From Planktothricoides sp. SR001 (lineage in GTDB: Bacteria > Cyanobacteriota > Cyanobacteriia > Cyanobacteriales > Laspinemataceae): 64,000 bases of DNA. The position numbers and the translations under genes are program-made. The notes under the pieces were generated by a model. The model was not told the origin of the DNA and did no database searches. It was given only the letters and a program-made list of their open reading frames with translations. Below are positions 1-64,000 of this stretch, piece after piece; position 1 is the first letter of the stretch; every line of letters starts with the position of its first letter. Location of the stretch: the NCBI RefSeq assembly GCF_001276715.1, contig NZ_LIUQ01000004.1, forward strand, positions 1-64,000, given 5' to 3'.

Positions 1-20
1 TTACAAACGTAGCTGTCTAA

Positions 21-707
21 CACTGTCTACCTTTGGGTAACTTTGTCCAGATTTTTACGAGCGGTTTACAACTATTTGCTGAAGGTTTGGAACGGAAAAA
101 ACTCACAGCCCTAACTGTGGGACTGACTGAAGCAAGGCAAGGGTTTGCGGCGTTGCCTGGGGTGGCACAAGAACTTGCAGAAATTTCGCAAATGGTTGAT
201 AGTAAAGCTTTGTTAAACCAGGACTTTACCCGCGATCGCTCTGAATCTCAGGTCAACGCCAAACCCTTTCCCATCGTTCACCTAGCCACCCACGGTCAAT
301 TCAGTTCTAACCCAGAAGAAACCTTTCTGCTCACTTGGGACGATCGCATTAACGTCAAAGACTTTGCGGAATTATTTGAAAATCGACTGGAAGGAAGCTT
401 AAACCCAGTATAATTACTGGTTTTAAGCGCTTGTCAAACCGCAGCGGGCGATCGACAGGCTACACTAGGATTAGCAGGATTTGCACTTCGATCAGGGGCA
501 AGGAGTATCTTGGCAACACTCAGGTCAGTCAGTGACCAATCTACCGCTGACCTAATGAGTGAATTCTATCTTCAACTGACTCAACCCAAGTTGAATTTGA
601 CCAAAGCGGAAGCACTGCGCCGAGTTCAACTGAGCTTATTGAAAAATCCTGAATAGGATCATCCTTATTTTTGGGCGCCTTTCGTCTTGACTGGAAATTG
701 GTTGTAG
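21..707 (+). pseudogene. CHAT-domain protein remnant with two in-frame stops
   Basis: C-terminal part of a CHAT (caspase-HetF-associated, cysteine-peptidase-like) protein that no longer reads through. One frame runs to TAG 705-707 but is cut by TAA at 411-413 and TAG at 654-656. Before the first stop lies the His motif HLATHGQF (His codon 291-293). Directly after it, in the same frame, comes LLVLSACQTAAG with the dyad Cys (432-434). After the second stop comes HPYFWAPFVLTGNWL, the usual CHAT end. Family members normally read IELLVLSACQT, so the first stop sits at a Glu (GAA to TAA) and the second at an aromatic residue (TAT or TAC to TAG); this is inferred from family knowledge. Another in-frame TAA is at 18-20, so the N-terminal half is lost or outside the window. 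It lies upstream of a DUF928 remnant and a CHASE2 kinase, a recurrent cyanobacterial neighbourhood. Confidence 0.85.
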
Positions 708-748
708 ATCAACTAAATAGATCAACTCAAGTTTGTACCTGACTTATC

Positions 749-1264
749 ATGGGAACATCCCTTATGACTAGAACTTCTAGCTTGATGTCCAAAACACTTT
801 TCTACGTCACTCTAGCGAGTGCCACGCTCATGTTCACGGTTTTTCAGTCTGCAAGATGCTAATCGCAATCATCACTATCAAAAAACATTCAAGATTTCTG
901 GTCAAGGCGGTATTCTCGAATTGACGCTTCCCGATGATGCCCCAGAACTGGAGATGGGGAAAGAATATGTCTGGTTCTTTGCGCCGATCGCCCCCGACGG
1001 CATTCTTTGACCAGATAACTATAGTGTCACCGGATCAAACGAGTGGAGTCTCCTGTTCCCAGGGATCGAGTTGGATCTTTAACCCCGGTTAAATTGGCAA
1101 CAATTTATGCCAAAGAGGGGATTTGGTATGACACTTTGAAAATCTTAAACTCGGCAAAGTTGGCTCAACCTGATGATGCGACTTTGGCAAGTGAATGGTC
1201 AGATTTGTTAAAACAGGTGGGACTGGAGGCGATCGCCTCTCAACCAATCACCGAGCAGTTGTAA
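749..1264 (+). pseudogene. DUF928 protein remnant, frameshifted
   Basis: DUF928 is a cyanobacterial family of exported proteins of unknown function that often neighbours CHAT and CHASE2 genes. Three pieces in two frames are visible. A signal-peptide-like start (ATG 749, MSKTLFYVTLASATLMF region) stops at 860-862. In another frame follows the mid-domain segment (YQKTFKISGQGGILELTLP, then GKEYVWFFAPI), stopping at 1008-1010. Back in the first frame, from about 1025, comes the C-terminal segment IKRVESPV, then LATIYAKEGIWYDTL and WSDLLKQVGLEAIA, ending at 1264. Most of the N-terminal half of the mature domain is missing between pieces one and two. The remnant therefore carries at least one deletion or frameshift near 845 and another near 1010-1025, and is not functional as it stands. 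Confidence 0.8.
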
Positions 1265-1381
1265 AACTGTGGATAGTCGTTCGTCGTTCCTGAATTCGGC
1301 TCAAAAATTTAGTCAAAAACCAAAAGATATCAGGATTGTAAACCGAGAAGCAATGATCGGATCCCAGCAAAAACCATTTTA

Positions 1382-3640
1382 ATGTGGCCAAATAATAAAC
1401 AACAAGTTAATCTTTGGAAGGGAGTATTTATCATTGCTCCCAGCGTGGCAGCGGTTGTCATTGCTGGGAGTATTTCTGGTTTATTGCAATTAATGGAATG
1501 GGCAACTCTGGATCAATTTTTTCGCTTACGTCCTCCAGAACCCATTGAAGAAAGAATTGTGATTGTCACTGTTGATGAGCCAGATATTAAATATCTGGCT
1601 AAATGGCCGATGACAGACCGAGTAATGGCTCAGTTATTAAAGAATATCAAAGCACAAAAACCGCGAGGAATTGGGCTGGATATTTATCGGGACTTAGTGG
1701 TGGAACCGGGACATGAAGAATTAGTCGATGTCTTTAAATCCACACCGCAGATTATTGGCATTGAAAAACTTGCCGGAAATTCCGTCGCTCCACCCCCAGT
1801 TTTAGACAAATCCGGTCAAGTAGCCGCCGCAGATTTAGTGTTAGATGCTGATGGTAAAGTCCGGCGGGCTTTAGTCCTGATTGGCAATTCTGAGGGTAAA
1901 TCTAGACAAGGTTTAGGGGTGAATTTGGCTTTAATGTATTTAGAAGCAGAAGGGATAGAACTGCGGGTAATTGATTCAGAAAAAAAAATCTATGGGTTAG
2001 GTCAAGCGGTGTTTGTCCCCCTCACGGGAAAAGAATTGGGCTATCGGCAGGAATATACAGGGGGATATCAGATTTTATTGAATTTTCGCGGGGGAATTGA
2101 TCGCTTTACTACCATATCGATGACTGATGTGTTAGAAAATCGAATTCCCCCAGATTTAATGCGCGATCGCATCGTATTCATTGGGGCGATTACCCCCAGT
2201 CTCCAAGATGTGTTTCAAACTCCTTATAGTAGTAACATGATCTCGGCGGGAGAACCGACTCCTGGGGTGGTGATTCATGCCAATTTAACCAGCCAAATTT
2301 TAAATGCAGCCCTGCACAATCGTCCTATGATGCAAGCTTGGCCAAAAAAAAATGCTGCGGGGTGGATTTTGGTTTGCTCCCTGGCTAGTGCCATAATTTG
2401 TTGCGTGTTGCTGCCGGAAAAACCATTCAAAAAATGGATTTTTTTTCAAGTTACATTAGGCAGTATTTTAATAGAAATATTGATTTTGTTATCAATCAGT
2501 TATCTAGCTTTTTTGACTGGGTTGCTGATTCCGGTATTCTCACCAATTTTAGCCGCGATCGCCTCCACAATTTTAACGGCAAATTACCACAATCAATGGC
2601 AGTTAAAAGTCATCAACGAAAAACTAGAACAGGCCAATCAGCAATTAAATGAGTATTCTAAAAACCTGGAAATGAAAGTTGAAGAACGCACCCAGGACTT
2701 GTTGCAGCGAACCAAACAACTTTCCGCTACGCTTCAAGAACTCAAATCCACTCAAACGCAGTTAATTCAAGCGGAAAAAATGTCCGCATTAGGACAATTA
2801 GTTGCCGGGATTGCCCATGAAATAAACAATCCAACCAATTTTATTTATGGCAATCTTGATCATGCTGAAGATTATTTTAATGATTTAATAGAATTAATTG
2901 AATTATATCAAGATTATTATCCCAGTCCTGGGGAAGAAATTGAAAAATTTATGGAGGAAATTGAGTTAGAATATTTAACTGAAGACTTTTCTAAAGTTTT
3001 ACATTCAATGAAAATCGGCGCATCCAGAATTCGGGAAATTGTCAAATCTTTAAGAACTTTTTCCCGGTTGGATGAAGCAGAAATTAAAGATGTGGATATT
3101 CACGAAGGCATAGACAGTACCTTGATGATTCTCGATAATCGGTTACAACAAAAAAAAGATAGACCGGAAATTCAGGTGATTAAAGAGTATGGTAAATTAC
3201 CCCCGATCAATTGCTACGCAGGGCAACTGAATCAAGTGTTTATGAATTTGCTCACGAATGCGATTGATGCCATAGAAAGCCAACCAATTAAAAATGATTT
3301 AAATAGTCATTCTTCTAGCCATTCTTGGATTAAAATTGTCACCAAGATGAAAAATGCTGCGGAAATTGAAATTGCGATCGCCGATAATGGTCCCGGTATT
3401 CCCGATGAAGTAAAACATCGCCTATTCGATCCATTCTTTACCACTAAGCCAGTGGGCAAAGGCACCGGATTAGGACTCTCGATTTCTTATTCAATTATTG
3501 TCGAAAAACATGGAGGTCAACTGGAGGTAAATTCAACCCCAGGTAAAGGGACGGAATTTATAATATCTATTCCGGTTAAATTATCCAGTTTATTAAAGCC
3601 ATCAGCGCCGGAAAACATCCAAGAAAAAGAAATTAGTTGA
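1382..3640 (+). CDS. CHASE2-domain sensor histidine kinase
   Basis: Membrane sensor kinase of 752 residues. An N-terminal membrane segment (about 15-38) is followed by an extracytoplasmic CHASE2 domain (about 40-315), then three closely spaced membrane helices (about 325-400), a coiled coil (about 405-470), and a HisKA/HATPase core. The phospho-acceptor is His479 in [16 protein letters not shown]. The ATPase domain shows the N-box ([14 protein letters not shown]), G1 box (ADNGPGIP), F-box ([10 protein letters not shown]) and G2 box ([10 protein letters not shown]). No response regulator lies nearby, so its target is unknown. CHASE2 ligands are generally uncharacterised. It follows the decayed CHAT and DUF928 genes and appears intact, so it has outlived its usual neighbours. 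The ATG start at 1382 has no strong Shine-Dalgarno sequence. Confidence 0.92.
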
Positions 3641-3686
3641 TTCATCATTTTGCCTTAAATTTTCTTGTCGTTTATATGATTAAAAA

Positions 3687-3911
3687 ATGTCAATTATTCA
3701 AGTTAAAGTCAAGCCAAATTCTCAGCAACAAAAGATAATTTCAGCCGAAGATGGGAGTCTGACGGTCTATTTAAAATCTCCGCCTGTGGACGGGAAAGCT
3801 AACCAAGAACTCATTCAATTACTGGCGCAGAAATATGATGTACCAAAATCGGCAATTACAATTAAATCTGGCCTGAGTTCTAAAAATAAGTTAATTGTGA
3901 TTGGTGATTAG
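3687..3911 (+). CDS. DUF167 (YggU-type) family protein
   Basis: Small protein of 74 residues spanning essentially the whole DUF167/YggU domain: [17 protein letters not shown], then [19 protein letters not shown] and [14 protein letters not shown], matching the family's conserved [13 protein letters not shown] and GxxSxxK blocks. The family is found in bacteria, archaea and eukaryotes; structures exist but the molecular role is unknown. The gene starts 46 bp after the CHASE2 kinase stop on the same strand, so the two may be cotranscribed. A perfect 10-bp hairpin and AT-rich repeats follow it. Confidence 0.85.
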
Positions 3912-4010
3912 TTGTTATTTGTGGTTGGGTAGGGATTTTTTTGTGGTTGGTTGTTTGGGATTTATCGGTGATTTTTTATAAAAACTAATCACTAACAAAT
4001 GACTAACAAT

Positions 4011-4041
4011 CAAAGAATCCCTACCCAAAGAATCCCTACCC
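4011..4041. repeat. Two tandem copies of a dispersed 15-bp repeat
   Basis: Two adjacent copies of CAAAGAATCCCTACC lie at 4011-4025 and 4026-4040. The same unit recurs at 36744-36788 (three copies), 37181-37210 (two copies) and, in reverse orientation, at the truncated end of a DUF262 gene near 45591-45605. Surroundings are AT-rich runs of the CAATAACCAATAACC type. Confidence 0.85.
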
Positions 4042-4067
4042 AATAACTAATAACCAATAACCAACAA

Positions 4068-4093
4068 CCCGATGGCGTTTGACCGCCATCGGG
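4068..4093. terminator. Strong hairpin between convergent genes
   Basis: Perfect 10-bp inverted repeat CCCGATGGCG / CGCCATCGGG with a 6-nt loop TTTGAC. It lies between the DUF167 gene (+) and the Cys-rich gene (-), so it could end transcription from both sides. No T-run follows, so terminator function is inferred from the fold and position. Confidence 0.5.
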
Positions 4094-4125
4094 CAATAAC
4101 CAATAACCAATAACCAATCAATAAA

Positions 4126-4407
4126 TTATTTTGTTTCGGGGAAATCAGGAATCACCCATTTCGGGGGAGCCATACGTTTTTGCCGGAGTGCTTCTTCGGC
4201 AATTTCCAGCATTTGATCTAATGAAGTATTGTCAATAAATTTTGAAGCTTGGGCAGCATATTCTCGATTGGGACATCGATCCCCCAAAACGCAGCCATTT
4301 ACACAATCGATCGCACAGTTTACCGTATTCTCTGTCACAATATCCTCCTGGTGTTCGCAATACCCACCAATGGGTTCTGATTCAGTTAAGTTTTTCCAGT
4401 TTAACAT
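4126..4407 (-). CDS. Small cysteine-rich cyanobacterial protein, function unknown
   Basis: Protein of 93 residues, not assigned to a named family by me. The N-terminal half carries five cysteines (GGYCEHQ, then NCAIDCVNGCVLGDRCPN), a spacing that could bind zinc or an iron-sulfur centre. The C-terminal half looks helical (LDQMLEIAEEALRQKR) and ends in a Pro-rich tail (PPKWVIPDFPETK). No signal peptide or membrane segment is visible. A purine-rich tract lies just upstream of the ATG at 4405-4407. Composition and codon use resemble a normal gene. It lies downstream of, and on the same strand as, the large PAS kinase, with a 61-bp gap. Confidence 0.65.
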   Translation of the reverse strand: MLNWKNLTESEPIGGYCEHQEDIVTENTVNCAIDCVNGCVLGDRCPNREYAAQASKFIDNTSLDQMLEIAEEALRQKRMAPPKWVIPDFPETK

Positions 4408-4468
4408 CTCTCAACCAATAACCAACCAACCCATAACCAACCACTGATAATTAATAAAGATATTAGAT

Positions 4469-7400
4469 TTATTGATGAATGGGCAATTCAATGATTAACT
4501 CCGTTCCTTCTCCGGGTTGAGAAACACAAGACAAATTACCATGATGTCTTTGAACAATAATTTGATAACTAATTGATAACCCTAATCCGGTTCCAGAACC
4601 GACGGGTTTCGTGGTAAAAAAGGGATCAAAGATTCGCTGACGAATGCTTTCGGTCATCCCCGGTCCATTATCGCGAATCCGAATGACTACGCGATCGCCT
4701 TCTTGGACTTTAGTAGAAATATAAATTGTGGGAATTTGTCCAGAATTGACCTCTGTTTTAGGCTGAGTCATATGGCCGGAATTTGAGGCATAATCCCGAT
4801 TTATATTAGTTTTTAATTCACTTTTTAGGTCGGCGGAATGAATTTTGGCGATCGCGCCATTTTGGTCAGAGTTTTGGCCGTGATTCATCAACGAATGCTT
4901 AGACATCATCGGCGAACTTTCTAATGCATCAATAGCGTTACTGAGAATATTCATAAATACCTGATTGAGCAAACTGGCAAAGCATTCAATTTTCGGCAAA
5001 TTTTCATAATTTTTAATCACTTGAATTTTTTTGCCATTGTGGTGATAACTGGGGGGAAAATCTTCCCCATAAAGACGATGTTGTAAAATCAGCAGAGTAT
5101 TGTCAAGACCTTCGTGTAAATTCACCAATTTATAATTGGCTTCATCTAACCGGGAAAAATTCCGCAAAGATAGAACAATTTCCCGAATCCGATTAGCGCC
5201 TACCTGCATTGATGACAAAAGTTTTGGCAAATCATCGCGAATAAATTCCACATCACATTCTTCCAGAAAAGCCAAAATTTTGGCATCGGGTTCCGAGAGT
5301 TTTTCCTGATATATTTCCAGTAATTTTAATAGATTATTAGTATAATCTTGAATAAAAGTAATATTCCCAAAAATAAAATTCACCGGGTTATTAATTTCAT
5401 GGGCAATCCCGGCGACTAATTGACCCAGGCTAGACATTTTTTCACTTTGAATTAATTGGGCTTGAGTTTTTTGCAACTTTTCTAGAGTCTCTTCCAGTTC
5501 TTCAGCCTTTTCTTGGGCAACTTGGGCAGCGGTTTGGGCTTGAGAATACAGTTCAGCTTGAAACAAAGCGATCGCCAATTGATTGGTAATAGCTTGAAGC
5601 AATGCCACATCCGCATCAGTCCACGGTTTAATTCGGCGAAAATTCCCACAACTAATCACCCCAATTTGCCCGCTGTGAGTTTTAATCGGTAAAGCTAAGA
5701 TGGATTGATAGTGCCAATCCTGGTAAATTTTTTTTAAGTTAATATCCGTGGCAATGGCCAGATTATCTTCCCGAATAATTTCTAGGTTTTGGATTTTTTG
5801 GCTGAGAAATTCATCAGGATTGGCAGCATAATCTCCTAGGATACTAGGAAGACAACGATGTTTTGCTTCGGCGACTACCTGCCAAATCCATTCACAGTTT
5901 TGGGCTGCATTTTTTTGTCGATACCAAATAAAAACGCAGCGATCGAGGGATAATAAAGTGCGAATTTGTTGTACCGTAGTTTTCAAGATGGTACTCAAGT
6001 CGAGGGAATTGCGAATTTGTTCCGTAAGCTGATTAACCAGGGTTTCCTGACGAGCGAGTTGTTTAAATTTATTTTCCGACTGTCTTAGGGCTTTTTCGGC
6101 GGCAACCCGCTCGCGAATTTCGGCGATCAGCATATCGTTATTTGCTGTCAGTTCAGCGGTTCTTTCTTCAACTCTTTGTTCTAATTGAGCATGGGCTTCT
6201 TCCAAGAGTTGTTGGGCGTGTTTTTGTTCGGTAATATCCGTGGCAATTCCTTCAAATCTTAAGGATTTTTTATCAGGATCTTCGATCAGTTTTCCTCGGT
6301 CACGAATCCAACGCACTTCCCCATCCGGTCGAATAATGCGATATTCAATATCTCTTTCTCCACTGGCAAAAATTTCCGCAGAAAAATCTATCACGCGTGG
6401 GCGATCTTCGGGATGGATGACATCAAACCAAAGAGATGGCTGGGTTAAAAAATCATTCACTGAACGACCATAAACTTTAGCGATCGCCGGATTTACATAA
6501 AGGATTTCTTGACGATTAATCTCCATCGACCAGACAATATCATTCAGAGAATTTAAAATACTCTCAAGACGTTCCTCGCTTTTTCTTAAAGCATCCTCAG
6601 CCTGTTTGCGTTCGCTAATATCCCGGTTGACCCCAATGGTCGCAATCAACTTATTACTATGATCCCGCAAAGGCACCACAATAGTTTCGCAAATGCCCCA
6701 TGAACCGTCTCCGCGCATAAAGCGAAACTCCCCAGTCCAACGACCCCGACTTAACACCCCATGAATGATTTGTTGGGTCAAATATTGAGCTCGATCTCCG
6801 TCGTGACCTAATGGGGGTGGCGGATAACGTAACATCCCAGTCATATGACCGACCATTTTGGTTTTAGGATAACCAAAAATTCTCTCCGCCGCTGGATTAC
6901 AATCAATAATGTAACCATCTAAATCCGTGAGCAAAATACCATCATGGATGGTTTCAAACATCAGCGCTTGTCTGCGTAAACTTTCAATCGCTTGTTTATG
7001 GGCAGAGATGTCTTGAACTAAACAAACAATTCCCTCCACGCGATCGTGTTCATCCCACATAATCGAAGCGGAAAAAGATACCGGAATTTGCCGCATATCT
7101 TTGGTGACTAATACGGTTTCTTTGGTGCCTAAAAAACTGTTGGCAATGTTTTCGTCAATTCCCAAGATTTCCTGGCAGACTTTTGGCGACAAAAACAGGG
7201 TCTCAATTGAAGTACCCAACAATTCGGCTTCTTCATAGCCCAAGAGTAATACCGTTGAAAAATTAAAGTCTTTAATTTCATAGTTAGCATTTAAGACAAT
7301 TAAAGACTCATTGATATTTCTAATAATCTTATCGACGTATTGTTTGGATTCATTGGTTTGTTTGAACTTTTCCACAATTTGATTAAACGCTTTCGCCAAG

Positions 7401-8155
7401 ATGCCTATTTCATCTTCGCTGTTAATATCTAAATCCGTGTCCCATTCCCCTTGGCCAATTTTCAGAGCTACATTTTTCAGTTTTAAAATCGGGTTAGCCA
7501 CTTGTTTCGCAAATAACCAAGCCATGATGATGGCTACGCTGGAACCAACGGTTAAGGAAATGATATTCAGAAATAATGAACGACGAGCAATTTTCTCACT
7601 CATCTCTTGATTTTTTTCCAGTTGCCAGAGTTGCGATGATATCGCTCGATCCAGGAGGTGGCTTAGGGATTGACTATGTTCAATTAATTGCTTTTGTTGA
7701 GCGATCGCAGCGGTTGGCTGATTGGCATTCCGGCTCAAATCAGTTAAATACTGCTTGACGGATTCATTAAACCTAATCGCAGCTTGTTCAATGGCTTCAA
7801 ATTCTTCTAGCTTAATTGAATTACTGGAATCCATTGTATTTACTGCTAATCCTTTAGCTTTGACAATACTGTGCAATAATGCCTGATTCCAATGTTCAAT
7901 ATTATCTGACATATTATATGACATCTTTGATGGCTTTGAGTCGGTGGCGATCGTCATGGGTGTCAGGGACTCAAGCATCGTCAAGTTTTGGTAATTTTTG
8001 GCTTGACTAAATTTTAAATAAATTTCCCGATTTTTTTTAATGGTTTGATGTAACTGATTGTGGTAAAGATGCAGATAAAGATTAATGGTTTCTAAGCCAA
8101 TCACACCTGTAGCGACGGTCAAAATTAAAATCAAGAATTTAGCTTTTAGTCTCAT
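4469..8155 (-). CDS. HAMP/multi-PAS/GAF sensor histidine kinase
   Basis: Large membrane sensor kinase of 1228 residues. Visible in order: membrane segment (about 8-28), periplasmic sensor region (about 30-190), second membrane segment (about 195-216), HAMP linker (about 217-270), three PAS domains (about 275-390, 395-520, 530-650; for example DLDGYIIDCNPAAERIFGY), coiled coil (about 650-700), GAF (about 715-870), second coiled coil, then HisKA with phospho-acceptor His919 in [16 protein letters not shown]. The HATPase domain has [17 protein letters not shown] and [11 protein letters not shown] low-complexity Ser/Asn/Gln-rich insert (about 1085-1140) interrupts the ATPase domain between its N-box and G1 box. 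No response regulator is adjacent. The kinase core is of the same subfamily as the CHASE2 kinase, suggesting that the two arose by domain shuffling. Confidence 0.92.
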   Translation of the reverse strand: MRLKAKFLILILTVATGVIGLETINLYLHLYHNQLHQTIKKNREIYLKFSQAKNYQNLTMLESLTPMTIATDSKPSKMSYNMSDNIEHWNQALLHSIVKAKGLAVNTMDSSNSIKLEEFEAIEQAAIRFNESVKQYLTDLSRNANQPTAAIAQQKQLIEHSQSLSHLLDRAISSQLWQLEKNQEMSEKIARRSLFLNIISLTVGSSVAIIMAWLFAKQVANPILKLKNVALKIGQGEWDTDLDINSEDEIGILAKAFNQIVEKFKQTNESKQYVDKIIRNINESLIVLNANYEIKDFNFSTVLLLGYEEAELLGTSIETLFLSPKVCQEILGIDENIANSFLGTKETVLVTKDMRQIPVSFSASIMWDEHDRVEGIVCLVQDISAHKQAIESLRRQALMFETIHDGILLTDLDGYIIDCNPAAERIFGYPKTKMVGHMTGMLRYPPPPLGHDGDRAQYLTQQIIHGVLSRGRWTGEFRFMRGDGSWGICETIVVPLRDHSNKLIATIGVNRDISERKQAEDALRKSEERLESILNSLNDIVWSMEINRQEILYVNPAIAKVYGRSVNDFLTQPSLWFDVIHPEDRPRVIDFSAEIFASGERDIEYRIIRPDGEVRWIRDRGKLIEDPDKKSLRFEGIATDITEQKHAQQLLEEAHAQLEQRVEERTAELTANNDMLIAEIRERVAAEKALRQSENKFKQLARQETLVNQLTEQIRNSLDLSTILKTTVQQIRTLLSLDRCVFIWYRQKNAAQNCEWIWQVVAEAKHRCLPSILGDYAANPDEFLSQKIQNLEIIREDNLAIATDINLKKIYQDWHYQSILALPIKTHSGQIGVISCGNFRRIKPWTDADVALLQAITNQLAIALFQAELYSQAQTAAQVAQEKAEELEETLEKLQKTQAQLIQSEKMSSLGQLVAGIAHEINNPVNFIFGNITFIQDYTNNLLKLLEIYQEKLSEPDAKILAFLEECDVEFIRDDLPKLLSSMQVGANRIREIVLSLRNFSRLDEANYKLVNLHEGLDNTLLILQHRLYGEDFPPSYHHNGKKIQVIKNYENLPKIECFASLLNQVFMNILSNAIDALESSPMMSKHSLMNHGQNSDQNGAIAKIHSADLKSELKTNINRDYASNSGHMTQPKTEVNSGQIPTIYISTKVQEGDRVVIRIRDNGPGMTESIRQRIFDPFFTTKPVGSGTGLGLSISYQIIVQRHHGNLSCVSQPGEGTELIIELPIHQ

Positions 8156-8921
8156 TGCTTTTTCATCAGGGATATTGGTGAATACGGATAGATGATCTGT
8201 CGCTGAATTTTCATCCCTTTAACATAGGATCGCGGTCAGTGACAGGCTTTAATTTTCCAGTTAATGACCCCACGATTTCATCACTTTAATCCGACATTTA
8301 ACCCGATAATTGAGAAAGTTTTTATCGATCAAGATTAGCCCGATCGCCCAGCAAATCATCGGGATAAGGACATGGCAGAATTCGTGAGTCGAGTTTACCG
8401 CTCGGTGCGAAAAATTTGAACGGTACGATATGAAGCCTTTGTTGTAACTTTGATGATGTTTTCCAGTGGTAGTCAAACCCCTGAGAAATCAACATAACCA
8501 TGAATAGCATTTTATATACTTATGCGATATAATCGACCGTTAACAAAAAACTGGATATTGTTGTTAAGACCTTTGCTGCTTCCGCCTCAGCAGACTTGGG
8601 CAAGGGATCCGATCGCTCCCATTAGCACGGCGATCGCTCGGATCAATCCACAGAAATCATTACCGAGCAAGAAGTATTTTGCTGACGACTTATTGATGCA
8701 GCCAAGACAGGCTGCGATCCGGCTTCTTTTTATTGTAGCTCTATAGTTGCCTGGACTTTGACTGAGTAGTCAGTTTTGTAAATATTGCCTCTTGTTTGTT
8801 GCCGGATGTTATCTGATGGCCGAAAGGACTTACGCATTTTTTCGGAGTCAAGCGGTTTTGCTAGGGGCAATTGATGCATTTGATGAATTGCCCCACCAAC
8901 CGATCGCTATTTGCCCCAGAC
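8156..8921. other. Intergenic region without a supported gene
   Basis: 766 bp between the start of the large kinase (-) and the end of lnt (-). Short open frames exist on both strands, but none shows a recognisable motif or a convincing ribosome binding site. Several HIP1-like GCGATCGC and CGATCG sites are present. It may hold decayed coding sequence that I cannot identify. Confidence 0.5.
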
Positions 8922-10754
8922 TTATTTTAAACTCAGCTTTCCGGCGATCGCGGCTAAAATTAATAATGCCGGAGTGAGGCGATCGCCCCAAAGGACATAG
9001 AGAGTTTTTGTGGTACGACGATAAATTGTACCGGCATACAAATCATACTGATTAATTTGTGAATGCCAGTGAGTTTTTCCATGAGGATCGACAATGGCTG
9101 AAAGTCCGGTATTCGTCGCTCGCACTGCCCAGCGATCGGTTTCAATAGCTCGCATTAATTCTAAAGCATGGTGTTGCCACATAATATCCGTATGATAATG
9201 GGCATCATTGGATGCGGTTAAAATAAACTCACCCCCAGCGGCAGCTTGACGGCGAAAATGTTCGGCAAAGGGTGCATCAAAGCAAATGCCCACAACGGCT
9301 CGAGCAAAGGGAGTTTCAAAGATTTGGTCTGGGGAACCCGCGACTAAATGAGCATCTAAGGGAGAGAGGCGATCGATGAACCCGCCGATATATTTTTCAA
9401 AGGGAATATATTCTCCTAATGGGACTAAATGGGTTTTATCGTAGCGGCTAAATGTTTGGCCATTTCCTATCACGGTAAATAAACTATTGGTATAGTCACT
9501 GACTAGCTTTTGACCATTGTTCACGAGGCCAAAAGTTCCCACCCAAGCGACTACCCCTTTTTCCAGAATTGCTTGATAAAAAGAACTCTGCATCTGATTT
9601 TGGGTGGTCCATAAATAGGGCAATGCAGTTTCGGGAATTAACACCGCATCCACGCCGCGATCGGCCAATTCTCGATACCCGCGAGTATAACCCGCTAAAG
9701 CCTGTCGCCACCCTTCGGAATTAAACTTAATATCATTAGAGATATTCCCTTGGATGATGCCAACTTTTAAAGCGGTTTCTGCCGGTTGAATTAAGGGTCG
9801 GTTCCATAAATAAAACCCTAGGCTATGGGCAGCGATGAATAAACCAACTGCGATCGCGATCGGTGCAAGGAAAGAGGATAGAGGATATAGGATAGAGGAT
9901 ATAGGATAGAGGAAAATTCTCTCTTCTCTATCCTCTTTTCTCTCTTCTCTATCCTCTTTTCTCTCTTCTCTTTTCTCTCCGCTTTTTTGGTGCAATATCC
10001 AAGATTCCGCGATTAATCCATTGACTGCTACAATCAGCGCTGTGATGGTATTTGGGCCAGAAAGTTGGCCTAGATGTAAAATAATTGGGTTATGAGGACT
10101 TTGGGTATAAGATAACGATGACCACCAAAGCGGGCCATTACTCCACAAATATTCTAGGCCACACCAAACAGCGGTGCCAATTAATCCGCGAGTTAAGAAA
10201 ATTAACTGCGGAAATTGGGGATGTTTTTCCTGAGATAGATTTTCTGGATTTTTTCCCTGAGATATTCCCTGAGATATTCCCTGAGATATCTGTTGCCAAA
10301 TCCAGCCACAGACTACTGCCCAAATGCTGACTAATGCCGCCCCCCAAAGGGTGACAAATAGCCAACAAAATATCGCGATCGCCAAACTCGCTAACCAGGG
10401 CACTCCCAGCCAAGTCATTGGGTGAATTCCCGTTAACCAAAATAAGGCTACACCGTGATAACCAATGCCCCAACATAAGCCAAAAATATATTGAGGAAAG
10501 AGGATAGAGAAGAGAGAAGGGAGAAAAGAGAAAAGAGCGGGGAGAAAAGAGTTTATAGAATTTTCCTCTATCCTCTTTCCTCTATCCTCTTTCCTATGAA
10601 CTCCTCTCTTTTCTGCCTTGTTGGTTTCGGGGTCGGCGATCGCCACCCACAAAGGCACTAAGGCAACATAAGCCAAAGGCCAGATATTCAAAGGGGCGGG
10701 GGATAATCCCATCAGAATTCCCCCTAGTAAAACAATTCCTAAACGCAATATCAT
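8922..10754 (-). CDS. lnt: Apolipoprotein N-acyltransferase, with in-frame repeat insertions
   Basis: Integral membrane enzyme that N-acylates the lipid-modified N-terminal Cys of lipoproteins. Multiple membrane segments (from about 3 to 310) precede a nitrilase-like domain (about 328-565). The catalytic triad is visible: Glu375 in LIPETALPY, Lys440 in RYDKTHLVPLGEY and Cys491 in VVGICFDAPFAE. At 610 residues it is some 90 longer than usual. The excess is repeat-derived: residues about 47-88 (KAEKRGVHRKEDRGK, then FLPALFSFLPSLFSI), about 156-168 (ISQGISQGISQGK) and about 259-296 (KREERKEDREERKEDREER, then IFLYPISSILYPLSSF). Two of these come from purine/pyrimidine foldback DNA; see separate entries. 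The frame and catalytic residues are intact, so the protein may tolerate the insertions in its membrane loops. It lies downstream of gyrA on the same strand. Confidence 0.92.
   Translation of the reverse strand: MILRLGIVLLGGILMGLSPAPLNIWPLAYVALVPLWVAIADPETNKAEKRGVHRKEDRGKRIEENSINSFLPALFSFLPSLFSILFPQYIFGLCWGIGYHGVALFWLTGIHPMTWLGVPWLASLAIAIFCWLFVTLWGAALVSIWAVVCGWIWQQISQGISQGISQGKNPENLSQEKHPQFPQLIFLTRGLIGTAVWCGLEYLWSNGPLWWSSLSYTQSPHNPIILHLGQLSGPNTITALIVAVNGLIAESWILHQKSGEKREERKEDREERKEDREERIFLYPISSILYPLSSFLAPIAIAVGLFIAAHSLGFYLWNRPLIQPAETALKVGIIQGNISNDIKFNSEGWRQALAGYTRGYRELADRGVDAVLIPETALPYLWTTQNQMQSSFYQAILEKGVVAWVGTFGLVNNGQKLVSDYTNSLFTVIGNGQTFSRYDKTHLVPLGEYIPFEKYIGGFIDRLSPLDAHLVAGSPDQIFETPFARAVVGICFDAPFAEHFRRQAAAGGEFILTASNDAHYHTDIMWQHHALELMRAIETDRWAVRATNTGLSAIVDPHGKTHWHSQINQYDLYAGTIYRRTTKTLYVLWGDRLTPALLILAAIAGKLSLK
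9867..9979. repeat. Purine/pyrimidine foldback element inside lnt
   Basis: On the + strand a purine-rich arm (9867-9914, AGGATAGAGGATATAGGATA type) is followed by a pyrimidine-rich arm (9919-9979). AAAGAGGATAGAG at 9871-9883 pairs with CTCTATCCTCTTT at 9926-9938. Read on the - strand it adds about 38 residues to Lnt: a Lys/Arg/Glu-rich run, then a Phe/Leu/Ser/Pro-rich run. Confidence 0.8.
10249..10284. repeat. 12-bp tandem repeat inside lnt
   Basis: Three near-identical copies of a 12-bp unit (TCCCTGAGATAT register) encode ISQG three times in Lnt. The unit length is a multiple of three, so the frame is kept whatever the copy number. Confidence 0.75.
10492..10615. repeat. Second purine/pyrimidine foldback element inside lnt
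   Basis: Same architecture as 9867-9979. GAGGAAAGAGGATAGAG at 10493-10509 is perfectly inverted as CTCTATCCTCTTTCCTC at 10566-10582. The core AAAGAGGATAGAG is shared by both elements. It encodes about 42 extra residues near the Lnt N-terminus, again a charged stretch followed by a hydrophobic one. Confidence 0.8.
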
Positions 10755-11100
10755 CCGTCGTTATTTTTAGGGTTATTTTTGGTTACAGCGGTTTTCAGAT
10801 TGGTCAACCAAAAATATCTGTAGGGGCGAACCATGACCGCAGATATTTCTGGGTTAAAAATAGAGATTTAATGCCGGAAAGATCACGCCCTTACTCCAAA
10901 TATCTGTGGTCTATTCAACAGAACACCGCTGTAGGATATATCCCCGGATTTTTTATCACACCGAAGCAATATCTTTTGGAGATAAATTAAGTGCAAAAAT
11001 AAGTGCCAAAAGCAGCCGGGGATTTTGGGAGAAAACTGAGAAAAAACCAACTTAGACAAAGGCGATCGCCTAAGTTGATTTTTCTCATAGTTATTCTTGT
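10755..11100. other. Intergenic region with dispersed repeat fragment
   Basis: 346 bp between lnt and gyrA. About 10823-10890 holds a member of a dispersed motif set (TAGGGGCGAACCATGACCG, then CCGGAAAGATCACGCCC) also seen near 20995, 36610 and 55555. No gene is supported here. Confidence 0.5.
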
Positions 11101-13680
11101 TTATTCTTGTTCTTCTGCTGATTCCTGATCTTCTCCTGAAGGGGGCACCAATGCCACTGCCACGATCGCATCGTCTGGATCGAGACGCTGCACCCGGACA
11201 CCTCCGGCAGCACGAGACTGACAAGAAATTGCTTTTGCCACCTGCCGAATAATAATGCCGCGACTGGTGACAATAATAAACTCATCATCTTCATTCACCA
11301 CCCGCAGGGCTGCCAACCGATCGTCAGGATTGCGGAATTTAATCGCCTTAATGCCTTTCCCTGCCCGCTTTTGCAGTCGGAATTTGTTCACTGGCACTCG
11401 TTTACCCAAACCCCCGGTAGTCAGGATCAAAACCATTTGTCCTACTTGATCGGCAATTTCGGTTTCTTCCTCTTGATTTTCTAAATCAACATCGTCTTGG
11501 TCAGCTTCTTCCTCCTCTTGATCGCTCATAAGCGCCGTCAATTGACTAGGAATAATATCCATACTGATAATGCGATCGTTTTTCGCCAATTTCATCGACT
11601 TCACCCCTCGTGTATTCCGACCCAAAGGACGCAGTTGACTATCATCGGTTTTAAAATGAATCGCGATGCCATTACTGCTACCAATAATGATGCTATCTTC
11701 GGCGGTGGCGCGACGCACCCAGCGCAATTGGTCGCCTTCTTCCAGAGAAATGGCGATTAAACCATTAGCCCGAATATTATTAAATACTGAAAGAGCGGTT
11801 TTCTTAATATAGCCGTCTTGAGTCAGCATCACCAAATATTCATCATCACTGAATTCACTCACCGGCACGATCGAGGTAATTTTCTCATCGTGAGGTATGG
11901 GCAACAATTGCACGATCGCACTGCCTTGGGCAGTCCGAGAACTCATAGGAATTTGGTAAGCATTCAGGCAATATACTACCCCGCGTTCACTAAAAAATAG
12001 GACTTTATCGTGGTCGCAGCAGGTTAAAAAATGCTCGACCATATCATTGTCTTTCATCTTCGTGCCCGCTTTACCGCGAGTTGCCCGATTTTGTGCCTCA
12101 AAGGTATTCACTGGCATTCGCTTGATATACCCTTGTTTGGTCAACAAAATAATCGCTTTTTCATTAGCAATTAGGTCAGTTTCATCGATTTCCCCTTCTG
12201 AATGTTCAATCTGGGTGCGGCGGGGTGTGGCAAACTTATTCTTAATATCATTGAGTTCGGTTTCGATAATTTCGAGAATCCGTTCGCGACGGGCAAGAAT
12301 ATCTTTTAAATCCGCAATCTGTGCTTGTAAATATTCGTGCTCTTGTTGAATTTTCTCCGCTTCCAGGGCTGTCAGTCGCCGCAGTTGCATTTGTAAAATT
12401 GCATCGGATTGGGCTTCGGATAGACCAAAAGAATCGATTAATTCTTGACGAGCAGTGGCCGAGTCTGCACTGGAACGAATAATCCGAATAATTTCATCTA
12501 AAGAAGCCAGGGCGATTAATAACCCTTGCAACAGATGATCCCGTTCTTCCGCTTTCCGCAGTTCATAGCGGGTGCGTCGGGTAATCACATCGATGCGAAA
12601 ATCAAGGAAAATTTCCAGAAATTCTTTGATTTGGAGTAACTTTGGTTCACCGTTGACCAAGGCCAACATATTGGCGCCAAAGTTACTTTGTACGGGGGTT
12701 TGTTTGTAGAGGTTGTTGAGCACGACCCGGGGATACGCATCCCGTTTCAGTTCGATGACGATCCGCATTCCGTCGCGATCGCTTTCATCCCGGATATCGG
12801 AAATGCCATCAATCCGCTTATCATTCACCAATTCAGCAATTTTCTCAATCAATGCTGCTTTATTGGTTTGGTATGGCAACTCGGTGATAATAATCGCTTC
12901 TTTATCCGGTCGTCCTCGGTGTTGGATGGTTTCAATATTGGCCACACCGCGCATGGTAATTGACCCGCGCCCAGTATTATAGGCATCTTTGATGCCCGAA
13001 ACTCCCAGAATTTGCGCCCCAGTGGGAAAGTCGGGGCCGGGAATATATTGTCGGAGTTCTTTGTTGGTGATTTCTGGATTGTGAATCAGGGCGATCGTCC
13101 CATCAATCAGTTCTCCCAAGTTATGGGGCGGAATATTGGTGGCCATACCCACCGCAATACCGGAGGAACCATTGAGCAAGAGTTGGGGAATCCGGGCTGG
13201 CAATACTAAGGGTTCTTGCTGGGAACCGTCGAAGTTATCCGCAAAATCGACGGTTTCCGAGTCAATATCCCGCAACATGGATTCGGTGGTCAGGGCTTGC
13301 AGGCGACATTCCGTGTAACGCATCGCTGCTGGTGGGTCGTTGTCAATGGATCCAAAGTTACCGTGGCCATTGATTAGGGGCGATCGCATGGAGAAATCCT
13401 GCGCCATCCGCACCAGAGCATCATAGACTGCCGTATCACCGTGGGGATGGTATTTACCCAACACTTCCCCGACCACACGGGCGCATTTTCGGAAGGGGCG
13501 ATCGGGTGCTAATCCGAGTTCATGCATGGCGTAGAGAATTCGCCGATGCACTGGCTTCAGACCATCCCTAGCATCTGGTAAAGCCCGACCGACAATTACG
13601 CTCATGGCGTATTCCAGATAAGACTGGGACATTTCGTTCCGCAGATCCGTCGGGATAATCCGCTCCTGGGAGGTTGTCAT
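11101..13680 (-). CDS. gyrA: DNA gyrase subunit A
   Basis: Type II topoisomerase subunit that cleaves and rejoins DNA during negative supercoiling, paired with GyrB. I chose the ATG at 13678-13680 ([17 protein letters not shown]) over an upstream in-frame start at 13722 because it puts the catalytic Tyr at 122 ([11 protein letters not shown]) and Thr83/Asp87 in [13 protein letters not shown], exactly E. coli GyrA numbering. Length is then 859. The winged-helix and tower regions are followed by a six-bladed C-terminal domain with a GyrA-box-like QKRAGKG (E. coli QRRGGKG) and an acidic tail. An acidic insert ([20 protein letters not shown]) lies between blades. The GyrA-box and overall fit favour gyrA over parC. 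Position 83 is Thr, where Ser is common in other bacteria. It is transcribed away from the deacetylase gene. Confidence 0.93.
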
Positions 13681-14133
13681 ACAGTAAAATACTCCAAAAA
13701 CTTCAGTTTGTTGTAGCCACAACTCAAAAAAACTTTGAATCCGCTACTTAGCCGTGAAATTATGCCAATTTTGTGACTGTATTTTATCATATTTTCATCA
13801 ATGTTTCGGAAAATTAACTTTTCCCCGTAATTTCTGACTCATTTTACTCCCATCTTTTTAATGATTCCCCATTAAATATTTGATAAGTTTAACGGTTATT
13901 TTGTGATTTAAATAACCCCAGGACTAATTTTTATTTGAATGATTCAGCAGACCCAGAGGTACAGGGTAAAAATTGCCGGTGTCGGAAATCCCCAAAATCT
14001 TTGGTCGGTGAGCATTATATTTGTGATGATTGCTTAACTTAAGAGTTGAGGAAGATCAAGCCAATTTACTTGCAAATTTAGGCAAAATTTGCTAAAATCG
14101 AAGGTTATATTAAATTAACGATTATTCATTCCT
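13681..14133. other. Divergent promoter region of gyrA and the deacetylase gene
   Basis: 453 bp of AT-rich DNA between divergently transcribed genes; promoters for both should lie here, but I see no clear consensus. It also contains a short Cys-patterned frame at 13935-14042. Confidence 0.5.
13935..14042 (+). CDS. Possible 35-residue zinc-ribbon-like peptide
   Basis: A TTG-started frame ending at TAA 14040-14042. It contains NCRCRKSP and, 13 residues on, YICDDCLT, so a CxC and a CxxC pair that could bind zinc. I recognise no family, there is no ATG, and no good ribosome binding site is seen. It may be the tail of a decayed gene. Confidence 0.25.
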   Translation: MNDSADPEVQGKNCRCRKSPKSLVGEHYICDDCLT

Positions 14134-15048
14134 ATGTTTACTATAATTTATGCTGATGATTTTCTAGACCATCAAACAGGTGGATTGCACCCAGAACGCC
14201 CAGACCGCTTGAGGGTGATCGTCAATGCATTGAAAGCCGCACCCTGGGCAAGTTCTTTGCAATGGCAACTGCCCACCTCAATTTATACGCGGGATGTGAT
14301 GCCAGCGATCGCCCGCGTTCATACAGTTCGCCACATTCACGAAGTGGAAGCCTTGGCCATGAAAGGGGGTGGCCGCCTGGATATGGATACGCCAGTTTCA
14401 GCGGACAGTTATGATGTGGCTTTGTTAGCGGTGAGTGGCTGGCTGGATGGGGTTGAGGCGGTGATAGAAAACGAAGAACCGGCATTTATTCTCGCCCGAC
14501 CCCCCGGACACCATGCGGAAAAAGATCAGGGGATGGGATTTTGCCTGTTTTCTAATGCTGCGATCGCCGCTGACTATGCCCTGCAAAAACCAGAAATTGA
14601 GCGAGTGGCGATTCTGGATTGGGATGTGCATCACGGCAACGGCACCCAGCATCTAGTAGAAAACAATCCTCAAATTGCCTATTGTTCCCTCCACCAATTT
14701 CCCTGCTATCCCGGTACAGGTCGCAGTAGCGATCGCGGCGCCCACAACAACGTTCTCAACATCCCCATGTCTCCGGGCAGTACCATTGCCGAATATCAAC
14801 CAGCATTTGAGAAACAAGTAATGCCGTTTTTGCGTAACTTTCAACCAGATTTATTAATTGTCAGTGCGGGCTATGATGCCAATGCCGCTGACCCCTTAGC
14901 CGGAATTAATTTACAACCCGAAGATTTCGGCACCTTTACAGACTATTGTTTGCAAATTACGCGGCGGATTTTATTCGGACTGGAAGGGGGTTATGACTTA
15001 GATGCCCTGAGTCAATCTGTCCTGGCAACTATTGAGCGCTGTTTGTAA
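14134..15048 (+). CDS. Histone-deacetylase-family hydrolase
   Basis: Zinc-dependent amidohydrolase of the HDAC/acetoin-utilisation/acetylpolyamine-amidohydrolase superfamily, 304 residues. Motifs in order: HPERPDRLRVI near the start, RPPGHHAEKDQGMGFCLF with the active-site His pair, ILDWDVHHGNGTQ with metal-binding Asp and His, SLHQFPCYPGTG, SAGYDANAADPLAG with the third metal Asp, and LEGGYDLDAL near the end. The domain is complete. Bacterial members deacetylate polyamines, acetyl-lysine or other small amides; the substrate cannot be read from sequence. It stands alone, divergent from gyrA and convergent with the DUF262 gene, with a 300-bp foldback repeat immediately after its stop. Confidence 0.9.
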   Translation: MFTIIYADDFLDHQTGGLHPERPDRLRVIVNALKAAPWASSLQWQLPTSIYTRDVMPAIARVHTVRHIHEVEALAMKGGGRLDMDTPVSADSYDVALLAVSGWLDGVEAVIENEEPAFILARPPGHHAEKDQGMGFCLFSNAAIAADYALQKPEIERVAILDWDVHHGNGTQHLVENNPQIAYCSLHQFPCYPGTGRSSDRGAHNNVLNIPMSPGSTIAEYQPAFEKQVMPFLRNFQPDLLIVSAGYDANAADPLAGINLQPEDFGTFTDYCLQITRRILFGLEGGYDLDALSQSVLATIERCL

Positions 15049-15352
15049 TTGGTTGTTGGTTGGGGTGTGGGGTGTGGGGTGTGGGGGAAACAAAGGGTGT
15101 GGGGTGTGGGGGGGAAGAGAGAAAAGAGAAGAGAGAAAAGAGAAGAGAGAAAAGAAAAGAGAGAAAAGAAAAGAGAGAATCTTCCTCTTTCGTCTTTCGT
15201 CTTTCGTCTTTCGTCTTTCGTCTTTCGTCTTTCGTCTTTCGTCTTTCGTCTTTCGTCTTTCGTCTTTCGTCTTTCGTCTTTCGTCTTTCCTCTTTCGTCT
15301 CTTCCCCTACACCCTACACCCCACACCCTACACCCTACAACAACCAACAACA
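15049..15352. repeat. Large foldback repeat with a 7-bp tandem core
   Basis: Region between two convergent genes, built as nested inverted low-complexity DNA. A left arm of GGGGTGT-type repeats (15052-15112) begins with GGTTGTTGGTTG. A purine tract follows (15113-15179, GAAGAGAGAAAA type). Then come 14 perfect tandem copies of TCTTTCG (15186-15283), one variant, and one more copy. The right arm (about 15303-15352) of ACCCTACACC repeats ends ACAACAACCAACAAC. The outer arms are approximate reverse complements and the inner purine and pyrimidine tracts also oppose each other. The 7-bp unit keeps all frames of both strands open, giving long artificial frames that are not genes. Confidence 0.9.
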
Positions 15353-15360
15353 ATTCAGAA

Positions 15361-16512
15361 TTATTGTCCTACCTGAAAATAGGGAACATCTAGACCAATT
15401 TGTAACAACTTATTGCGCCACTTATCTAAGCGCATTTGAATCCGGTCTTTGTTTTTGGTGGATGAAGTAATCGATTCATTGAATTCCGCATCCTCACAAA
15501 CTTCTCGCAGGGCTTCCGCGATCGCCGCTTTTTTCGGTCGGATCGCCTCAGACTTCAAAGAAGCAAAGGACAACATAATCACATCATAAATAGCTCGGTT
15601 GATGGCATTTTCCCAGCCATTCTCAAAAGTATAGCGACGAAACGCCCGATTATCAAATACTTCATAGACATCGCCAATCACCCGCATGAATAAGTCTCGA
15701 TGCTGTTGGATAGTGGCGTCATCAAAATGAGAGCCTTTTTCCAGATAATGATCCAAAAATCTAGACAGGTTGCCCCGGTAATCTTTCAAGGCATAATGAA
15801 AGGCAAAAAACCTGAGAATTAATTCACAATCTCGCATGCGTTTATCAATTTCCTTGATATTGCGAGTTTTCTGGAAAAGCTCATCTTCCGAAAGTTCTAA
15901 AATTAAATCATTAAGTTTTCCGCGATAAACACTATTGCGAAGTTCTTGGGCATTCAGGGCAACAAATCCGCTATTTAATCTTTCAAATACATCAAATTTA
16001 ATATCCGGGTGAGATTCTTTGACAATCACAATACAACGAATCGTCCGAGAATAAATATACCGTTGATAAGCAACATCTAAATTTTTAAAGCTTTTCCGAT
16101 TTAATTCTCGGAGAACTTTTAAGCCTCTAAGCGCATATTTATTGGTTAAAAATTGATAGATGGCCGTGAGTCTTTGTTGACCATCAATCACGCTATAAGA
16201 ACCATCCTCTAATTCGGCAAAATAGCAAACCGGAATCGGTACATTCAACAATAAGGATTCAATTAATCGACTGCACTTACTCAAGTCCCAGACTTGACGC
16301 CGCTGGAATTTGTCCGCCAAAATCAGGCTACCATCATCAACTTGTGCTTTCAGGGAACGAATAATAAAGTCATAAGGGTGGGTGAGGAGATGCCGCTGCT
16401 GAACCGGAATGTCCAGTTCGGGAAATTCCTCCTCTTCTTCCATTTCAAAGTTTTCTTCTTCTTCTTTGGTGACGATTTCTTTTTCCATCGCCCGAGCCGA
16501 ATTATCTAACAT
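15361..16512 (-). CDS. DUF262 domain protein (GmrSD N-terminal-like)
   Basis: Protein of 383 residues with a DUF262 (ParB/Srx-like fold) domain. Key motifs are FQRRQVWD (about 84-91), LLNVPIPVCYFAE and the hallmark VIDGQQRLTAIYQF, followed by VFERLNSG and ALNAQELRNSVYRG. DUF262 forms the N-terminal half of GmrSD type IV restriction enzymes, where DGQQR is linked to nucleotide-dependent function. Here the DUF1524 HNH nuclease half is absent, so this is a stand-alone version of normal length whose role is unknown and could be defence-related. An acidic N-terminal tract (KEEEENFEMEEEEEF) precedes the domain. It is convergent with the deacetylase gene. Upstream, 896 bp carry no gene. Confidence 0.85.
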   Translation of the reverse strand: MLDNSARAMEKEIVTKEEEENFEMEEEEEFPELDIPVQQRHLLTHPYDFIIRSLKAQVDDGSLILADKFQRRQVWDLSKCSRLIESLLLNVPIPVCYFAELEDGSYSVIDGQQRLTAIYQFLTNKYALRGLKVLRELNRKSFKNLDVAYQRYIYSRTIRCIVIVKESHPDIKFDVFERLNSGFVALNAQELRNSVYRGKLNDLILELSEDELFQKTRNIKEIDKRMRDCELILRFFAFHYALKDYRGNLSRFLDHYLEKGSHFDDATIQQHRDLFMRVIGDVYEVFDNRAFRRYTFENGWENAINRAIYDVIMLSFASLKSEAIRPKKAAIAEALREVCEDAEFNESITSSTKNKDRIQMRLDKWRNKLLQIGLDVPYFQVGQ

Positions 16513-17408
16513 TACGTTCCTCCGCCATCACAGGTTTGAATTTTTATAGGGGGGTCAGATATTTGTTTAGTCGATAGAATTTTACTCTGATCGGGATACA
16601 AATCCAGGATTGATCCGCCACCTATGGTAATCCACTTTAACAGTTACCCGATCGCATATTGAAGTCTGCAAGCAATTTACGGATAGATTACCGCCTTGTG
16701 ATAGGCGATCGCCCATCACTGATTTCGCTGATTTCGCCGATATTCGCATTTCTTGACGGATGGGTACGCATCCTGGGTGGGGCGATCGCACATTCAGTCA
16801 CCACCGGGCTAGATATAATTCCGCAACATCCGCGATCGTCCTCTCCTTGGCTAGAGATCGTCTAACGATTGAGGGGCGATCGCCCCTCCTTGGGCTAAAC
16901 ATCCTTAACTGCTCTTAATCAACTCTTAATCAACCATCAATTGAGGCTCCCGTACTGTTCCCCCGCGCCGCACCCGTGGGAGGCGGTTGCCCGTTGCTGC
17001 CGAAAAGCCAGCCCAGAATTGGACTTTCTGCTTTCATTGAGATATACCCTGATGGTTCGACCGCCCCACCATCGTCAGCGTCACGGGAATTTAATTAAGT
17101 TAATGAAGGTTTGTTGCATTTTTAAGCTTTTGGTTAAAATTTCAGTAAATTTTCTTAAGCTTTATGGATCAATTACTGGTGATTTGCGAATAATTGTTAC
17201 ATTGAGCCTAGAGTTAAAATCTCATAACAATTATTCTAAAAAACTGTGTTAAGATGGAAGGTTGATAATATTTAAAATATGGTAATATTAAGGTTTTTTT
17301 AATGTTTTTCTGGTGAATTCTGTGTTTATAATCAAAACTGTGCAAGTCAAACAAAAGACATTTGACAAAAAAGTCTAATAAGATGACAGACAACAGAGGA
17401 ATAAATCT
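16513..17408. other. Long intergenic region upstream of ppsA
   Basis: 896 bp between the divergent DUF262 and ppsA genes. The left half is rich in GCGATCGC sites and includes the perfect palindrome GAGGGGCGATCGCCCCTC at 16871-16888. The right 300 bp are strongly AT-rich and probably contain the ppsA leader and promoter. No convincing coding sequence is visible. Confidence 0.5.
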
Positions 17409-19928
17409 ATGGTAACGTCTGCTCCGCAACAACAATCAAAAAGCTCTAAAGAGACAGCATTTGTCCTATTTTTCGAGGAAGTCGGTCTAGCGGATTTGGC
17501 TCTCGTGGGGGGTAAAAACTCCTCCTTGGGTGAAATGATCCAACAACTCGGATCCAAGGGCGTCAAAGTTCCCACGGGCTTTGCGACCACCGCTTATGCT
17601 TATCGCTACTTCATCGAAAAAGCTGGATTAGAAGCCAAACTGCGTAAGTTGTTCTCTGACTTAGACCTGGATGATGTGAACAACCTGCGGGAACGGGGCA
17701 AGCAAGCACGGGCAATGGTGATGAATACCCCATTCCCCAAAGAACTAGAAGAAGCGATCGCGGCAGCCTACTTAAAGTTGTGCGAAACCTACGGCCAAAA
17801 CTATGAATTCTGCGAACGCTTTGGCCCAGAATATCAAGAAGAATGCAAGAAGTTCAGCAGCGACCTAGACGTAGCCGTTCGTTCTTCCGCAACTGCTGAA
17901 GACTTACCCGATGCCAGCTTTGCCGGTCAACAAGAAACCTACCTGAACGTTCACGGTGTCAAGGGTGTAGTAGAATCTTGCCACAAGTGCTTCGCTTCCT
18001 TGTTCACCGATCGCGCCATTTCTTATCGGCACCAATATGCGGAAAAACGCCCTGATTTCGACGAATTCAGCGTTGCTCTGTCCGTGGGCGTGCAAAAAAT
18101 GGTCCGTTCTGACATGGCCACCTCTGGGGTGATGTTCTCCATCGATACAGAAACCGGCTTTAAGAATGCTGCCCTGATTACCGCTGCCTACGGTTTAGGC
18201 GAAAACGTGGTACAAGGTGCAGTCAACCCCGACGAATACTTTGTGTTTAAGCCCACCCTGAAAGAAGGCAAACGCCCAATTCTGGAAAAACGCCTGGGCA
18301 GCAAAGAAATCAAGATGGTCTATGATGTCGGCGGTTCTAAGCTCACCAAGAACGTCCCAGTTCCCCAACCCGATCGCGACAAATATTGCATCAACGATGA
18401 AGAAATCCTGACTTTGGCAAAATGGGCCTGCATCATTGAAGATCACTACAGCGAATCCCGGGGCAAGTACACCCCAATGGATATTGAATGGGCGAAAGAC
18501 GGGATTACTGGCGAACTCTACATTGTGCAAGCTCGTCCCGAAACCGTACAATCCCAGAAATCTGGTAACGTCATCAAGAACTTCAAGCTCAATGGCACCA
18601 GCGATGTGATCGTTACAGGTCGCGCAGTTGGTGAAATGATCGGCCAAGGTAAAGCTCGCGTGATCATGGATGTCCATAAGATCGCTGAGTTCCAAGAAGG
18701 CGAAGTCTTAGTCACCAACAAGACCGACCCGGATTGGGAACCGATTATGAAGAAATCCAGCGCGATCGTCACCAACCAAGGTGGACGTACCTGCCACGCA
18801 GCCATTATTGCTCGTGAAATGGGAATCCCCGCGATCGTTGGTTGCGGCAATGCCACTGATGTAGTCACCACAGGTCAAGAAATCACCGTTTCTTGCTCTG
18901 AAGGTGAACAAGGCAAAGTCTATAACGGTTTAGTTCCTTTTGAAGTGATCGAAACCCCAATCGACAACCTGCCCACCACCAAGACCAAGATTCTGATGAA
19001 CGTGGGCAACCCCGAAGAAGCCTTTGGTCTATCCTCCATGCCTTGCGATGGCGTTGGTTTAGCTCGCTTCGAGTTCATCATTGCCAACCATATTAAAGCT
19101 CACCCATTGGCCTTGATTCACTTCGACAAACTCGAAGATCAAGCAGTCAAGAAAGAAATCGCCGAACTGACCAAGCTGTATCCCCACAAGCCAGACTTCT
19201 TCGTAGACAAGTTGGCGCATGGTATCGGCACGATCGCCGCTGCCTTCTATCCCAACCCAGTAGTGGTGCGGATGTCCGACTTCAAGAGCAACGAATATGC
19301 CAACCTCTTGGGTGGTAAGCAATTTGAACCCAAAGAAGAAAACCCGATGATCGGCTGGCGTGGTGCTTCTCGCTACTACGATCCGACTTATGCGGAAGCT
19401 TACGGTTTGGAATGCGTTGCCCTGAAACGAGTCCGCGATGACATGGGTCTGACCAACGTTATCCCGATGATTCCTTTCTGCCGCACCCCCGACGAAGGTC
19501 GCAAAGTGCTCGAAACGATGGAAAAATATGGCTTGAAGCGCGGTGAAAACGGCCTGCAAGTCTATGTGATGTGCGAAATTCCCAGCAACGTCATCCTCGC
19601 TGACCAATTCAGTGAAGTATTCGACGGCTTCTCCATTGGTTCTAACGACTTGACTCAGTTAACCTTGGGTCTAGACCGTGACTCCTCCTTAGTGGCTCAT
19701 ATCTTCGACGAACGCAACAAAGCGGTTAAAGATATGGTGACGATGGTGATCCAAAAAGCCAAAGCCAATGGTCGCAAGATCGGTATTTGCGGACAAGCAC
19801 CTTCCGACTATCCCGAATTTGCTCGCTTCCTGGTTGAACTGGGTATCGATTCTATCAGCTTGAACCCTGACTCTGTGATGAAGACTCTCCTCGACATCGC
19901 TAAGTTAGAAGAATCGATGAACAAGTAA
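17409..19928 (+). CDS. ppsA: Phosphoenolpyruvate synthase (pyruvate, water dikinase)
   Basis: Converts pyruvate, ATP and water to phosphoenolpyruvate, AMP and phosphate, the gluconeogenic bypass of pyruvate kinase. 839 residues in the usual order: an N-terminal ATP-grasp domain beginning VGGKNSSLGEMIQQL, with DLPDASFAGQQETYLNV; the swivelling phosphohistidine domain with His463 in NQGGRTCHAAIIAREMGIP; and the C-terminal PEP/pyruvate barrel with GLARFEFI and ICGQAPSDYPEFA. The last block and GGRTCHAAI fit PpsA rather than pyruvate phosphate dikinase. Codons are GC-richer and more uniform than in neighbouring genes, suggesting strong expression. The ATG at 17409 follows AGAGGAATAAAT, a good ribosome binding site. 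Hairpins and a classical terminator follow. Confidence 0.93.
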   Translation: MVTSAPQQQSKSSKETAFVLFFEEVGLADLALVGGKNSSLGEMIQQLGSKGVKVPTGFATTAYAYRYFIEKAGLEAKLRKLFSDLDLDDVNNLRERGKQARAMVMNTPFPKELEEAIAAAYLKLCETYGQNYEFCERFGPEYQEECKKFSSDLDVAVRSSATAEDLPDASFAGQQETYLNVHGVKGVVESCHKCFASLFTDRAISYRHQYAEKRPDFDEFSVALSVGVQKMVRSDMATSGVMFSIDTETGFKNAALITAAYGLGENVVQGAVNPDEYFVFKPTLKEGKRPILEKRLGSKEIKMVYDVGGSKLTKNVPVPQPDRDKYCINDEEILTLAKWACIIEDHYSESRGKYTPMDIEWAKDGITGELYIVQARPETVQSQKSGNVIKNFKLNGTSDVIVTGRAVGEMIGQGKARVIMDVHKIAEFQEGEVLVTNKTDPDWEPIMKKSSAIVTNQGGRTCHAAIIAREMGIPAIVGCGNATDVVTTGQEITVSCSEGEQGKVYNGLVPFEVIETPIDNLPTTKTKILMNVGNPEEAFGLSSMPCDGVGLARFEFIIANHIKAHPLALIHFDKLEDQAVKKEIAELTKLYPHKPDFFVDKLAHGIGTIAAAFYPNPVVVRMSDFKSNEYANLLGGKQFEPKEENPMIGWRGASRYYDPTYAEAYGLECVALKRVRDDMGLTNVIPMIPFCRTPDEGRKVLETMEKYGLKRGENGLQVYVMCEIPSNVILADQFSEVFDGFSIGSNDLTQLTLGLDRDSSLVAHIFDERNKAVKDMVTMVIQKAKANGRKIGICGQAPSDYPEFARFLVELGIDSISLNPDSVMKTLLDIAKLEESMNK

Positions 19929-19939
19929 TTAGCTTGTAC

Positions 19940-19997
19940 GGTGGGCAATTCATCAATTACATTCAACCATTGGTGAATCAATTTTCAATTGCCCACC
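19940..19997. repeat. Inverted repeat of the GGTGGGCAATT family
   Basis: GGTGGGCAATT at 19940-19950 is inverted as AATTGCCCACC at 19987-19997. Related sequence occurs at 20540-20570 and 48789-48807. It is a dispersed palindromic element just after ppsA. Confidence 0.6.
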
Positions 19998-20004
19998 CTA
20001 CTTT

Positions 20005-20032
20005 GTAGGGGCGATTCGCGAATCGCCCCTAC
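20005..20032. repeat. Perfect 28-bp palindrome after ppsA
   Basis: A 14-bp half-site, GTAGGGGCGATTCG, is followed immediately by its exact reverse complement. It belongs to the dispersed GTAGGGGCGA palindromes of this genome and may act as a transcription or mRNA-stability hairpin. Confidence 0.7.
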
Positions 20033-20050
20033 TGACGGACTATTAAGATT

Positions 20051-20076
20051 AACCCGCCTTCGACGGCGGGTTTTTT
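20051..20076 (+). terminator. Rho-independent terminator of ppsA
   Basis: AACCCGCC, loop TTCGA, then CGGCGGG and six T: a GC-rich stem with a U-tract. The preceding ACTATTAAGATTAACCCGC is shared with the terminator at 24566-24590. Confidence 0.85.
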
Positions 20077-20167
20077 ATTCCTTTGTGACCTCCGTGTCTT
20101 TGTGGTTTTTTCTGTGAATCGCCTAAGCTATAATCAAAATGCTGCTCAATTATCGGAGGTCTGCATA

Positions 20168-20419
20168 ATGAAATTAACCGGCATTAAACATGGCAATACT
20201 ATTGAACTTTCAGAAAATCCCAATATTCCAGACGGGACTCAAGTGGCGATCGAAGTTAAACCAGTTGAGACTATGACCATTGAGGAAAAGTTAGAAAAAA
20301 TGAAAGAATTTTTAGAGCGTCCCTGGGAAGGAAGAGAAGATTTTGTGCAAACTATGGCAGAAATCGAGAGAGAACGTCAGATCGCTTATGAGAAAAAGCT
20401 AGAAGCTTTGGAAAAATAA
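20168..20419 (+). CDS. VapB-type antitoxin-like protein
   Basis: Small protein of 83 residues starting MKLTGIKHGNTIELSENPN, with a short beta-rich AbrB/MazE-like N-terminal part (residues 1-32) and a charged helical C-terminus (KLEKMKEFLERPWEGREDF). The ATG at 20168 is chosen because GGAGG at 20155-20159 sits at the right distance; the frame is open further upstream without such a site. This architecture is common for cyanobacterial antitoxins encoded just before PIN-domain VapC toxins. Twelve bases downstream begins a truncated VapC, so the antitoxin is probably an orphan now. I infer that it once bound the toxin through its C-terminal helix and repressed its own promoter. Confidence 0.65.
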   Translation: MKLTGIKHGNTIELSENPNIPDGTQVAIEVKPVETMTIEEKLEKMKEFLERPWEGREDFVQTMAEIERERQIAYEKKLEALEK

Positions 20420-20431
20420 GGGGAAATTGTT

Positions 20432-20524
20432 GTGTATCTACTAGACACTAACATTTGCATCGCTATTAATAACCAAAATCCCCAAGCAATTGCACAATTT
20501 TCAAGAAAATATGCTCAGTCCTAG
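20432..20524 (+). pseudogene. Truncated VapC (PIN-domain) toxin
   Basis: A GTG-started frame encodes about 30 residues opening YLLDTNICIAINNQNPQAI, the typical PIN-domain N-terminus with the first acidic catalytic residue (LLDTN). It stops at TAG 20522-20524 where about 100 more residues are expected. A dispersed TAGGGTGGGCAATTCATCAA repeat follows closely. The remaining PIN acidic residues are absent, so no nuclease can be made. Confidence 0.7.
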
Positions 20525-20672
20525 CCCAGCAAAACCAGTTTGATTGTAGGGTGGGCAATTCATCAATATACATTTTAGTTAATCAAGAGTGTTGCAATAA
20601 GATACACGGTAGTATCCCATAATCAAGTTATAAAAATGCTATACTTAGCTTGACGATTATTTTTCAAAATTT

Positions 20673-20972
20673 ATGTCATCAGTCGCGATCGCACAACACA
20701 TTGAAATTACTCCCGGTGTCTGTGGGGGAAAACCCCGGATTGCCGGACATCGGATCAAAGTTCAAGATATTGTCATTTGGCATGAAAGAATGGGAATGTC
20801 ACCAGATGAAATTATCTATCACCATCCCAGTATTACTTTAGCGGATGTTTATGCCGCTTTAACCTATTATCACGATCATCGAGAAGAAATTAGACAGCAG
20901 ATTGAAGAGGGTGAAGCTTTGGCTAAACAATTACAGGGCGATCGACCATCTTTGATTTCCAAAATAACCTGA
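20673..20972 (+). CDS. DUF433 family protein (antitoxin-like)
   Basis: 99 residues with the DUF433 pattern: ITPGVCGGKPRIAGHRIKV at the start, then IVIWHERMGMSPDEII and LADVYAALTYYHDHREEI. DUF433 is a winged-helix-like domain (VapB45-type) often encoded with DUF5615 PIN-like toxins. No DUF5615 gene follows; the next gene is an unrelated small protein. It is therefore either an orphan antitoxin or a stand-alone DNA-binding protein. The ATG at 20673 has only a weak upstream purine tract. Length and motifs are complete for the family. Confidence 0.8.
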   Translation: MSSVAIAQHIEITPGVCGGKPRIAGHRIKVQDIVIWHERMGMSPDEIIYHHPSITLADVYAALTYYHDHREEIRQQIEEGEALAKQLQGDRPSLISKIT

Positions 20973-21095
20973 ATTATATGAAGCGATCGCAAAGTAAGGG
21001 CGAAGCATGACCGGAAAAAATATCGGTTTTTCAGCAGGAATTTATCGGCGGTCATGCTTATCCCCTACAATAAAATGACATTTGAGGATGAGTTT

Positions 21096-21335
21096 ATGGC
21101 TTTTTATGTCATGTTGATTAAAGTCAATGAAGATGAACATGGAGTTACTTATAATTTTGGCATTGACTCAGAACATTTAGGGAAAATTCATCTTGATAAA
21201 CACCAGGGAATATTTCAAGAAATTGAAGCGATAGGTAGTGATAATTATCAAGATATTTTACTGAGAGCAGAAGTCAAGTTACGTCAACATTGGAAAGCAG
21301 GCAATTTTCCCGATCGCACTTGTTGGGCTTCCTGA
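21096..21335 (+). CDS. Conserved small cyanobacterial protein, function unknown
   Basis: About 79 residues. The ATG at 21096 (MAFYVMLIKVNEDEHGV) is preferred because GAGGATGAG lies just upstream; the frame is open to 21054, but that part overlaps a dispersed repeat (20995-21066). The C-terminus LRQHWKAGNFPDRTCWAS is compact and basic. No signal peptide, membrane segment or catalytic motif is recognisable. It follows the DUF433 gene by about 120 bp; a functional link to it is not evident. It resembles small proteins I associate with cyanobacteria, but I cannot name a family. Confidence 0.55.
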   Translation: MAFYVMLIKVNEDEHGVTYNFGIDSEHLGKIHLDKHQGIFQEIEAIGSDNYQDILLRAEVKLRQHWKAGNFPDRTCWAS

Positions 21336-21646
21336 ATTTACCATGCTGACAATAAAAAAGTCCTTCGTAGGGTGGGACGAGACGCGGCAGTGATTTTGGC
21401 ATAAAAGCGATCGCCTTTATTCCGCGTCGTAGCCCACCAAAACCAGTAATCCTCCAAAACCGTGGTGCTACATTTTGTTGTAGTGGTGCGTTACGGCTGG
21501 AATAGGAGTTAATTGTTTATATCTTTCCGCGAACACACCCTACATTTGGCTGAATTTACTGGATGAGAATGTGAGTAATGCGATCGCGAAAATTTAAAAT
21601 AGCTTAAAATAGCATCGTCAATAAATTATGCGTCTTATGCATCAGA
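21336..21646. other. Intergenic region with dispersed repeats
   Basis: 311 bp before the methyltransferase gene. It holds repeat fragments (GTAGGGTGGGACGAGACGCG with a partly inverted CCGCGTCGTAGCCCACC; a GTGCGTTACGGC segment with AACACACCCTAC) that recur near 28700. No gene is seen. Confidence 0.5.
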
Positions 21647-22975
21647 ATGAAAAGTATTGTCAGTTTATTTTGCGGTTGTGGCGGCTTGGATATCGGTTTC
21701 AAGCAATCTGGGTTTGATTTACTCTATGCTTGTGATAATGACCCTGCTGCCATAGATTGTTATGCCCGGAATGTCGATCAAAATGTCGTCCTGAGAGACG
21801 TAACCTCGGCGGAATTTCAGGCTGATATTGCCAAGCTGAGTCATTGCGATATTGTTTTGGGAGGATTCCCTTGCCAGGGATTTTCTAAAGCTGGCCCGAA
21901 AAAAGCAGAAGATGTTCGCAATGGGCTTTATTTGAAAATGCTTGAGGCCATTAATCATCTTCGTCCCGCTCTTTTTATTGCGGAAAATGTAGATGGAATT
22001 TCTCAAAACTTTGGCGGGTCATATATCCAGAAAATTATTCAAGATTTCCAAGCAATTGGCTACGGTGTAGAATATCGTTTACTTGATGCGGCTGCTTTTG
22101 GGGTTCCACAACATCGCCGTCGGATATTTTTTGTGGGAATTCGCCAACCCGCTCAACATCAATTTCCTTGGCCATTTCCTACTCACGCAGTTAAAACCCG
22201 TTCAGGAGAATTTAAGCTACCGGAAACCAATATTGAGCAATTGCCACTGTTTAATTGGTCTGGTAATCATCATGGGAAATCTTTGTTGCCACCACCAAGA
22301 ACGATCGGAGAGGCGATCGCTCATTTAATTGAAATTGACGATCGCATCCCCGACCACCAAGTGACTTATAATTGGCCGAAAAAATATGAAAAAATTTTTT
22401 CCGCCATTAAACCTGGACAAAAGCTTTGTAACGTTAGACACGCCCCCACCTCGGTTTATACCTGGGAAATTCCCGAAGTTTTTCATCCTGTAACCGAACG
22501 AGAAAGAATTATTTTAGAAACGATATCTCGACATCGCCGACATAAAAAATATGGCAATCTTCCCAATGGTAATCCCTTATCTATTAAGCAAATCGAACAG
22601 CTTTCTGGATTAATGGAGATAAACCGGGAAATTTTATGTTTAATGGAGAAAAATTATTTAAAAGAAACCCAGGAAAAATACGACTTAAAAGGGGCGATGT
22701 TCTGTTCCGGCTTATTTAAGCGACCGCTTTGGTCAGAACCCGCGCCCACAGTGCTGACAAATTTCCATAATCCCCGTTATTTTTTGCATCCGTTAAAAAA
22801 TAGACCATTTTCTCTGCGAGAATGTGCAACTCTCCAAGGTTTTCCGCAAAGTTTTAAGTTTACAAATAGCGAGAGTCAGGTAAATTTAGTTGCGGGATAT
22901 CGTTTGGTCGGTAATGCGGTTCCTCCACCCCTGTCAATCAAATTAGCGGCGGCTACTTTACAGTTTTTTCAATAA
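21647..22975 (+). CDS. DNA (cytosine-5) methyltransferase
   Basis: C5-cytosine methyltransferase of 442 residues. Motif I SLFCGCGGLDIGFKQSG binds AdoMet; motif IV GGFPCQGFSKAG contains the nucleophile Cys76; motif VI is ENVDGI; motif VIII is QHRRRIFFVGI; motif X GNAVPPPLSIKLA is at the end. The long stretch between about 170 and 385 holds the target-recognition domain. It forms an apparent operon with the next gene (23 bp gap), so it is probably the protective half of a type II restriction-modification system. The recognition site cannot be deduced. Whether it is CGATCG/HIP1-related, as for the orphan M.Ssp6803I, is open; having a partner gene argues for a different role. Confidence 0.92.
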   Translation: MKSIVSLFCGCGGLDIGFKQSGFDLLYACDNDPAAIDCYARNVDQNVVLRDVTSAEFQADIAKLSHCDIVLGGFPCQGFSKAGPKKAEDVRNGLYLKMLEAINHLRPALFIAENVDGISQNFGGSYIQKIIQDFQAIGYGVEYRLLDAAAFGVPQHRRRIFFVGIRQPAQHQFPWPFPTHAVKTRSGEFKLPETNIEQLPLFNWSGNHHGKSLLPPPRTIGEAIAHLIEIDDRIPDHQVTYNWPKKYEKIFSAIKPGQKLCNVRHAPTSVYTWEIPEVFHPVTERERIILETISRHRRHKKYGNLPNGNPLSIKQIEQLSGLMEINREILCLMEKNYLKETQEKYDLKGAMFCSGLFKRPLWSEPAPTVLTNFHNPRYFLHPLKNRPFSLRECATLQGFPQSFKFTNSESQVNLVAGYRLVGNAVPPPLSIKLAAATLQFFQ

Positions 22976-22998
22976 AATTATTTTTTAGATAGCTCAAA

Positions 22999-24534
22999 AT
23001 GAAACTCCCGATTGCAGAAAAAAATATCCCTCTCTGGTTGGCAGAATTTGATTTATGGATTACGCCATGTCTGGCAGACATTAAAGATAGCGATCGCTTT
23101 CATCAAGAATTAGATATCGTGGCTAATATTTTGGAGATAATCGGTTCGGCGACACAAAATTTTCAACGATTAGAAGATTGTCACCCAGAGGCGATCGCCG
23201 AGCAATTTATTAATTTTATCAACAGTAAAACCCAAACAGAAGCAGAAACACATCTTCAGGCATTCTCAGCCGTTCTTTTCCTGGTGACAGGTAAATCTGA
23301 TAATAATGCAAAATGTCAATTACCTTTATATTTGCGGGATGTAGCGCGTTGGGATAAATTCCCAAAGTTAAGGGAAACTCAGAATAAATCTCAGGTAGTT
23401 TTACAAAAAATTCCTAGAGTTTTAACAGCGGAAACTTACATGAAACGAGTGGCGAGTCTGAGGGCATATCCAGACCAGCAAAAAAGATTATTGCAGGAAT
23501 TTGTAAACTTTCTTTTAAATGATGACTCTTGCATTTCTCAGCTATGGAGTATTGGGCGAAGTTATTTTATGCTCAAAGAGTTTAAAAAAGAGCGCGACCT
23601 TTTAACTCCATTAGTGATATTTCAAGTGCGCGGTTCGGTTGCCGCGTCCGGGGGTCACGAACCAGAGAAACTACTCCGACAACGACTCGCAGAATGGGGG
23701 CTCCGAGAAAATATTGATTATAATACGACAGATGTTAACTTGACATCTGTTAATGCAAATAAAAAAGAAAAAAAACGGGCTTATGATTTTGTTTTGCCTT
23801 ACCAGACTCCCCAATGGACAGGGAATTGGGGCAAAAGAATATTCATTCAATGTCAGTTTTACGCGGGTGACTCAGGTAGCGTTTCCCATAAAAATGTGGA
23901 TCAAACAAAGGCTTCTCGTGAATATGTGCTGAAAATCGCCCCAGATGCTCGGTTTGTAGAATATGTTGATGGGGCAGGATATTTTTCATCTCTAAATGGC
24001 GACTTAAAAAAGCTGTTGGAAATGCCGAACACTGGGTCATTTTTTCAGGTAAGAACTGCGGCAATTCGGCTACGTCGGGAACTCCAGCAGTTAGGTTTTT
24101 TGGTGCCATTGGATTTAGAACATGGTATTATACGTTGCAGCGATCGCACAGTGACATCTCTCTATCAAATTCTATTAGCAGAAAATTACGGTCGGGAAGA
24201 AATTGACAGATGTTTGCAGGATTGTATTCAACGTGGTTTAATTAGATTAGATAATGGGGTACTGTCACTCATTCCAGAACGACGGACAATCGCTAGAAGG
24301 TATTTCCTTTTGGATGTGGTGGCTGGATTTGGAAATTCACTCGGATCGACAAGTCAAAAATTGACAGGTTCGTTAATGATTCCCGGATATGGATCTTGTC
24401 ACAGTATGAAGTTAGACGATCTCGTATCGAAATCCCTTGATCTTGCTCCCAGTTTGAGAACAGACTGGACAGATCCAACGGTTTTTCCCAGAGATATTCG
24501 CTGGCTTTGTGACGAAGGTTTGGCAGAAACCTAG
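22999..24534 (+). CDS. Candidate restriction endonuclease partner of the C5-methyltransferase
   Basis: 511 residues, no family assigned with certainty. It follows the methyltransferase by 23 bp and precedes a strong terminator, as expected for the R gene of a type II system. The central part contains RAYDFVLPYQ, then RIFIQCQFYAGDSGSVSHKN and VDQTKASREYV. An acidic residue, a beta strand with QCQ, and GDSGS resemble a variant PD-(D/E)XK nuclease core; this is my inference. The N-terminal 150 residues look helical. The C-terminal 120 residues (from about 385) contain a probable winged-helix region (LYQILLAENYGREEIDRCLQ) that could bind DNA. It could instead be an accessory or type IIS-like protein. 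Confidence 0.6.
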   Translation: MKLPIAEKNIPLWLAEFDLWITPCLADIKDSDRFHQELDIVANILEIIGSATQNFQRLEDCHPEAIAEQFINFINSKTQTEAETHLQAFSAVLFLVTGKSDNNAKCQLPLYLRDVARWDKFPKLRETQNKSQVVLQKIPRVLTAETYMKRVASLRAYPDQQKRLLQEFVNFLLNDDSCISQLWSIGRSYFMLKEFKKERDLLTPLVIFQVRGSVAASGGHEPEKLLRQRLAEWGLRENIDYNTTDVNLTSVNANKKEKKRAYDFVLPYQTPQWTGNWGKRIFIQCQFYAGDSGSVSHKNVDQTKASREYVLKIAPDARFVEYVDGAGYFSSLNGDLKKLLEMPNTGSFFQVRTAAIRLRRELQQLGFLVPLDLEHGIIRCSDRTVTSLYQILLAENYGREEIDRCLQDCIQRGLIRLDNGVLSLIPERRTIARRYFLLDVVAGFGNSLGSTSQKLTGSLMIPGYGSCHSMKLDDLVSKSLDLAPSLRTDWTDPTVFPRDIRWLCDEGLAET

Positions 24535-24565
24535 AAATCGGGTTTCTTCAAGCACTATTAAGATT

Positions 24566-24590
24566 AACCCGCTTGATAGCGGGTTTTTTT
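24566..24590 (+). terminator. Rho-independent terminator of the R-M operon
   Basis: AACCCGCT, loop TGAT, AGCGGGTT, then a T-run (24584-24590). The leading ACTATTAAGATTAACCCGC matches the ppsA terminator (20037-20056), so the two belong to a shared terminator family. Confidence 0.85.
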
Positions 24591-24769
24591 AGTTTTGTTA
24601 TACCAAGCATCAAAAATTATTGCTACAATTACGACCTTAATTTGGGCATTAGTAGGGGCAATCCGATGTAGGGACTGCCCTAAGTAAGTGGTCGCCTCGC
24701 GCCTAAATTATTGGATTTTTGATTGCAAGCGGTATCAGAAATCAAACCCAGACTATAGTAAGGATGAGT

Positions 24770-26866
24770 TTAGTCAAAAACCGCTTTTATGGCTTTGGCG
24801 TAATCGGCTATGGCTAAATCATATTTTTTTAAGTTTTTGTAGGCATCACCCCGGTTATTGTAAACATCAAAATTGGTCGGATCGAGTTCTATGGCCTTAG
24901 TGTAATCGACTATGGCTAAATCATATTTTTTTAAGTTTTTGTATGCATCACCCCGATTATAATAAGCCCAAGAATAGTTAGGATCAAGTTCTATGGCCTT
25001 GGTGTAATCGGGTATGGCTAAATCATATTTTTGTAACTCTTTGTAGGCATTACCCCGACTATTGTAAGCCCAAGAATAGTTAGGATCAAGTTCTATGGCC
25101 TTGGTGTAATCGGCTATGGCTAAATCATATTTTTGTAAGTTATCGTAGGCCAAACCCCGATTATTGTAAGCCCAAGAATAGTTAGGATCAAGTTCTATTG
25201 CCTTGGTGTAATCGGCTATGGCTAAATCATATTTTTGTAAGTTATCGTAGGCCAAACCTCGATTATTGTAAAGGAAAGAATAGTTAGGCTCCAGGTTGAT
25301 AGTCTGGCTGTAATCAGCTATGGCTAAATCATATTTTTGTAAGTCTTTGTAGGCATTACCTCGATTATTGTAAGCCCAAGCAAAGTTCCGATCCAGTTCT
25401 ACGGCTTTGTTGTAATCAGCTATAGCTAAATCATATTTTTGTAAGTTTTTGTAGGCATTACCCCGATTATTGTAAGCCCAAGCAAAGTTCGGATCCAGTT
25501 CTATGGCTTTGGTGTAATCAGCTATGGCTAAATCATATTTTTTTAAGTCTTGGTAGGCATTACCCCGATTATTGTAAGCATTAACATAGTTCCGATCCAG
25601 TTCTATGGCTTTAGTGTAATCAGCTATGGCTAAATCATATTTTTGTAAATTATAGTAGGCATTACCCCGATTATTGTAAGCCCAAGCAAATTTAGGATCC
25701 AGTTCTACGGCTTTGGTGTAATCAGCTATGGCTAAATCATATTTTTGTGAGCAAAAATAGGCATTACCACGAAGATTGTAAGCCTCAGCATATTTGGAAT
25801 TGAGTTCGATCGCTTTCGTGTAATTAGCGATCGCTGATTTATATTGTTTCAAGCCATAGTAGGAGTCACCCCCTTTAATGTAATCGGCTATAGCTAAATC
25901 ATATTTTTTTAATTCTTTGTATGCCTTAGCCCGACTCTCGTAAGCATGAAAATAATTTTGCTCTAGTTTTATGACTTTGGTGTAATCAGCGATCGCTAAA
26001 TCATATTTTTTTGATTCCAAGTAAAGTAGACCACGACTATTATAAGCCGCCGCATCTTGTGGATTTAGTTCGATTGCGTTGGTGTAATCAGCCATAGCTA
26101 AATCATATTTTTTTGATGCTGAGTAAACCCAACCACGACCATTATAAGCCGCCGCATCTTGTGGGTTTATTTTGATCGCTTTGGTGTAATCAGCCAGCGC
26201 TAAATCATATTTTTTTGATTCTGAGTAAACCCAACCACGACTATTATAAGCTGCCGCATCTTGTAAATTTAGTTCGATCACTTTTGTGTAATCAGCGATC
26301 GCTAAATCTAAACTATCTTTAGCTTTGTACAACCCATTCAACAACTGGTATGCCGAACCACGATTTTTATAAGCTGCCGGATCTTGTGGATTTAGTTCGA
26401 TCGCTTTTGTGTAATCAGCGATCGCTTTTTCTAAATTATCTTTATTAATATTATACCGCGTATAGGCATTACCTCTAAGATTGTAATTCGCTGGATCTTG
26501 TGGATTTAGTTCGATCGCTTTTGTATAATCAGCGATCGCTTTTTCTGTGTTATCTAGAAAATAATGAGCCGTTCCCCGAAGGAGAAAAGCTTTGCCCATA
26601 TTGGCATCGAGTTTTATAGCTTCGTCCAATGATCCCAAAGCGGCGGCATAATCTTTTTCATGGAAAAAAGCGATTCCTTGACTGTAATAATCATTAGCAG
26701 TTTTCTTTTCTTGTTGTTTCAGATTCGCGTAAGTTTCTGGATTGATAAATATCTGAATGGGAATCCCTAAATTCCAGCTATTTTCTATGCCCTTTTCATC
26801 GCGATCGCCTTTTGCGTGAACCCCGACAATTTCCCCTCGGTGATTCAACACCGGCCCGCCATTCAT
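24770..26866 (-). CDS. TPR-repeat protein (C-terminal part of a broken protease-TPR gene)
   Basis: About 698 residues with some seventeen tetratricopeptide repeats of 34 residues (core KYDLAIADYTKAIELDPNY, then AYNNRGNAY), a protein-interaction superhelix. The first 50 residues are the end of a trypsin-like protease domain: GMNGGPVLNHRGEIVGVHA. This lies in the same frame as the upstream 26894-27418 piece; only one TGA (26894-26896) separates them. The active-site Ser of GMSGGPV is Asn here. No convincing ribosome binding site precedes the first internal Met, so translation of this half is uncertain. DNA of the repeats is very similar (TAATCAGCTATGGCTAAATC recurs), indicating recent internal duplication. 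Confidence 0.85.
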   Translation of the reverse strand: MNGGPVLNHRGEIVGVHAKGDRDEKGIENSWNLGIPIQIFINPETYANLKQQEKKTANDYYSQGIAFFHEKDYAAALGSLDEAIKLDANMGKAFLLRGTAHYFLDNTEKAIADYTKAIELNPQDPANYNLRGNAYTRYNINKDNLEKAIADYTKAIELNPQDPAAYKNRGSAYQLLNGLYKAKDSLDLAIADYTKVIELNLQDAAAYNSRGWVYSESKKYDLALADYTKAIKINPQDAAAYNGRGWVYSASKKYDLAMADYTNAIELNPQDAAAYNSRGLLYLESKKYDLAIADYTKVIKLEQNYFHAYESRAKAYKELKKYDLAIADYIKGGDSYYGLKQYKSAIANYTKAIELNSKYAEAYNLRGNAYFCSQKYDLAIADYTKAVELDPKFAWAYNNRGNAYYNLQKYDLAIADYTKAIELDRNYVNAYNNRGNAYQDLKKYDLAIADYTKAIELDPNFAWAYNNRGNAYKNLQKYDLAIADYNKAVELDRNFAWAYNNRGNAYKDLQKYDLAIADYSQTINLEPNYSFLYNNRGLAYDNLQKYDLAIADYTKAIELDPNYSWAYNNRGLAYDNLQKYDLAIADYTKAIELDPNYSWAYNSRGNAYKELQKYDLAIPDYTKAIELDPNYSWAYYNRGDAYKNLKKYDLAIVDYTKAIELDPTNFDVYNNRGDAYKNLKKYDLAIADYAKAIKAVFD

Positions 26867-26893
26867 ACCCGGTTGAGTATTCGCATCATAAAT

Positions 26894-27418
26894 TCAAATA
26901 TAACCATTCTTCGGTTCCGGTACTCTACCAGTAATCTTGCCTGAATTAAATAACACCGTGCGATGCGAAATTGCTGCACTACTACCAGGAACACCGAGAA
27001 CATAAATGCTGGTTGCTTCTACCACCTTTTCTGAATCGCCCAATTTCGCCACTGGGTAATTTTTATCACTGGTAAAAGTCAGCACCCCTAAATCCACATC
27101 CGCCACAGGTTTGGTGATAGTATCTCCTTTCACCTGATAAGTTTCTTGGTCTGGAGTAATAATTAAACAATTCAAATCCTTCTTTTCCACCACATGATAG
27201 GCAGTCAGCACCGAATAAGTATTTCTTTCTCGCTTAACAATTGCCCCCGACCCGGCACCGCACCCATCAATAATCACCGTGAATTCCTTACCTTTTTTGG
27301 CGATCGCTTCCTGACCCAAAGGCAGATCAAGCCCATCATTTTTTACCACAGAACAGCCACCAATTCCGCCAATTACCAGGCAAGCAAAAACTATCCCCAT
27401 TTTTTGCCATTTGATCAT
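26894..27418 (-). pseudogene. Trypsin-like serine protease lipoprotein, N-terminal part ended by TGA
   Basis: 174 residues. A lipoprotein signal (about 8-21) ends at IGGCS, so Cys22 would be lipidated. The protease domain has the oxyanion-side start CGAGSGAIV, His75 in VLTAYHVV and Asp109 in ADVDLGVLTF. Homology does not end at the TGA (26894-26896): the same frame continues as IYDANTQPGMNGGPVLNHRG, which is the active-site region. The intact gene would run 24770-27418, about 882 residues, giving an exported TPR-protease. Two defects are therefore present: the in-frame TGA (perhaps from TGG) and Ser to Asn at the nucleophile (AAT for AGT). A catalytically dead scaffold or plain decay are both possible. 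Confidence 0.85.
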
Positions 27419-27828
27419 TTTTATTGCTCCTGACTGCCGAAAATAACTGTTAAAACCGTTTTAAATGAACCATTGTCATTCCCGCGAAGTAATTCATAAA
27501 TTATAGCAATTTTCTACTGACTGAACCAGGGCGGTGTTGTATGACCGGATTACATTAGACAATTCAGAGCATTATTCGTTCAAAGCCGATTAGCGCTTGA
27601 TCCTCATATATCCGCAACGCGGGAACGGTTGGGGGTATCGATCCGTTATTTTGTCAGAGGTCTATTAAAAAAAGCGTCTAGGAGGTGAAAAATATTTTAC
27701 TGAAAATAGCAAAAATTTTTGCCAGTAATCACGCACCCTACCGGCTAATTGCTAATTTTATTGCCAAAAATCATCATCTAATATTTCCTCAACGGCATAA
27801 GGACATTCTGGGGGAAATAAATTCAAAT
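27419..27828. other. Intergenic region, no gene seen
   Basis: About 410 bp upstream of the protease gene and downstream of the DUF29 remnant. The part 27695-27775 resembles a repeat near 28720-28770 (AAAATAGCAAAA followed by CACCCTAC). No coding sequence is supported. Confidence 0.45.
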
Positions 27829-28011
27829 ATCCGGAGATCGCGCTTGCCCATATCTTCAATTTCTGCTAACAAATTTTCCCAATCCACCTTTTCATAATTG
27901 CGATTACCTACGGTAGGCTCCGCCAACGCGCAATAGTTTTAAAGTGGCTTCTATCCATTGCAAATAATCTTGGTCGTAAAGAGTTTTTTGCTTAACTTGA
28001 GATAATGTCAT
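27829..28011 (-). pseudogene. Partial DUF29 copy disrupted by a palindromic insertion
   Basis: Starts ATG at 28009-28011 and reads like the intact DUF29 gene (LYDQDYLQWIEATLKLLR) until codon 32. There the sequence gains a palindromic GGCGGAGCCTACCGTAGG segment (about 27905-27926), which brings a TAA and a frameshift. Beyond it the DNA again matches the intact gene closely, from its AATTATGAAAAGGTGGATTG to GGCAAGCGCGATC, then similarity stops near 27835. In the intact gene the corresponding point is CGCGATCGC, so the insert sits at a HIP1-type site. It is a recent partial duplication. Confidence 0.8.
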
Positions 28012-28084
28012 AGTTCTACCTGTGAAACATAATTTTATGACTACAGTAGATTAAGTGTGGTAGGGACACGGCTGGCCCAAGTCC

Positions 28085-28555
28085 CTACTCTGGCCAAAAC
28101 TGGCGATCGAGTACATCAGCAATTTGATAGGGACAGTCTATGGGAAAGGTTTCCTGGGGTAATCCAGTTTCTAAATAAGCTTGTTCTCTAGCATCCTCAT
28201 AACATCCAGAAAAAATGCTGTCAATATAGGCGATTAAACTGGGAGAATCTTTTAATAACTTGGCGATTCTTCTGCGATGTTCAGCAATACTTCCCGACCA
28301 GCTACCAGTTCTATGTTCCGGTTGAAATTGCCATTTTAACAGGTGCAATAAAACAATCACTAGATTACTTTCTAAGCTACGGCGATCGCGCTTGCCCATA
28401 TCTTCAATTTCTGCTAACAAATTTTCCCAATCCACCTTTTCATAATTGCGATCGCGCAATTGTTGTAAAGTGGCTTCTATCCATTGCAAATAATCTTGTT
28501 CGTAAAGATTATTTGTGTCCTTAATTTTTGCATAATCAGCTAAACTCTGTCTCAT
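28085..28555 (-). CDS. DUF29 family protein
   Basis: 156 residues with the standard DUF29 pattern: LYEQDYLQWIEATLQQLRDR, NLLAEIEDMGKRDRRSLES, LLHLLKWQFQPEHRTGSW and FPIDCPYQIADVLDRQFWPE at the C-terminus. DUF29 proteins are frequent and often multicopy in cyanobacteria; their function is unknown. No membrane segment or signal peptide is seen, and the fold is expected to be all-helical. A partial, disrupted copy lies about 70 bp downstream (27829-28011), so the family has duplicated locally. The ATG start at 28553-28555 is preceded by TGGAGAAATCAAA, a good ribosome binding site. Confidence 0.88.
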   Translation of the reverse strand: MRQSLADYAKIKDTNNLYEQDYLQWIEATLQQLRDRNYEKVDWENLLAEIEDMGKRDRRSLESNLVIVLLHLLKWQFQPEHRTGSWSGSIAEHRRRIAKLLKDSPSLIAYIDSIFSGCYEDAREQAYLETGLPQETFPIDCPYQIADVLDRQFWPE

Positions 28556-28781
28556 TTTGATTTCTCCAAATGTTTTAATTTTTGCTCAAATTAAACGTTT
28601 TTTTTATAATTTATACCAAATTATAAAATTTTTTCTACAATTCCGAGGTTTATTTGGGCGCAAGCATTTTAGTCAATTTTTTGCTGATTAATTCGGTGCG
28701 TTACGGCGGGAACGAATACTTTGCTAAAATAGCAAAAGTTTTCGCCCGCCTAACACACCCTACAGGCTACCAAATATCGGA

Positions 28782-31388
28782 TTACTTAGCGCCCACGGGG
28801 ATGCCTAAAATATCTTCAATTTTGGGCATTTGTTCCAGAGGAATCACGCGACCTTCATCTTCAAAACCTGCAATTTGGTCAAAGTTGAGATAGCGATATA
28901 AATCGACCGCAAAGGGGTCAATTTTCTTGCCGACAATTTCCATATATTCCTCAACGGTGGGAATGCGTCCCAACAGGGCACAAACTGCCGCTAATTCGGC
29001 GGAACCAAGATAAACTTGTGCGCCTTTACCCATGCGATTATTGAAATTACGAGTAGAGGTAGAAAACACCGTTACCCCATCTTCAACTCGCGCTTGGTTG
29101 CCCATACAAAGGGAACATCCGGGCATTTCGGTGCGGGCTCCGGCAGCGGCAAAAATGCCATACATTCCTTCTTCCCGCAGTTGTTTTTCATCCATGCGAG
29201 TGGGGGGACAAATCCACAGGCGAACTTTCACCGGCCCTGCCCCTTCTAATACTTTGGCGGCAGCGCGATAATGGCCGATATTGGTCATACAAGAACCGAT
29301 GAAAACTTCATGGATTGTATCACCGGCACATTCGGACATTAATTTAACGTTATCCGGGTCATTGGGTGCGGCAACAATTGGTTCTTTAATCTCGTTGAGA
29401 TTGACTTCTAAAATTTCTGCATATTCCGCATCAGCGTCCGCCGACATTAATTCTGGATTGGCTAACCATTGTTCCATTTTAGCGACCCGGCGCATAATGG
29501 TTCGCCCATCTTGATAACCACGTGCGACCATATTTTTTAATAGGGCAATGTTTGATCGCATATACTCAGAAACCGTCTCAGTACCTAACTTAATGGTAGA
29601 CCCAGCGCAAGACCGTTCCGCCGTAGCATCGGTTAATTCAAAAGCTTGTTCAACTTTTAAATCTGGCAATCCTTCCATTTCCATAATGCGCCCGGAGAAA
29701 ACATTTTTCTTATTCTGTTTCTCCACGGTTAATAAACCTTTTTGGATGGCTACATAAGGAATGGCATTGACAATATCCCGCAGGGTGACGCCCGGTTGCA
29801 GTTCACCCGTAAACCGGACTAAGACCGATTCGGGCATATCCAAGGGCATCAACCCCAAGGCAGAGGCAAATGCCACCAACCCGGAACCTGCCGGGAAAGA
29901 AATTCCCAAGGGGAAACGGGTGTGAGAGTCGCCTCCGGTGCCCACGGTATCGGGCAATAACATCCGGTTTAACCAGGAGTGAATGATGCCATCTCCCGGA
30001 CGGAGGGCTACCCCACCGCGAGTGGAGAAGAAATCAGGCAATTCTTTATGGGTTTTGATATCCACCGGCTTGGGATAGGCAGCGGTGTGGCAGAAACTCT
30101 GCATGGTCAGGTCTGCGGAGAAACCGAGACAAGCGAGTTCTTTGAGTTCGTCGCGAGTCATCGGGCCGGTGGTGTCTTGAGATCCGACGGTGGTCATTAT
30201 GGGTTCGCAGGAAGTGCCGGGACGAACTCCGGGCAGTCCGCAAGCTTTGCCCACCATTTTTTGCGCGAGGGTGAAGCCTTTGCCGGTGTCCGCAGGCAGG
30301 ACGGGACGGATGAATAGGTTGCTGGGTTCTAAGCCCAAAGCGGCGCGGGTTTTGTCGGTGAGACTACGACCAATTAATAAAGGAATCCGACCGCCTGCGC
30401 GAACTTCGTCGGTGATGGTGTCTGGTTTGAGTTTGAAGGTGGAAATGACTTCGCCATTTTCGTTGGTGATTTCCCCTTTGTAGGGATGAATGGTGATGAC
30501 CATGCCGGTTTCCATTTTGGTGACATCACATTCAATGGGTAGGGCGCCGGAGTCTTCAGCGGTGTTGAAGAAAATCGGCGCGATCGCACCTCCCAGGATA
30601 TAGCCCCCGCCCCGTTTATTGGGGACAAAGGGAATATCATCGCCAATATGCCACAACACGGAGTTAATGGCGGATTTGCGGGAAGAACCCGTCCCCACCA
30701 CGTCTCCCACATAAGCGACGGGATGGCCTTTTTTCTTTAATTCGGCGATCGTGGCTAGACCGTCGGGCATCCGGGATTCCAACATGGCCAAAGCGTGCAA
30801 GGGAATATCCGGTCGGGTGGTGGCGTGAGGGGCTGGGGATAGGTCGTCGGTGTTGGTTTCCCCAGGCACTTTAAACACGGTGACGGTAATGCTTTCCGCT
30901 AAGGGCGATCGGCTGGTGAACCATTCCGCCGCAGCCCACGCATCTACCACTTGTTTGGCGTAGGGGTTGGTTTGTGACAGTTCTAATACGTCGTTGAAAG
31001 CGTCGTAAACTAGGACTATTTTGCTGAGGGCTTTGGCGGCGCTATTCGCCAAGGTTTCATCGGATACCTGTAATAAGTCAATCAGGGATTGGATATTGTA
31101 GCCACCAATCATAGTCCCCAGGAGTTCGATCGCTTCTAGGGGCGAAACCAGGGGGCTGGAAATTTCCCCTTTGGCAATGCCAGTCAGGAAGGAAGCTTTG
31201 ACATAAGCTGCTTGGTCTACTCCAGGGGGAACGCGATCGCGCAACAGGTGCAGCGTAATATCTTCTTCCCCTGGGGGCGGATTTTTCAGGAGTTCACATA
31301 AATCGGCAGTTTGTTCCGCATTCAAAGGTAACGGCGGAATGCCTAAAGCTGCCCGTTGTGCAACCTGTTGACGATATGATTCCAACAT
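28782..31388 (-). CDS. acnB: Bifunctional aconitate hydratase B
   Basis: TCA-cycle aconitase of the AcnB class (citrate to isocitrate; also 2-methylisocitrate dehydration in some bacteria), 868 residues. The N-terminal HEAT-like domain (about 1-155) and swivel domain (about 170-390, [20 protein letters not shown]) precede the catalytic domains, the order typical of AcnB. Iron-sulfur cysteines occur in [17 protein letters not shown] and [34 protein letters not shown] and [14 protein letters not shown] are further active-site blocks. I choose the ATG at 31386-31388 ([13 protein letters not shown]) because GAGAG lies just upstream; a second in-frame ATG 15 bp earlier overlaps that site. No operon partner is evident. 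Aconitase B is the usual cyanobacterial form. Confidence 0.95.
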
Positions 31389-32028
31389 AAAATAACTCTC
31401 CATTTCCGGGTCATTAAAGACTAATTTGATCGGTAGATCGAAAGCTGTTAGGGATGAGCGATCGGTGATTCGCCCTCTTGAATCAGGCTAGGGCGCTAAC
31501 TACTGAACTTTATTCTTATCTTGCATCATTCAGCCTTCATCCTTACAGTTTCTTAGGTTTAAGTTATCAGATTTCAACATTCTGCCTCGGTGATTTGTCC
31601 TTGGTGATTTGTCCTTGGTGATTTGTCCTTGGTGATTTGTCCTTGGTGATTTGTCCTTGAGAAAATAACCAATAACTAACAACCAATCACCAATAACTAA
31701 TAAATAATCATTTTAACGACGCCAAGTCAGCGATCGCCAATCGCCCCTAAGATTTAGTAACAGAGAAAACAAAACCAGAAACCGAGGGTCGATCGCCCTC
31801 TTGGTGGGGCGGGAGGGATATGAAATTACTGAGAATGATTTTGATCGGTTGGGGTAAATTTGCTAAAACTTAACAAAAAATTGCTAATTTTTATCTTTTA
31901 TTAAGAGATAATATGAAAAATTTTTTAAACTTTACACACAAGTCCGGGCACTGCCAATATTATTTGTGTGTTTGGATATCAGGGCATCGCAGGTTGTCAG
32001 TAAACAAAATGTTATTAGGTGGTTGTTA
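31389..32028. other. Intergenic region with tandem repeat
   Basis: Divergent promoter region between acnB and the GGDEF/EAL gene. It contains five tandem 14-bp repeats (31589-31658), CAATAACTAACAACC-type low-complexity DNA, and an AT-rich 3' part. No gene is supported. Confidence 0.5.
31589..31658. repeat. Five perfect 14-bp tandem repeats
   Basis: GGTGATTTGTCCTT repeated five times without mismatch, about 200 bp upstream of acnB (minus strand). Copy number could vary between strains. Confidence 0.9.
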
Positions 32029-33750
32029 ATGTTTTCTAAAAACCAAGATAATTTCGGATGGATGTCCAAAGATTTTCAGACCAGAGTTAAACGGGAATTC
32101 CGCAAAGGAAATCATCTTCGTAAATTAGCCAAGACCAGTAAAAGTTTTATTGGTGAAACATCTATACAACATAAGCAAGACAAATTACAGGAAGAATTCT
32201 GTGTGGCAGGAAACAAAGAAGGTGGATCGATAAACCCACCATTAGAGTTATCATTATCGCTGCCAGGGTCATTGGAGGCGATCGCCGCTGCCATGCCGGT
32301 TGCTTTGCTGATTAGTCGAGTGGCGGATGGGGTGATTTTATTCGCTAATTGCCATTACTGTGAGCAGTTTAATTCCTGTCCCGGAGAAATATTGGGGCTT
32401 CACCTCTGGGAGATTTATCCTGATGCTCAAATTTATCAAAAATGGCAAGCTATCCTGACAACAAAAGGTGAAGTGACTGATTATGAAATAGAAGTCCAGA
32501 AAGCGGATGGAACTTCTAAATGGGTGGCAATGTCGGCAAAACTTCTCAGTTTTGAGGGCGATCGCTTCTTACTGATGACATTTAGCCCGGTCAAAATCAA
32601 TCGGGAATCAGAGCAGACTCTGCAAACTTTAGTAAAGAGAACCGCTTCAGTTATTGGCACGGCTTTTTTCTCCGAATGTGTTCGTTATTTAAGCGAAGTT
32701 TTCGGTCTGCGATATGTAATGATTTCTGAGTTAATTGGCAAAAAGCAAGATCAGTTACAGGTACTTGCTTTTAGCGAACATGGACAAATACAATCAAAAT
32801 TTACATACCCGATTGCCGAAACCCCTTGTGAAATGACCCTGAAAATCGGTGAGTTTATTTGTACGGAAGAAGTCAGGGAAAAATTTCCTCAACTTCAGAG
32901 TATGCAACAATGGGTCGGGTCTTCAAGTTATCACGGAATTGCCTTACTCGATAGCAGCAAAAAAACCATCGGGGTGATGTCGATTTTGGATGATAAAGTT
33001 TTCTCATTGAATCCCCGATCGCACTCCATTTTAAAACTATTCGCCGCCCGAACTGCTGCTGAATTGGAACGACACCAAGTAGCCAAAGTCCAGATGGAAA
33101 ATGAGGCTAGGTTACATCTGGCTTTGAAAGCAGCCCATAAGGGAGTTTGGGATTGGGATTTGGCTACGGGGATGATTAGTTGGTCGAAAGAAGTAGCCGG
33201 AATTTTGGGATTTCCCCTGCATCTGAGCCAAGGGTCTGCCAGCATTTTTCTGCAAAGGATTCATCCAGAAGATCGCCCGCAGGTAGAACAGGCGATCGCC
33301 TGCGCGATTTCCGAAGGTACAGAATACCATGTAGAATATCGCATTATTCATGCCTCAACCGGCCAAATCCGTTGGATTGCTTGTGATGCCAACATTGTTT
33401 GTGAATTGAGCGATCGCGATGCCCGCATTATGGGGACGATTGCGGATATTTCCGATCGCAAACAAACGGAATCCGCGTTGATTCAATCTGAAGCCAACTT
33501 AAGAGCTATTTTTGATTCTTCAGTTCAAGGAATTTTACTAATTGACCGATGCTATAAAATTCAAGCATTCAACCCCGCAGCCAGTCAGATTATTCAAGGG
33601 ATTTGGCAAAAAGAAATTCATCAGGTTGATTCTATAATTTTTTGCTTAAAAAATGATCTAATTTTGGACGATTTTGCTCAATATTTTGCCGATGCTTTAG
33701 AAGGAAAATTTTTAGAAAAAGAAAAAAATATTCAAGGAATAAACCGATAA
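32029..33750 (+). pseudogene. PAS/GAF sensor half of a stop-split GGDEF/EAL gene
   Basis: N-terminal part of a signalling protein. From the ATG at 32029 (MFSKNQDNFGWMS) it shows a PAS domain (about 85-180), a GAF domain (about 195-345), a PAS domain (about 360-480, for example GVWDWDLATGMISWSKEV and VEYRIIHASTGQIRWIA) and the start of another PAS (about 490 on). TAA at 33748-33750 ends it, but the same frame continues EYWFKINYHPVYDKKSQVIA, a normal PAS second half, into the 33802-35967 piece. A CAA to TAA change is the simplest explanation. If the stop is real, the product is a sensor without an output domain. Confidence 0.8.
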
Positions 33751-35967
33751 GAGTATTGGTTTAAAATAAACTATCATCCGGTTTATGATAAAAAGAGTCA
33801 GGTGATAGCCGTTTGTTTGATTATTTTGAATATTACTGAGGAAAAGAAAGCCGTTAATGCTTTAATTAATAGTGAACAACGGTTTAAATCCCTGGTGCAA
33901 AATTCCTCAGATATTATCACAATTTTAGATCCTGATGGCATCATTCGTTATCAAAGCCCGTCAATTACCCGAATTTTAGGCTACGATCCGGATGATTTAG
34001 TGGGGGATAATGCCTTTGATTATGTTCACCCAGAAGAGCGCGATCGCATTTCGGCCATTTTTGTCAAAGCGCTGCAAAATCCAGGTTCAGAGGGAGAAAT
34101 TCAATTGCGATTTCGTCATGCCAATGGTCATTGGGTTTATTTAGAATCAATCGGCAGAAATTGGCAAGACGATCCGAAAATTAATGGGTTCGTGGTGAAT
34201 TCACGAGATGTTAGCGATCGCCGCGAACAAGCAGAACGCTTAAAAATGTTAGAACAGGCGATCGCTGCCAGTAAAAATGGGGTCATGATCGCCGACGTTA
34301 GAAACAATAATCGACTGGTTTATGTCAATCCGGGCTTTGAACAAATCACTGGATATTCGGCGGCGGACGTACTCGGAAGTAACTGCCGATTTTTGCAAGG
34401 ATCAGAGCGGAATCAACCAGAATTAGACAGATTACGAGCCGCCATTAAAGAAGGAAAAGACTGCACTGTTGTCTTGCGAAACTATCGGAAAGATGGCAGC
34501 TTATTTTGGAATGAACTACAACTTTCCCCGGTCTATAACGCCCAAAATCAACTAACCCACTTTATCGGCATTCAAACGGATATTAGCGATCGCAAAAAAG
34601 TTGAAGAACAACTAACCCATCAAGCGTATCACGACCCCTTAACAGGTTTGGCCAATCGTTCTCTCCTGATTGAACGTTTACAAAAAGCCGATTTAAAAGC
34701 CCAGCAAACCCCAGGTTATTTGTTCGCCCTATTATTCCTGGATCTGAATCGGTTCAAAGTGGTCAATGACAGCCTGGGTCATGCGGTCGGCGATCTACTC
34801 TTAATCGTCATCTCCCTACGGTTACAAAGTTGTTTAAAACCCAACGATACTCTAGCGCGGATCGGCGGCGATCATTTTGTGATTCTGTTAGAAGATATCC
34901 AGGATACCCATGATGCGATTCGAGTTGCCGAACAAATTCACGAACAACTCCAAGAACCGTTTACCCTAAAAGGTCACGAATTCTTTATTTCCGGCAGCAT
35001 CGGCATTTCCCTCAGTTCAATGGGTTACGAATGTTCGGCGGATCTATTGCGGGACGCCGACATTGCCATGTATCGGGCAAAACAAAGCGGCAAAGCCAAA
35101 CACGCGGTGTTTGATAAAGCCATGCACGACCGGGTACTCGCTCGCTTAAACTTAGAAAATGAACTGCGTCATACAATTGAAGCGGTGCAAAGCGGCGACA
35201 GTAATGCGCTCTGGTTAGCTTATCAGCCGATCGTTTGTCTCCGCACCGGCAAAATTAAAGGCTTTGAAGCCCTGGTGCGTTGGCATCATCCAGAACGCGG
35301 TTTCATTTCTCCCGCAGAATTTATTCCGGTGGCGGAAGAAAGTGGTTTAATTATCCCTCTGGGGATGTGGATCTTGCGGCAAGCTTGTCGCCAATTGCAG
35401 GAATGGCAATCGATTCTAGTCAATAACCACGCCACATCCGCCGATCAGCTAACCATGAGTATTAATTTGTCGGCCAAACAATTTTTACAACTGGATTTGA
35501 TTCACTTAGTAGATCAAATTCTCGCCGAAACCGGTGTCAGCCCATACAGTTTGAAGCTGGAAATCACGGAAACGGCGATCGTGGAAAATATGGAATATGC
35601 CCTAGAAACTCTCTCAGAACTGAGAAAAAGACAAATTTTGTTGTCCCTGGATGACTTCGGGACTGGTTATTCTTCTCTAAGCTACTTACACCAGTTTCCC
35701 TTGGATACCTTAAAAATTGACCGTTCTTTCGTTAACTCAATTCATCAGGAAAGTAAACACCGCAAAATTATCCAAGCCATTGTCACCTTAGCCCATGCTT
35801 TGGGGATGGATGTCACGGCAGAAGGATTAGAAACCTCCGAGCAACTTCAACAACTGAAAATGCTCGACTGCGAATTAGGTCAAGGATACTTTTTCTCTAA
35901 ACCACTCGATCGCGTAGCTGCTTCTCACTTACTGCTAAAACCATCCCACTGGTCAATCCAGGGTTGA
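33751..35967 (+). CDS. PAS-GGDEF-EAL protein, output half
   Basis: Continues the frame of the preceding piece; the first internal Met of the open part is at 33802. Contents: the rest of a PAS domain, two PAS domains (about 15-135 and 140-260 from 33802; CRFLQGSERNQPEL and GIQTDISDRKK), GGDEF (about 270-430) and EAL (about 445-700). The cyclase signature is GGDHF (34864-34878), lacking the Glu, so diguanylate cyclase activity is unlikely. The EAL domain looks competent: FEALVRWHHP, NLSAKQFL, LEITETAI, LDDFGTGYSSL, KIDRSFV and AEGLETSEQ. The whole gene therefore probably encoded a cyclic di-GMP phosphodiesterase controlled by several sensors. Whether this half is translated on its own is unclear. 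Confidence 0.85.
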   Translation, partial: EYWFKINYHPVYDKKSQVIAVCLIILNITEEKKAVNALINSEQRFKSLVQNSSDIITILDPDGIIRYQSPSITRILGYDPDDLVGDNAFDYVHPEERDRISAIFVKALQNPGSEGEIQLRFRHANGHWVYLESIGRNWQDDPKINGFVVNSRDVSDRREQAERLKMLEQAIAASKNGVMIADVRNNNRLVYVNPGFEQITGYSAADVLGSNCRFLQGSERNQPELDRLRAAIKEGKDCTVVLRNYRKDGSLFWNELQLSPVYNAQNQLTHFIGIQTDISDRKKVEEQLTHQAYHDPLTGLANRSLLIERLQKADLKAQQTPGYLFALLFLDLNRFKVVNDSLGHAVGDLLLIVISLRLQSCLKPNDTLARIGGDHFVILLEDIQDTHDAIRVAEQIHEQLQEPFTLKGHEFFISGSIGISLSSMGYECSADLLRDADIAMYRAKQSGKAKHAVFDKAMHDRVLARLNLENELRHTIEAVQSGDSNALWLAYQPIVCLRTGKIKGFEALVRWHHPERGFISPAEFIPVAEESGLIIPLGMWILRQACRQLQEWQSILVNNHATSADQLTMSINLSAKQFLQLDLIHLVDQILAETGVSPYSLKLEITETAIVENMEYALETLSELRKRQILLSLDDFGTGYSSLSYLHQFPLDTLKIDRSFVNSIHQESKHRKIIQAIVTLAHALGMDVTAEGLETSEQLQQLKMLDCELGQGYFFSKPLDRVAASHLLLKPSHWSIQG

Positions 35968-36081
35968 ATATGATTCCCCATTTTCCCCTATTCCCTAATG
36001 CCTATTGCCTATCTCCTATCTCCTATTTCCTGTTCCCTGTTCCCTGTTCCCTGTTCCCTATCCATTGTCAAGAGTTTCCAG

Positions 36082-36445
36082 ATGCGATCGCTCACCAGCA
36101 GCCGAATCATTCGCCCTAAAATCAGCACCATGCCTCGGCAAAGCAATCAGGCAACCACTTACCTAGAAATCTATCAACTGGCTGTAGAAAAAAAAGCGTC
36201 TAAAACAAGAATTACAAGCCATAGAAAAGCGAAAAGTTACTATTTATCAGCGACTAGAAGCGATCGCCGAACAAATTGATTTTCTAGACAAATCCGCCCA
36301 TGAAATTAAGGGTAATTCCCCGGAAAGCGAACGCACTCAAGCCGAAACAACTCAAGACCCGCTTCAGTCCCCGGCTGAAAAAAAATCAGAACCAAAAGAT
36401 GCTCAACCGGGCTATTATTTGGAAACCATGACTTTGGATTTTTAA
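36082..36445 (+). pseudogene. gvpV: GvpV-like gas vesicle protein, frameshifted in an A8 run
   Basis: From the ATG at 36082 the frame reads MRSLTSSRIIRPKISTMPR, then TTYLEIYQLAVEKK, and is lost at a run of eight A (36188-36195). One base fewer would join it to RLKQELQAIEKRKVTIYQR, then AEQIDFLDKSAHEI, ending at TAA 36443-36445. The rejoined product is about 120 residues: a basic N-terminus with IRPKISTMPR, a coiled coil, and a Glu/Lys-rich tail ending YYLETMTLDF. This matches my memory of GvpV, an accessory protein encoded next to gvpG in cyanobacterial gas-vesicle clusters; here gvpG lies convergent, 385 bp away. The extra A may be a sequencing error, polymerase slippage or a true mutation. 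Confidence 0.6.
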
Positions 36446-36567
36446 GTTATTTGTTGTTAGTTGTTTGTTGTTGGTTGTTAGTTGATTGTTGTTAGTTATT
36501 AGTTATTAGTTTTTAGTTGGTTGTCCTTTGGTGATAGGTTACTTGTCAAAATTAAATCCCTATTAAT

Positions 36568-36703
36568 AATACCGTTTCCAATTAAAAATGCAACACTTTT
36601 GGTCGCGGAGGCGAAGCATGACCGTATATAGGTTAATATTTTGAGCGGATTTGCATATGCCGGAATGCTTTGCCCCTACTGTTGGATGAATTTTTGTAAA
36701 TGG
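36568..36703 (+). repeat. Dispersed element copy 1 (MITE-like)
   Basis: Shares blocks ACCGTTTCCAATT, AATGCAAC, TATAGGTTAATATTTTGAGC, GCCCCTACTGTTG and GAATTTTTGTAAATG, in this order, with an inverted copy at 55530-55663. It carries no coding sequence. Length and structure suit a non-autonomous mobile element, but no target duplication was identified. Confidence 0.65.
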
Positions 36704-36743
36704 TCTAATTTATATAGAGGATAAAAGACAATCAACAATCAAC

Positions 36744-36788
36744 CAAAGAATCCCTACCCAAAGAATCCCTACCCAAAGAATCCCTACC
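36744..36788. repeat. Three tandem copies of the 15-bp dispersed repeat
   Basis: CAAAGAATCCCTACC at 36744-36758, 36759-36773 and 36774-36788, all perfect, followed by ACAATCAACAATCAAC low-complexity DNA. Confidence 0.9.
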
Positions 36789-36830
36789 CAACAACAATCA
36801 ACAATCAACAATCAACAATCAACAATTTTA

Positions 36831-37082
36831 TTATTCCTCTTCTTCTCTTAATTCGTCTTCTTCCAATGCCTCGATCGCTAATAAAAGCTCCTCTTCTTGG
36901 GCATCATAATCCTCTTCAGAAATATCCCCTAAATCAAAAGCTAACTGTAACGCTAACAATTGTTTTTGTAAATTTTCTTTACTGTCTAATTCCCCACTGG
37001 CTCGTTCTAAAATTTGCTCGCCAATCCAAATAATCCCTTCAACTGGGCCGGTAATCGGTAACGTTAATAAGCGTAAAAGCAT
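36831..37082 (-). CDS. gvpG: Gas vesicle protein GvpG
   Basis: 83 residues opening MLLRLLTLPITGPVEGIIWI, followed by GEQILERASGELDSKENLQK and LLALQLAFDLGDISEEDYDA, and ending in an acidic tail; this is the GvpG family pattern throughout. GvpG is one of the minor proteins needed for gas-vesicle assembly and is predicted helical. AAGGAG lies 8 bp before the ATG. The structural gene gvpA is not in this window, so gvpG and the gvpV-like gene are split from the main cluster or lie at its edge. The frameshift in the convergent gvpV-like gene raises doubt whether this strain makes functional vesicles. Confidence 0.9.
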   Translation of the reverse strand: MLLRLLTLPITGPVEGIIWIGEQILERASGELDSKENLQKQLLALQLAFDLGDISEEDYDAQEEELLLAIEALEEDELREEEE

Positions 37083-37180
37083 AATTTTTTCTCCTTAATT
37101 TGTTATGGTTTGGGAAAATAATTAATTAACAAACCCGGTTTATTTATTTAAGAAACCGGGTTTCTTTATTTGTTCTCAAC

Positions 37181-37210
37181 CAAAGAATCCCTACCCAAAG
37201 AATCCCTACC
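37181..37210. repeat. Two tandem copies of the 15-bp dispersed repeat
   Basis: CAAAGAATCCCTACC at 37181-37195 and 37196-37210, between gvpG and the DJ-1/PfpI gene. The palindrome AGAAACCGGGTTTCT lies just before, at 37151-37165. Confidence 0.88.
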
Positions 37211-37244
37211 CAACAACAAATTATGAATTGTGAATTATGAATTA

Positions 37245-37826
37245 TCAATGGCTAATTGTCGTACCCAAGACCTTGAGAAACTCGGCTAACCAGCGGGGAT
37301 GGGCAGGCCATGCGGGAGCCGTGACTAAGTTGCCATCAGCGATCGCCTCATCCACGCCAATTTGGACATATTGACCACCGGCAGCCGTCACATCTGGGGC
37401 ACAAGCGGGATAAGCGGTGCAGGTTTTCCCGGTAAGCACACCCGCTGCGGCTAACAGTTGTAACCCATGACAAATCGCCGCAATAGGTTTATTCCCATCA
37501 GCAAAATAGCGAGTAATTTCCAAAACCCGGGGATTTAAGCGGATATATTCTGGGGCTCTGCCACCGGGAATCACCAGGGCATCATAGCTAGAAGGATCGA
37601 TCTCATCAAAGGTAGCGTTTAGGGTAAAATTATGACCCGGTTTTTCGCTATAAGTTTGATCCCCTTCAAAATCATGGACAGCCGTGCGAACCTTGTCACC
37701 AGCTTTTTTATCCGGGCAGACCGCATGAACGGCATAGCCGACCATTTGAAGTGCCTGGAATGGCACCATGACTTCGTAATCTTCTACAAAGTCACCGACT
37801 AACATCAAAATCTTCTTAGGAGCCAT
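37245..37826 (-). CDS. DJ-1/PfpI family protein
   Basis: 193 residues spanning the whole class I glutamine-amidotransferase-like DJ-1/PfpI fold. The start [18 protein letters not shown] carries the conserved acidic residue Glu15; [12 protein letters not shown] forms the glycine-rich turn; the nucleophilic elbow [16 protein letters not shown] contains Cys119-His120. Members act as intracellular proteases, glyoxalases or deglycases, or chaperones, and the sequence does not decide between them. It stands alone between gvpG and petN, on the same strand as both. The ATG start has only a weak purine tract upstream (TTCTTATGGCTC region). Confidence 0.88.
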
Positions 37827-37961
37827 AAGAACTTTACTTTTTTTCGATGGTTAGAAATTGGGGGCAAGGATCGCCTGTTGGCATTGCCCCCACTATGCCC
37901 CCACTATAACTTAGTCGCCTTTGGCTACTTGGCGGGAACTCTTAAGGAGTTTTTCAGGAAA

Positions 37962-38051
37962 TTAGAAGCCGTTGCGACCCCAAACCACCATAGAGATGGA
38001 AAAGGTAAACACAACCATCAGCGAAGCCCAACCCACTGTCAAAATATCCAT
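37962..38051 (-). CDS. petN: Cytochrome b6-f complex subunit 8 (PetN)
   Basis: Complete 29-residue membrane peptide beginning [19 protein letters not shown] and ending VVWGRNGF, with the hallmark [21 protein letters not shown] pattern of PetN. It forms a single transmembrane helix in the cytochrome b6-f complex, which passes electrons from plastoquinol to plastocyanin or cytochrome c6 in the thylakoid. The start ATG is 38049-38051; the frame is open upstream, but the family start is unambiguous. This gene is strong evidence for a cyanobacterium, and it is easily missed because of its size. Confidence 0.95.
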
Positions 38052-39074
38052 AGCTAAAAAGTGAATCAATAATCTTGAACGGTACCAGGAGACAATCATA
38101 CAGATACATTTAACCCGGAAAAATCTGGTAATAGCCGGAAGTTTCTGAGTATGGCACAATCTGAAGTGAAGTAATCACGCCAGATGTGGAGGTATCTCTC
38201 AAAGCCTTTAACAGTTAGGTTAAAAGCGCTATTGTTGAGTCAATTCTGGTGGCATATTCAATTGCTTACTACAATATAGCTATAGTCAGCTACTTGATGC
38301 TTCGGCAAACCACCTTTGGCTATTGCTTAACTCTCTACTCGATAGACTACCATACTTAGAAAAATATTTCCTGAAATATCAGGTTCTTACCAGTGAATCC
38401 CCCTCCAATCACCAACAGTTAAATGTGTCTTCAGCATCAGACTCAAGCCATTTCTTACTTGTTACTTGTTACTTGTTACTTGTTGCTTGTTATGATTGGG
38501 TTGTGTTTAAACATCTGAGGGTGGTTCGGTGGTCGCCGATCGCCCGCTATCCGCAAGGCTAGTGGATCCTGGATTTCCATCGAGGATCAACTGTCATGGT
38601 CGAAGTTTCAGAGTTTTCGATTTTTGGCATTGCGATCGCCGCCAACAGCTTTTGGTCAGTTCAGCGCCCCTAGAATCCGGGGAAAAACCCCAAGATTCAC
38701 TAATAAGATTCGTTAATAACTCTTCAATCCATTACTCAAAGACTGTGGAGTTTTGGATTGAATTACCATACAATATCCAGATTATTTTATCATAGAAGTT
38801 GAGGCTCTTTGCCGACCGGTGCTCCCGAATGGAATCGATTGTGGTCTTTAATACAAAAAACCCTATAATAGGTGGATTAACTATAGAACACAATATTTTT
38901 TTGAGGGAATATCAGCCAAAACTGCTCAAGAGCGCGATCGCTGATAAATCGCGGTGCTAAGATTATGGTAAAGTTTAGGGATTAATTATATTTTCAGAAA
39001 CGTAAATTATGTGAGTGTTTTTGGCCATAGCATATATTGTTATTCAAACATATATATAATATAATTGCCAAAAT
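38052..39074. other. Long intergenic region, no supported gene
   Basis: 1023 bp between petN (-) and the CBS/PAS kinase (+). It contains a TTACTTG-type tandem repeat (about 38456-38485) and scattered short frames without motifs. The last 200 bp are strongly AT-rich and probably hold the kinase promoter. The petN promoter should lie at the left end. Confidence 0.5.
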
Positions 39075-42000
39075 ATGCTGCTTATTTGTAGCGTAATTTA
39101 TTTGCCAATACCTAGTAATAAAAAAACAATTATCAATAACATAAATTATAGATCAATGATTAACTTGCCTTTACAAATCCCCAAATCTAGCTCGGTTATC
39201 TCGACCATTTCACTGATGAGTCAACTGAGTCGCAGCAGTGTATTAATTGTAGACGGGCTTGATAATTATCCCAGTAATTATCTAGAAATTGCTCAATCGA
39301 ATATCGCTCAATCAAACTCAGAAATCTCTTACAAGCTGGAAAAATTTCCCGCAGCATCATTGATGGGAATTTTTACCCAAAGTGATGTGATTCGTTTAGT
39401 GGCTAGTGGTCATCTTACCGAACATAATCTGACCATTGAAGAGGTGATGATTACTCCGGTGATTACCCTGAATTTATTAGAATTTGTCCCAGAACATGGG
39501 GCATCTATGGATAACTTGGATCGGTTTAGCCAGTTAAATAGTTTAACCCAAAAAATGGTGATCGAGCGAGTCCTGGAAATTTTTCAAGAAACAGCAATTA
39601 ATCACCTGCCGTTAGTTGATGGTAGAGGTATAATTTTTTATGTAATTAATCAAAATTTTATCTTGAATTATTTAAGTAATAATTACCTTGAAAAACGAAG
39701 TATTGATACCGACAAATTAAATAGTAAAAAAAATAATAATTTGTCAAAATCATTATTATCAAAAAAAGCCGGAAGATTTCATAAATCAACTGCCTTAAAG
39801 CTACAGAAATTCAAGGATTTAAGCCCTAATTTAGCATCAGAAAGTTTTCTGGCTGAAAAAAAACCATTAGCTGGCGTTTTTTCTTCTGTCAATTACCTAG
39901 ATATTCAAAGAATGCTGGGGCATGAAGTGAGATTGGTATTGGTGTTGAATGGAGCAGGATATATCCGCATCGCCGAAGGAAATGAGGAGGTCAAAGGTTG
40001 GCAAGCAAATGAACTGCTTGGCCGAAATTTTTTGGAGTTAAATCTGGATGTTCCAGAGGCGATCGCCCAACTTCGGCATTGCCTTGCGACTGGAGAAGAT
40101 ATCGAAACAATGGCTGAACTGCCTTTGCTGTTTGTGTCAGAAAGTGATGGTGGTCGATTTTACCAGTGGAAATATTTACCTGTGAACAATTCCCAGGGAG
40201 AATTAATCGGCGCGATCGCCCTAGCAGTTGATATTACCAAACGGCATAAAACGGAAGCGGAACTGCGATCGCTTTTCCAGGCAATTACTGATATGGTTTT
40301 TGTCCTCGATCGCGACGGACGTTATTTAAATATTGCCCCAACCAAAAGTAACTTATTCTACAAGCCACCGCGAGAATTGCTGGGCAAAACTTTGTCAGAA
40401 GTGTTACCACCAGAAACAGCGGCACTAATACTGAATCGGATTCAAGTTGCTTTAAATCAGCAGGAAACCGTTCAGGTAGAGTATAATTTATCGATTCAAG
40501 GTCGGGAATGTTGGTTTGACGCGCGGATTTCACCGTTTTTAGAAGATTCGGTGATTTTGGTAGCGCGGGATATTAGCGATATTGCATCCGCAACGCTTCG
40601 CGATAGCGCATCCGCGCCGCTTCGCGAACGCATTCAAAGTCAGCAAAACCTGAGACAATCTCAAGAATTTTTACAACAAATCATTAATGCTATACCCGAC
40701 CCTATATTTGTTAAAAATGAAAACCATGAATTTGTGATAGTCAACCGGGCTTTATGTGAATTGATTGGCTGTGGTCAATCGGAGATTATCGGTAAAAGTG
40801 ACCCAGATTTTTTCCCACCAGAACAGGTGAATGTTTTTTGGCAAGTTGATCAAAAAGTTTTAGAAACAGGCTGTGATTACACAATTCAAGAAGAATTGAC
40901 CGATTCAGCCGGAAATATTCATATTATTTCTACCAAAAAAACTAGCGTGACAGACTCCAAGCAAAATAAATTTTTAGTGGGAACGATCCGAGAAGTCACG
41001 GAGCAAGTAAAAATTGCCGAAGCGCTGAAACGCAGCGAAGAACGCTACCGCGCTTTTATTACCCAAAGTTCTGAGGGAATTTACTGTTGGGAATTTAACC
41101 CACCGATTTCTATTGACCAGCCAGAAGCAGCCCAAATTGAGCAAATTTTTCAGTATGGTTACATTGTGGAATGTAATGATGCGATGGCTCAAATGCATGA
41201 GATGACTTCTGGGTTAGAAATGATTGGCACATCTGTCACCCAATGGCGTTCTCCCAAGGAACCAGAAACTCTAGAGAAAACTCGGCAGTTGATTCGGGCG
41301 GGATATCGGTTAAATAAAATCGAAATTCGATGGAGTAATACACCGGAAGGCGATCGCTATTTTTTGCTAAATTTCTTGGGAATTATTGAAGCGGGTTGCT
41401 TGCAGCGGTTGTGGATTAAGAAATTGGATATTAGCGATCGCAAAAAAGCCCAAATTGCCCTAGAACAAAGTGAAGCCCGTTACCGAGGAATAATTGAATC
41501 TCAACAAGATTTGATTGTCCGAATTAATCCCGCTGGTGAATTAACTTTTGTCAATGATGCTTACTGTGTATTATTTGGCCGTACTCGGTCAGAATTACTC
41601 GGTCAAAGTTATTTTGCGCTCGTGGATCAAGAGGAGCAAGCACATACCTTAGATGTGATGAAATTACTGGAATTTCCGCCCTATCGAGTCAGTTTTGAGC
41701 AGAAAGCGTCTACTCCTCAAGGCTGCCGCTGGATTGCTTGGGAAAACTACGCCATCCACAACGAACAGGGAGAAATTATAGAAATTCAGGGAGTCGGTCG
41801 GGATATTACCAATCGCAAAAAAACAGAATTAGCACTACGAGAAACGGAAAACTTACTGGAACTATTCTTCTCTAAATCCCTGGAAGGCTTCTTTTTTATG
41901 ATGCTGGATGCACCAGTGCAATGGGACGATACAGTAGATAAAGAACAAATTTTGGACTATGTATTTGCTCACCAACGAGTCACCAAAGTGAATCAGGCGA

Positions 42001-43841
42001 TGTTGACTCAATACAAAACAAAGCGTGAAGAATTCATTGGTCTAACTCCCAATGATTTATTTGCCCATAATCTTGAGTATGGGCGAAAACTTTTGCGACA
42101 CTTGTTTGATCGCGGCAAGTTGGAAATTATCGCCGATGAACGGCGTTTTGATGGTACTCAACTGTGGATTTCAGGGGAATATATTTGTCTGTATGATGAC
42201 CAAGGCCGAATTACCGGACATTTTGGGGTGCAGCGAGATATTAGCGATCGCTATCGCACCGAAGCCGCGTTGCGAGAATCAGAAGAACGCTTCCGACAAA
42301 TTGCCGAAAATAGTCAAGAAATTTTCTGGATTGCTTCAGACGATCGCCAAAAATTACTTTATGTCAATCCGGCTTATGAGATAATTTTTGGTCAAACTTG
42401 TGCCAGTCTTTATGCGGAACCTCTGGGTTGGATTGACAAGATGATTCATCCCAGCGATCGCTATCGAATTCTCGGCGCCGTAATGCGGCAGATCCTTGAC
42501 CCCCAAGAAATCAGTCACGAATATCGGATTATTCGACCCGATGGTCGCATTCGCTGGTTGTGGGAAAGAATTTTTCCCATTTGCAACGAACAAGGAGAAG
42601 TTTATCGTCAAGCGGGTTTGGTGTCAGATATTACCCAGCGCAAAGAAATCGAAGAAACCCTGCGAGTCACCCAAGAAAGACTGGGTTATTTAATTACCCG
42701 AAACCCTGCGGTAATTTATAGTATGGAACCTTGGGGAAATTGTCGGACGACCTTTATCAGTGACAATGTGAAAACCTTGCTGGGTTATGAACCAGAAAAA
42801 TTCCTAGAAAATCCTGGTTTTTGGATCGATCATATCCACCCAGAAGATCTCCCGGAGATAGCGATCGCTCTTGAGTCAGGGTGGCAACCAGGTCAAACCA
42901 TCAGTTATGAATATCGGTTTCTTTGTGCTCAGGGTAATTATCGCTGGATACGGGATGAAAATCGACTGCTGTTAGATGAACAGGGCAACCCCCTGGAAGT
43001 GGTGGGTTATTTGGCGGATATTACCGAACGCAAACAAGCGGAGGAAGAAATTCGCAAGGCGATGAAAAAAGAACGAGAACTAAACGCCCTGAAAAGCCGA
43101 TTTATTACCATGACTTCCCATGAATTCCGTACCCCGTTAGCGACGATTTTATCTTCCGCAGATTTGTTGGAAGTCTATGTGCATACTGGGGCGATCGAAA
43201 AAAGCAGTCAGCATATCCGACATATTCAAGCGGCGGCTGAACATTTAACTAATATGCTGAATGATATTCTGGAAATTGCTAATTCCGAAGCTCGTCAAAA
43301 AGACTTCGATCCGGGAAGCCTTGATTTAGCGGCGTTATGTCGTGAGATTATTTCAGAAGTCAAAAGCGGTTATCCGCACCGTAGCGCGATCGCATTTACT
43401 TGTAGTCGCGAGGTAGAAGATCGACTATCTCAGTCTTTAGTGGATATTACTTTGGTACGACAAATTTTAATCAATTTATTGTCCAATGCCCTGAAATATT
43501 CTGGGCGAGATGGCCGGGTAGAATTAACCTTAAGCTATTATGAAGAAATTGAGGAAAATTCAGAAAATTCCTCATCACCAAGCCCAGAAAGTTTATCTAA
43601 GGTGGTCATGTTCCAAGTCAAAGATAATGGTGTCGGCATTGAAGCTGAAGAAAAAGACCGCATCTTTGATGCCTTTTATCGGGGCAATAACATTGGTAAT
43701 ACTACCGGCACTGGTTTAGGTTTGACCATTGTTAAACACGCCATAGATTTACATGGCGGAAAAATTACTTTTGATAGTACCTTTGGGGGGGGGACTACTT
43801 TTACGGTGACGTTACCTTTGAGCGTGAAAAGTGAAAAGTGA
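39075..43841 (+). CDS. CBS/multi-PAS sensor histidine kinase
   Basis: Very large soluble sensor kinase, 1588 residues. An N-terminal CBS pair (about 35-215; LMGIFTQSDVIRLVASGHL and INHLPLVDGRG) precedes about eight PAS domains between 280 and 1320, most ending in a DIT/DIS-type signature (VDITKR, RDISDR, ADITER). The HisKA phospho-acceptor is His1349 (FITMTSHEFRTPLATIL). The HATPase domain shows NLLSNALKYSG, VKDNGVGI, FDAFYRG and GTGLGLTIVKH. No membrane segment is evident. At residues 504-519 a 48-bp palindromic doublet is inserted in frame (40584-40631), in the linker between two PAS domains. A later start at ATG 39156 would still include the CBS region. No response regulator is adjacent. 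Confidence 0.9.
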   Translation: MLLICSVIYLPIPSNKKTIINNINYRSMINLPLQIPKSSSVISTISLMSQLSRSSVLIVDGLDNYPSNYLEIAQSNIAQSNSEISYKLEKFPAASLMGIFTQSDVIRLVASGHLTEHNLTIEEVMITPVITLNLLEFVPEHGASMDNLDRFSQLNSLTQKMVIERVLEIFQETAINHLPLVDGRGIIFYVINQNFILNYLSNNYLEKRSIDTDKLNSKKNNNLSKSLLSKKAGRFHKSTALKLQKFKDLSPNLASESFLAEKKPLAGVFSSVNYLDIQRMLGHEVRLVLVLNGAGYIRIAEGNEEVKGWQANELLGRNFLELNLDVPEAIAQLRHCLATGEDIETMAELPLLFVSESDGGRFYQWKYLPVNNSQGELIGAIALAVDITKRHKTEAELRSLFQAITDMVFVLDRDGRYLNIAPTKSNLFYKPPRELLGKTLSEVLPPETAALILNRIQVALNQQETVQVEYNLSIQGRECWFDARISPFLEDSVILVARDISDIASATLRDSASAPLRERIQSQQNLRQSQEFLQQIINAIPDPIFVKNENHEFVIVNRALCELIGCGQSEIIGKSDPDFFPPEQVNVFWQVDQKVLETGCDYTIQEELTDSAGNIHIISTKKTSVTDSKQNKFLVGTIREVTEQVKIAEALKRSEERYRAFITQSSEGIYCWEFNPPISIDQPEAAQIEQIFQYGYIVECNDAMAQMHEMTSGLEMIGTSVTQWRSPKEPETLEKTRQLIRAGYRLNKIEIRWSNTPEGDRYFLLNFLGIIEAGCLQRLWIKKLDISDRKKAQIALEQSEARYRGIIESQQDLIVRINPAGELTFVNDAYCVLFGRTRSELLGQSYFALVDQEEQAHTLDVMKLLEFPPYRVSFEQKASTPQGCRWIAWENYAIHNEQGEIIEIQGVGRDITNRKKTELALRETENLLELFFSKSLEGFFFMMLDAPVQWDDTVDKEQILDYVFAHQRVTKVNQAMLTQYKTKREEFIGLTPNDLFAHNLEYGRKLLRHLFDRGKLEIIADERRFDGTQLWISGEYICLYDDQGRITGHFGVQRDISDRYRTEAALRESEERFRQIAENSQEIFWIASDDRQKLLYVNPAYEIIFGQTCASLYAEPLGWIDKMIHPSDRYRILGAVMRQILDPQEISHEYRIIRPDGRIRWLWERIFPICNEQGEVYRQAGLVSDITQRKEIEETLRVTQERLGYLITRNPAVIYSMEPWGNCRTTFISDNVKTLLGYEPEKFLENPGFWIDHIHPEDLPEIAIALESGWQPGQTISYEYRFLCAQGNYRWIRDENRLLLDEQGNPLEVVGYLADITERKQAEEEIRKAMKKERELNALKSRFITMTSHEFRTPLATILSSADLLEVYVHTGAIEKSSQHIRHIQAAAEHLTNMLNDILEIANSEARQKDFDPGSLDLAALCREIISEVKSGYPHRSAIAFTCSREVEDRLSQSLVDITLVRQILINLLSNALKYSGRDGRVELTLSYYEEIEENSENSSSPSPESLSKVVMFQVKDNGVGIEAEEKDRIFDAFYRGNNIGNTTGTGLGLTIVKHAIDLHGGKITFDSTFGGGTTFTVTLPLSVKSEK
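40584..40631. repeat. In-frame 48-bp palindromic doublet within the sensor kinase gene
   Basis: Two 24-bp units, 40584-40607 and 40608-40631, each with the core GCATCCGC, two or three variable bases, then GCTTCGCGA. It encodes ASATLRDSASAPLRER in the kinase frame. The second unit is found base for base, inverted, at 45425-45448. Confidence 0.9.
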
Positions 43842-43925
43842 AAAGGCAACAGGCAACGGGGAACGGGGGAACGGGGGAGTCGGTGTAGGGGCTCCCCTAA
43901 GTGGTCGCCCCGGAGCGGGGGAGCG

Positions 43926-43946
43926 GGGGCGCAAGCATTGCGCCCC
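43926..43946. terminator. Hairpin downstream of the CBS/PAS kinase
   Basis: GGGGCGCAA, loop GCA, TTGCGCCCC: a perfect 9-bp stem within repeat-rich DNA 85 bp after the kinase stop. There is no T-run, so it may be a dispersed palindrome rather than a terminator. Confidence 0.4.
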
Positions 43947-44026
43947 TACGTTGGGCAGGAATAAAGAATTAGGAATCAGTAGTAAAAATAACCGTCACCA
44001 GTCAACATAAAATATGAAATATAAAT

Positions 44027-44623
44027 ATGAAATATATTCTCTTTTACAAGCCCTATAATGTTGTCAGTCAGTTTAGTGATGTCGGGTCAAATTATGGTGA
44101 CATTGTGGGGGATAAAAGTTATCAAACGTTGAAAGATTATGTCCCGGTTCCTGATGTTTATCCCGTGGGTCGTTTAGACCGAGATAGTGAAGGATTGATG
44201 TTATTAACTGATAATGGTCAGGTACAAAATCGGTTATGTTCCCCCAAGTTTGCTCATCCTCGAACTTATTGGGTTCAGGTGGAACGCATCCCCGATGAAA
44301 AGGCGATGCAAAAGTTAAGGAATGGGGTGACGATCGCTGATTACCGAACTCGACCGGCAAAGGTGCAGTTGTTAGAAGGTGAACCCACCTTACCACCACG
44401 GGATCCGCCGATTCGGTTTCGGAAAACGGTGCCGACCGCATGGTTAGAGATAACTCTGACTGAGGGAAAAAATCGCCAAGTGAGACGCATGACCGCAGCG
44501 GTGGGCTTTCCGACGTTGCGACTGGTGCGAGTGGCGATCGCGCATCTCCGGTTAGATGGGTTAGAACCCGGTCAGTGGCGGGATTTGACCCCAGAAGAGC
44601 GATCGCGTCTTTTAAAACTGTGA
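44027..44623 (+). CDS. RluE-type 23S rRNA pseudouridine synthase
   Basis: 198-residue pseudouridine synthase of the RsuA/RluB/E/F family without an S4 domain. It begins [17 protein letters not shown]; the catalytic Asp51 is in [24 protein letters not shown]-like [10 protein letters not shown] follows, and the end has [20 protein letters not shown] and [13 protein letters not shown]. Lack of S4 and the length favour the RluE subgroup, which modifies 23S rRNA in the peptidyl-transferase region; the exact target is inferred. It stands alone. Palindromes of the AGAAACCCGGTTTCT type follow the stop. Confidence 0.88.
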
Positions 44624-44634
44624 ATGCTTCGCAA

Positions 44635-44667
44635 AGAAACCCGGTTTCTTGAAGAAACCCGGTTTCT
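44635..44667. repeat. Two AGAAACCCGGTTTCT palindromes
   Basis: Copies at 44635-44649 and 44653-44667, flanked by GAATGCTTCGC on both sides. The same palindrome or near-variants occur at 37151, 46432, 60195 and 60246. It may terminate the pseudouridine synthase transcript. Confidence 0.75.
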
Positions 44668-44716
44668 GCGAATGCTTCGCCCTGAAAACGCCTTCCTAGC
44701 TTTTTTGCAGTTATAA

Positions 44717-45349
44717 TTATTTTAAATATGCTTCATGGGACAGGTAGCTTTCTATATTGTGTAATATTTCCCTTAAATAACAAATCACTCTTTTTTGAAG
44801 TTTTAGCAAGTCATCCACAGTAGCATTTTTACCAACTTCCTCAAATGACTTAAACCCATGTGCTAAATCATTTCTATTAGTTTTCACGGTTATTAAATCG
44901 CGCCCATCTTTTGTTTTTTTAGCATTGGTTTTATAAGAAAATCCATACATTTCGGCGATTTCTTTGATTTTTTTAGCATCAATATTGCCTGAAAATAATT
45001 TTTCTTTATTAAACCCCGCAGATATAATATCAACTGAGATTGCTTGAATATTAGCTAAAAGCGTATCCGTCGATTGATTATCTTTAAAATTTTTTATAAT
45101 AATTTTTTTCAAGTCATCTCTAACCTCATCAAAAGAAATATTTTTATTTTTTAGTTGATCAAAAATTATTTCAATTGCATTCCGCATAGTAGCTTCAATT
45201 AAGTTATAGAGTAACAAATATCCTGTGGCTTTAAGAGTATTGGCTAAATCATCGTTAATTTTTTTAGTTTTTGTATGTTCCCCATGACCCATACTTAACT
45301 GAATTGAACCTTCCTGTAAATTCTTCAAAAAGAAAAAATATCTACTCAC
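44717..45349 (-). CDS. HEPN-domain protein (MAE_28990/MAE_18760-like), early stop upstream
   Basis: About 210 residues, largely helical, with the HEPN RNase motif Rx4H at Arg159-His164 (TNRNDLAHGFKSFEE). It resembles the MAE_28990/MAE_18760-type HEPN-like nucleases encoded beside DUF262 genes. The start given is a GTG. The family start appears to lie upstream: ATG 45404-45406 reads MKNPLF, then TAA (45386-45388), then DLLKDFDERAQEVSRYFFFL in the same frame. CAA to TAA at codon 7 is likely. The catalytic region is intact, so a product restarted at the GTG might still be active. Inverted and AT-rich DNA separates it from the truncated DUF262 gene upstream on the same strand. Confidence 0.75.
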   Translation of the reverse strand: MSRYFFFLKNLQEGSIQLSMGHGEHTKTKKINDDLANTLKATGYLLLYNLIEATMRNAIEIIFDQLKNKNISFDEVRDDLKKIIIKNFKDNQSTDTLLANIQAISVDIISAGFNKEKLFSGNIDAKKIKEIAEMYGFSYKTNAKKTKDGRDLITVKTNRNDLAHGFKSFEEVGKNATVDDLLKLQKRVICYLREILHNIESYLSHEAYLK

Positions 45350-45424
45350 TTCTTGAGCGCGTTCATCAAAATCTTTAAGTAAATCTTAAAATAATGGATT
45401 TTTCATAAATTACTTACCTAAAAG

Positions 45425-45448
45425 GCGTTCGCGAAGCGGCGCGGATGC
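45425..45448. repeat. Single copy of the 24-bp palindromic unit
   Basis: Exact reverse complement of the second unit inserted in the CBS/PAS kinase gene (40608-40631). It lies between the HEPN gene and the truncated DUF262 gene. Confidence 0.9.
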
Positions 45449-45599
45449 GCTTTCGCGCACATACCCAATGCGATCGATAACTTTATTTTTAGAACTAAAG
45501 AGCATAAATATTGAATTATTTTTTTGATATTTATTCAATTTAATCCAGAAAATTTCCCGGTTTACTTCCTCTCCGCTTCATTTAATTCAACAAGAATCC

Positions 45600-46127
45600 C
45601 TACCCACTATTAATTATTTCAAAAATGTCTCTTTTAACTTGTTCATCGGCTTCTTTGGTTAAAACGATCATTCTCATACTTGTTCTTTGAAACCGTCTTT
45701 GTCGTGACAGTGGCAAATCTTTAAACGTAAACCCATTAAGACTTGTTAACTTTTCAAGATTTTTTAATTCGAGATCGTTATTCATAAACTTAGTGACAGT
45801 ACGAATCCGTTGTGTACCATCTATAATTTCTAAACGGGCGGCATCTTCCTCTTCTGATATGTCGGCCACAAAAATATAAGGAATTGGTAAACCTAACATT
45901 AAAGATTCAATGAATTTTGATTGTCTATCTTCATCCCAAGCCATTTCTCGTTGATAATCAGGAATAAACAGTTCACTTTTATCTTCGTCTCTTCCCTTTA
46001 AATATTTTTCAACAATCACCTCGATAGGATATTCTAAGGTATTGTAGTCAACCCGCTTTGTGCGATCGCGGATTTCAGCCTCAGCCTTGGCTTTAAGCTC
46101 ATCGGTAATTGTTAATTGTGTAACCAT
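45600..46127 (-). pseudogene. Truncated DUF262 protein next to the HEPN gene
   Basis: 175 residues with the DUF262 core: IPDYQREMAWDEDRQSKFIE, LMLGLPIPYIFVAD, then IIDGTQRIRTVTKF (canonical DGQQR has become DGTQR), and ending IFEIINSG. In complete members this last block continues (INSGxxPL...) for roughly 200 more residues. Here the reading stops at TAG, and the following bases are a copy of the dispersed repeat (GGGTAGGGATTCTTG on the coding strand, 45591-45605). No DUF262 homology is visible beyond it, so a repeat-associated deletion or insertion removed the C-terminal part. With the HEPN gene downstream it looks like a dead two-gene, possibly defensive, module. Confidence 0.78.
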
Positions 46128-46532
46128 ATTTGATAAGTTATTTGTGTAAGTGTTTTAAATAAACTTCGATAATACAACTGGATTAGCCGAGAAATTGCTT
46201 GATGATTAATCTATAGATTAGATTATACATTCGGTTATTTCTATACTATATAATAGTACATCCTATAATAGTACATCGTCGTAGTAAATGATCGTATAGA
46301 TATTTTAGGGAATTTATAGAATGAGGACACCAAGCAATCATACAGACAAGGGATGTTGCTAACTATTGCTGCTCTCTACAACCCCTTAATCGTCAAATTA
46401 TTGCAAATAAATAACCAGTAATAAAAAGTCAAGAAACCCGGTTTGTGTATTTTTGGTGATATCGGATCAGGCCCGATAAGGATAAAAATAAATCTGGAAC
46501 TATTTTATTAATGAGGGTAGGAAGTCGGTATC
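46128..46532. other. Intergenic region upstream of pfk
   Basis: 405 bp of AT-rich DNA between divergent genes. It contains a direct repeat CCTATAATAGTACATC-like pair (about 46245-46280) and a half copy of the AGAAACCCGGTTT palindrome near 46431. Promoters for both flanking genes probably lie here. No gene is seen. Confidence 0.5.
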
Positions 46533-48770
46533 TTGACTACAAAAAAATTAGGCATTTTGACCAGTGGCGGTGATGCTCCCGGAATGAATGCTGCCGTGCG
46601 AGCGGTGGTGAGAACAGCATTAGAGCGGGATGTGGAAGTTTACGCCATTTATGAAGGATATCAAGGAATGGTGGATGGGGGCGATCGCATCCATAAGTGT
46701 GATTGGGGATTTGTCGGTGGGATTTTGCAACGGGGGGGCACAGTCATTGGCACCGCCCGCTGTATGCCGTTTCAAACCAGAGAAGGACGACGCCAAGCAG
46801 CGCGAAATTTGCTCTCAAGGGGCATCGATGCCTTAGTCGTGATTGGTGGAGATGGTAGCCTGACTGGGGCGAATATTTTTTACCAAGAATGGCCGGAACT
46901 GCTAAAAGAACTGGTGGAAGCTGGGGAAATTACCCAGGAAGTGGCGATCGCTCATCCTCAACTCAAAATAGTAGGGTTGCCTGCATCCATTGATAATGAC
47001 TTTTATGGCAGTGACATGACCATTGGCACCGATACCGCCCTGCATCGCATTACGGAAGCGGTAGACGCCATTTCTTCCACCGCTGCCAGTCACCAGCGCA
47101 CCTTTGTGATTTCGGTAATGGGACGCAATTGCGGCTATTTGGCCTTGATGGGGGCTTTGGCAACTGGCGCCGACTGGGTTTTAATTCCCGAAATGCCCCC
47201 CACAGACGACAACTGGGAAGAGAAAATGTGTGAAGTCCTCAAGGCAGGACGAAGTTTTGGTCGTCGAGATACCATTGTGATTGTGGCGGAAGGAGCCAGA
47301 GATAGTCACGGAAATCTCATTTCTTGCGACCAAGTGAAACATATTCTGGAAGAACGGCTGGGTGAGGATGTCCGGGTGACGATTTTGGGTCATATGCAGC
47401 GGGGCGGGGCGCCGAGTGCTTACGATCGCATCCTGAGCACGATTTTGGGGCATAACGCCGTTGAGGAAATTTTAGCGGACAAGCCCCACCGTGAGCCGAT
47501 GTTGATTGGGATGCGGGGCAACCGAGTCACCCAGGCGCCGTTGATGGAATGCGTGCAAATTAGCCGTTCCGTGGTGCAGGCGATCGCCGCTGGGGACTAC
47601 CAAAAAGCTATGCAGTTACGAGGCCATATTTTTGAAGAAGCCTATAACACTTTTTCCACATTGATTCAGGCGAAACCGCCCGGTAGTCTAGGCGAACGAC
47701 CACCGGGCGGTCAAAAGTCTTTACGCATTGCCATTCTCAACTGTGATGCCGCTGCACCAGGGATGAATACTGCGGTTCGGGCAGCGGTCCGGTTGGGCAT
47801 CGATCGCGGTTACACCATGTTAGGCATTGAACATGGATTTCGCGGTTTTATTCAAGGAAAAATTCGCGAGTTGGATTGGGTCAGCGTTCGCGGTTGGGCA
47901 ACCATTGGCGGTTCAGAATTAGGCACCAGTCGCAAAACTCCCCAGGGACGAGATTTTTATGCGATCGCTCGTCACATTGAAAATAATCACATTGACGCCC
48001 TATTAATCATTGGTGGCTGGTCTGGTTATCAAAGCGCTTACTATTTATATCAGCAACGAGAAAACTATCCGGCCTTTAATATTCCCATCCTTTGTATTCC
48101 CGCCACCATTGACAATAATCTACCCGGTGCGGAACATAGCATTGGCAGCGATACAGCCCTGAATAATATTATCGAGGCGATCGATAAAATTAAACAATCT
48201 GCCGTCGCCTCTAATCGCTGTTTTGTCGTCGAAGTCATGGGTTTATACTGTGGTTATCTAGCTTTAATGAGTGGCATTGCCACCGGCGCCGAACGAGTTT
48301 ATTTACACGAAGAAGGCATCACTTTAAAGAATTTGCAGCAAGATGTATCCGATTTAATCGCGGGATTTACGACAGGAAAAAGGTTAGGATTAGTTTTATG
48401 TAATGAAAAAGCTCACCCCGTTTACAACAGCAATTTTATTCGGGATTTATTGACCGAAGAAGGTAAAAAAATATTCCAAGTTCGGCAATCAATTCTGGGA
48501 CACTTACAACAAGGCGGCGACCCCTCTCCCTTCGATAGAATTAGCGCCACCCGATTAGCCCAAAAAGGGATTAACTATCTGAGCGAACAAGCAGGAAAAG
48601 AATCACCAGGAGCGTCATTTATTGGCTTACAAGGCGGCCAAGTCAATTTTTGGAGTTTGGCCAAATTTCCCCAATGGACTGACCAAGAATTTAAACGCGC
48701 CAAAGAACAATGGTGGTGGGATTTACGGGCGATCGCCTCAATTTTGGCTCAACCGGCGCCCACGCCCTGA
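46533..48770 (+). CDS. pfkA: Double-domain 6-phosphofructokinase
   Basis: 745 residues made of two PFK domains (about 1-370 and 396-745). PFK phosphorylates fructose 6-phosphate, committing sugar to glycolysis. The N-terminal copy keeps active-site blocks: ILTSGGDAPGMNAAVRA, VVIGGDGSLTGAN, PASIDNDFYGSDMTIGTDTA (Asp154 as catalytic base) and ILGHMQRGGAPSAYDR. The second copy has lost several: NCDAAAPGMNT for SGGDAPGMN, IIGGWSGYQSA for GGDGS, TIDNNLPG with Asp527 kept, and GHLQQGGDPSPFDR without the substrate-binding Arg. This mirrors eukaryotic PFK-1, whose C-terminal half became regulatory; that role here is inference. The start is TTG at 46533, with GAGGGTAGGAAG upstream. Single-domain PFKs are about 320-360 residues. 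Confidence 0.9.
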   Translation: MTTKKLGILTSGGDAPGMNAAVRAVVRTALERDVEVYAIYEGYQGMVDGGDRIHKCDWGFVGGILQRGGTVIGTARCMPFQTREGRRQAARNLLSRGIDALVVIGGDGSLTGANIFYQEWPELLKELVEAGEITQEVAIAHPQLKIVGLPASIDNDFYGSDMTIGTDTALHRITEAVDAISSTAASHQRTFVISVMGRNCGYLALMGALATGADWVLIPEMPPTDDNWEEKMCEVLKAGRSFGRRDTIVIVAEGARDSHGNLISCDQVKHILEERLGEDVRVTILGHMQRGGAPSAYDRILSTILGHNAVEEILADKPHREPMLIGMRGNRVTQAPLMECVQISRSVVQAIAAGDYQKAMQLRGHIFEEAYNTFSTLIQAKPPGSLGERPPGGQKSLRIAILNCDAAAPGMNTAVRAAVRLGIDRGYTMLGIEHGFRGFIQGKIRELDWVSVRGWATIGGSELGTSRKTPQGRDFYAIARHIENNHIDALLIIGGWSGYQSAYYLYQQRENYPAFNIPILCIPATIDNNLPGAEHSIGSDTALNNIIEAIDKIKQSAVASNRCFVVEVMGLYCGYLALMSGIATGAERVYLHEEGITLKNLQQDVSDLIAGFTTGKRLGLVLCNEKAHPVYNSNFIRDLLTEEGKKIFQVRQSILGHLQQGGDPSPFDRISATRLAQKGINYLSEQAGKESPGASFIGLQGGQVNFWSLAKFPQWTDQEFKRAKEQWWWDLRAIASILAQPAPTP

Positions 48771-48788
48771 AAAATTTAGAAAAATGTA

Positions 48789-48807
48789 GGGTGGGCAATG
48801 CCCACCC
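48789..48807. repeat. GGGTGGGCA palindrome downstream of pfk
   Basis: GGGTGGGCA, one-base loop, TGCCCACCC. A member of the dispersed family seen after ppsA and the vapC remnant; it may serve as a 3' hairpin. Confidence 0.7.
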
Positions 48808-48912
48808 ATCTGGAAAATGCCAGAAAAATGTCAAAATATAAGCAATGCTCTCCTTTTTTTGCGACAAACATCACCCTCAAGAAAAAAACAAAAAAACCGG
48901 CTGTAAATCATT

Positions 48913-50037
48913 ATGAATAAGCGCGTTGTTCTGCTCACCAACTTTATTCCCCCCTATCGGTTGCCCCTCTACCAAGCAATAGGGGACAGAGTTCCAGAAT
49001 TTCAAGTATTAATTTCCACCCCAATGGAACCCAACCGCAGTTGGCAACCCAATTGGGACGGATTGAATGTCACCGTACAAAAAAACCTCACCCTGCAACG
49101 GAAATGGCGGCACCCTCATGGTTTTTCTGAAGACTTATATGTGCATATTCCTTATGACACTCTCTGGTTATTACACCAAAAGCAGCCAGATATAATTATT
49201 TCTGGAGAAATGGGATTTAGAACCTTGCAAGCAGCCATTTATCACAAGTTTAATCCGAAAAGCCGTCTGATTTTGTGGGCGACAGTTTCAGAATACAGTG
49301 AACAAGGACGGGGCAAACTCCGAGAAATTTTACGGCGGTGGCTGGTGCCCCAAGCGGATGCCGTATTAGTCAATGGTCAAAGCGGTGCCCGGTATGTCCG
49401 TCAATTTGGCATCAAAGATGAACAAATTTTTCCGGCACCCTATACCACCGATATTACTCCATTTCTTTCGGTGCCTTTAGCCAAAGATGCCGATCAAGCT
49501 TATCGCTTGCTTTACGTAGGTCAGTTAGTAGAACGCAAGGGAATAGAGCCATTTTTATCGGCTTTGACCCGATGGTGTCAGGCCCATCTTGACCGAAAAA
49601 TCGAGTTTTGGTTAGTAGGAGATGGTCCGTTACGGAACACTTTAGAGGGGCTCTCTATGCCAAATAATTTATCCCTGCGGTTTTTAGGCAATGTGGCTTA
49701 TGACCAGTTAGCAGACATTTATTACTCTTGCGGAATCTTTGTGTTTCCCACCTTAGCAGACGAGTGGGGTTTAGTCACCAATGAAGCAATGGCCGCTGGG
49801 TTGCCTGTCTTAGGTAGTTTGTATAGTCAATCTGTCGAAGAGTTAGTCACTGAAGGGGAAACGGGCTGGACATTTCGGCCTGATCGCCGTGAAATGGAGG
49901 CCGCCATTGAACGAGTGTTAACAACTCCTCTGGATGTATTAGAGCAAATGAGATCGGCAGGACGCGATCGCATTCGCAACCTCACCCCGCAATTCGTCGC
50001 TGACGGAATATTAAAAGCGATTAACTATGTTTCTTAG
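48913..50037 (+). CDS. Family 4 glycosyltransferase
   Basis: 374 residues with GT-B fold features of GT4. The N-terminal acceptor domain starts RVVLLTNFIPPYRLPLYQAI. The C-terminal donor domain has LLYVGQLVERKGIEPFLSAL, WLVGDGPLRNTLEGL and VFPTLADEWGLVTNEAMAAG, where the two Glu contact the nucleotide-sugar. GT4 enzymes use retaining chemistry to build exopolysaccharide, lipopolysaccharide or glycolipids; donor and acceptor are not readable. No signal peptide is present, so it is cytoplasmic. It opens a 9-kb run of sugar-polymer genes on both strands, and a probable terminator follows at 50145-50196. Confidence 0.9.
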   Translation: MNKRVVLLTNFIPPYRLPLYQAIGDRVPEFQVLISTPMEPNRSWQPNWDGLNVTVQKNLTLQRKWRHPHGFSEDLYVHIPYDTLWLLHQKQPDIIISGEMGFRTLQAAIYHKFNPKSRLILWATVSEYSEQGRGKLREILRRWLVPQADAVLVNGQSGARYVRQFGIKDEQIFPAPYTTDITPFLSVPLAKDADQAYRLLYVGQLVERKGIEPFLSALTRWCQAHLDRKIEFWLVGDGPLRNTLEGLSMPNNLSLRFLGNVAYDQLADIYYSCGIFVFPTLADEWGLVTNEAMAAGLPVLGSLYSQSVEELVTEGETGWTFRPDRREMEAAIERVLTTPLDVLEQMRSAGRDRIRNLTPQFVADGILKAINYVS

Positions 50038-50144
50038 TCTATTCGTTTTACACGATCCAAACTGCCGTGTTTCTTAGTCTAAAATAAGCCGGTTTAATTG
50101 TCGTAATTGTCAACGGATTCATGGATCGAGCGCAGGTAAAAATG

Positions 50145-50196
50145 GCCACCCATCGAAACATGATTTAAATCTGAGTCAATGAGTGGCGCTTTTTTT
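50145..50196 (+). terminator. Probable terminator of the GT4 gene
   Basis: GCCACCCAT (50145-50153) pairs with ATGAGTGGC (50179-50187) with one mismatch, followed by GC and a run of seven T. The loop is long (about 25 nt). Confidence 0.5.
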
Positions 50197-50226
50197 CCAA
50201 AAAGCTGAATAGCATCTAGCTAATTA

Positions 50227-51006
50227 TCAGTTAAAACCGAGGTAAATCAAATGAGGATTTAAGTCCACATAATACAACACTTTATCCAGATTTTTCATCA
50301 GTGAAGAACGCCCAGGAACCATGAAATCAACGTTTTGGCGTTCGTACTTGGAAAACCCAGCTAATTGAAAAGATTTTGCTAATGATTTCGAGGTAAAGAA
50401 ATGAATGTGAGTGCGCTCCGCATAAGCTGCTGAATTTTTTAGTCTCAAAATCGCCTTAATTCCTCGCGAACAAGGAGTGGTAATGAATATGATTCCCCGA
50501 TCCGTTAACCGTCCTTTCGCCTCTTTCAGTGTCTCCACTGGAGAGGGTAAATGCTCGATGACTTCACTTAACATAATGGCATCAAACTTCTCTCGATCGG
50601 GAATACTATGAAGATATGGGTAATTCACTAATTCATACTCAGTGAGAATTTTTCTGCCCTCATTGCTCGGTTCGACACAAACAGCATCAAAGCCTTTTTC
50701 AATAAAAGATTTGGCCATATGTCCGGTGCCACTTCCCAGATCGAGAATCTTTCCTCCAGGACGTAATGCAGTCTTCTGAATCAGATAATCTATAATCTGG
50801 TGATTACGCTCAAACCATCGGGCATTTTTTTTGCGAAATACAGAAAATTCCATCATCTCGGACTCTGAGTAGCTCATTTCTCCTTGGGTGGGCGATGGAG
50901 ATTCGGCAAACAAATGACCACATGTTGAATTTAAACATTTCCTGACTTTTACATATTGAGTTGAAAATGAATATTTCGATTTATTATTACACAATGGACA
51001 AAGCAT
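50227..51006 (-). CDS. SAM-dependent methyltransferase with N-terminal zinc-binding motif
   Basis: 259 residues from the ATG at 51004-51006 (MLCPLCNNKSKYSF), chosen because AGAGGA lies just upstream; the frame is open further back without a good site. A CPLCN pair plus CLNSTCGHLF forms a small zinc-ribbon. The class I methyltransferase domain follows: motif I ILDLGSGTGHMAKSF, acidic motif II VCVEPS, then DAIMLSEVIEHLPSP (motif IV-like) and GIIFITTPCSRG. This architecture is typical of C-methyltransferases or sugar methyltransferases in polysaccharide loci. Location among glycosyltransferases supports a role in modifying a surface sugar; the substrate is unknown. Confidence 0.85.
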   Translation of the reverse strand: MLCPLCNNKSKYSFSTQYVKVRKCLNSTCGHLFAESPSPTQGEMSYSESEMMEFSVFRKKNARWFERNHQIIDYLIQKTALRPGGKILDLGSGTGHMAKSFIEKGFDAVCVEPSNEGRKILTEYELVNYPYLHSIPDREKFDAIMLSEVIEHLPSPVETLKEAKGRLTDRGIIFITTPCSRGIKAILRLKNSAAYAERTHIHFFTSKSLAKSFQLAGFSKYERQNVDFMVPGRSSLMKNLDKVLYYVDLNPHLIYLGFN

Positions 51007-51458
51007 GATTAATCCTCTATCTATACAATAAATTAGACACCCAGAATAAACTTGTAAAAGTCTCAAATGCTTATAGGCACTTGGTAAGTCAACTTCCTGG
51101 GAGATAAAACATCGTTTTGATCTACCGCAATTCAGATATATTAGTTTAGCATACCTCGATGAACAAAGAGAGGAAAGTAGGTGGCTGGCTTGGAACATTC
51201 CAAAAGATCCGGATTCGACTATCTCTCAACAATCAGGAGATCGTTAACTATTGTTGTAGATGAAAATCTGGTCAACTTCCTGCCGCAGTGTCTAATGATT
51301 AGAAAACGCGGGAATGTTACCGGCGAGATATTTGACTGGTTCTCAACCTCTATGAACAGAGGCTAGTATTAAAATTAACCCGTAATTCCCATATTCGTCA
51401 ATGGCGAATATTGAGAATTGCTGGCTTTTCACCATTATTATTGGAGGATTTCCCCAAA

Positions 51459-52664
51459 ATGAGAATCTTACAGCTACATAACCTCTACAAAATCGCAGGA
51501 GGAGAGGATGTAGTCGTTCAGGCAGAGAAAACCTTGCTAGAAGCTTATGGTCACGAGGTGGTATTGCTGCAAGCGGACAATCACAACATTACCAACTTCT
51601 TCAGCCAAACCATGACCGCCTTGAACACGGTTTATTCCTTCTCAGCCAAAAAACGAGTGCAGGCAGAAATTGCTAAGTTTCAACCGGATATAGTTCACGT
51701 CCACAATTTCTTCCCATTGTGGTCTCCGGCTGTTTACGATGCTTGTCAAGAAGCCAGAGTGCCGGTATTGCAGACTCTCCATAACTACCGACTCTTTTGC
51801 GCTGGTGCTTTCTTTTACCGAGATGGAAAAGTGTGCGAAGATTGCTTGGGTAAATTTTTCCCTTGGCCGGGAATAGTCCACCGTTGCTACCGAGGCAGTC
51901 GAGTCGGCAGTGCCGTATTAGCAACAATGCAGGCAGTCCACCGCGCCAGGGGAACCTGGAAGGAACGGGTTAACTTGTACATTGCATTGACGGAATTTGC
52001 CCGCCATAAATTTATTGAGGCAGGCTTGCCAGAAAATAAAATTGTTGTCAAGCCTAATTTCCTGTTGTCAGATCCAAAGTTACAGGAAACCAAGGAAAAT
52101 TATGCGCTGTTTGTGGGGCGGCTGTCACCGGAAAAAGGAATCGATACAATGCTGGCTGCTTGGCGATTAAAAGCGTCAAATGGGCTTGGTCAAAAGGTTC
52201 AAAATTTTTTAGGGTCGCTCAAAATTGTCGGAGACGGGCCTTTAGCAGATCGAGTGGCTATGGCAGCACAGGAGATCCCAGGGGTAGAGTGGCTCGGTAG
52301 ACAGCCCCAAGAACAAGTACAAAAGCTGATGCAAAATGCCAAAATGCTGGTTTTTCCCTCGGTGTGGTACGAAGCTTTTGGCATGGTTATTTTAGAAGCT
52401 TACTCCGTGGGTTTGCCGGTGGTCGCCAGTAACTTGGGCAGTCTCTCTTCATTGGTTGATTCGGGTCGCACGGGTCTTCATTTTCGTCCCGGAGATGCCG
52501 ATGACCTGGCGGCAAAGGTTGAATGGGCGATCGCTCACCCCCAAGAACTGGCGCAAATGGGACGAGAAGCCCGCGCCGAATTTGAAGCCCACTACACAGC
52601 AGAAGCCAACTATCGGCAATTAATGGAAATCTACCAGTTAGCCCTTGGTTCTCAAACTAGATGA
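51459..52664 (+). CDS. Family 4 glycosyltransferase
   Basis: 401 residues from the ATG at 51459, chosen because GGAGG lies at 51443-51447; the frame extends 48 bp further upstream. N-terminal MRILQLHNLYKIAGGEDVVV is typical of GT4 enzymes that build O-antigen-like or exopolysaccharides. The donor domain contains YALFVGRLSPEKGIDTMLAA, IVGDGPLADRV and FPSVWYEAFGMVILEAYSVG. A Cys-rich patch (FCAGAFFYRDGKVCEDCLG) in the acceptor domain is a known feature of this subgroup. It is cytoplasmic with no membrane segment. Downstream is a small remnant and then a tnpB insertion, so the original operon with the next GT4 gene (54208) may have been split. Confidence 0.9.
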   Translation: MRILQLHNLYKIAGGEDVVVQAEKTLLEAYGHEVVLLQADNHNITNFFSQTMTALNTVYSFSAKKRVQAEIAKFQPDIVHVHNFFPLWSPAVYDACQEARVPVLQTLHNYRLFCAGAFFYRDGKVCEDCLGKFFPWPGIVHRCYRGSRVGSAVLATMQAVHRARGTWKERVNLYIALTEFARHKFIEAGLPENKIVVKPNFLLSDPKLQETKENYALFVGRLSPEKGIDTMLAAWRLKASNGLGQKVQNFLGSLKIVGDGPLADRVAMAAQEIPGVEWLGRQPQEQVQKLMQNAKMLVFPSVWYEAFGMVILEAYSVGLPVVASNLGSLSSLVDSGRTGLHFRPGDADDLAAKVEWAIAHPQELAQMGREARAEFEAHYTAEANYRQLMEIYQLALGSQTR

Positions 52665-52906
52665 TTTGAACCGTTATGCAACCTCTGGGTTAAAGCAATG
52701 GATCAATAATTTATGTGCAGAGCAAGGATTTAATCTGAGACTTGCCGGACATCTACGGACAATAAGGTATAAGCACCAAGACAAAAATAATTGCATCCCT
52801 GCGGCCAGTCTGTACAAGGGTTTCAGCGCATTATGGTATGCAATTTATTTAGCATGACTGCTTAATACCCAAGCCGAGTCGCAACTCAATAACTGATATA
52901 CGGTTA
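52665..52906. other. Possible 3' remnant of a polysaccharide-locus gene
   Basis: Just after the GT4 stop, an open stretch ending at 52857 reads LKQWINNLCAEQGFNLRLAG, then HLRTIRYKHQDKNN and SLYKGFSALWYAIYLA. This looks protein-like rather than random and could be the end of a gene whose front is lost, perhaps through the nearby insertion. I cannot name it. Confidence 0.3.
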
Positions 52907-52974
52907 AAACCCGGACAATGCTGGATCTCGCCCCCTACCTACTAAGGAAGCCGGATTTATGGTAAAATGGAACA

Positions 52975-54102
52975 ATGGTTTACAAAGCTTTCCGCACAAA
53001 ACTAAAACTCAATGACCATCAAGCAACCCTGATGGCCAAACACGCGGGCTATGCTCGAAAAGTTTTTAATTGGGGATTACGCTTGTGGATGTTAGCCGAT
53101 CGAGAGGGACTAAAGCCTAACCTTAACTCCATCAAAAAGGTTTTTACTAATCATGTGAAACCTCAATATCCTTGGATGTCTGAATTGTCTTCTAGAGTTT
53201 ATCAATATGCTTTTATTAATCTAGGCGATGCGTTCAAACGCTGCTTTACAGGAATAAGTAAGTATCCTAAATTTAAGAAGAAAGGCTACCACGATAGTTT
53301 TACTCTTGACAATTGTGGAAAACCAATCAGGCTGTCAGGAACTCGCCACAAGCTTCCCTTTGTTGGCTGGGTTTCTACATTAGAAGCTATACCAGAAAGT
53401 CTGGTTAAGAAAGTCACTATTAGCCGCCAAGCTGGTGACTGGTATATGAGCTTTTTTGTAGAAACTACCCCAGAAATTACACCTAAATGTAGAGAGATAA
53501 TCGGGGTCGATCTGGGAATTAACAATTTGGCGACTTGCTCCGATGGGACAAATTTTTCTAATCCCAAAGCATATAAATCAGCCGCCAAAAAACTAGCTCG
53601 ATTACAACGCCATTTAAGTCGCAAAATCAAAGGCTCGAAAAATTGGTATAAATGTCTCTTAAAAGTCCAAAGGCTACATCGAAGAGTAGCAAATATTCGC
53701 CGTGACACAATTCATAAACTAACTACTTTTTTAGCTAAGAACCACAGCCAAGTAGTCATTGAAGATTTGAATGTGTCTGGGATGTTGAGAAATCATCGTT
53801 TGGCCGGTTCTATTGCTGACGCCTCATTTTATGAGTTCCGTCGGCAACTGGATTACAAGAGCTCATGGTATGGTTCAAAATTGATTATTGCAGATAGATT
53901 TTATCCATCCAGTCAACTCTGTTCTAATTGCGGCCATCGACAAAAAATGCCGCTAAACCAACGGATTTTTCAATGTCATAACTGTGGTCTGGTGATAGAT
54001 AGAGACTTGAATGCCAGTCTAAATTTAGAAAAATCGTCGGGCTGCGGCGATTACACTTGTGGACGGGGTGCTGCCGACAGTCCCGGACGAAGCAAGAAAT
54101 AA
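52975..54102 (+). CDS. tnpB: TnpB (IS200/IS605-group RNA-guided nuclease)
   Basis: 375 residues, complete. The N-terminal helix-turn-helix-like part (YKAFRTKLKLNDHQ) and the beta-barrel/REC region lead to a RuvC-like nuclease with Asp179 (GVDLGINNLATCSDG), Glu263 (VVIEDLNVSGM) and the final Asp pair 342/344 (IDRDLNASLNL). A four-Cys zinc ribbon (Cys316, 319, 334, 337; LCSNCG and CHNCG) lies between the last two. All catalytic residues are present, so it could act as an omega-RNA-guided DNA endonuclease as known for TnpB of ISDra2. No TnpA transposase is nearby, so movement would need one in trans. The ATG at 52975 has no strong ribosome binding site. Confidence 0.92.
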   Translation: MVYKAFRTKLKLNDHQATLMAKHAGYARKVFNWGLRLWMLADREGLKPNLNSIKKVFTNHVKPQYPWMSELSSRVYQYAFINLGDAFKRCFTGISKYPKFKKKGYHDSFTLDNCGKPIRLSGTRHKLPFVGWVSTLEAIPESLVKKVTISRQAGDWYMSFFVETTPEITPKCREIIGVDLGINNLATCSDGTNFSNPKAYKSAAKKLARLQRHLSRKIKGSKNWYKCLLKVQRLHRRVANIRRDTIHKLTTFLAKNHSQVVIEDLNVSGMLRNHRLAGSIADASFYEFRRQLDYKSSWYGSKLIIADRFYPSSQLCSNCGHRQKMPLNQRIFQCHNCGLVIDRDLNASLNLEKSSGCGDYTCGRGAADSPGRSKK

Positions 54103-54130
54103 ACATCAATATCCGGCCATGTCCGGGTTT
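54000..54130 (+). ncRNA. Expected omega-RNA region at the tnpB 3' end
   Basis: In characterised systems the guide RNA derives from the 3' end of tnpB and the right end of the element. By analogy it should overlap the last codons here and run to about 54130, with guide sequence beyond. The only direct sequence support is the 54112-54125 hairpin and the retained right end; the coordinates are approximate. Confidence 0.3.
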
Positions 54131-54207
54131 GTCTAAGTTTTATAAAGCAGAAAAGCACTAGGATATAAGAAATGATCAGCAAGATGAAACGAACATAAAA
54201 TCGGTCG

Positions 54208-55413
54208 GTGAACAACTCTACCTTAAAAATTCTCTGTACAATTACTGCCTACCCTCCGTCAGTGGGCGGAGCCCAGCTACATACCCATAAAATTGTCAGC
54301 CTCTTAAACCAAAACCATCAAATTAGTGTCATCACTCATTGGACGGAAAATCGGAATGATTGGTTATTGGGCACTACGTTGAATGCTCCAAAAATGGTCA
54401 AAAATTATGACCTCGATGGCGTTCCCGTTAAACAAATTACCCTAAATCAGTCAGAAAGACTGGCTTTAATTCCTTATGTATTGGGATATTATGCGATTAA
54501 AAAAATAGCAGTCGATCGCATTTCCGATCGCCTGCTGCCTAAATTAGAAGCATCTGCACCGGCAGACTTAGATTTGATTCAGAATGTCCGCATTGGTCGC
54601 GAAGGAATCAGTTATGCTTCATGGAAACTAGCCCGAAAATTAGATATTCCATTTATTTTTACGCCCCTGCATCATCCCCGGTGGGTGGGATGGAATTACC
54701 GGGAGTATATCAATCTTTATCAACAAGCGGATGGAGTGATTGCCCTCACCAATGTAGAAAAGCAAATTTTAATTGAACTGGGGGTTAAACCAGAAAAAAT
54801 CTTTATTACCGGAATTGGCCCATTAATTGCAGATACCGCCGAACCGGAAGCATTTCGTCAAAAATATGCTTTAGGACGCGATCCGATTATTTTATTTTTG
54901 GGTCAGCAGTATCCCTATAAAGGATTTCAATCGTTATGGGATGCCGCCCCAGAAGTCTGGAAACGGTTTCCCGATACTCGGTTTATATTTATTGGGCCAC
55001 GCACGAAGTATTCAAAAAAAGTTTTTGCTCAAATCAAAGATGAGCGAGTGATAGAATTAGGCCAAGTTTCCCTAGCAGAAAAAACCAATGCCTTGGCTGC
55101 CTGCGATATTTTATGTGTGCCATCCATGCAAGAAAGTTTTGGCGGAGTTTATCCAGAAGCTTGGATGATGAAAAAACCTGTCATTGGTGGTGATATTCCA
55201 GCAATTCGGGAGGTGATTTCCGATGGCATCAATGGTTTTTTGGTGCAACAGGATTCGGCGGAAATAGCTGATAAAATTTGCCAATTGCTCCAGAATACTT
55301 CATTACGAGAAAAAATGGGTGCTGCGGGCTATCAAAAAGTATTAGAAAAGTACACTTGGGATAAATTGGCGGAAAAAATCAATGGGGCTTATCGGCAAGT
55401 TTTGCAAGGATAA
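54208..55413 (+). CDS. Family 4 glycosyltransferase
   Basis: 401 residues from GTG 54208. The acceptor domain begins KILCTITAYPPSVGGAQLHT, where PSVGGAQ is the usual GT4 glycine turn. The donor domain shows IILFLGQQYPYKGFQSLWDA, RFIFIGPRTKYSKK, CVPSMQESFGGVYPEAWMMK and GDIPAIREVISDGINGFLV. No membrane segment or signal peptide is seen. It probably adds a sugar in the same surface polysaccharide as the neighbouring transferases. It lies directly after the tnpB element, whose insertion may have separated it from 51459-52664. A MITE-like repeat follows the stop. Confidence 0.9.
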   Translation: MNNSTLKILCTITAYPPSVGGAQLHTHKIVSLLNQNHQISVITHWTENRNDWLLGTTLNAPKMVKNYDLDGVPVKQITLNQSERLALIPYVLGYYAIKKIAVDRISDRLLPKLEASAPADLDLIQNVRIGREGISYASWKLARKLDIPFIFTPLHHPRWVGWNYREYINLYQQADGVIALTNVEKQILIELGVKPEKIFITGIGPLIADTAEPEAFRQKYALGRDPIILFLGQQYPYKGFQSLWDAAPEVWKRFPDTRFIFIGPRTKYSKKVFAQIKDERVIELGQVSLAEKTNALAACDILCVPSMQESFGGVYPEAWMMKKPVIGGDIPAIREVISDGINGFLVQQDSAEIADKICQLLQNTSLREKMGAAGYQKVLEKYTWDKLAEKINGAYRQVLQG

Positions 55414-55708
55414 TTTTCTAAGCTTCATCAGATCAATTAGAAGTGAAATTAGAAAAAATATATGAGGGTTGGTGGGCGTTGCCCACCAACAAAAATACGG
55501 TTAATTTTGGGACATAATTCAGTTAATAGCATTTACAAAAATTCATTCAACAGTAGGGGCGAATGGCCATTCGCCCAATGCTCAAAATATTAACCTATAT
55601 ACCGGAAGGATCACGCCCCCCCGCCCAAAAGGGTTGCATTTTTGGAAAATTGGAAACGGTATAACAAATAGGGAAAGGGGTAGTAGGTAATCCAGCAGAA
55701 TCATCCAC
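55414..55708. other. Intergenic repeat region
   Basis: 295 bp between convergent genes containing a TTGGTGGGCGTTGCCCACCAA palindromic region near 55470-55490 and the dispersed element 55530-55663. No gene is seen. Confidence 0.6.
55530..55663 (-). repeat. Dispersed element copy 2 (MITE-like)
   Basis: Inverted relative to 36568-36703 and sharing its ordered blocks (here as CATTTACAAAAATTC, CAGTAGGGGC, GCTCAAAATATTAACCTATA, GTTGCATT, AATTGGAAACGGT). The middle parts differ. It is non-coding. Confidence 0.65.
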
Positions 55709-56530
55709 CTAAGAAAAATTCTTTTTCAAAGGGGCTGAAAGTGGAAGTAAATTGATTAGCTGAAGGAACAACAGAATTAAATAGAGGGGATTTAAAAATA
55801 CATAACGTTGCCAAAGACGAAGCGGTTCTTGCCGCAACCGAAATAACCACTCTAAGCCAGCTTTTTGCATCCACGGAGGTGCTTGGGGAATATTGCCAGC
55901 ATGAAAATCAAAAGCAGCCCCGACACAAACCAAAGCACAGTTTAACTGCTGAGAATGTTTGAAAGCCCAAGCTTCTTGTCTGGGGCAACCTAACCCAATA
56001 AACACAATCCCTGCGCCAGATTCACGAATTTTTTGCGTGTATTCGGCGTCTTCTTCGGGAGTGAGTGGGCGAAATGGTGGAGAAATGGCGCCAGCGATAG
56101 TTAAGTTTGGGAATTTTTCTTTGAGATTTTGCGCCAACTTACCTAAGACTTCGATACTGGAACCATAGAGAAAAATCCCCATATTCTCATTGGCTGCTGA
56201 GGCGCAAAGATGCAGCATTAATGTTGGGCCATACACCCGATCTTTTAGAGGAACTTCATCAGGTTGGCGGAATAAATTCATCGCCCAACGGACTGGCTGA
56301 CCATCAGGAACAACCAGGGTAAATTGATTGAGGCGATCGCCATGACCCTTGGGATCTAAGTAACCAGTCATAATCCCATGTACTGGGGTGGGAGCTACGG
56401 TACAAGACTGGCGGAGTTTAGCCGATTTAATAATAAATTCTGTACAGTCGTAGTAGTTAGTGCGACTTACGCCGATGCCTAACACGCTGGTTTTCTTAGG
56501 TGGGGTTAAAGAAAGTTGGTTGCTGGTCAT
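55709..56530 (-). CDS. WecB/TagA/CpsF family glycosyltransferase
   Basis: 273 residues. The family pattern is complete: TVAPTPVHGIMTGYLDP, LVVPDGQPVRWAMNLF with the catalytic-type Asp, KDRVYGPTLMLHLCASAA, IFLYGSSIEVLGKLAQNL, GIVFIGLGCPRQEAWAFKHS and CVGAAFDFHAGNIPQAPPWM. The C-terminus is hydrophobic and basic (YVFLNPLYLILLFLQLINLL), suggesting membrane association. Members transfer N-acetylmannosamine-type sugars onto lipid-linked carriers early in polysaccharide or teichoic-acid-like synthesis. It belongs functionally with the GT4 genes. Its start lies 32 bp from a 12-bp tandem repeat array that occupies the promoter region. Confidence 0.9.
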   Translation of the reverse strand: MTSNQLSLTPPKKTSVLGIGVSRTNYYDCTEFIIKSAKLRQSCTVAPTPVHGIMTGYLDPKGHGDRLNQFTLVVPDGQPVRWAMNLFRQPDEVPLKDRVYGPTLMLHLCASAANENMGIFLYGSSIEVLGKLAQNLKEKFPNLTIAGAISPPFRPLTPEEDAEYTQKIRESGAGIVFIGLGCPRQEAWAFKHSQQLNCALVCVGAAFDFHAGNIPQAPPWMQKAGLEWLFRLRQEPLRLWQRYVFLNPLYLILLFLQLINLLPLSAPLKKNFS

Positions 56531-56562
56531 TTTGTTATTGATTGTAACCTAGTAATTAAGCG

Positions 56563-56656
56563 GGTAATTAACCTGGTAATTAACCTGGTAATTAACCTGG
56601 TAATTAACCTGGTAATTAACCTGGTAATTAACCTGGTAATTAACCTGGTAATTAAG
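56563..56656. repeat. 12-bp tandem array between ygfZ and the WecB-type gene
   Basis: Seven perfect copies of GGTAATTAACCT (56563-56646) plus a partial eighth, which supplies the ygfZ stop codon (TAA read at 56652-56654, minus strand). The array lies just upstream of the WecB-type start codon (56530) in the transcribed orientation. The unit is nearly palindromic. Confidence 0.92.
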
Positions 56657-57743
56657 TCAAGTCTTTCATTTCTGCTAAATAACCGCGAGTTAAAAATGGC
56701 ACATCCACCACTTCACCGGCAACATTTCCCACTTGTACCTTTAAGCCCAAACCTCCCGCTTTGGTTCTAATATAAGCCAAGGCAAATGACCCGGTGCTAC
56801 TGTTAGTATAACTGGTGACGATACCAACTTTGTCTTCCCCAACCATGACCGCAGTTCCCGGTTCAACGGGGGCGGGTAGTTGCACTCCCCAAAGTTGCTG
56901 TTTGACTCCTTTATAGGTGTTTAACCGGGCAATTGTTTCTTGCCCAATATAACAGCCTTTATCAAAAGAAAGGGTGTGCCATAATCCTGCTTCTAAGGGA
57001 TTATAATCTTCTGTGAGTTCACAATCTGGGGCAGGGCGTCCTTGTTCAATTCTTAACTGTTCCCAGCAATTTTCTCCCATAGGAACCGATCCCGTATTGG
57101 TGAGGGTTTGCCAAACCTTTGCCGCTGCATCTTTAGGCATGATTAAGGTGTAGCCTGGGGTGACTAAACCACTGCCTTCGGCAATGCGTAATTGGCAGCC
57201 ATTTAGGTCTATAATTTGATGCTTTGTTTGCTCAGAGAAGCTCAAATCTTTGAGTCCAAGCTGTGCTAAAAGATGGTGACTTTTTGGGCCAATTAAGCTA
57301 AAGATGGCGGTGGCGTCGCTGAGGTCTTCTAGTTCGACTTTATCTGCTGGAAAAATATAGCGATCGAGCAATGGCATCAGTTTTTGCCGTCGGTTGGGGG
57401 AAACCAGGACTAATACGGTATTTTCGGTAATGTAGACCGTGGCTAGGTCAATGGTTCGGGCTGTGGAGGTGACAAATACGGTGTCACAACTTTGACCGGG
57501 TTTGAGAATTTGAATGTTGTTGGTGCTTTGGTTGTGTAAAAACCGCAGGCGATCGCCCCCAGAAAGTTGAATCAGTCCCCAATGACTGCGATCGCAAAGG
57601 GCAACCGCTGATCGGGCTGCGGTCAAGGCTGCCGCATCATTACCAAAACTCATGGGGATATTTTCCCCAGCGCTAGAATCGGCAAAAATTGCGCCGGATG
57701 ACTGCTGCATTGCGAGTAATTTTTGGTTCACTTCTTGGTTCAT
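56652..57743 (-). CDS. ygfZ: YgfZ/GcvT-domain iron-sulfur cluster protein
   Basis: 363 residues of the YgfZ (CAF17-like) folate-binding family, paralogous to the glycine-cleavage T protein. The diagnostic motif KGCYIGQETIARL lies at about 262-274, with its conserved Cys; earlier blocks include LCDRSHWGLIQLSGGDRLRF and FLHNQSTNNI. These proteins help assemble or repair certain 4Fe-4S enzymes, using folate. Aconitase, also in this window, is a 4Fe-4S enzyme; a link is plausible but not shown. It is soluble, with no signal. Its stop codon is within the tandem repeat array downstream. The WecB-type gene beyond is on the same strand. Confidence 0.9.
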   Translation of the reverse strand: MNQEVNQKLLAMQQSSGAIFADSSAGENIPMSFGNDAAALTAARSAVALCDRSHWGLIQLSGGDRLRFLHNQSTNNIQILKPGQSCDTVFVTSTARTIDLATVYITENTVLVLVSPNRRQKLMPLLDRYIFPADKVELEDLSDATAIFSLIGPKSHHLLAQLGLKDLSFSEQTKHQIIDLNGCQLRIAEGSGLVTPGYTLIMPKDAAAKVWQTLTNTGSVPMGENCWEQLRIEQGRPAPDCELTEDYNPLEAGLWHTLSFDKGCYIGQETIARLNTYKGVKQQLWGVQLPAPVEPGTAVMVGEDKVGIVTSYTNSSTGSFALAYIRTKAGGLGLKVQVGNVAGEVVDVPFLTRGYLAEMKDLT

Positions 57744-57767
57744 TTTTGATTAATTGATTTCCTCAAT

Positions 57768-57806
57768 GTTTAGCTTCACCGTTTAGCTTCACCGTTTAGC
57801 TTCACC
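57768..57806. repeat. Three 13-bp tandem repeats upstream of ygfZ
   Basis: GTTTAGCTTCACC three times without mismatch, 25 bp upstream of the ygfZ ATG, within its leader or promoter. Confidence 0.9.
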
Positions 57807-57847
57807 AAATGGGCTACTTTTTGATAGGTGAATTTAGTATTATGTAA

Positions 57848-58237
57848 TTAAAGGGATTTACTCGGTAAATTAGCGAACATTTTTTCTACTAATTTTTTGG
57901 CTTTTATTTCTAATTCATTCCAATTAACATCTCCGTTTTCATCAATTAAACTGGTGTCAATTTCTACTGCCTGTGTTTCTGCCTCAGCGTGGGTTTCTTT
58001 GTAGTTTAAAAAACAGATTTGATAGCAGAGTTCCCAAATATCAAATGTCACCTGATTCTCCCCTAGATTCAAACATAAAAGATAACCAGGAACGGGGGTT
58101 TGCACATTTTCATAAGTCCCTTCCCACGGGGAATCTTCCAGATACTTACGGATATTATCCAGTAAACGAATCAAGCAAGGTTGCATTAATAATTCGGCTT
58201 GTTGCCATGCCAAGGAATTTTTAAATTTAGGTTTCAT
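57848..58237 (-). CDS. Conserved protein of unknown function
   Basis: 129 residues, soluble, no named family recognised. The N-terminus FKNSLAWQQAELLMQPCLIR and LLDNIRKYLEDSPWEG look helical, the middle (PVPGYLLCLNLGENQVTFDI) beta-like, and the C-terminus acidic then helical (WNELEIKAKKLVEKMFANLP). It resembles small conserved cyanobacterial proteins. Composition is balanced and the frame shows no defect, so it is probably a real gene. It lies about 100 bp upstream of ygfZ on the same strand and could share its transcript; the three 13-bp repeats fall between them. Confidence 0.6.
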   Translation of the reverse strand: MKPKFKNSLAWQQAELLMQPCLIRLLDNIRKYLEDSPWEGTYENVQTPVPGYLLCLNLGENQVTFDIWELCYQICFLNYKETHAEAETQAVEIDTSLIDENGDVNWNELEIKAKKLVEKMFANLPSKSL

Positions 58238-58512
58238 CGTTCAAGGGTCTCATAAATATCATCAAATTTACACTGAATTTAAACTGATCTCAAGCATCAC
58301 TACCTGTTCAACTAGGATATCCCAAAAATGCCCTGCCGCCAAGCGGCTCTCTTGGCGAAATTTCCCTGGCTATTGAAAAAAGAACACAGGCAAAAGTGAA
58401 AAAGGACTTTTGCCTGTGGGATCTGAATTGCCAATTTCCCGGAATTCTGGAAAGTCCCGGTTCATTGAACCCCGGTTAATTGTTTGCCTAAATCCTATTT
58501 TGACTTAATTCC

Positions 58513-59286
58513 TTAATTGATCGAAGGCAAGGTCTCAATTTTAGACGGCAAAGTGGCTGGCTGTTTTATGTCAGTCTCAGATGGCATGGTGTTCGTTTCG
58601 GGGGATTCTGTTTCGGGGGATTCTGTTTCGGGGGATTCTGTTTCGGGGGATTCTGTTTCGGGGGATTCTGTTTCCGTGATTTCTTCCCTGGGAGGCAAAT
58701 TATCCAGTTTTTTGCTTTCTTCTTTGGGGGTTTCCTCCGTGGGAACTACGACATCAGCACTTAGGGATGCATCAAAGAAATAAACGCGATCGCAATATTG
58801 AATTTTGCTAGAACAAATAGTTTCAATTGCGATATTACTAATATTGCTGACATCGAGGGCTAAAACGACTCGTTCTCCCGATGACACCGTATTGACGGAA
58901 GCTTGTTCGCCATCTAAATAGACAATCACTTGATTGGCAGGACTGGCACTATGTCGATCGCGCATTCCAAATTCCAACTTCAGACTTTGGAAATTTTTTT
59001 TCTTAGATGTTTCAGTATCTTCACTTTGGCGGATTCTACAGGCGAGAGACGCAAATTGGCTGCCCGGTCCCAGAAACATCACCGATCGATAAACTTCTCT
59101 ACCGACCGAAACATCTTCTACTTCCCGTCGCCATCGTCCAGGACTTTCGCTGACACATTGCGCTTCAAATAACCAAGCTAAACGGGATTCGTCTTTTGCT
59201 TGGGCGAGGAAAGGACTTAAGGGCAGGATCGCAACCGACAGGACGCCAGCGGCAAGTAATTTAGCGATCAACTGGGTTGTTTGCAT
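58513..59286 (-). CDS. Exported protein with PETES repeat tail
   Basis: 257 residues. A signal peptide (MQTTQLIAKLLAAGVLSVAI, cleavage probably after AQA near 29) indicates export. The mature part (about 30-180) contains two Cys pairs (CVSESPGRWRREVEDVSVG; ICSSKIQYCDRVYFFDASL) and appears globular; I do not recognise the family. The C-terminal 70 residues are low complexity: SPETE repeated five times, encoded by perfect 15-bp repeats (58596-58670), then a Pro/Ser/Thr-rich end. Such acidic, disordered tails often act as periplasmic or cell-wall spacers. The 15-bp unit preserves frame, so tail length can vary without breaking the protein. Confidence 0.7.
   Translation of the reverse strand: MQTTQLIAKLLAAGVLSVAILPLSPFLAQAKDESRLAWLFEAQCVSESPGRWRREVEDVSVGREVYRSVMFLGPGSQFASLACRIRQSEDTETSKKKNFQSLKLEFGMRDRHSASPANQVIVYLDGEQASVNTVSSGERVVLALDVSNISNIAIETICSSKIQYCDRVYFFDASLSADVVVPTEETPKEESKKLDNLPPREEITETESPETESPETESPETESPETESPETNTMPSETDIKQPATLPSKIETLPSIN
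58596..58670. repeat. Five 15-bp repeats in the exported protein gene
   Basis: TTTCGGGGGATTCTG five times, perfect, encoding the SPETE units on the minus strand. Confidence 0.92.
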
Positions 59287-59460
59287 AGGGGAAAAGAAAA
59301 GCTAACAGATTTTAAATTCTCTGATCATATCGAATCTATTTCCAGGGGATCGCCACCGAGCGGATTTCTTTAGCCGTTGATGATTGGCGATCAGGGTTTT
59401 CCCGTCTAGTCTGGAAGGTTGAATCCTCAGAACCCAGACCAGACTGAGGTTGAATGATGT

Positions 59461-59568
59461 TTATTTTTTACTCGTAAACACGGTGGTAAACATCATCAGC
59501 ATTCCACCGAGGAATAGCGCGATCGCCAATCCACCCGCAATCCAATTTTCTAGTTCAGTAATTTCCAT
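59461..59568 (-). CDS. Possible 35-residue single-helix membrane peptide
   Basis: A frame from ATG 59566-59568 to TAA 59461-59463 reads MEITELENWIAGGLAIALFL, then GGMLMMFTTVFTSKK: an acidic N-terminus, one hydrophobic helix and a basic C-terminus. This is the form of the small subunits of photosynthetic or NDH complexes, though I do not recognise it as PetG, PetL, PetM, PsaM, PsbX or Psb30. No strong ribosome binding site precedes it. Too short for usual gene calling, it deserves a homology check. Confidence 0.45.
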   Translation of the reverse strand: MEITELENWIAGGLAIALFLGGMLMMFTTVFTSKK

Positions 59569-59768
59569 GAGAGGTCGTTGCACTCTTTTAGATACTCTTA
59601 CTTATTATCATCTCATAGTGATCGCCTGCTTGAACCTATTACTGAGTCTTCGGATGCCCAAGTAGGCGATCGCGGTGAATCCTTGAGACCTCGTGGCTGA
59701 TGTTTTCTCGGAAATACAGCCGTGTTTCGGCTCTGATTTACTGATGTTCTTTTAACTGACATTAACCA

Positions 59769-60179
59769 TTGACTGAAATGATTGACAGGATTTTTGCCTT
59801 TTCCCACACTCACTGCCTTGCCATTTGTGGCTTTTTGGTGCCCGCGAACCTGCTGGCCACCTTACAAACCATGATTTTTACCCCTTGGCCTCGATTTCGT
59901 TCACGGGTGCCGATCCTCGTCACCATTGCCAGCTTGTATGCCTTGGCGATGGTATTTCACGTTTTTACCTGGTTTGCCGTTGGGGTCGTGATGGCGCCGA
60001 CCTTTATTTTGCTATTTTTAGCCTGCGTTTGTTTAACGATTAATGGTTGGGCGATCGCACATCCTGCCAGTCTTAGTCAACTCTTACTGCAACTTTGGCA
60101 CTGGTTGAAATTGTTAGGCAATCATTTGGCCATAACATTTCCCCTGCGTTCGGTACAATCTTCGGTGAATCCCGATTAA
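59769..60179 (+). CDS. Small multi-pass membrane protein, function unknown
   Basis: 136 residues with three or four hydrophobic segments: about 10-33 (HCLAICGFLVPANLLATLQ), 45-68 (VPILVTIASLYALAMVFHVF), 70-92 (FAVGVVMAPTFILLFLACVC) and possibly 105-125. The loop FTPWPRFRSR is basic, suggesting a cytoplasmic side. No catalytic motif is seen. It could be a conserved cyanobacterial membrane protein, but I cannot name a family. The start used is TTG or the ATG three codons in; neither has a clear ribosome binding site. The neighbours are small membrane proteins too, with no evident operon. Confidence 0.6.
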   Translation: MTEMIDRIFAFSHTHCLAICGFLVPANLLATLQTMIFTPWPRFRSRVPILVTIASLYALAMVFHVFTWFAVGVVMAPTFILLFLACVCLTINGWAIAHPASLSQLLLQLWHWLKLLGNHLAITFPLRSVQSSVNPD

Positions 60180-60180
60180 C

Positions 60181-60282
60181 CGACAGGATTTACGCAGAAA
60201 CCGGGTAATTGACGAAAATCTCTGTAATCCCACCAAAATTGTCATAGAAACCCGGTTTCTAGATCATGCGTAAATCCTGTCG
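60181..60282. repeat. 102-bp foldback element
   Basis: CGACAGGATTTACGC at 60181-60195 is perfectly inverted as GCGTAAATCCTGTCG at 60268-60282. Just inside are AGAAACCGGG (60196-60205) and its approximate inverse CCCGGTTTCT (60251-60260). Non-coding, between two small membrane-protein genes. Confidence 0.85.
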
Positions 60283-60322
60283 CTCAAATTAATTTGCTCA
60301 AATTAATTTGCTCAAATTAATT
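60283..60322. repeat. 14-bp tandem repeat
   Basis: CTCAAATTAATTTG at 60283-60296 and 60297-60310 plus 12 bases of a third copy, directly after the foldback element and upstream of the 83-residue gene. Confidence 0.85.
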
Positions 60323-60362
60323 CAAAGTCAATCACAAAGTCAAACACAAATTTTAGCCCACG

Positions 60363-60614
60363 ATGAAAGATAAACTTTTGAATGGATTAAACATATTCTT
60401 AATGGTCGATGTATTCTTCGTACTATTAAGCTTTTTTTGGTTTGCGATCGCCCTGGTCGGTCGTTCCATTGGCGTTCCCCTAGGGTTTGACCTTTGGTAT
60501 AGCCTCTGGGAGCCGGTTTTTACCCCCGCGATCGGCATTCTCATGGCCGGTGCCATTCTCACCGGCATCATTAACTGGATTTCTAAAAGGCTTAGTTCCC
60601 CCACCGCCAAATAA
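60363..60614 (+). CDS. Small two-helix membrane protein, function unknown
   Basis: 83 residues with two clear hydrophobic segments: about 9-32 (LNIFLMVDVFFVLLSFFWFA) and 51-72 (PVFTPAIGILMAGAILTGII), separated by a short loop containing GRSIGVPLGFDLW, and a basic tail (WISKRLSSPTAK). The frame is clean and composition is normal, so it is likely a genuine gene; I recall similar proteins in cyanobacteria, without function. It may act as a small subunit or assembly factor of a membrane complex; this is speculation. The ATG at 60363 follows CCCACG rather than a good ribosome binding site. Confidence 0.6.
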   Translation: MKDKLLNGLNIFLMVDVFFVLLSFFWFAIALVGRSIGVPLGFDLWYSLWEPVFTPAIGILMAGAILTGIINWISKRLSSPTAK

Positions 60615-60890
60615 CCAGTTCAGTCACAATATTCCCTGTAGGGACACGGGCTTTCGCCGTGTCCTTATTTACATATATCTTAATCTATATCTAATACAAA
60701 TTAAAAAAAAATTGCTCCAATTCTAAAGTTTATTTTGGCGCCATTGCCCACCTAATGCTAACTATTGTAAATAATAGAAGTTTTTTACCAGCCTAAAAAA
60801 TATAAACTTTCTTTAAAAAACGTAACATCATTACCCCAATCAAAATTTTAACGTTAAATTAGAAAAAATGGGTTTACAGGGAAAAAAGCC

Positions 60891-62078
60891 ATGCTTGCGA
60901 TCGATCAAATCATCCAAGACCGTTATCAACTCCAAGGGCAATTAAGTGATAATCCCGTCCGGCAAACTTGGCTGGCCAGAGATTTATCAGCCACGGAAAT
61001 TGAGCGACAATTAGTGGTGATAAAATTCTTAGCATTTGGTGGCCTAGTCCAGTGGGAACACTTAAAACTATTTGAACGAGAAGCCAACGTATTAAAACAA
61101 CTGGATTATCCGCGCATTCCCAAATATTATGATTATTTTCATCTCGATGACCAAACCCTTTGGTTTGGCTTAGTCCAGCAATATATACCAGGTAAATCCC
61201 TAAAACAATTACAAATTGAAGGGAAACGCTTTACCGAATCAGAAGTGCGGGAAATCGCTAAACAAGCATTAAATATCCTGATTTATCTGCACGAACTGAA
61301 TCCCCAAGTTTTACACCGGGATATTAAACCCAGTAACTTAATTTTGGACAACAAAGGTTGCCTTTACTTAATTGATTTTGGTTCGGTGCAAGATTCATCT
61401 CCTGGGATAGGATCTACTTTCACCGTCGTCGGCACATTCGGTTATGCCCCAATGGAACAATATGGCGGCAGAACTGTCCCCGCTTCTGACCTTTATGCCC
61501 TCGGTGCCACCTTAATTCATTTACTCAGTGGCACTTCACCCGCAGATTTACCCCAATATGATGCCCATATTCAATTTCGTCATTTAGTTAATGCTAGTCC
61601 CAGCTTTTTGCAGTGGCTAGAAATGCTAACCGAACCATCCGTAGAAAAACGCCCAAACTCTGCTCGTGAAGCGAAAAATATGCTGGAATCTGGCATTATT
61701 TTAAGTAAAGAAAATCCCGAAAAAGTTGCCAGTAATTTTGTCAATAATTCGGGACAAGGGGGTTTATTTGACTCCTCTGTACCCGTCCCCGATGAAATTA
61801 AAGGTTGGAATTGGGGTGCTTTTTTGTTTCCCCAATTTTGGCCATTGACCAATCAAACTTGGATTGGATTGTTATCCTGGGCGCCGTTTATTGGGCCATT
61901 TATGACCTTTGTCCTCGCTTATAAAGGCAATGAATGGGCTTGGAAAAGTCGCAAATGGCGCAGTATTGAGCAATTTAAAGCCCACCAACGGGGCTGGACG
62001 ATCGCCGGACTTCTGTTTGGGATTCCCGTATCTGTGGCTATTTGGGTCAGTGCGATCGCCTTTCTGATTGACTTGTAA
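60891..62078 (+). CDS. Ser/Thr protein kinase with C-terminal membrane module
   Basis: 395 residues. Hanks-type kinase domain (about 11-265): Lys45 in LVVIKFLAFG, catalytic loop LHRDIKPSNLIL with Asp144, metal-binding Asp162 of IDFGSVQ, activation segment VVGTFGYAPMEQYGG and SDLYALGATLIHLLSG. The glycine-rich loop is poor (GQLSDNPVRQTW), yet all catalytic residues remain, so activity is likely. After a linker comes GWNWGAFLFPQFWPLTNQTW, a small membrane module, with hydrophobic stretches about 307-345 and 368-393. This kinase-plus-membrane layout is frequent in cyanobacteria. Targets are unknown. The ATG at 60891 is preceded by CAGGGAAAAAAG. A hairpin follows at 62109-62136. Confidence 0.88.
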   Translation: MLAIDQIIQDRYQLQGQLSDNPVRQTWLARDLSATEIERQLVVIKFLAFGGLVQWEHLKLFEREANVLKQLDYPRIPKYYDYFHLDDQTLWFGLVQQYIPGKSLKQLQIEGKRFTESEVREIAKQALNILIYLHELNPQVLHRDIKPSNLILDNKGCLYLIDFGSVQDSSPGIGSTFTVVGTFGYAPMEQYGGRTVPASDLYALGATLIHLLSGTSPADLPQYDAHIQFRHLVNASPSFLQWLEMLTEPSVEKRPNSAREAKNMLESGIILSKENPEKVASNFVNNSGQGGLFDSSVPVPDEIKGWNWGAFLFPQFWPLTNQTWIGLLSWAPFIGPFMTFVLAYKGNEWAWKSRKWRSIEQFKAHQRGWTIAGLLFGIPVSVAIWVSAIAFLIDL

Positions 62079-62108
62079 CATAAAGCGGGAGAATTCCTCA
62101 CAAATCAA

Positions 62109-62136
62109 GCAGGGGCTGGTTTGAACCCGCCCCTGC
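62109..62136. terminator. Hairpin between Ser/Thr kinase and pyk
   Basis: GCAGGGGC at 62109-62116 pairs perfectly with GCCCCTGC at 62129-62136 around a 12-nt loop. It lies between convergent genes and could serve both; there is no T-run. Confidence 0.5.
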
Positions 62137-62235
62137 TGAAACCTACCCCAGAATCAAGAATAACCAATAACGAATAACCAATAACTGTCAACGGCAAGCG
62201 GAAACGCCACACGCTGATAGCTAATTAATAGCTAA

Positions 62236-64000
62236 TTAAGGAGTCAGAATCGTATCAGTTGAACTCGTACCCGTAGCACCGGAATAGACTAAACCCCGCT
62301 CGAGATCCATCGTCAGAATCGATCCTTCGCGAATCTTTTTCGTAGCATTTTTCACCCCCACCATCACGGGAATCCCTAAACGCAAGCCAATGACGGCTGC
62401 ATGGCTGGTGAGACTCTCTTCTTCAGTAATCACTCCGGCTGCTTTTCTAATCGCATCAATATAATCAGCGGTAGTTTTGGGGGCAACCAGAATTTCTCCA
62501 GGGTTAAAATTGGCAACTTCCAAGGGGCGATCGGCAACTCTAGCCCGACCACTAATCGACCCTTGACCCAAACCGACCCCTTTGCCGAGTACAGACGTGA
62601 CCACTTCTACCTTAATTAAGTCAGTAGATCCCGACATCCCTTGCAAAGTACCCGCCGTCATTACCACTAAATCCCCTTCGGTCAGGAATTCGTTTTCCAT
62701 CGCCACATTAATCGCCGCTTGGAAAGTTTGACCCGTAGAAGGTAAATCCAGGACTAGCAAGGGTTTAACCCCCCAAACCACCTGAAGTTGACGCGCCACA
62801 TAAACATGGGGTGTGATCGCCAAAATCGGCGTGTGAGGGCGAAACTTGGAAACATTCCGGGCTGTCGCTCCAGATTTTGTCATGGTCATAATTGCCGCTG
62901 CATGGAGTTGTTGAGCAATTTTCCCCACCGCTTGACTGATGGCATTGGGAATAGATAACCCGGTTTCTTGAGTTGTAATTTTACCGATCGCCTGATCCCG
63001 TTCAATGCGACAAGCAATCCGGGCCATTGTTTCCACCGCTTCCACGGGATATTTGCCCACCGCTGTTTCGTTGGAAAGCATCACCGCATCGGTGCCATCC
63101 AGAATAGCGTTCGCCACATCGGAGATTTCTGCACGGGTAGCCCGAGGGCTGCTCACCATGCTATCCAACATTTGCGTGGCGGTAATCACCGGAATTCCCA
63201 AACGGTTGCAAGTAGTAATTAAGCGTTTTTGGATAATCGGCACTTCTTCAGCGGGAATTTCTACCCCTAAGTCGCCGCGAGCTACCATCACCCCATCGCA
63301 GAGAGAGAGAATAGCTTCCATTTGCTCAACCGCTTCGTGCTTTTCGATTTTGGCAATCACCGGCACATTCTTATCGGCACTGGAGATAAACTCTTTGATT
63401 TCTAAGATGTCTTGGGGGTTACGCACGAAACTCATGGCCACCCAGTCTACTCCTTGGTCAAGACCAAAGAGTAAATCTTCCCGGTCTTTTTCCGTTAGGG
63501 CTTTAATCGAGAGATACACTCCCGGAAAGTTTACCCCTTTGTTGTTGGAAAGGACGCCACCAACCACCACTCGACAATGAAGATTACCGGATTCACGATC
63601 GATTTTGTCCACGAACATTTCCACCCGTCCATCATCAAGGAGAATGGTGGCGCCTTCGGGAACTTCATCGGCGAGGCGATCGTAGGTGACACAAGCGATC
63701 TCTTGGTTGCAAGCCACGGGGCGGCTGGTTAGGATAAAGCTATCCCCTTTTTTAACCTGAATTGAGCCTTTTTCAAATTTGCCCAAGCGAATTTTTGGCC
63801 CTTGCAGGTCTTGTAAGATGCCGACGGGCTGATTCAGTTCAAAGGAAACCTGACGGATCAAGCGGATACTCCGCTGATGATCTTCGTGACTCCCATGAGA
63901 AAAGTTCAGGCGTAAAGTGGTTGCACCTGCTTCGATTAAATCGCGCAACACTTCTGGTTTACTGGTTGCCGGTCCAATAGTGGCGACAATCTTTGTCCGA
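62236..64000 (-). CDS. pyk: Pyruvate kinase, N-terminus beyond window
   Basis: Glycolytic enzyme making pyruvate and ATP from phosphoenolpyruvate. At least 588 residues are visible; the frame is open to the window edge, where it reads RTKIVATIGPATSKPEVLRD, so only the first few residues are missing. Catalytic blocks: TTLRLNFSHGSHEDH, LQDLQGPKIRLG, PVIAKIEKHEAVEQM with the active Lys, VMVARGDLGVEIP and VITATQMLDSM. After the C-domain an extra PEP-utiliser phosphohistidine-like domain (about the last 100 residues; LTSHAAVIGLRLGIPVMVG) is present, as in cyanobacterial and Bacillus-type pyruvate kinases. It is the functional counterpart of ppsA. The stop is at 62236-62238, convergent with the Ser/Thr kinase. 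Confidence 0.93.
   Translation of the reverse strand, partial: RTKIVATIGPATSKPEVLRDLIEAGATTLRLNFSHGSHEDHQRSIRLIRQVSFELNQPVGILQDLQGPKIRLGKFEKGSIQVKKGDSFILTSRPVACNQEIACVTYDRLADEVPEGATILLDDGRVEMFVDKIDRESGNLHCRVVVGGVLSNNKGVNFPGVYLSIKALTEKDREDLLFGLDQGVDWVAMSFVRNPQDILEIKEFISSADKNVPVIAKIEKHEAVEQMEAILSLCDGVMVARGDLGVEIPAEEVPIIQKRLITTCNRLGIPVITATQMLDSMVSSPRATRAEISDVANAILDGTDAVMLSNETAVGKYPVEAVETMARIACRIERDQAIGKITTQETGLSIPNAISQAVGKIAQQLHAAAIMTMTKSGATARNVSKFRPHTPILAITPHVYVARQLQVVWGVKPLLVLDLPSTGQTFQAAINVAMENEFLTEGDLVVMTAGTLQGMSGSTDLIKVEVVTSVLGKGVGLGQGSISGRARVADRPLEVANFNPGEILVAPKTTADYIDAIRKAAGVITEEESLTSHAAVIGLRLGIPVMVGVKNATKKIREGSILTMDLERGLVYSGATGTSSTDTILTP

Follow-up and report, generated by a model that had tools for sequence, protein, structure and literature searches.

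The lnt gene of Planktothricoides sp. SR001, which encodes apolipoprotein N-acyltransferase, contains two segments that are most reasonably explained as copies of a genus-specific family of purine-to-pyrimidine (R-to-Y) foldback repeats. We propose, with a probability of roughly three in four, that these copies have been altered by slippage and are carried as near-neutral, frame-filtered cargo in loops that tolerate insertions and deletions. The family is dispersed in the genome, its copies are present or absent in frame between related genomes, its coding capacity is symmetric with respect to strand, the host ORF is intact, and different arrays occupy the same loops elsewhere.

Two heptamer foldbacks within an intact lnt gene

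The features listed below lie within the 64,000-nucleotide stretch of DNA that was analysed (the window), and the congener used for comparison is designated G001.

8922..10754, minus strand: lnt, characterized by its ORF, Pfam domains, alignment with E. coli Lnt, and dN/dS against the congener
9862..9868, minus strand: TTGCACC, downstream copy of the 7-bp direct repeat flanking lnt element 2
9867..9988, no strand assigned: lnt element 2, R-to-Y heptamer foldback with a GAAAATTC core, encoding about aa 255-296; absent from G001
9989..9995, minus strand: TTGCACC, upstream copy of the same direct repeat
10253..10289, no strand assigned: 12-bp tandem array (TTCCCTGAGATA x3) in a third lnt loop, encoding QISQGISQGISQG; shorter in G001
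10492..10619, no strand assigned: lnt element 1, R-to-Y heptamer foldback with a GAATTTTC core on the plus strand, encoding aa 47-87; common to G001
15061..15339, no strand assigned: third foldback, intergenic, with nested heptamer arrays TGGGGTG / GAAGAGA / core / TTCGTCT / CCCTACA

The lnt ORF is open and intact over 610 aa, and its product carries the LNT_N and CN_hydrolase Pfam domains together with the Glu-Lys-Cys triad by which an Lnt is recognized. As stated in a first-pass annotation of this DNA, the catalytic residues Glu375/Lys440/Cys491 are retained, and all three are located within conserved motifs. Outside the repeats, comparison with the congener yields dN 0.028 and dS 0.141 (dN/dS about 0.2). 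Judged from its sequence, the enzyme is probably still active despite the elements. An AlphaFold model of Lnt based on an alignment of 5 rows had a mean pLDDT of 38 and was set aside as useless.

It is extremely improbable that the two segments are an assembly artefact or signs of a decayed gene. Tandem repeats can be mis-sized in a draft of 165 contigs, but element 1 is also in frame in the separately assembled congener, the ORF is unbroken, and the same pattern is seen in several genes.

Both R-to-Y foldbacks that had been noted earlier were recovered, with their perfect 17-bp and 13-bp cores, by a search for inverted cores. The longest perfect inverted core of element 1 spans 17 bp (10493-10509/10566-10582, GAGGAAAGAGGATAGAG), and that of element 2 spans 13 bp (9871-9883/9926-9938 and 9947-9959, AAAGAGGATAGAG). 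Absent from the first-pass annotation were the heptamer tandem make-up of the arms and the third, intergenic foldback. Tandem Repeats Finder resolves the arms of both lnt elements into arrays of 7-bp units with higher periods of 14 and 21 bp, and the same 7/14/21 periods were found at 15114-15300. In parts of the lnt arrays, the frame-keeping 21-bp period scores highest.

The translations of element 1 (aa 47-87, AEKRGVHRKEDRGKRIEENSINSFLPALFSFLPSLFSILFP) and element 2 (aa 255-296, HQKSGEKREERKEDREERKEDREERIFLYPISSILYPLSSFL) run, as previously described, from a Lys/Arg/Glu-rich stretch into a Phe/Leu/Ser/Pro-rich stretch; EERIFLYPISSILYPLSSFLAPIAIAVGLF is an example of a peptide within the inserted portion of Lnt. 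Element 1 is located between segments that align with E. coli Lnt residues 12-44 and 58-117, and element 2 between segments that align with residues 116-186 and 192 onward. At these two sites, about 14 and 6 residues, respectively, separate the aligned segments of the E. coli protein. From the known topology of Lnt, we take both loops to be cytoplasmic and remote from the active site.

RNA folding analysis revealed that element 2 folds better than shuffled sequences (z -4.8 and -3.5), whereas element 1 and the element at 15108 do not clearly do so, and dinucleotide shuffles frequently fold nearly as well as the elements. Given the results for element 1 and the 15108 element, we make no claim of a selected RNA hairpin. 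No Rfam match was found in positions 8000-16000 of the window.

A dispersed family whose base order keeps reading frames open

The repeat census covered 824 kb of contiguous sequence, complemented by pattern searches across the 7.07-Mb draft genome. Genome searches for the element sequence and for the purine-pyrimidine layout revealed a dispersed family. When one mismatch or fewer is allowed, AGAGGATAGAGGA has 11 matches in the window compared to 0.06 expected from dinucleotide shuffles. Genome-wide, AGAGGATAGAGGA has 34 matches, versus 1 for the reversed control. Likewise, the pattern R20-N(0-20)-Y20 gives 84 overlapping matches at at least six places in the genome, versus 0 for the reversed Y-R control. 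The scan of 824 kb yielded six R-to-Y elements and no Y-to-R element, and 4 of 7 R-to-Y elements are inside ORFs when lnt element 2, which falls below the scan threshold, is added. A common core of the family is GAGGAAAATTCTCTC; unit number, arms, and core vary from copy to copy, and the ends are not constant. The strict core R8-GAAAATTC-Y8 is essentially confined to this genus (4/59 genomes) in a search that undercounts, because copies with T in the purine arm are missed.

Tandem arrays with periods of 7 (66 arrays), 14 (50), and 21 (23) total 139 in the 824 kb, compared to 11, 28, 3, and 5 arrays with the neighbouring periods of 8, 13, 20, and 22, respectively. This excess indicates that the genomic background is the heptanucleotide-rich state known in cyanobacteria (PMC4692102). 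The window carries other repeats as well. Tandem copies of the 15-mer CCAAAGAATCCCTAC occur at three separate places (4011-4043, 36743-36791, and 37180-37213), and a tandem repeat with a unit of 102 bp, a length typical of a TPR-coding array, is present in about 13 copies at 24788-26308.

In-frame copies beyond lnt were found in cobB (CbiA/GATase_3), in a gene for a TPR/glycosyltransferase-41 (GT41) protein, in a gene for an ArnT-like membrane glycosyltransferase (PMT; two copies), and in a gene for a Swt1-HEPN/DUF499 protein. With genes called crudely as longest ORFs, every in-gene copy found is in frame and reads Lys/Arg/Glu followed by Phe/Leu/Ser (for example, GKKEERGKRKEERGNIFSLLSSLFSLLFSLPSVGR). 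This uniform reading results from codon composition and from an R-to-Y order that is unchanged by reverse complementation. Because codons made only of purines or only of pyrimidines include no stop codon, and because the order is strand-symmetric, a pure copy is open in six frames. Indeed, the pure copies in cobB and at 15108 are open in all six. The claim that such an element always reads through nevertheless proved too broad, since copies with GATAG units have TAG in some frames; in lnt element 1, one of the three frames on either strand is open. Repeats that are nearly free of stops can thus enter working genes repeatedly, lnt included, without breaking them.

Two further observations concern coding regions. 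In the gene for the TPR glycosyltransferase, both congeners carry in-frame arrays between the same pair of TPR units (L095 3943-4093, and L153 of G001), and these arrays are of different kinds: GGGGAGCA-type and RY in one congener, and GGGGAGCA, CAATTAT, and CCCTACA types in the other. At L102 3777-4073, an AcrB-type efflux gene continues at its C-terminal end into an RY array, which the congener lacks at the orthologous site.

It is highly unlikely that the charged-plus-hydrophobic peptide has been selected as a functional module for membrane or cytoplasmic loops. The order is always charged then hydrophobic, the copies in Lnt lie between membrane segments, and the ArnT-like enzyme is a membrane protein too. 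However, base composition alone explains the peptide pattern, copies also occur in soluble CobB and between TPR units, and the peptide is poorly conserved between congeners, with outgroups either lacking it or carrying unrelated arrays. For lnt element 1, dN (0.17) exceeds dS (0.07) in the comparison with the congener, over 44 codons, which are too few for a test; these values show no sign of purifying selection and are in line with an absence of constraint on the amino acids that the element encodes. Because soluble proteins also carry copies, the module does not appear to be an adaptation to membrane-protein loops, as had been supposed. Rather than a selected module, the elements in lnt, cobB, and the ArnT-like gene would be tolerated cargo, probably near neutral in these loops.

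Presence and absence of copies, probable slippage, and a proposed frame filter

Presence and absence were assessed with two congeners (this genome and G001) and, for cobB and the ArnT-like gene, with outgroups; the other members of the taxonomic family that were compared belong to other genera. For 22 catalogued sites, the flanking sequences were looked for in G001, where most of the sites could be located. Of the two lnt segments, which the first-pass annotation proposed to check as strain-specific insertions, element 2 is absent from G001 and element 1 is shared by the congener at the same length with changed, diverged units. The cobB copy and both ArnT-like copies are likewise absent from G001, where, as at element 2, the flanks are closely similar; at the cobB site, G001 has TVPGN in place of the element. 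In the outgroups, the cobB and ArnT-like orthologues are likewise without this array at the corresponding sites. All alignable relatives run straight through the insertion point of ArnT-like copy 2, which is most simply read as a gain in this lineage. With two congeners compared, lnt element 2 was probably gained here, although it may instead have been lost in G001. At several intergenic sites, array lengths differ between the congeners, and the intergenic array at L100 sits inside a MITE that is absent from G001 at that site.

One possibility is that the copies are non-autonomous mobile elements of a MITE-, RPE-, or REPIN-like kind, moved by a transposase acting in trans, with the heptamer periodicity being secondary. 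Such an origin seems unlikely overall, even though it would account for the four in-frame copies missing from the congener, for the recurrence of the GAAAATTC core and of the R-to-Y order, and for the RY arrays that are found within a MITE with inverted ends. It would also fit the 7-bp direct repeats found on either side of lnt element 2 (TTGCACC) and of the cobB copy (CAGGATT). However, the ends are not constant, and arm sequence and length vary by site. The insertion junctions are not clean and so speak neither for nor against a transposition step. The TTGCACC copies are 127 bp apart, which is not a multiple of three, so that lnt before insertion would have been out of frame and a simple in-frame target-site duplication is unsupported for element 2. 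No target-site duplication was seen at the junctions of ArnT-like copy 1. Target-site duplication as a general rule, considered on the basis of TTGCACC and CAGGATT, was rejected on the grounds of this frame arithmetic and the ArnT-like junctions. Separately, we observed a MITE-like element with ends ATACCATTTACAAAAATT... and inner sequences GGTGGGCAAAAA...TTTTTGCCCACC that carries RY arrays at some sites and none at others (L100 3769-4005; L163; L093; L107).

Phase variation is a decidedly unlikely explanation, in which gain or loss of one 7-bp unit would shift the frame of lnt, cobB, and other genes. The arithmetic permits this (7 = 1 modulo 3), and the differing lengths of intergenic arrays in the congener are compatible with it, but all in-gene copies found are in frame, lnt element 1 has the same length in both congeners, and frame-keeping 21-bp periods are top-scoring in parts of the lnt arrays.

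We therefore return to the reading of slippage-altered, frame-filtered cargo. In this family, a short GAAAATTC-type core would separate 7-bp purine units from 7-bp pyrimidine units. New copies might arise by a copying or template-switch event, and the instability to which triplex-prone R/Y tracts are linked elsewhere (PMC4666352) could feed such template switching. Slippage, the probable source of length change, and mutation would then alter the copies. Within genes, copies would persist only where they occupy an indel-tolerant loop and add a net length divisible by three. Such a frame filter would predict that arrays with period 21 are found in ORFs more often than those with period 7 or 14, and this is the case (9/23 against 16/116; Fisher p = 0.007, with crude ORF calls).

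Other lineages and known repeat systems

The loops that hold these elements have also received other repeats. In the TM2-TM3 loop of Lnt, G000 and G001 have RY arrays, G004 has a GGGTGTA...TACACCC foldback, and G013 has (TTCCTTC)n; period-7 arrays are present in 6 of 30 Lnt genes. The CobB loop of G002 carries an unrelated G-rich to C-rich foldback. Across 59 cyanobacterial genomes, R-to-Y patterns outnumber Y-to-R patterns by 246 to 19 overlapping matches, and with longer tracts the counts are 71 and 0 across 146 cyanobacterial genomes. We tentatively suggest, as a conjecture somewhat short of even odds, that strand-symmetric R-to-Y foldback arrays form a class of frame-transparent DNA that arose in several cyanobacterial lineages from different units and repeatedly supplies the same loops of conserved proteins with new charged-plus-hydrophobic peptides. 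The large excess over Y-to-R extends to R-to-Y foldbacks built of other units, with six-base units in G014 and others in G043, G147, and G169.

To our knowledge, in-frame coding palindromes have so far been treated largely as a peculiarity of Rickettsia. The present example from a large-genome cyanobacterium offers a case in which base composition alone explains how repeats survive in genes. Two close genomes supply before-and-after pairs, and the conversion of repeat DNA into new protein sequence thereby becomes directly testable. In addition, annotators should consider repeat DNA as a possible source of K/R/E-then-F/L/S inserts in cyanobacterial proteins.

The first-pass annotation knew of no named repeat class of this kind, yet two described systems come close: heptanucleotide repeats (PMC4692102) and Rickettsia palindromic elements (PMC10969869). 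Heptanucleotide tandem repeats have been described in Calothrix (STRR) and Nostoc (GGGGA(C/T)T), and inverted heptamer pairs in Xanthomonas (PMC4692102). The lnt elements resemble STRR-type repeats because both are arrays of 7-bp units. Tandem 7-bp units are present in both lnt elements and at 15114-15300, and the arrays are dispersed with an excess of period 7. Like the repeats in that source, they form many dispersed arrays that are over-represented between genes. In contrast to them, the units are GAGGAWA and GAGARAA, purine and pyrimidine arrays are paired around a core, and several genes carry copies in frame.

Cyanobacterial MITEs and REPINs (PMC3542288, PMC3116915) are likewise small, dispersed foldback DNAs. 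MITEs, however, have terminal inverted repeats, and the 15 in-ORF MITEs of Anabaena sp. 90 lead to predicted pseudogenes; the elements described herein lack constant ends, and their flanking repeats are inconsistent. Intrastrand triplex motifs of bacteria, which are abundant in cyanobacteria and linked to local instability (Holder et al. 2015, PMC4666352), also place purine and pyrimidine tracts side by side on one strand. Those motifs need a third matching tract, and the E. coli motif that was studied is always intergenic.

Rickettsia palindromic elements (RPE; Ogata et al. 2000, 2002) are in-frame palindromes in genes, according to PMC10969869 and PMC3733652. As with RPE, the foldbacks are short, lie in frame within ordinary genes, and are tolerated by the host protein, and in-frame insertions in conserved genes are absent from orthologues (lnt element 2, cobB, and both ArnT-like copies). 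The RPE families in those papers are about 150 bp, each with a conserved peptide. The elements examined here have neither constant ends nor a constant peptide, their peptides being alike in composition only, and they are instead purine-to-pyrimidine arrays of 7-bp tandem units whose order itself keeps frames open. Heptamer in-frame foldbacks, with R-to-Y order explaining frame tolerance, were not found in the literature searched, which did not extend to the originals of Mazel 1990, Ogata 2000/2002, and Elhai 2008. In-frame foldbacks were already known from Rickettsia and heptamers from cyanobacteria, and what may be new is their combination and the R-to-Y order that explains frame tolerance. 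By analogy, these elements can be regarded as RPE-like in concept and STRR-like in sequence, and conceptually as a cyanobacterial counterpart of the coding palindromes of Rickettsia.
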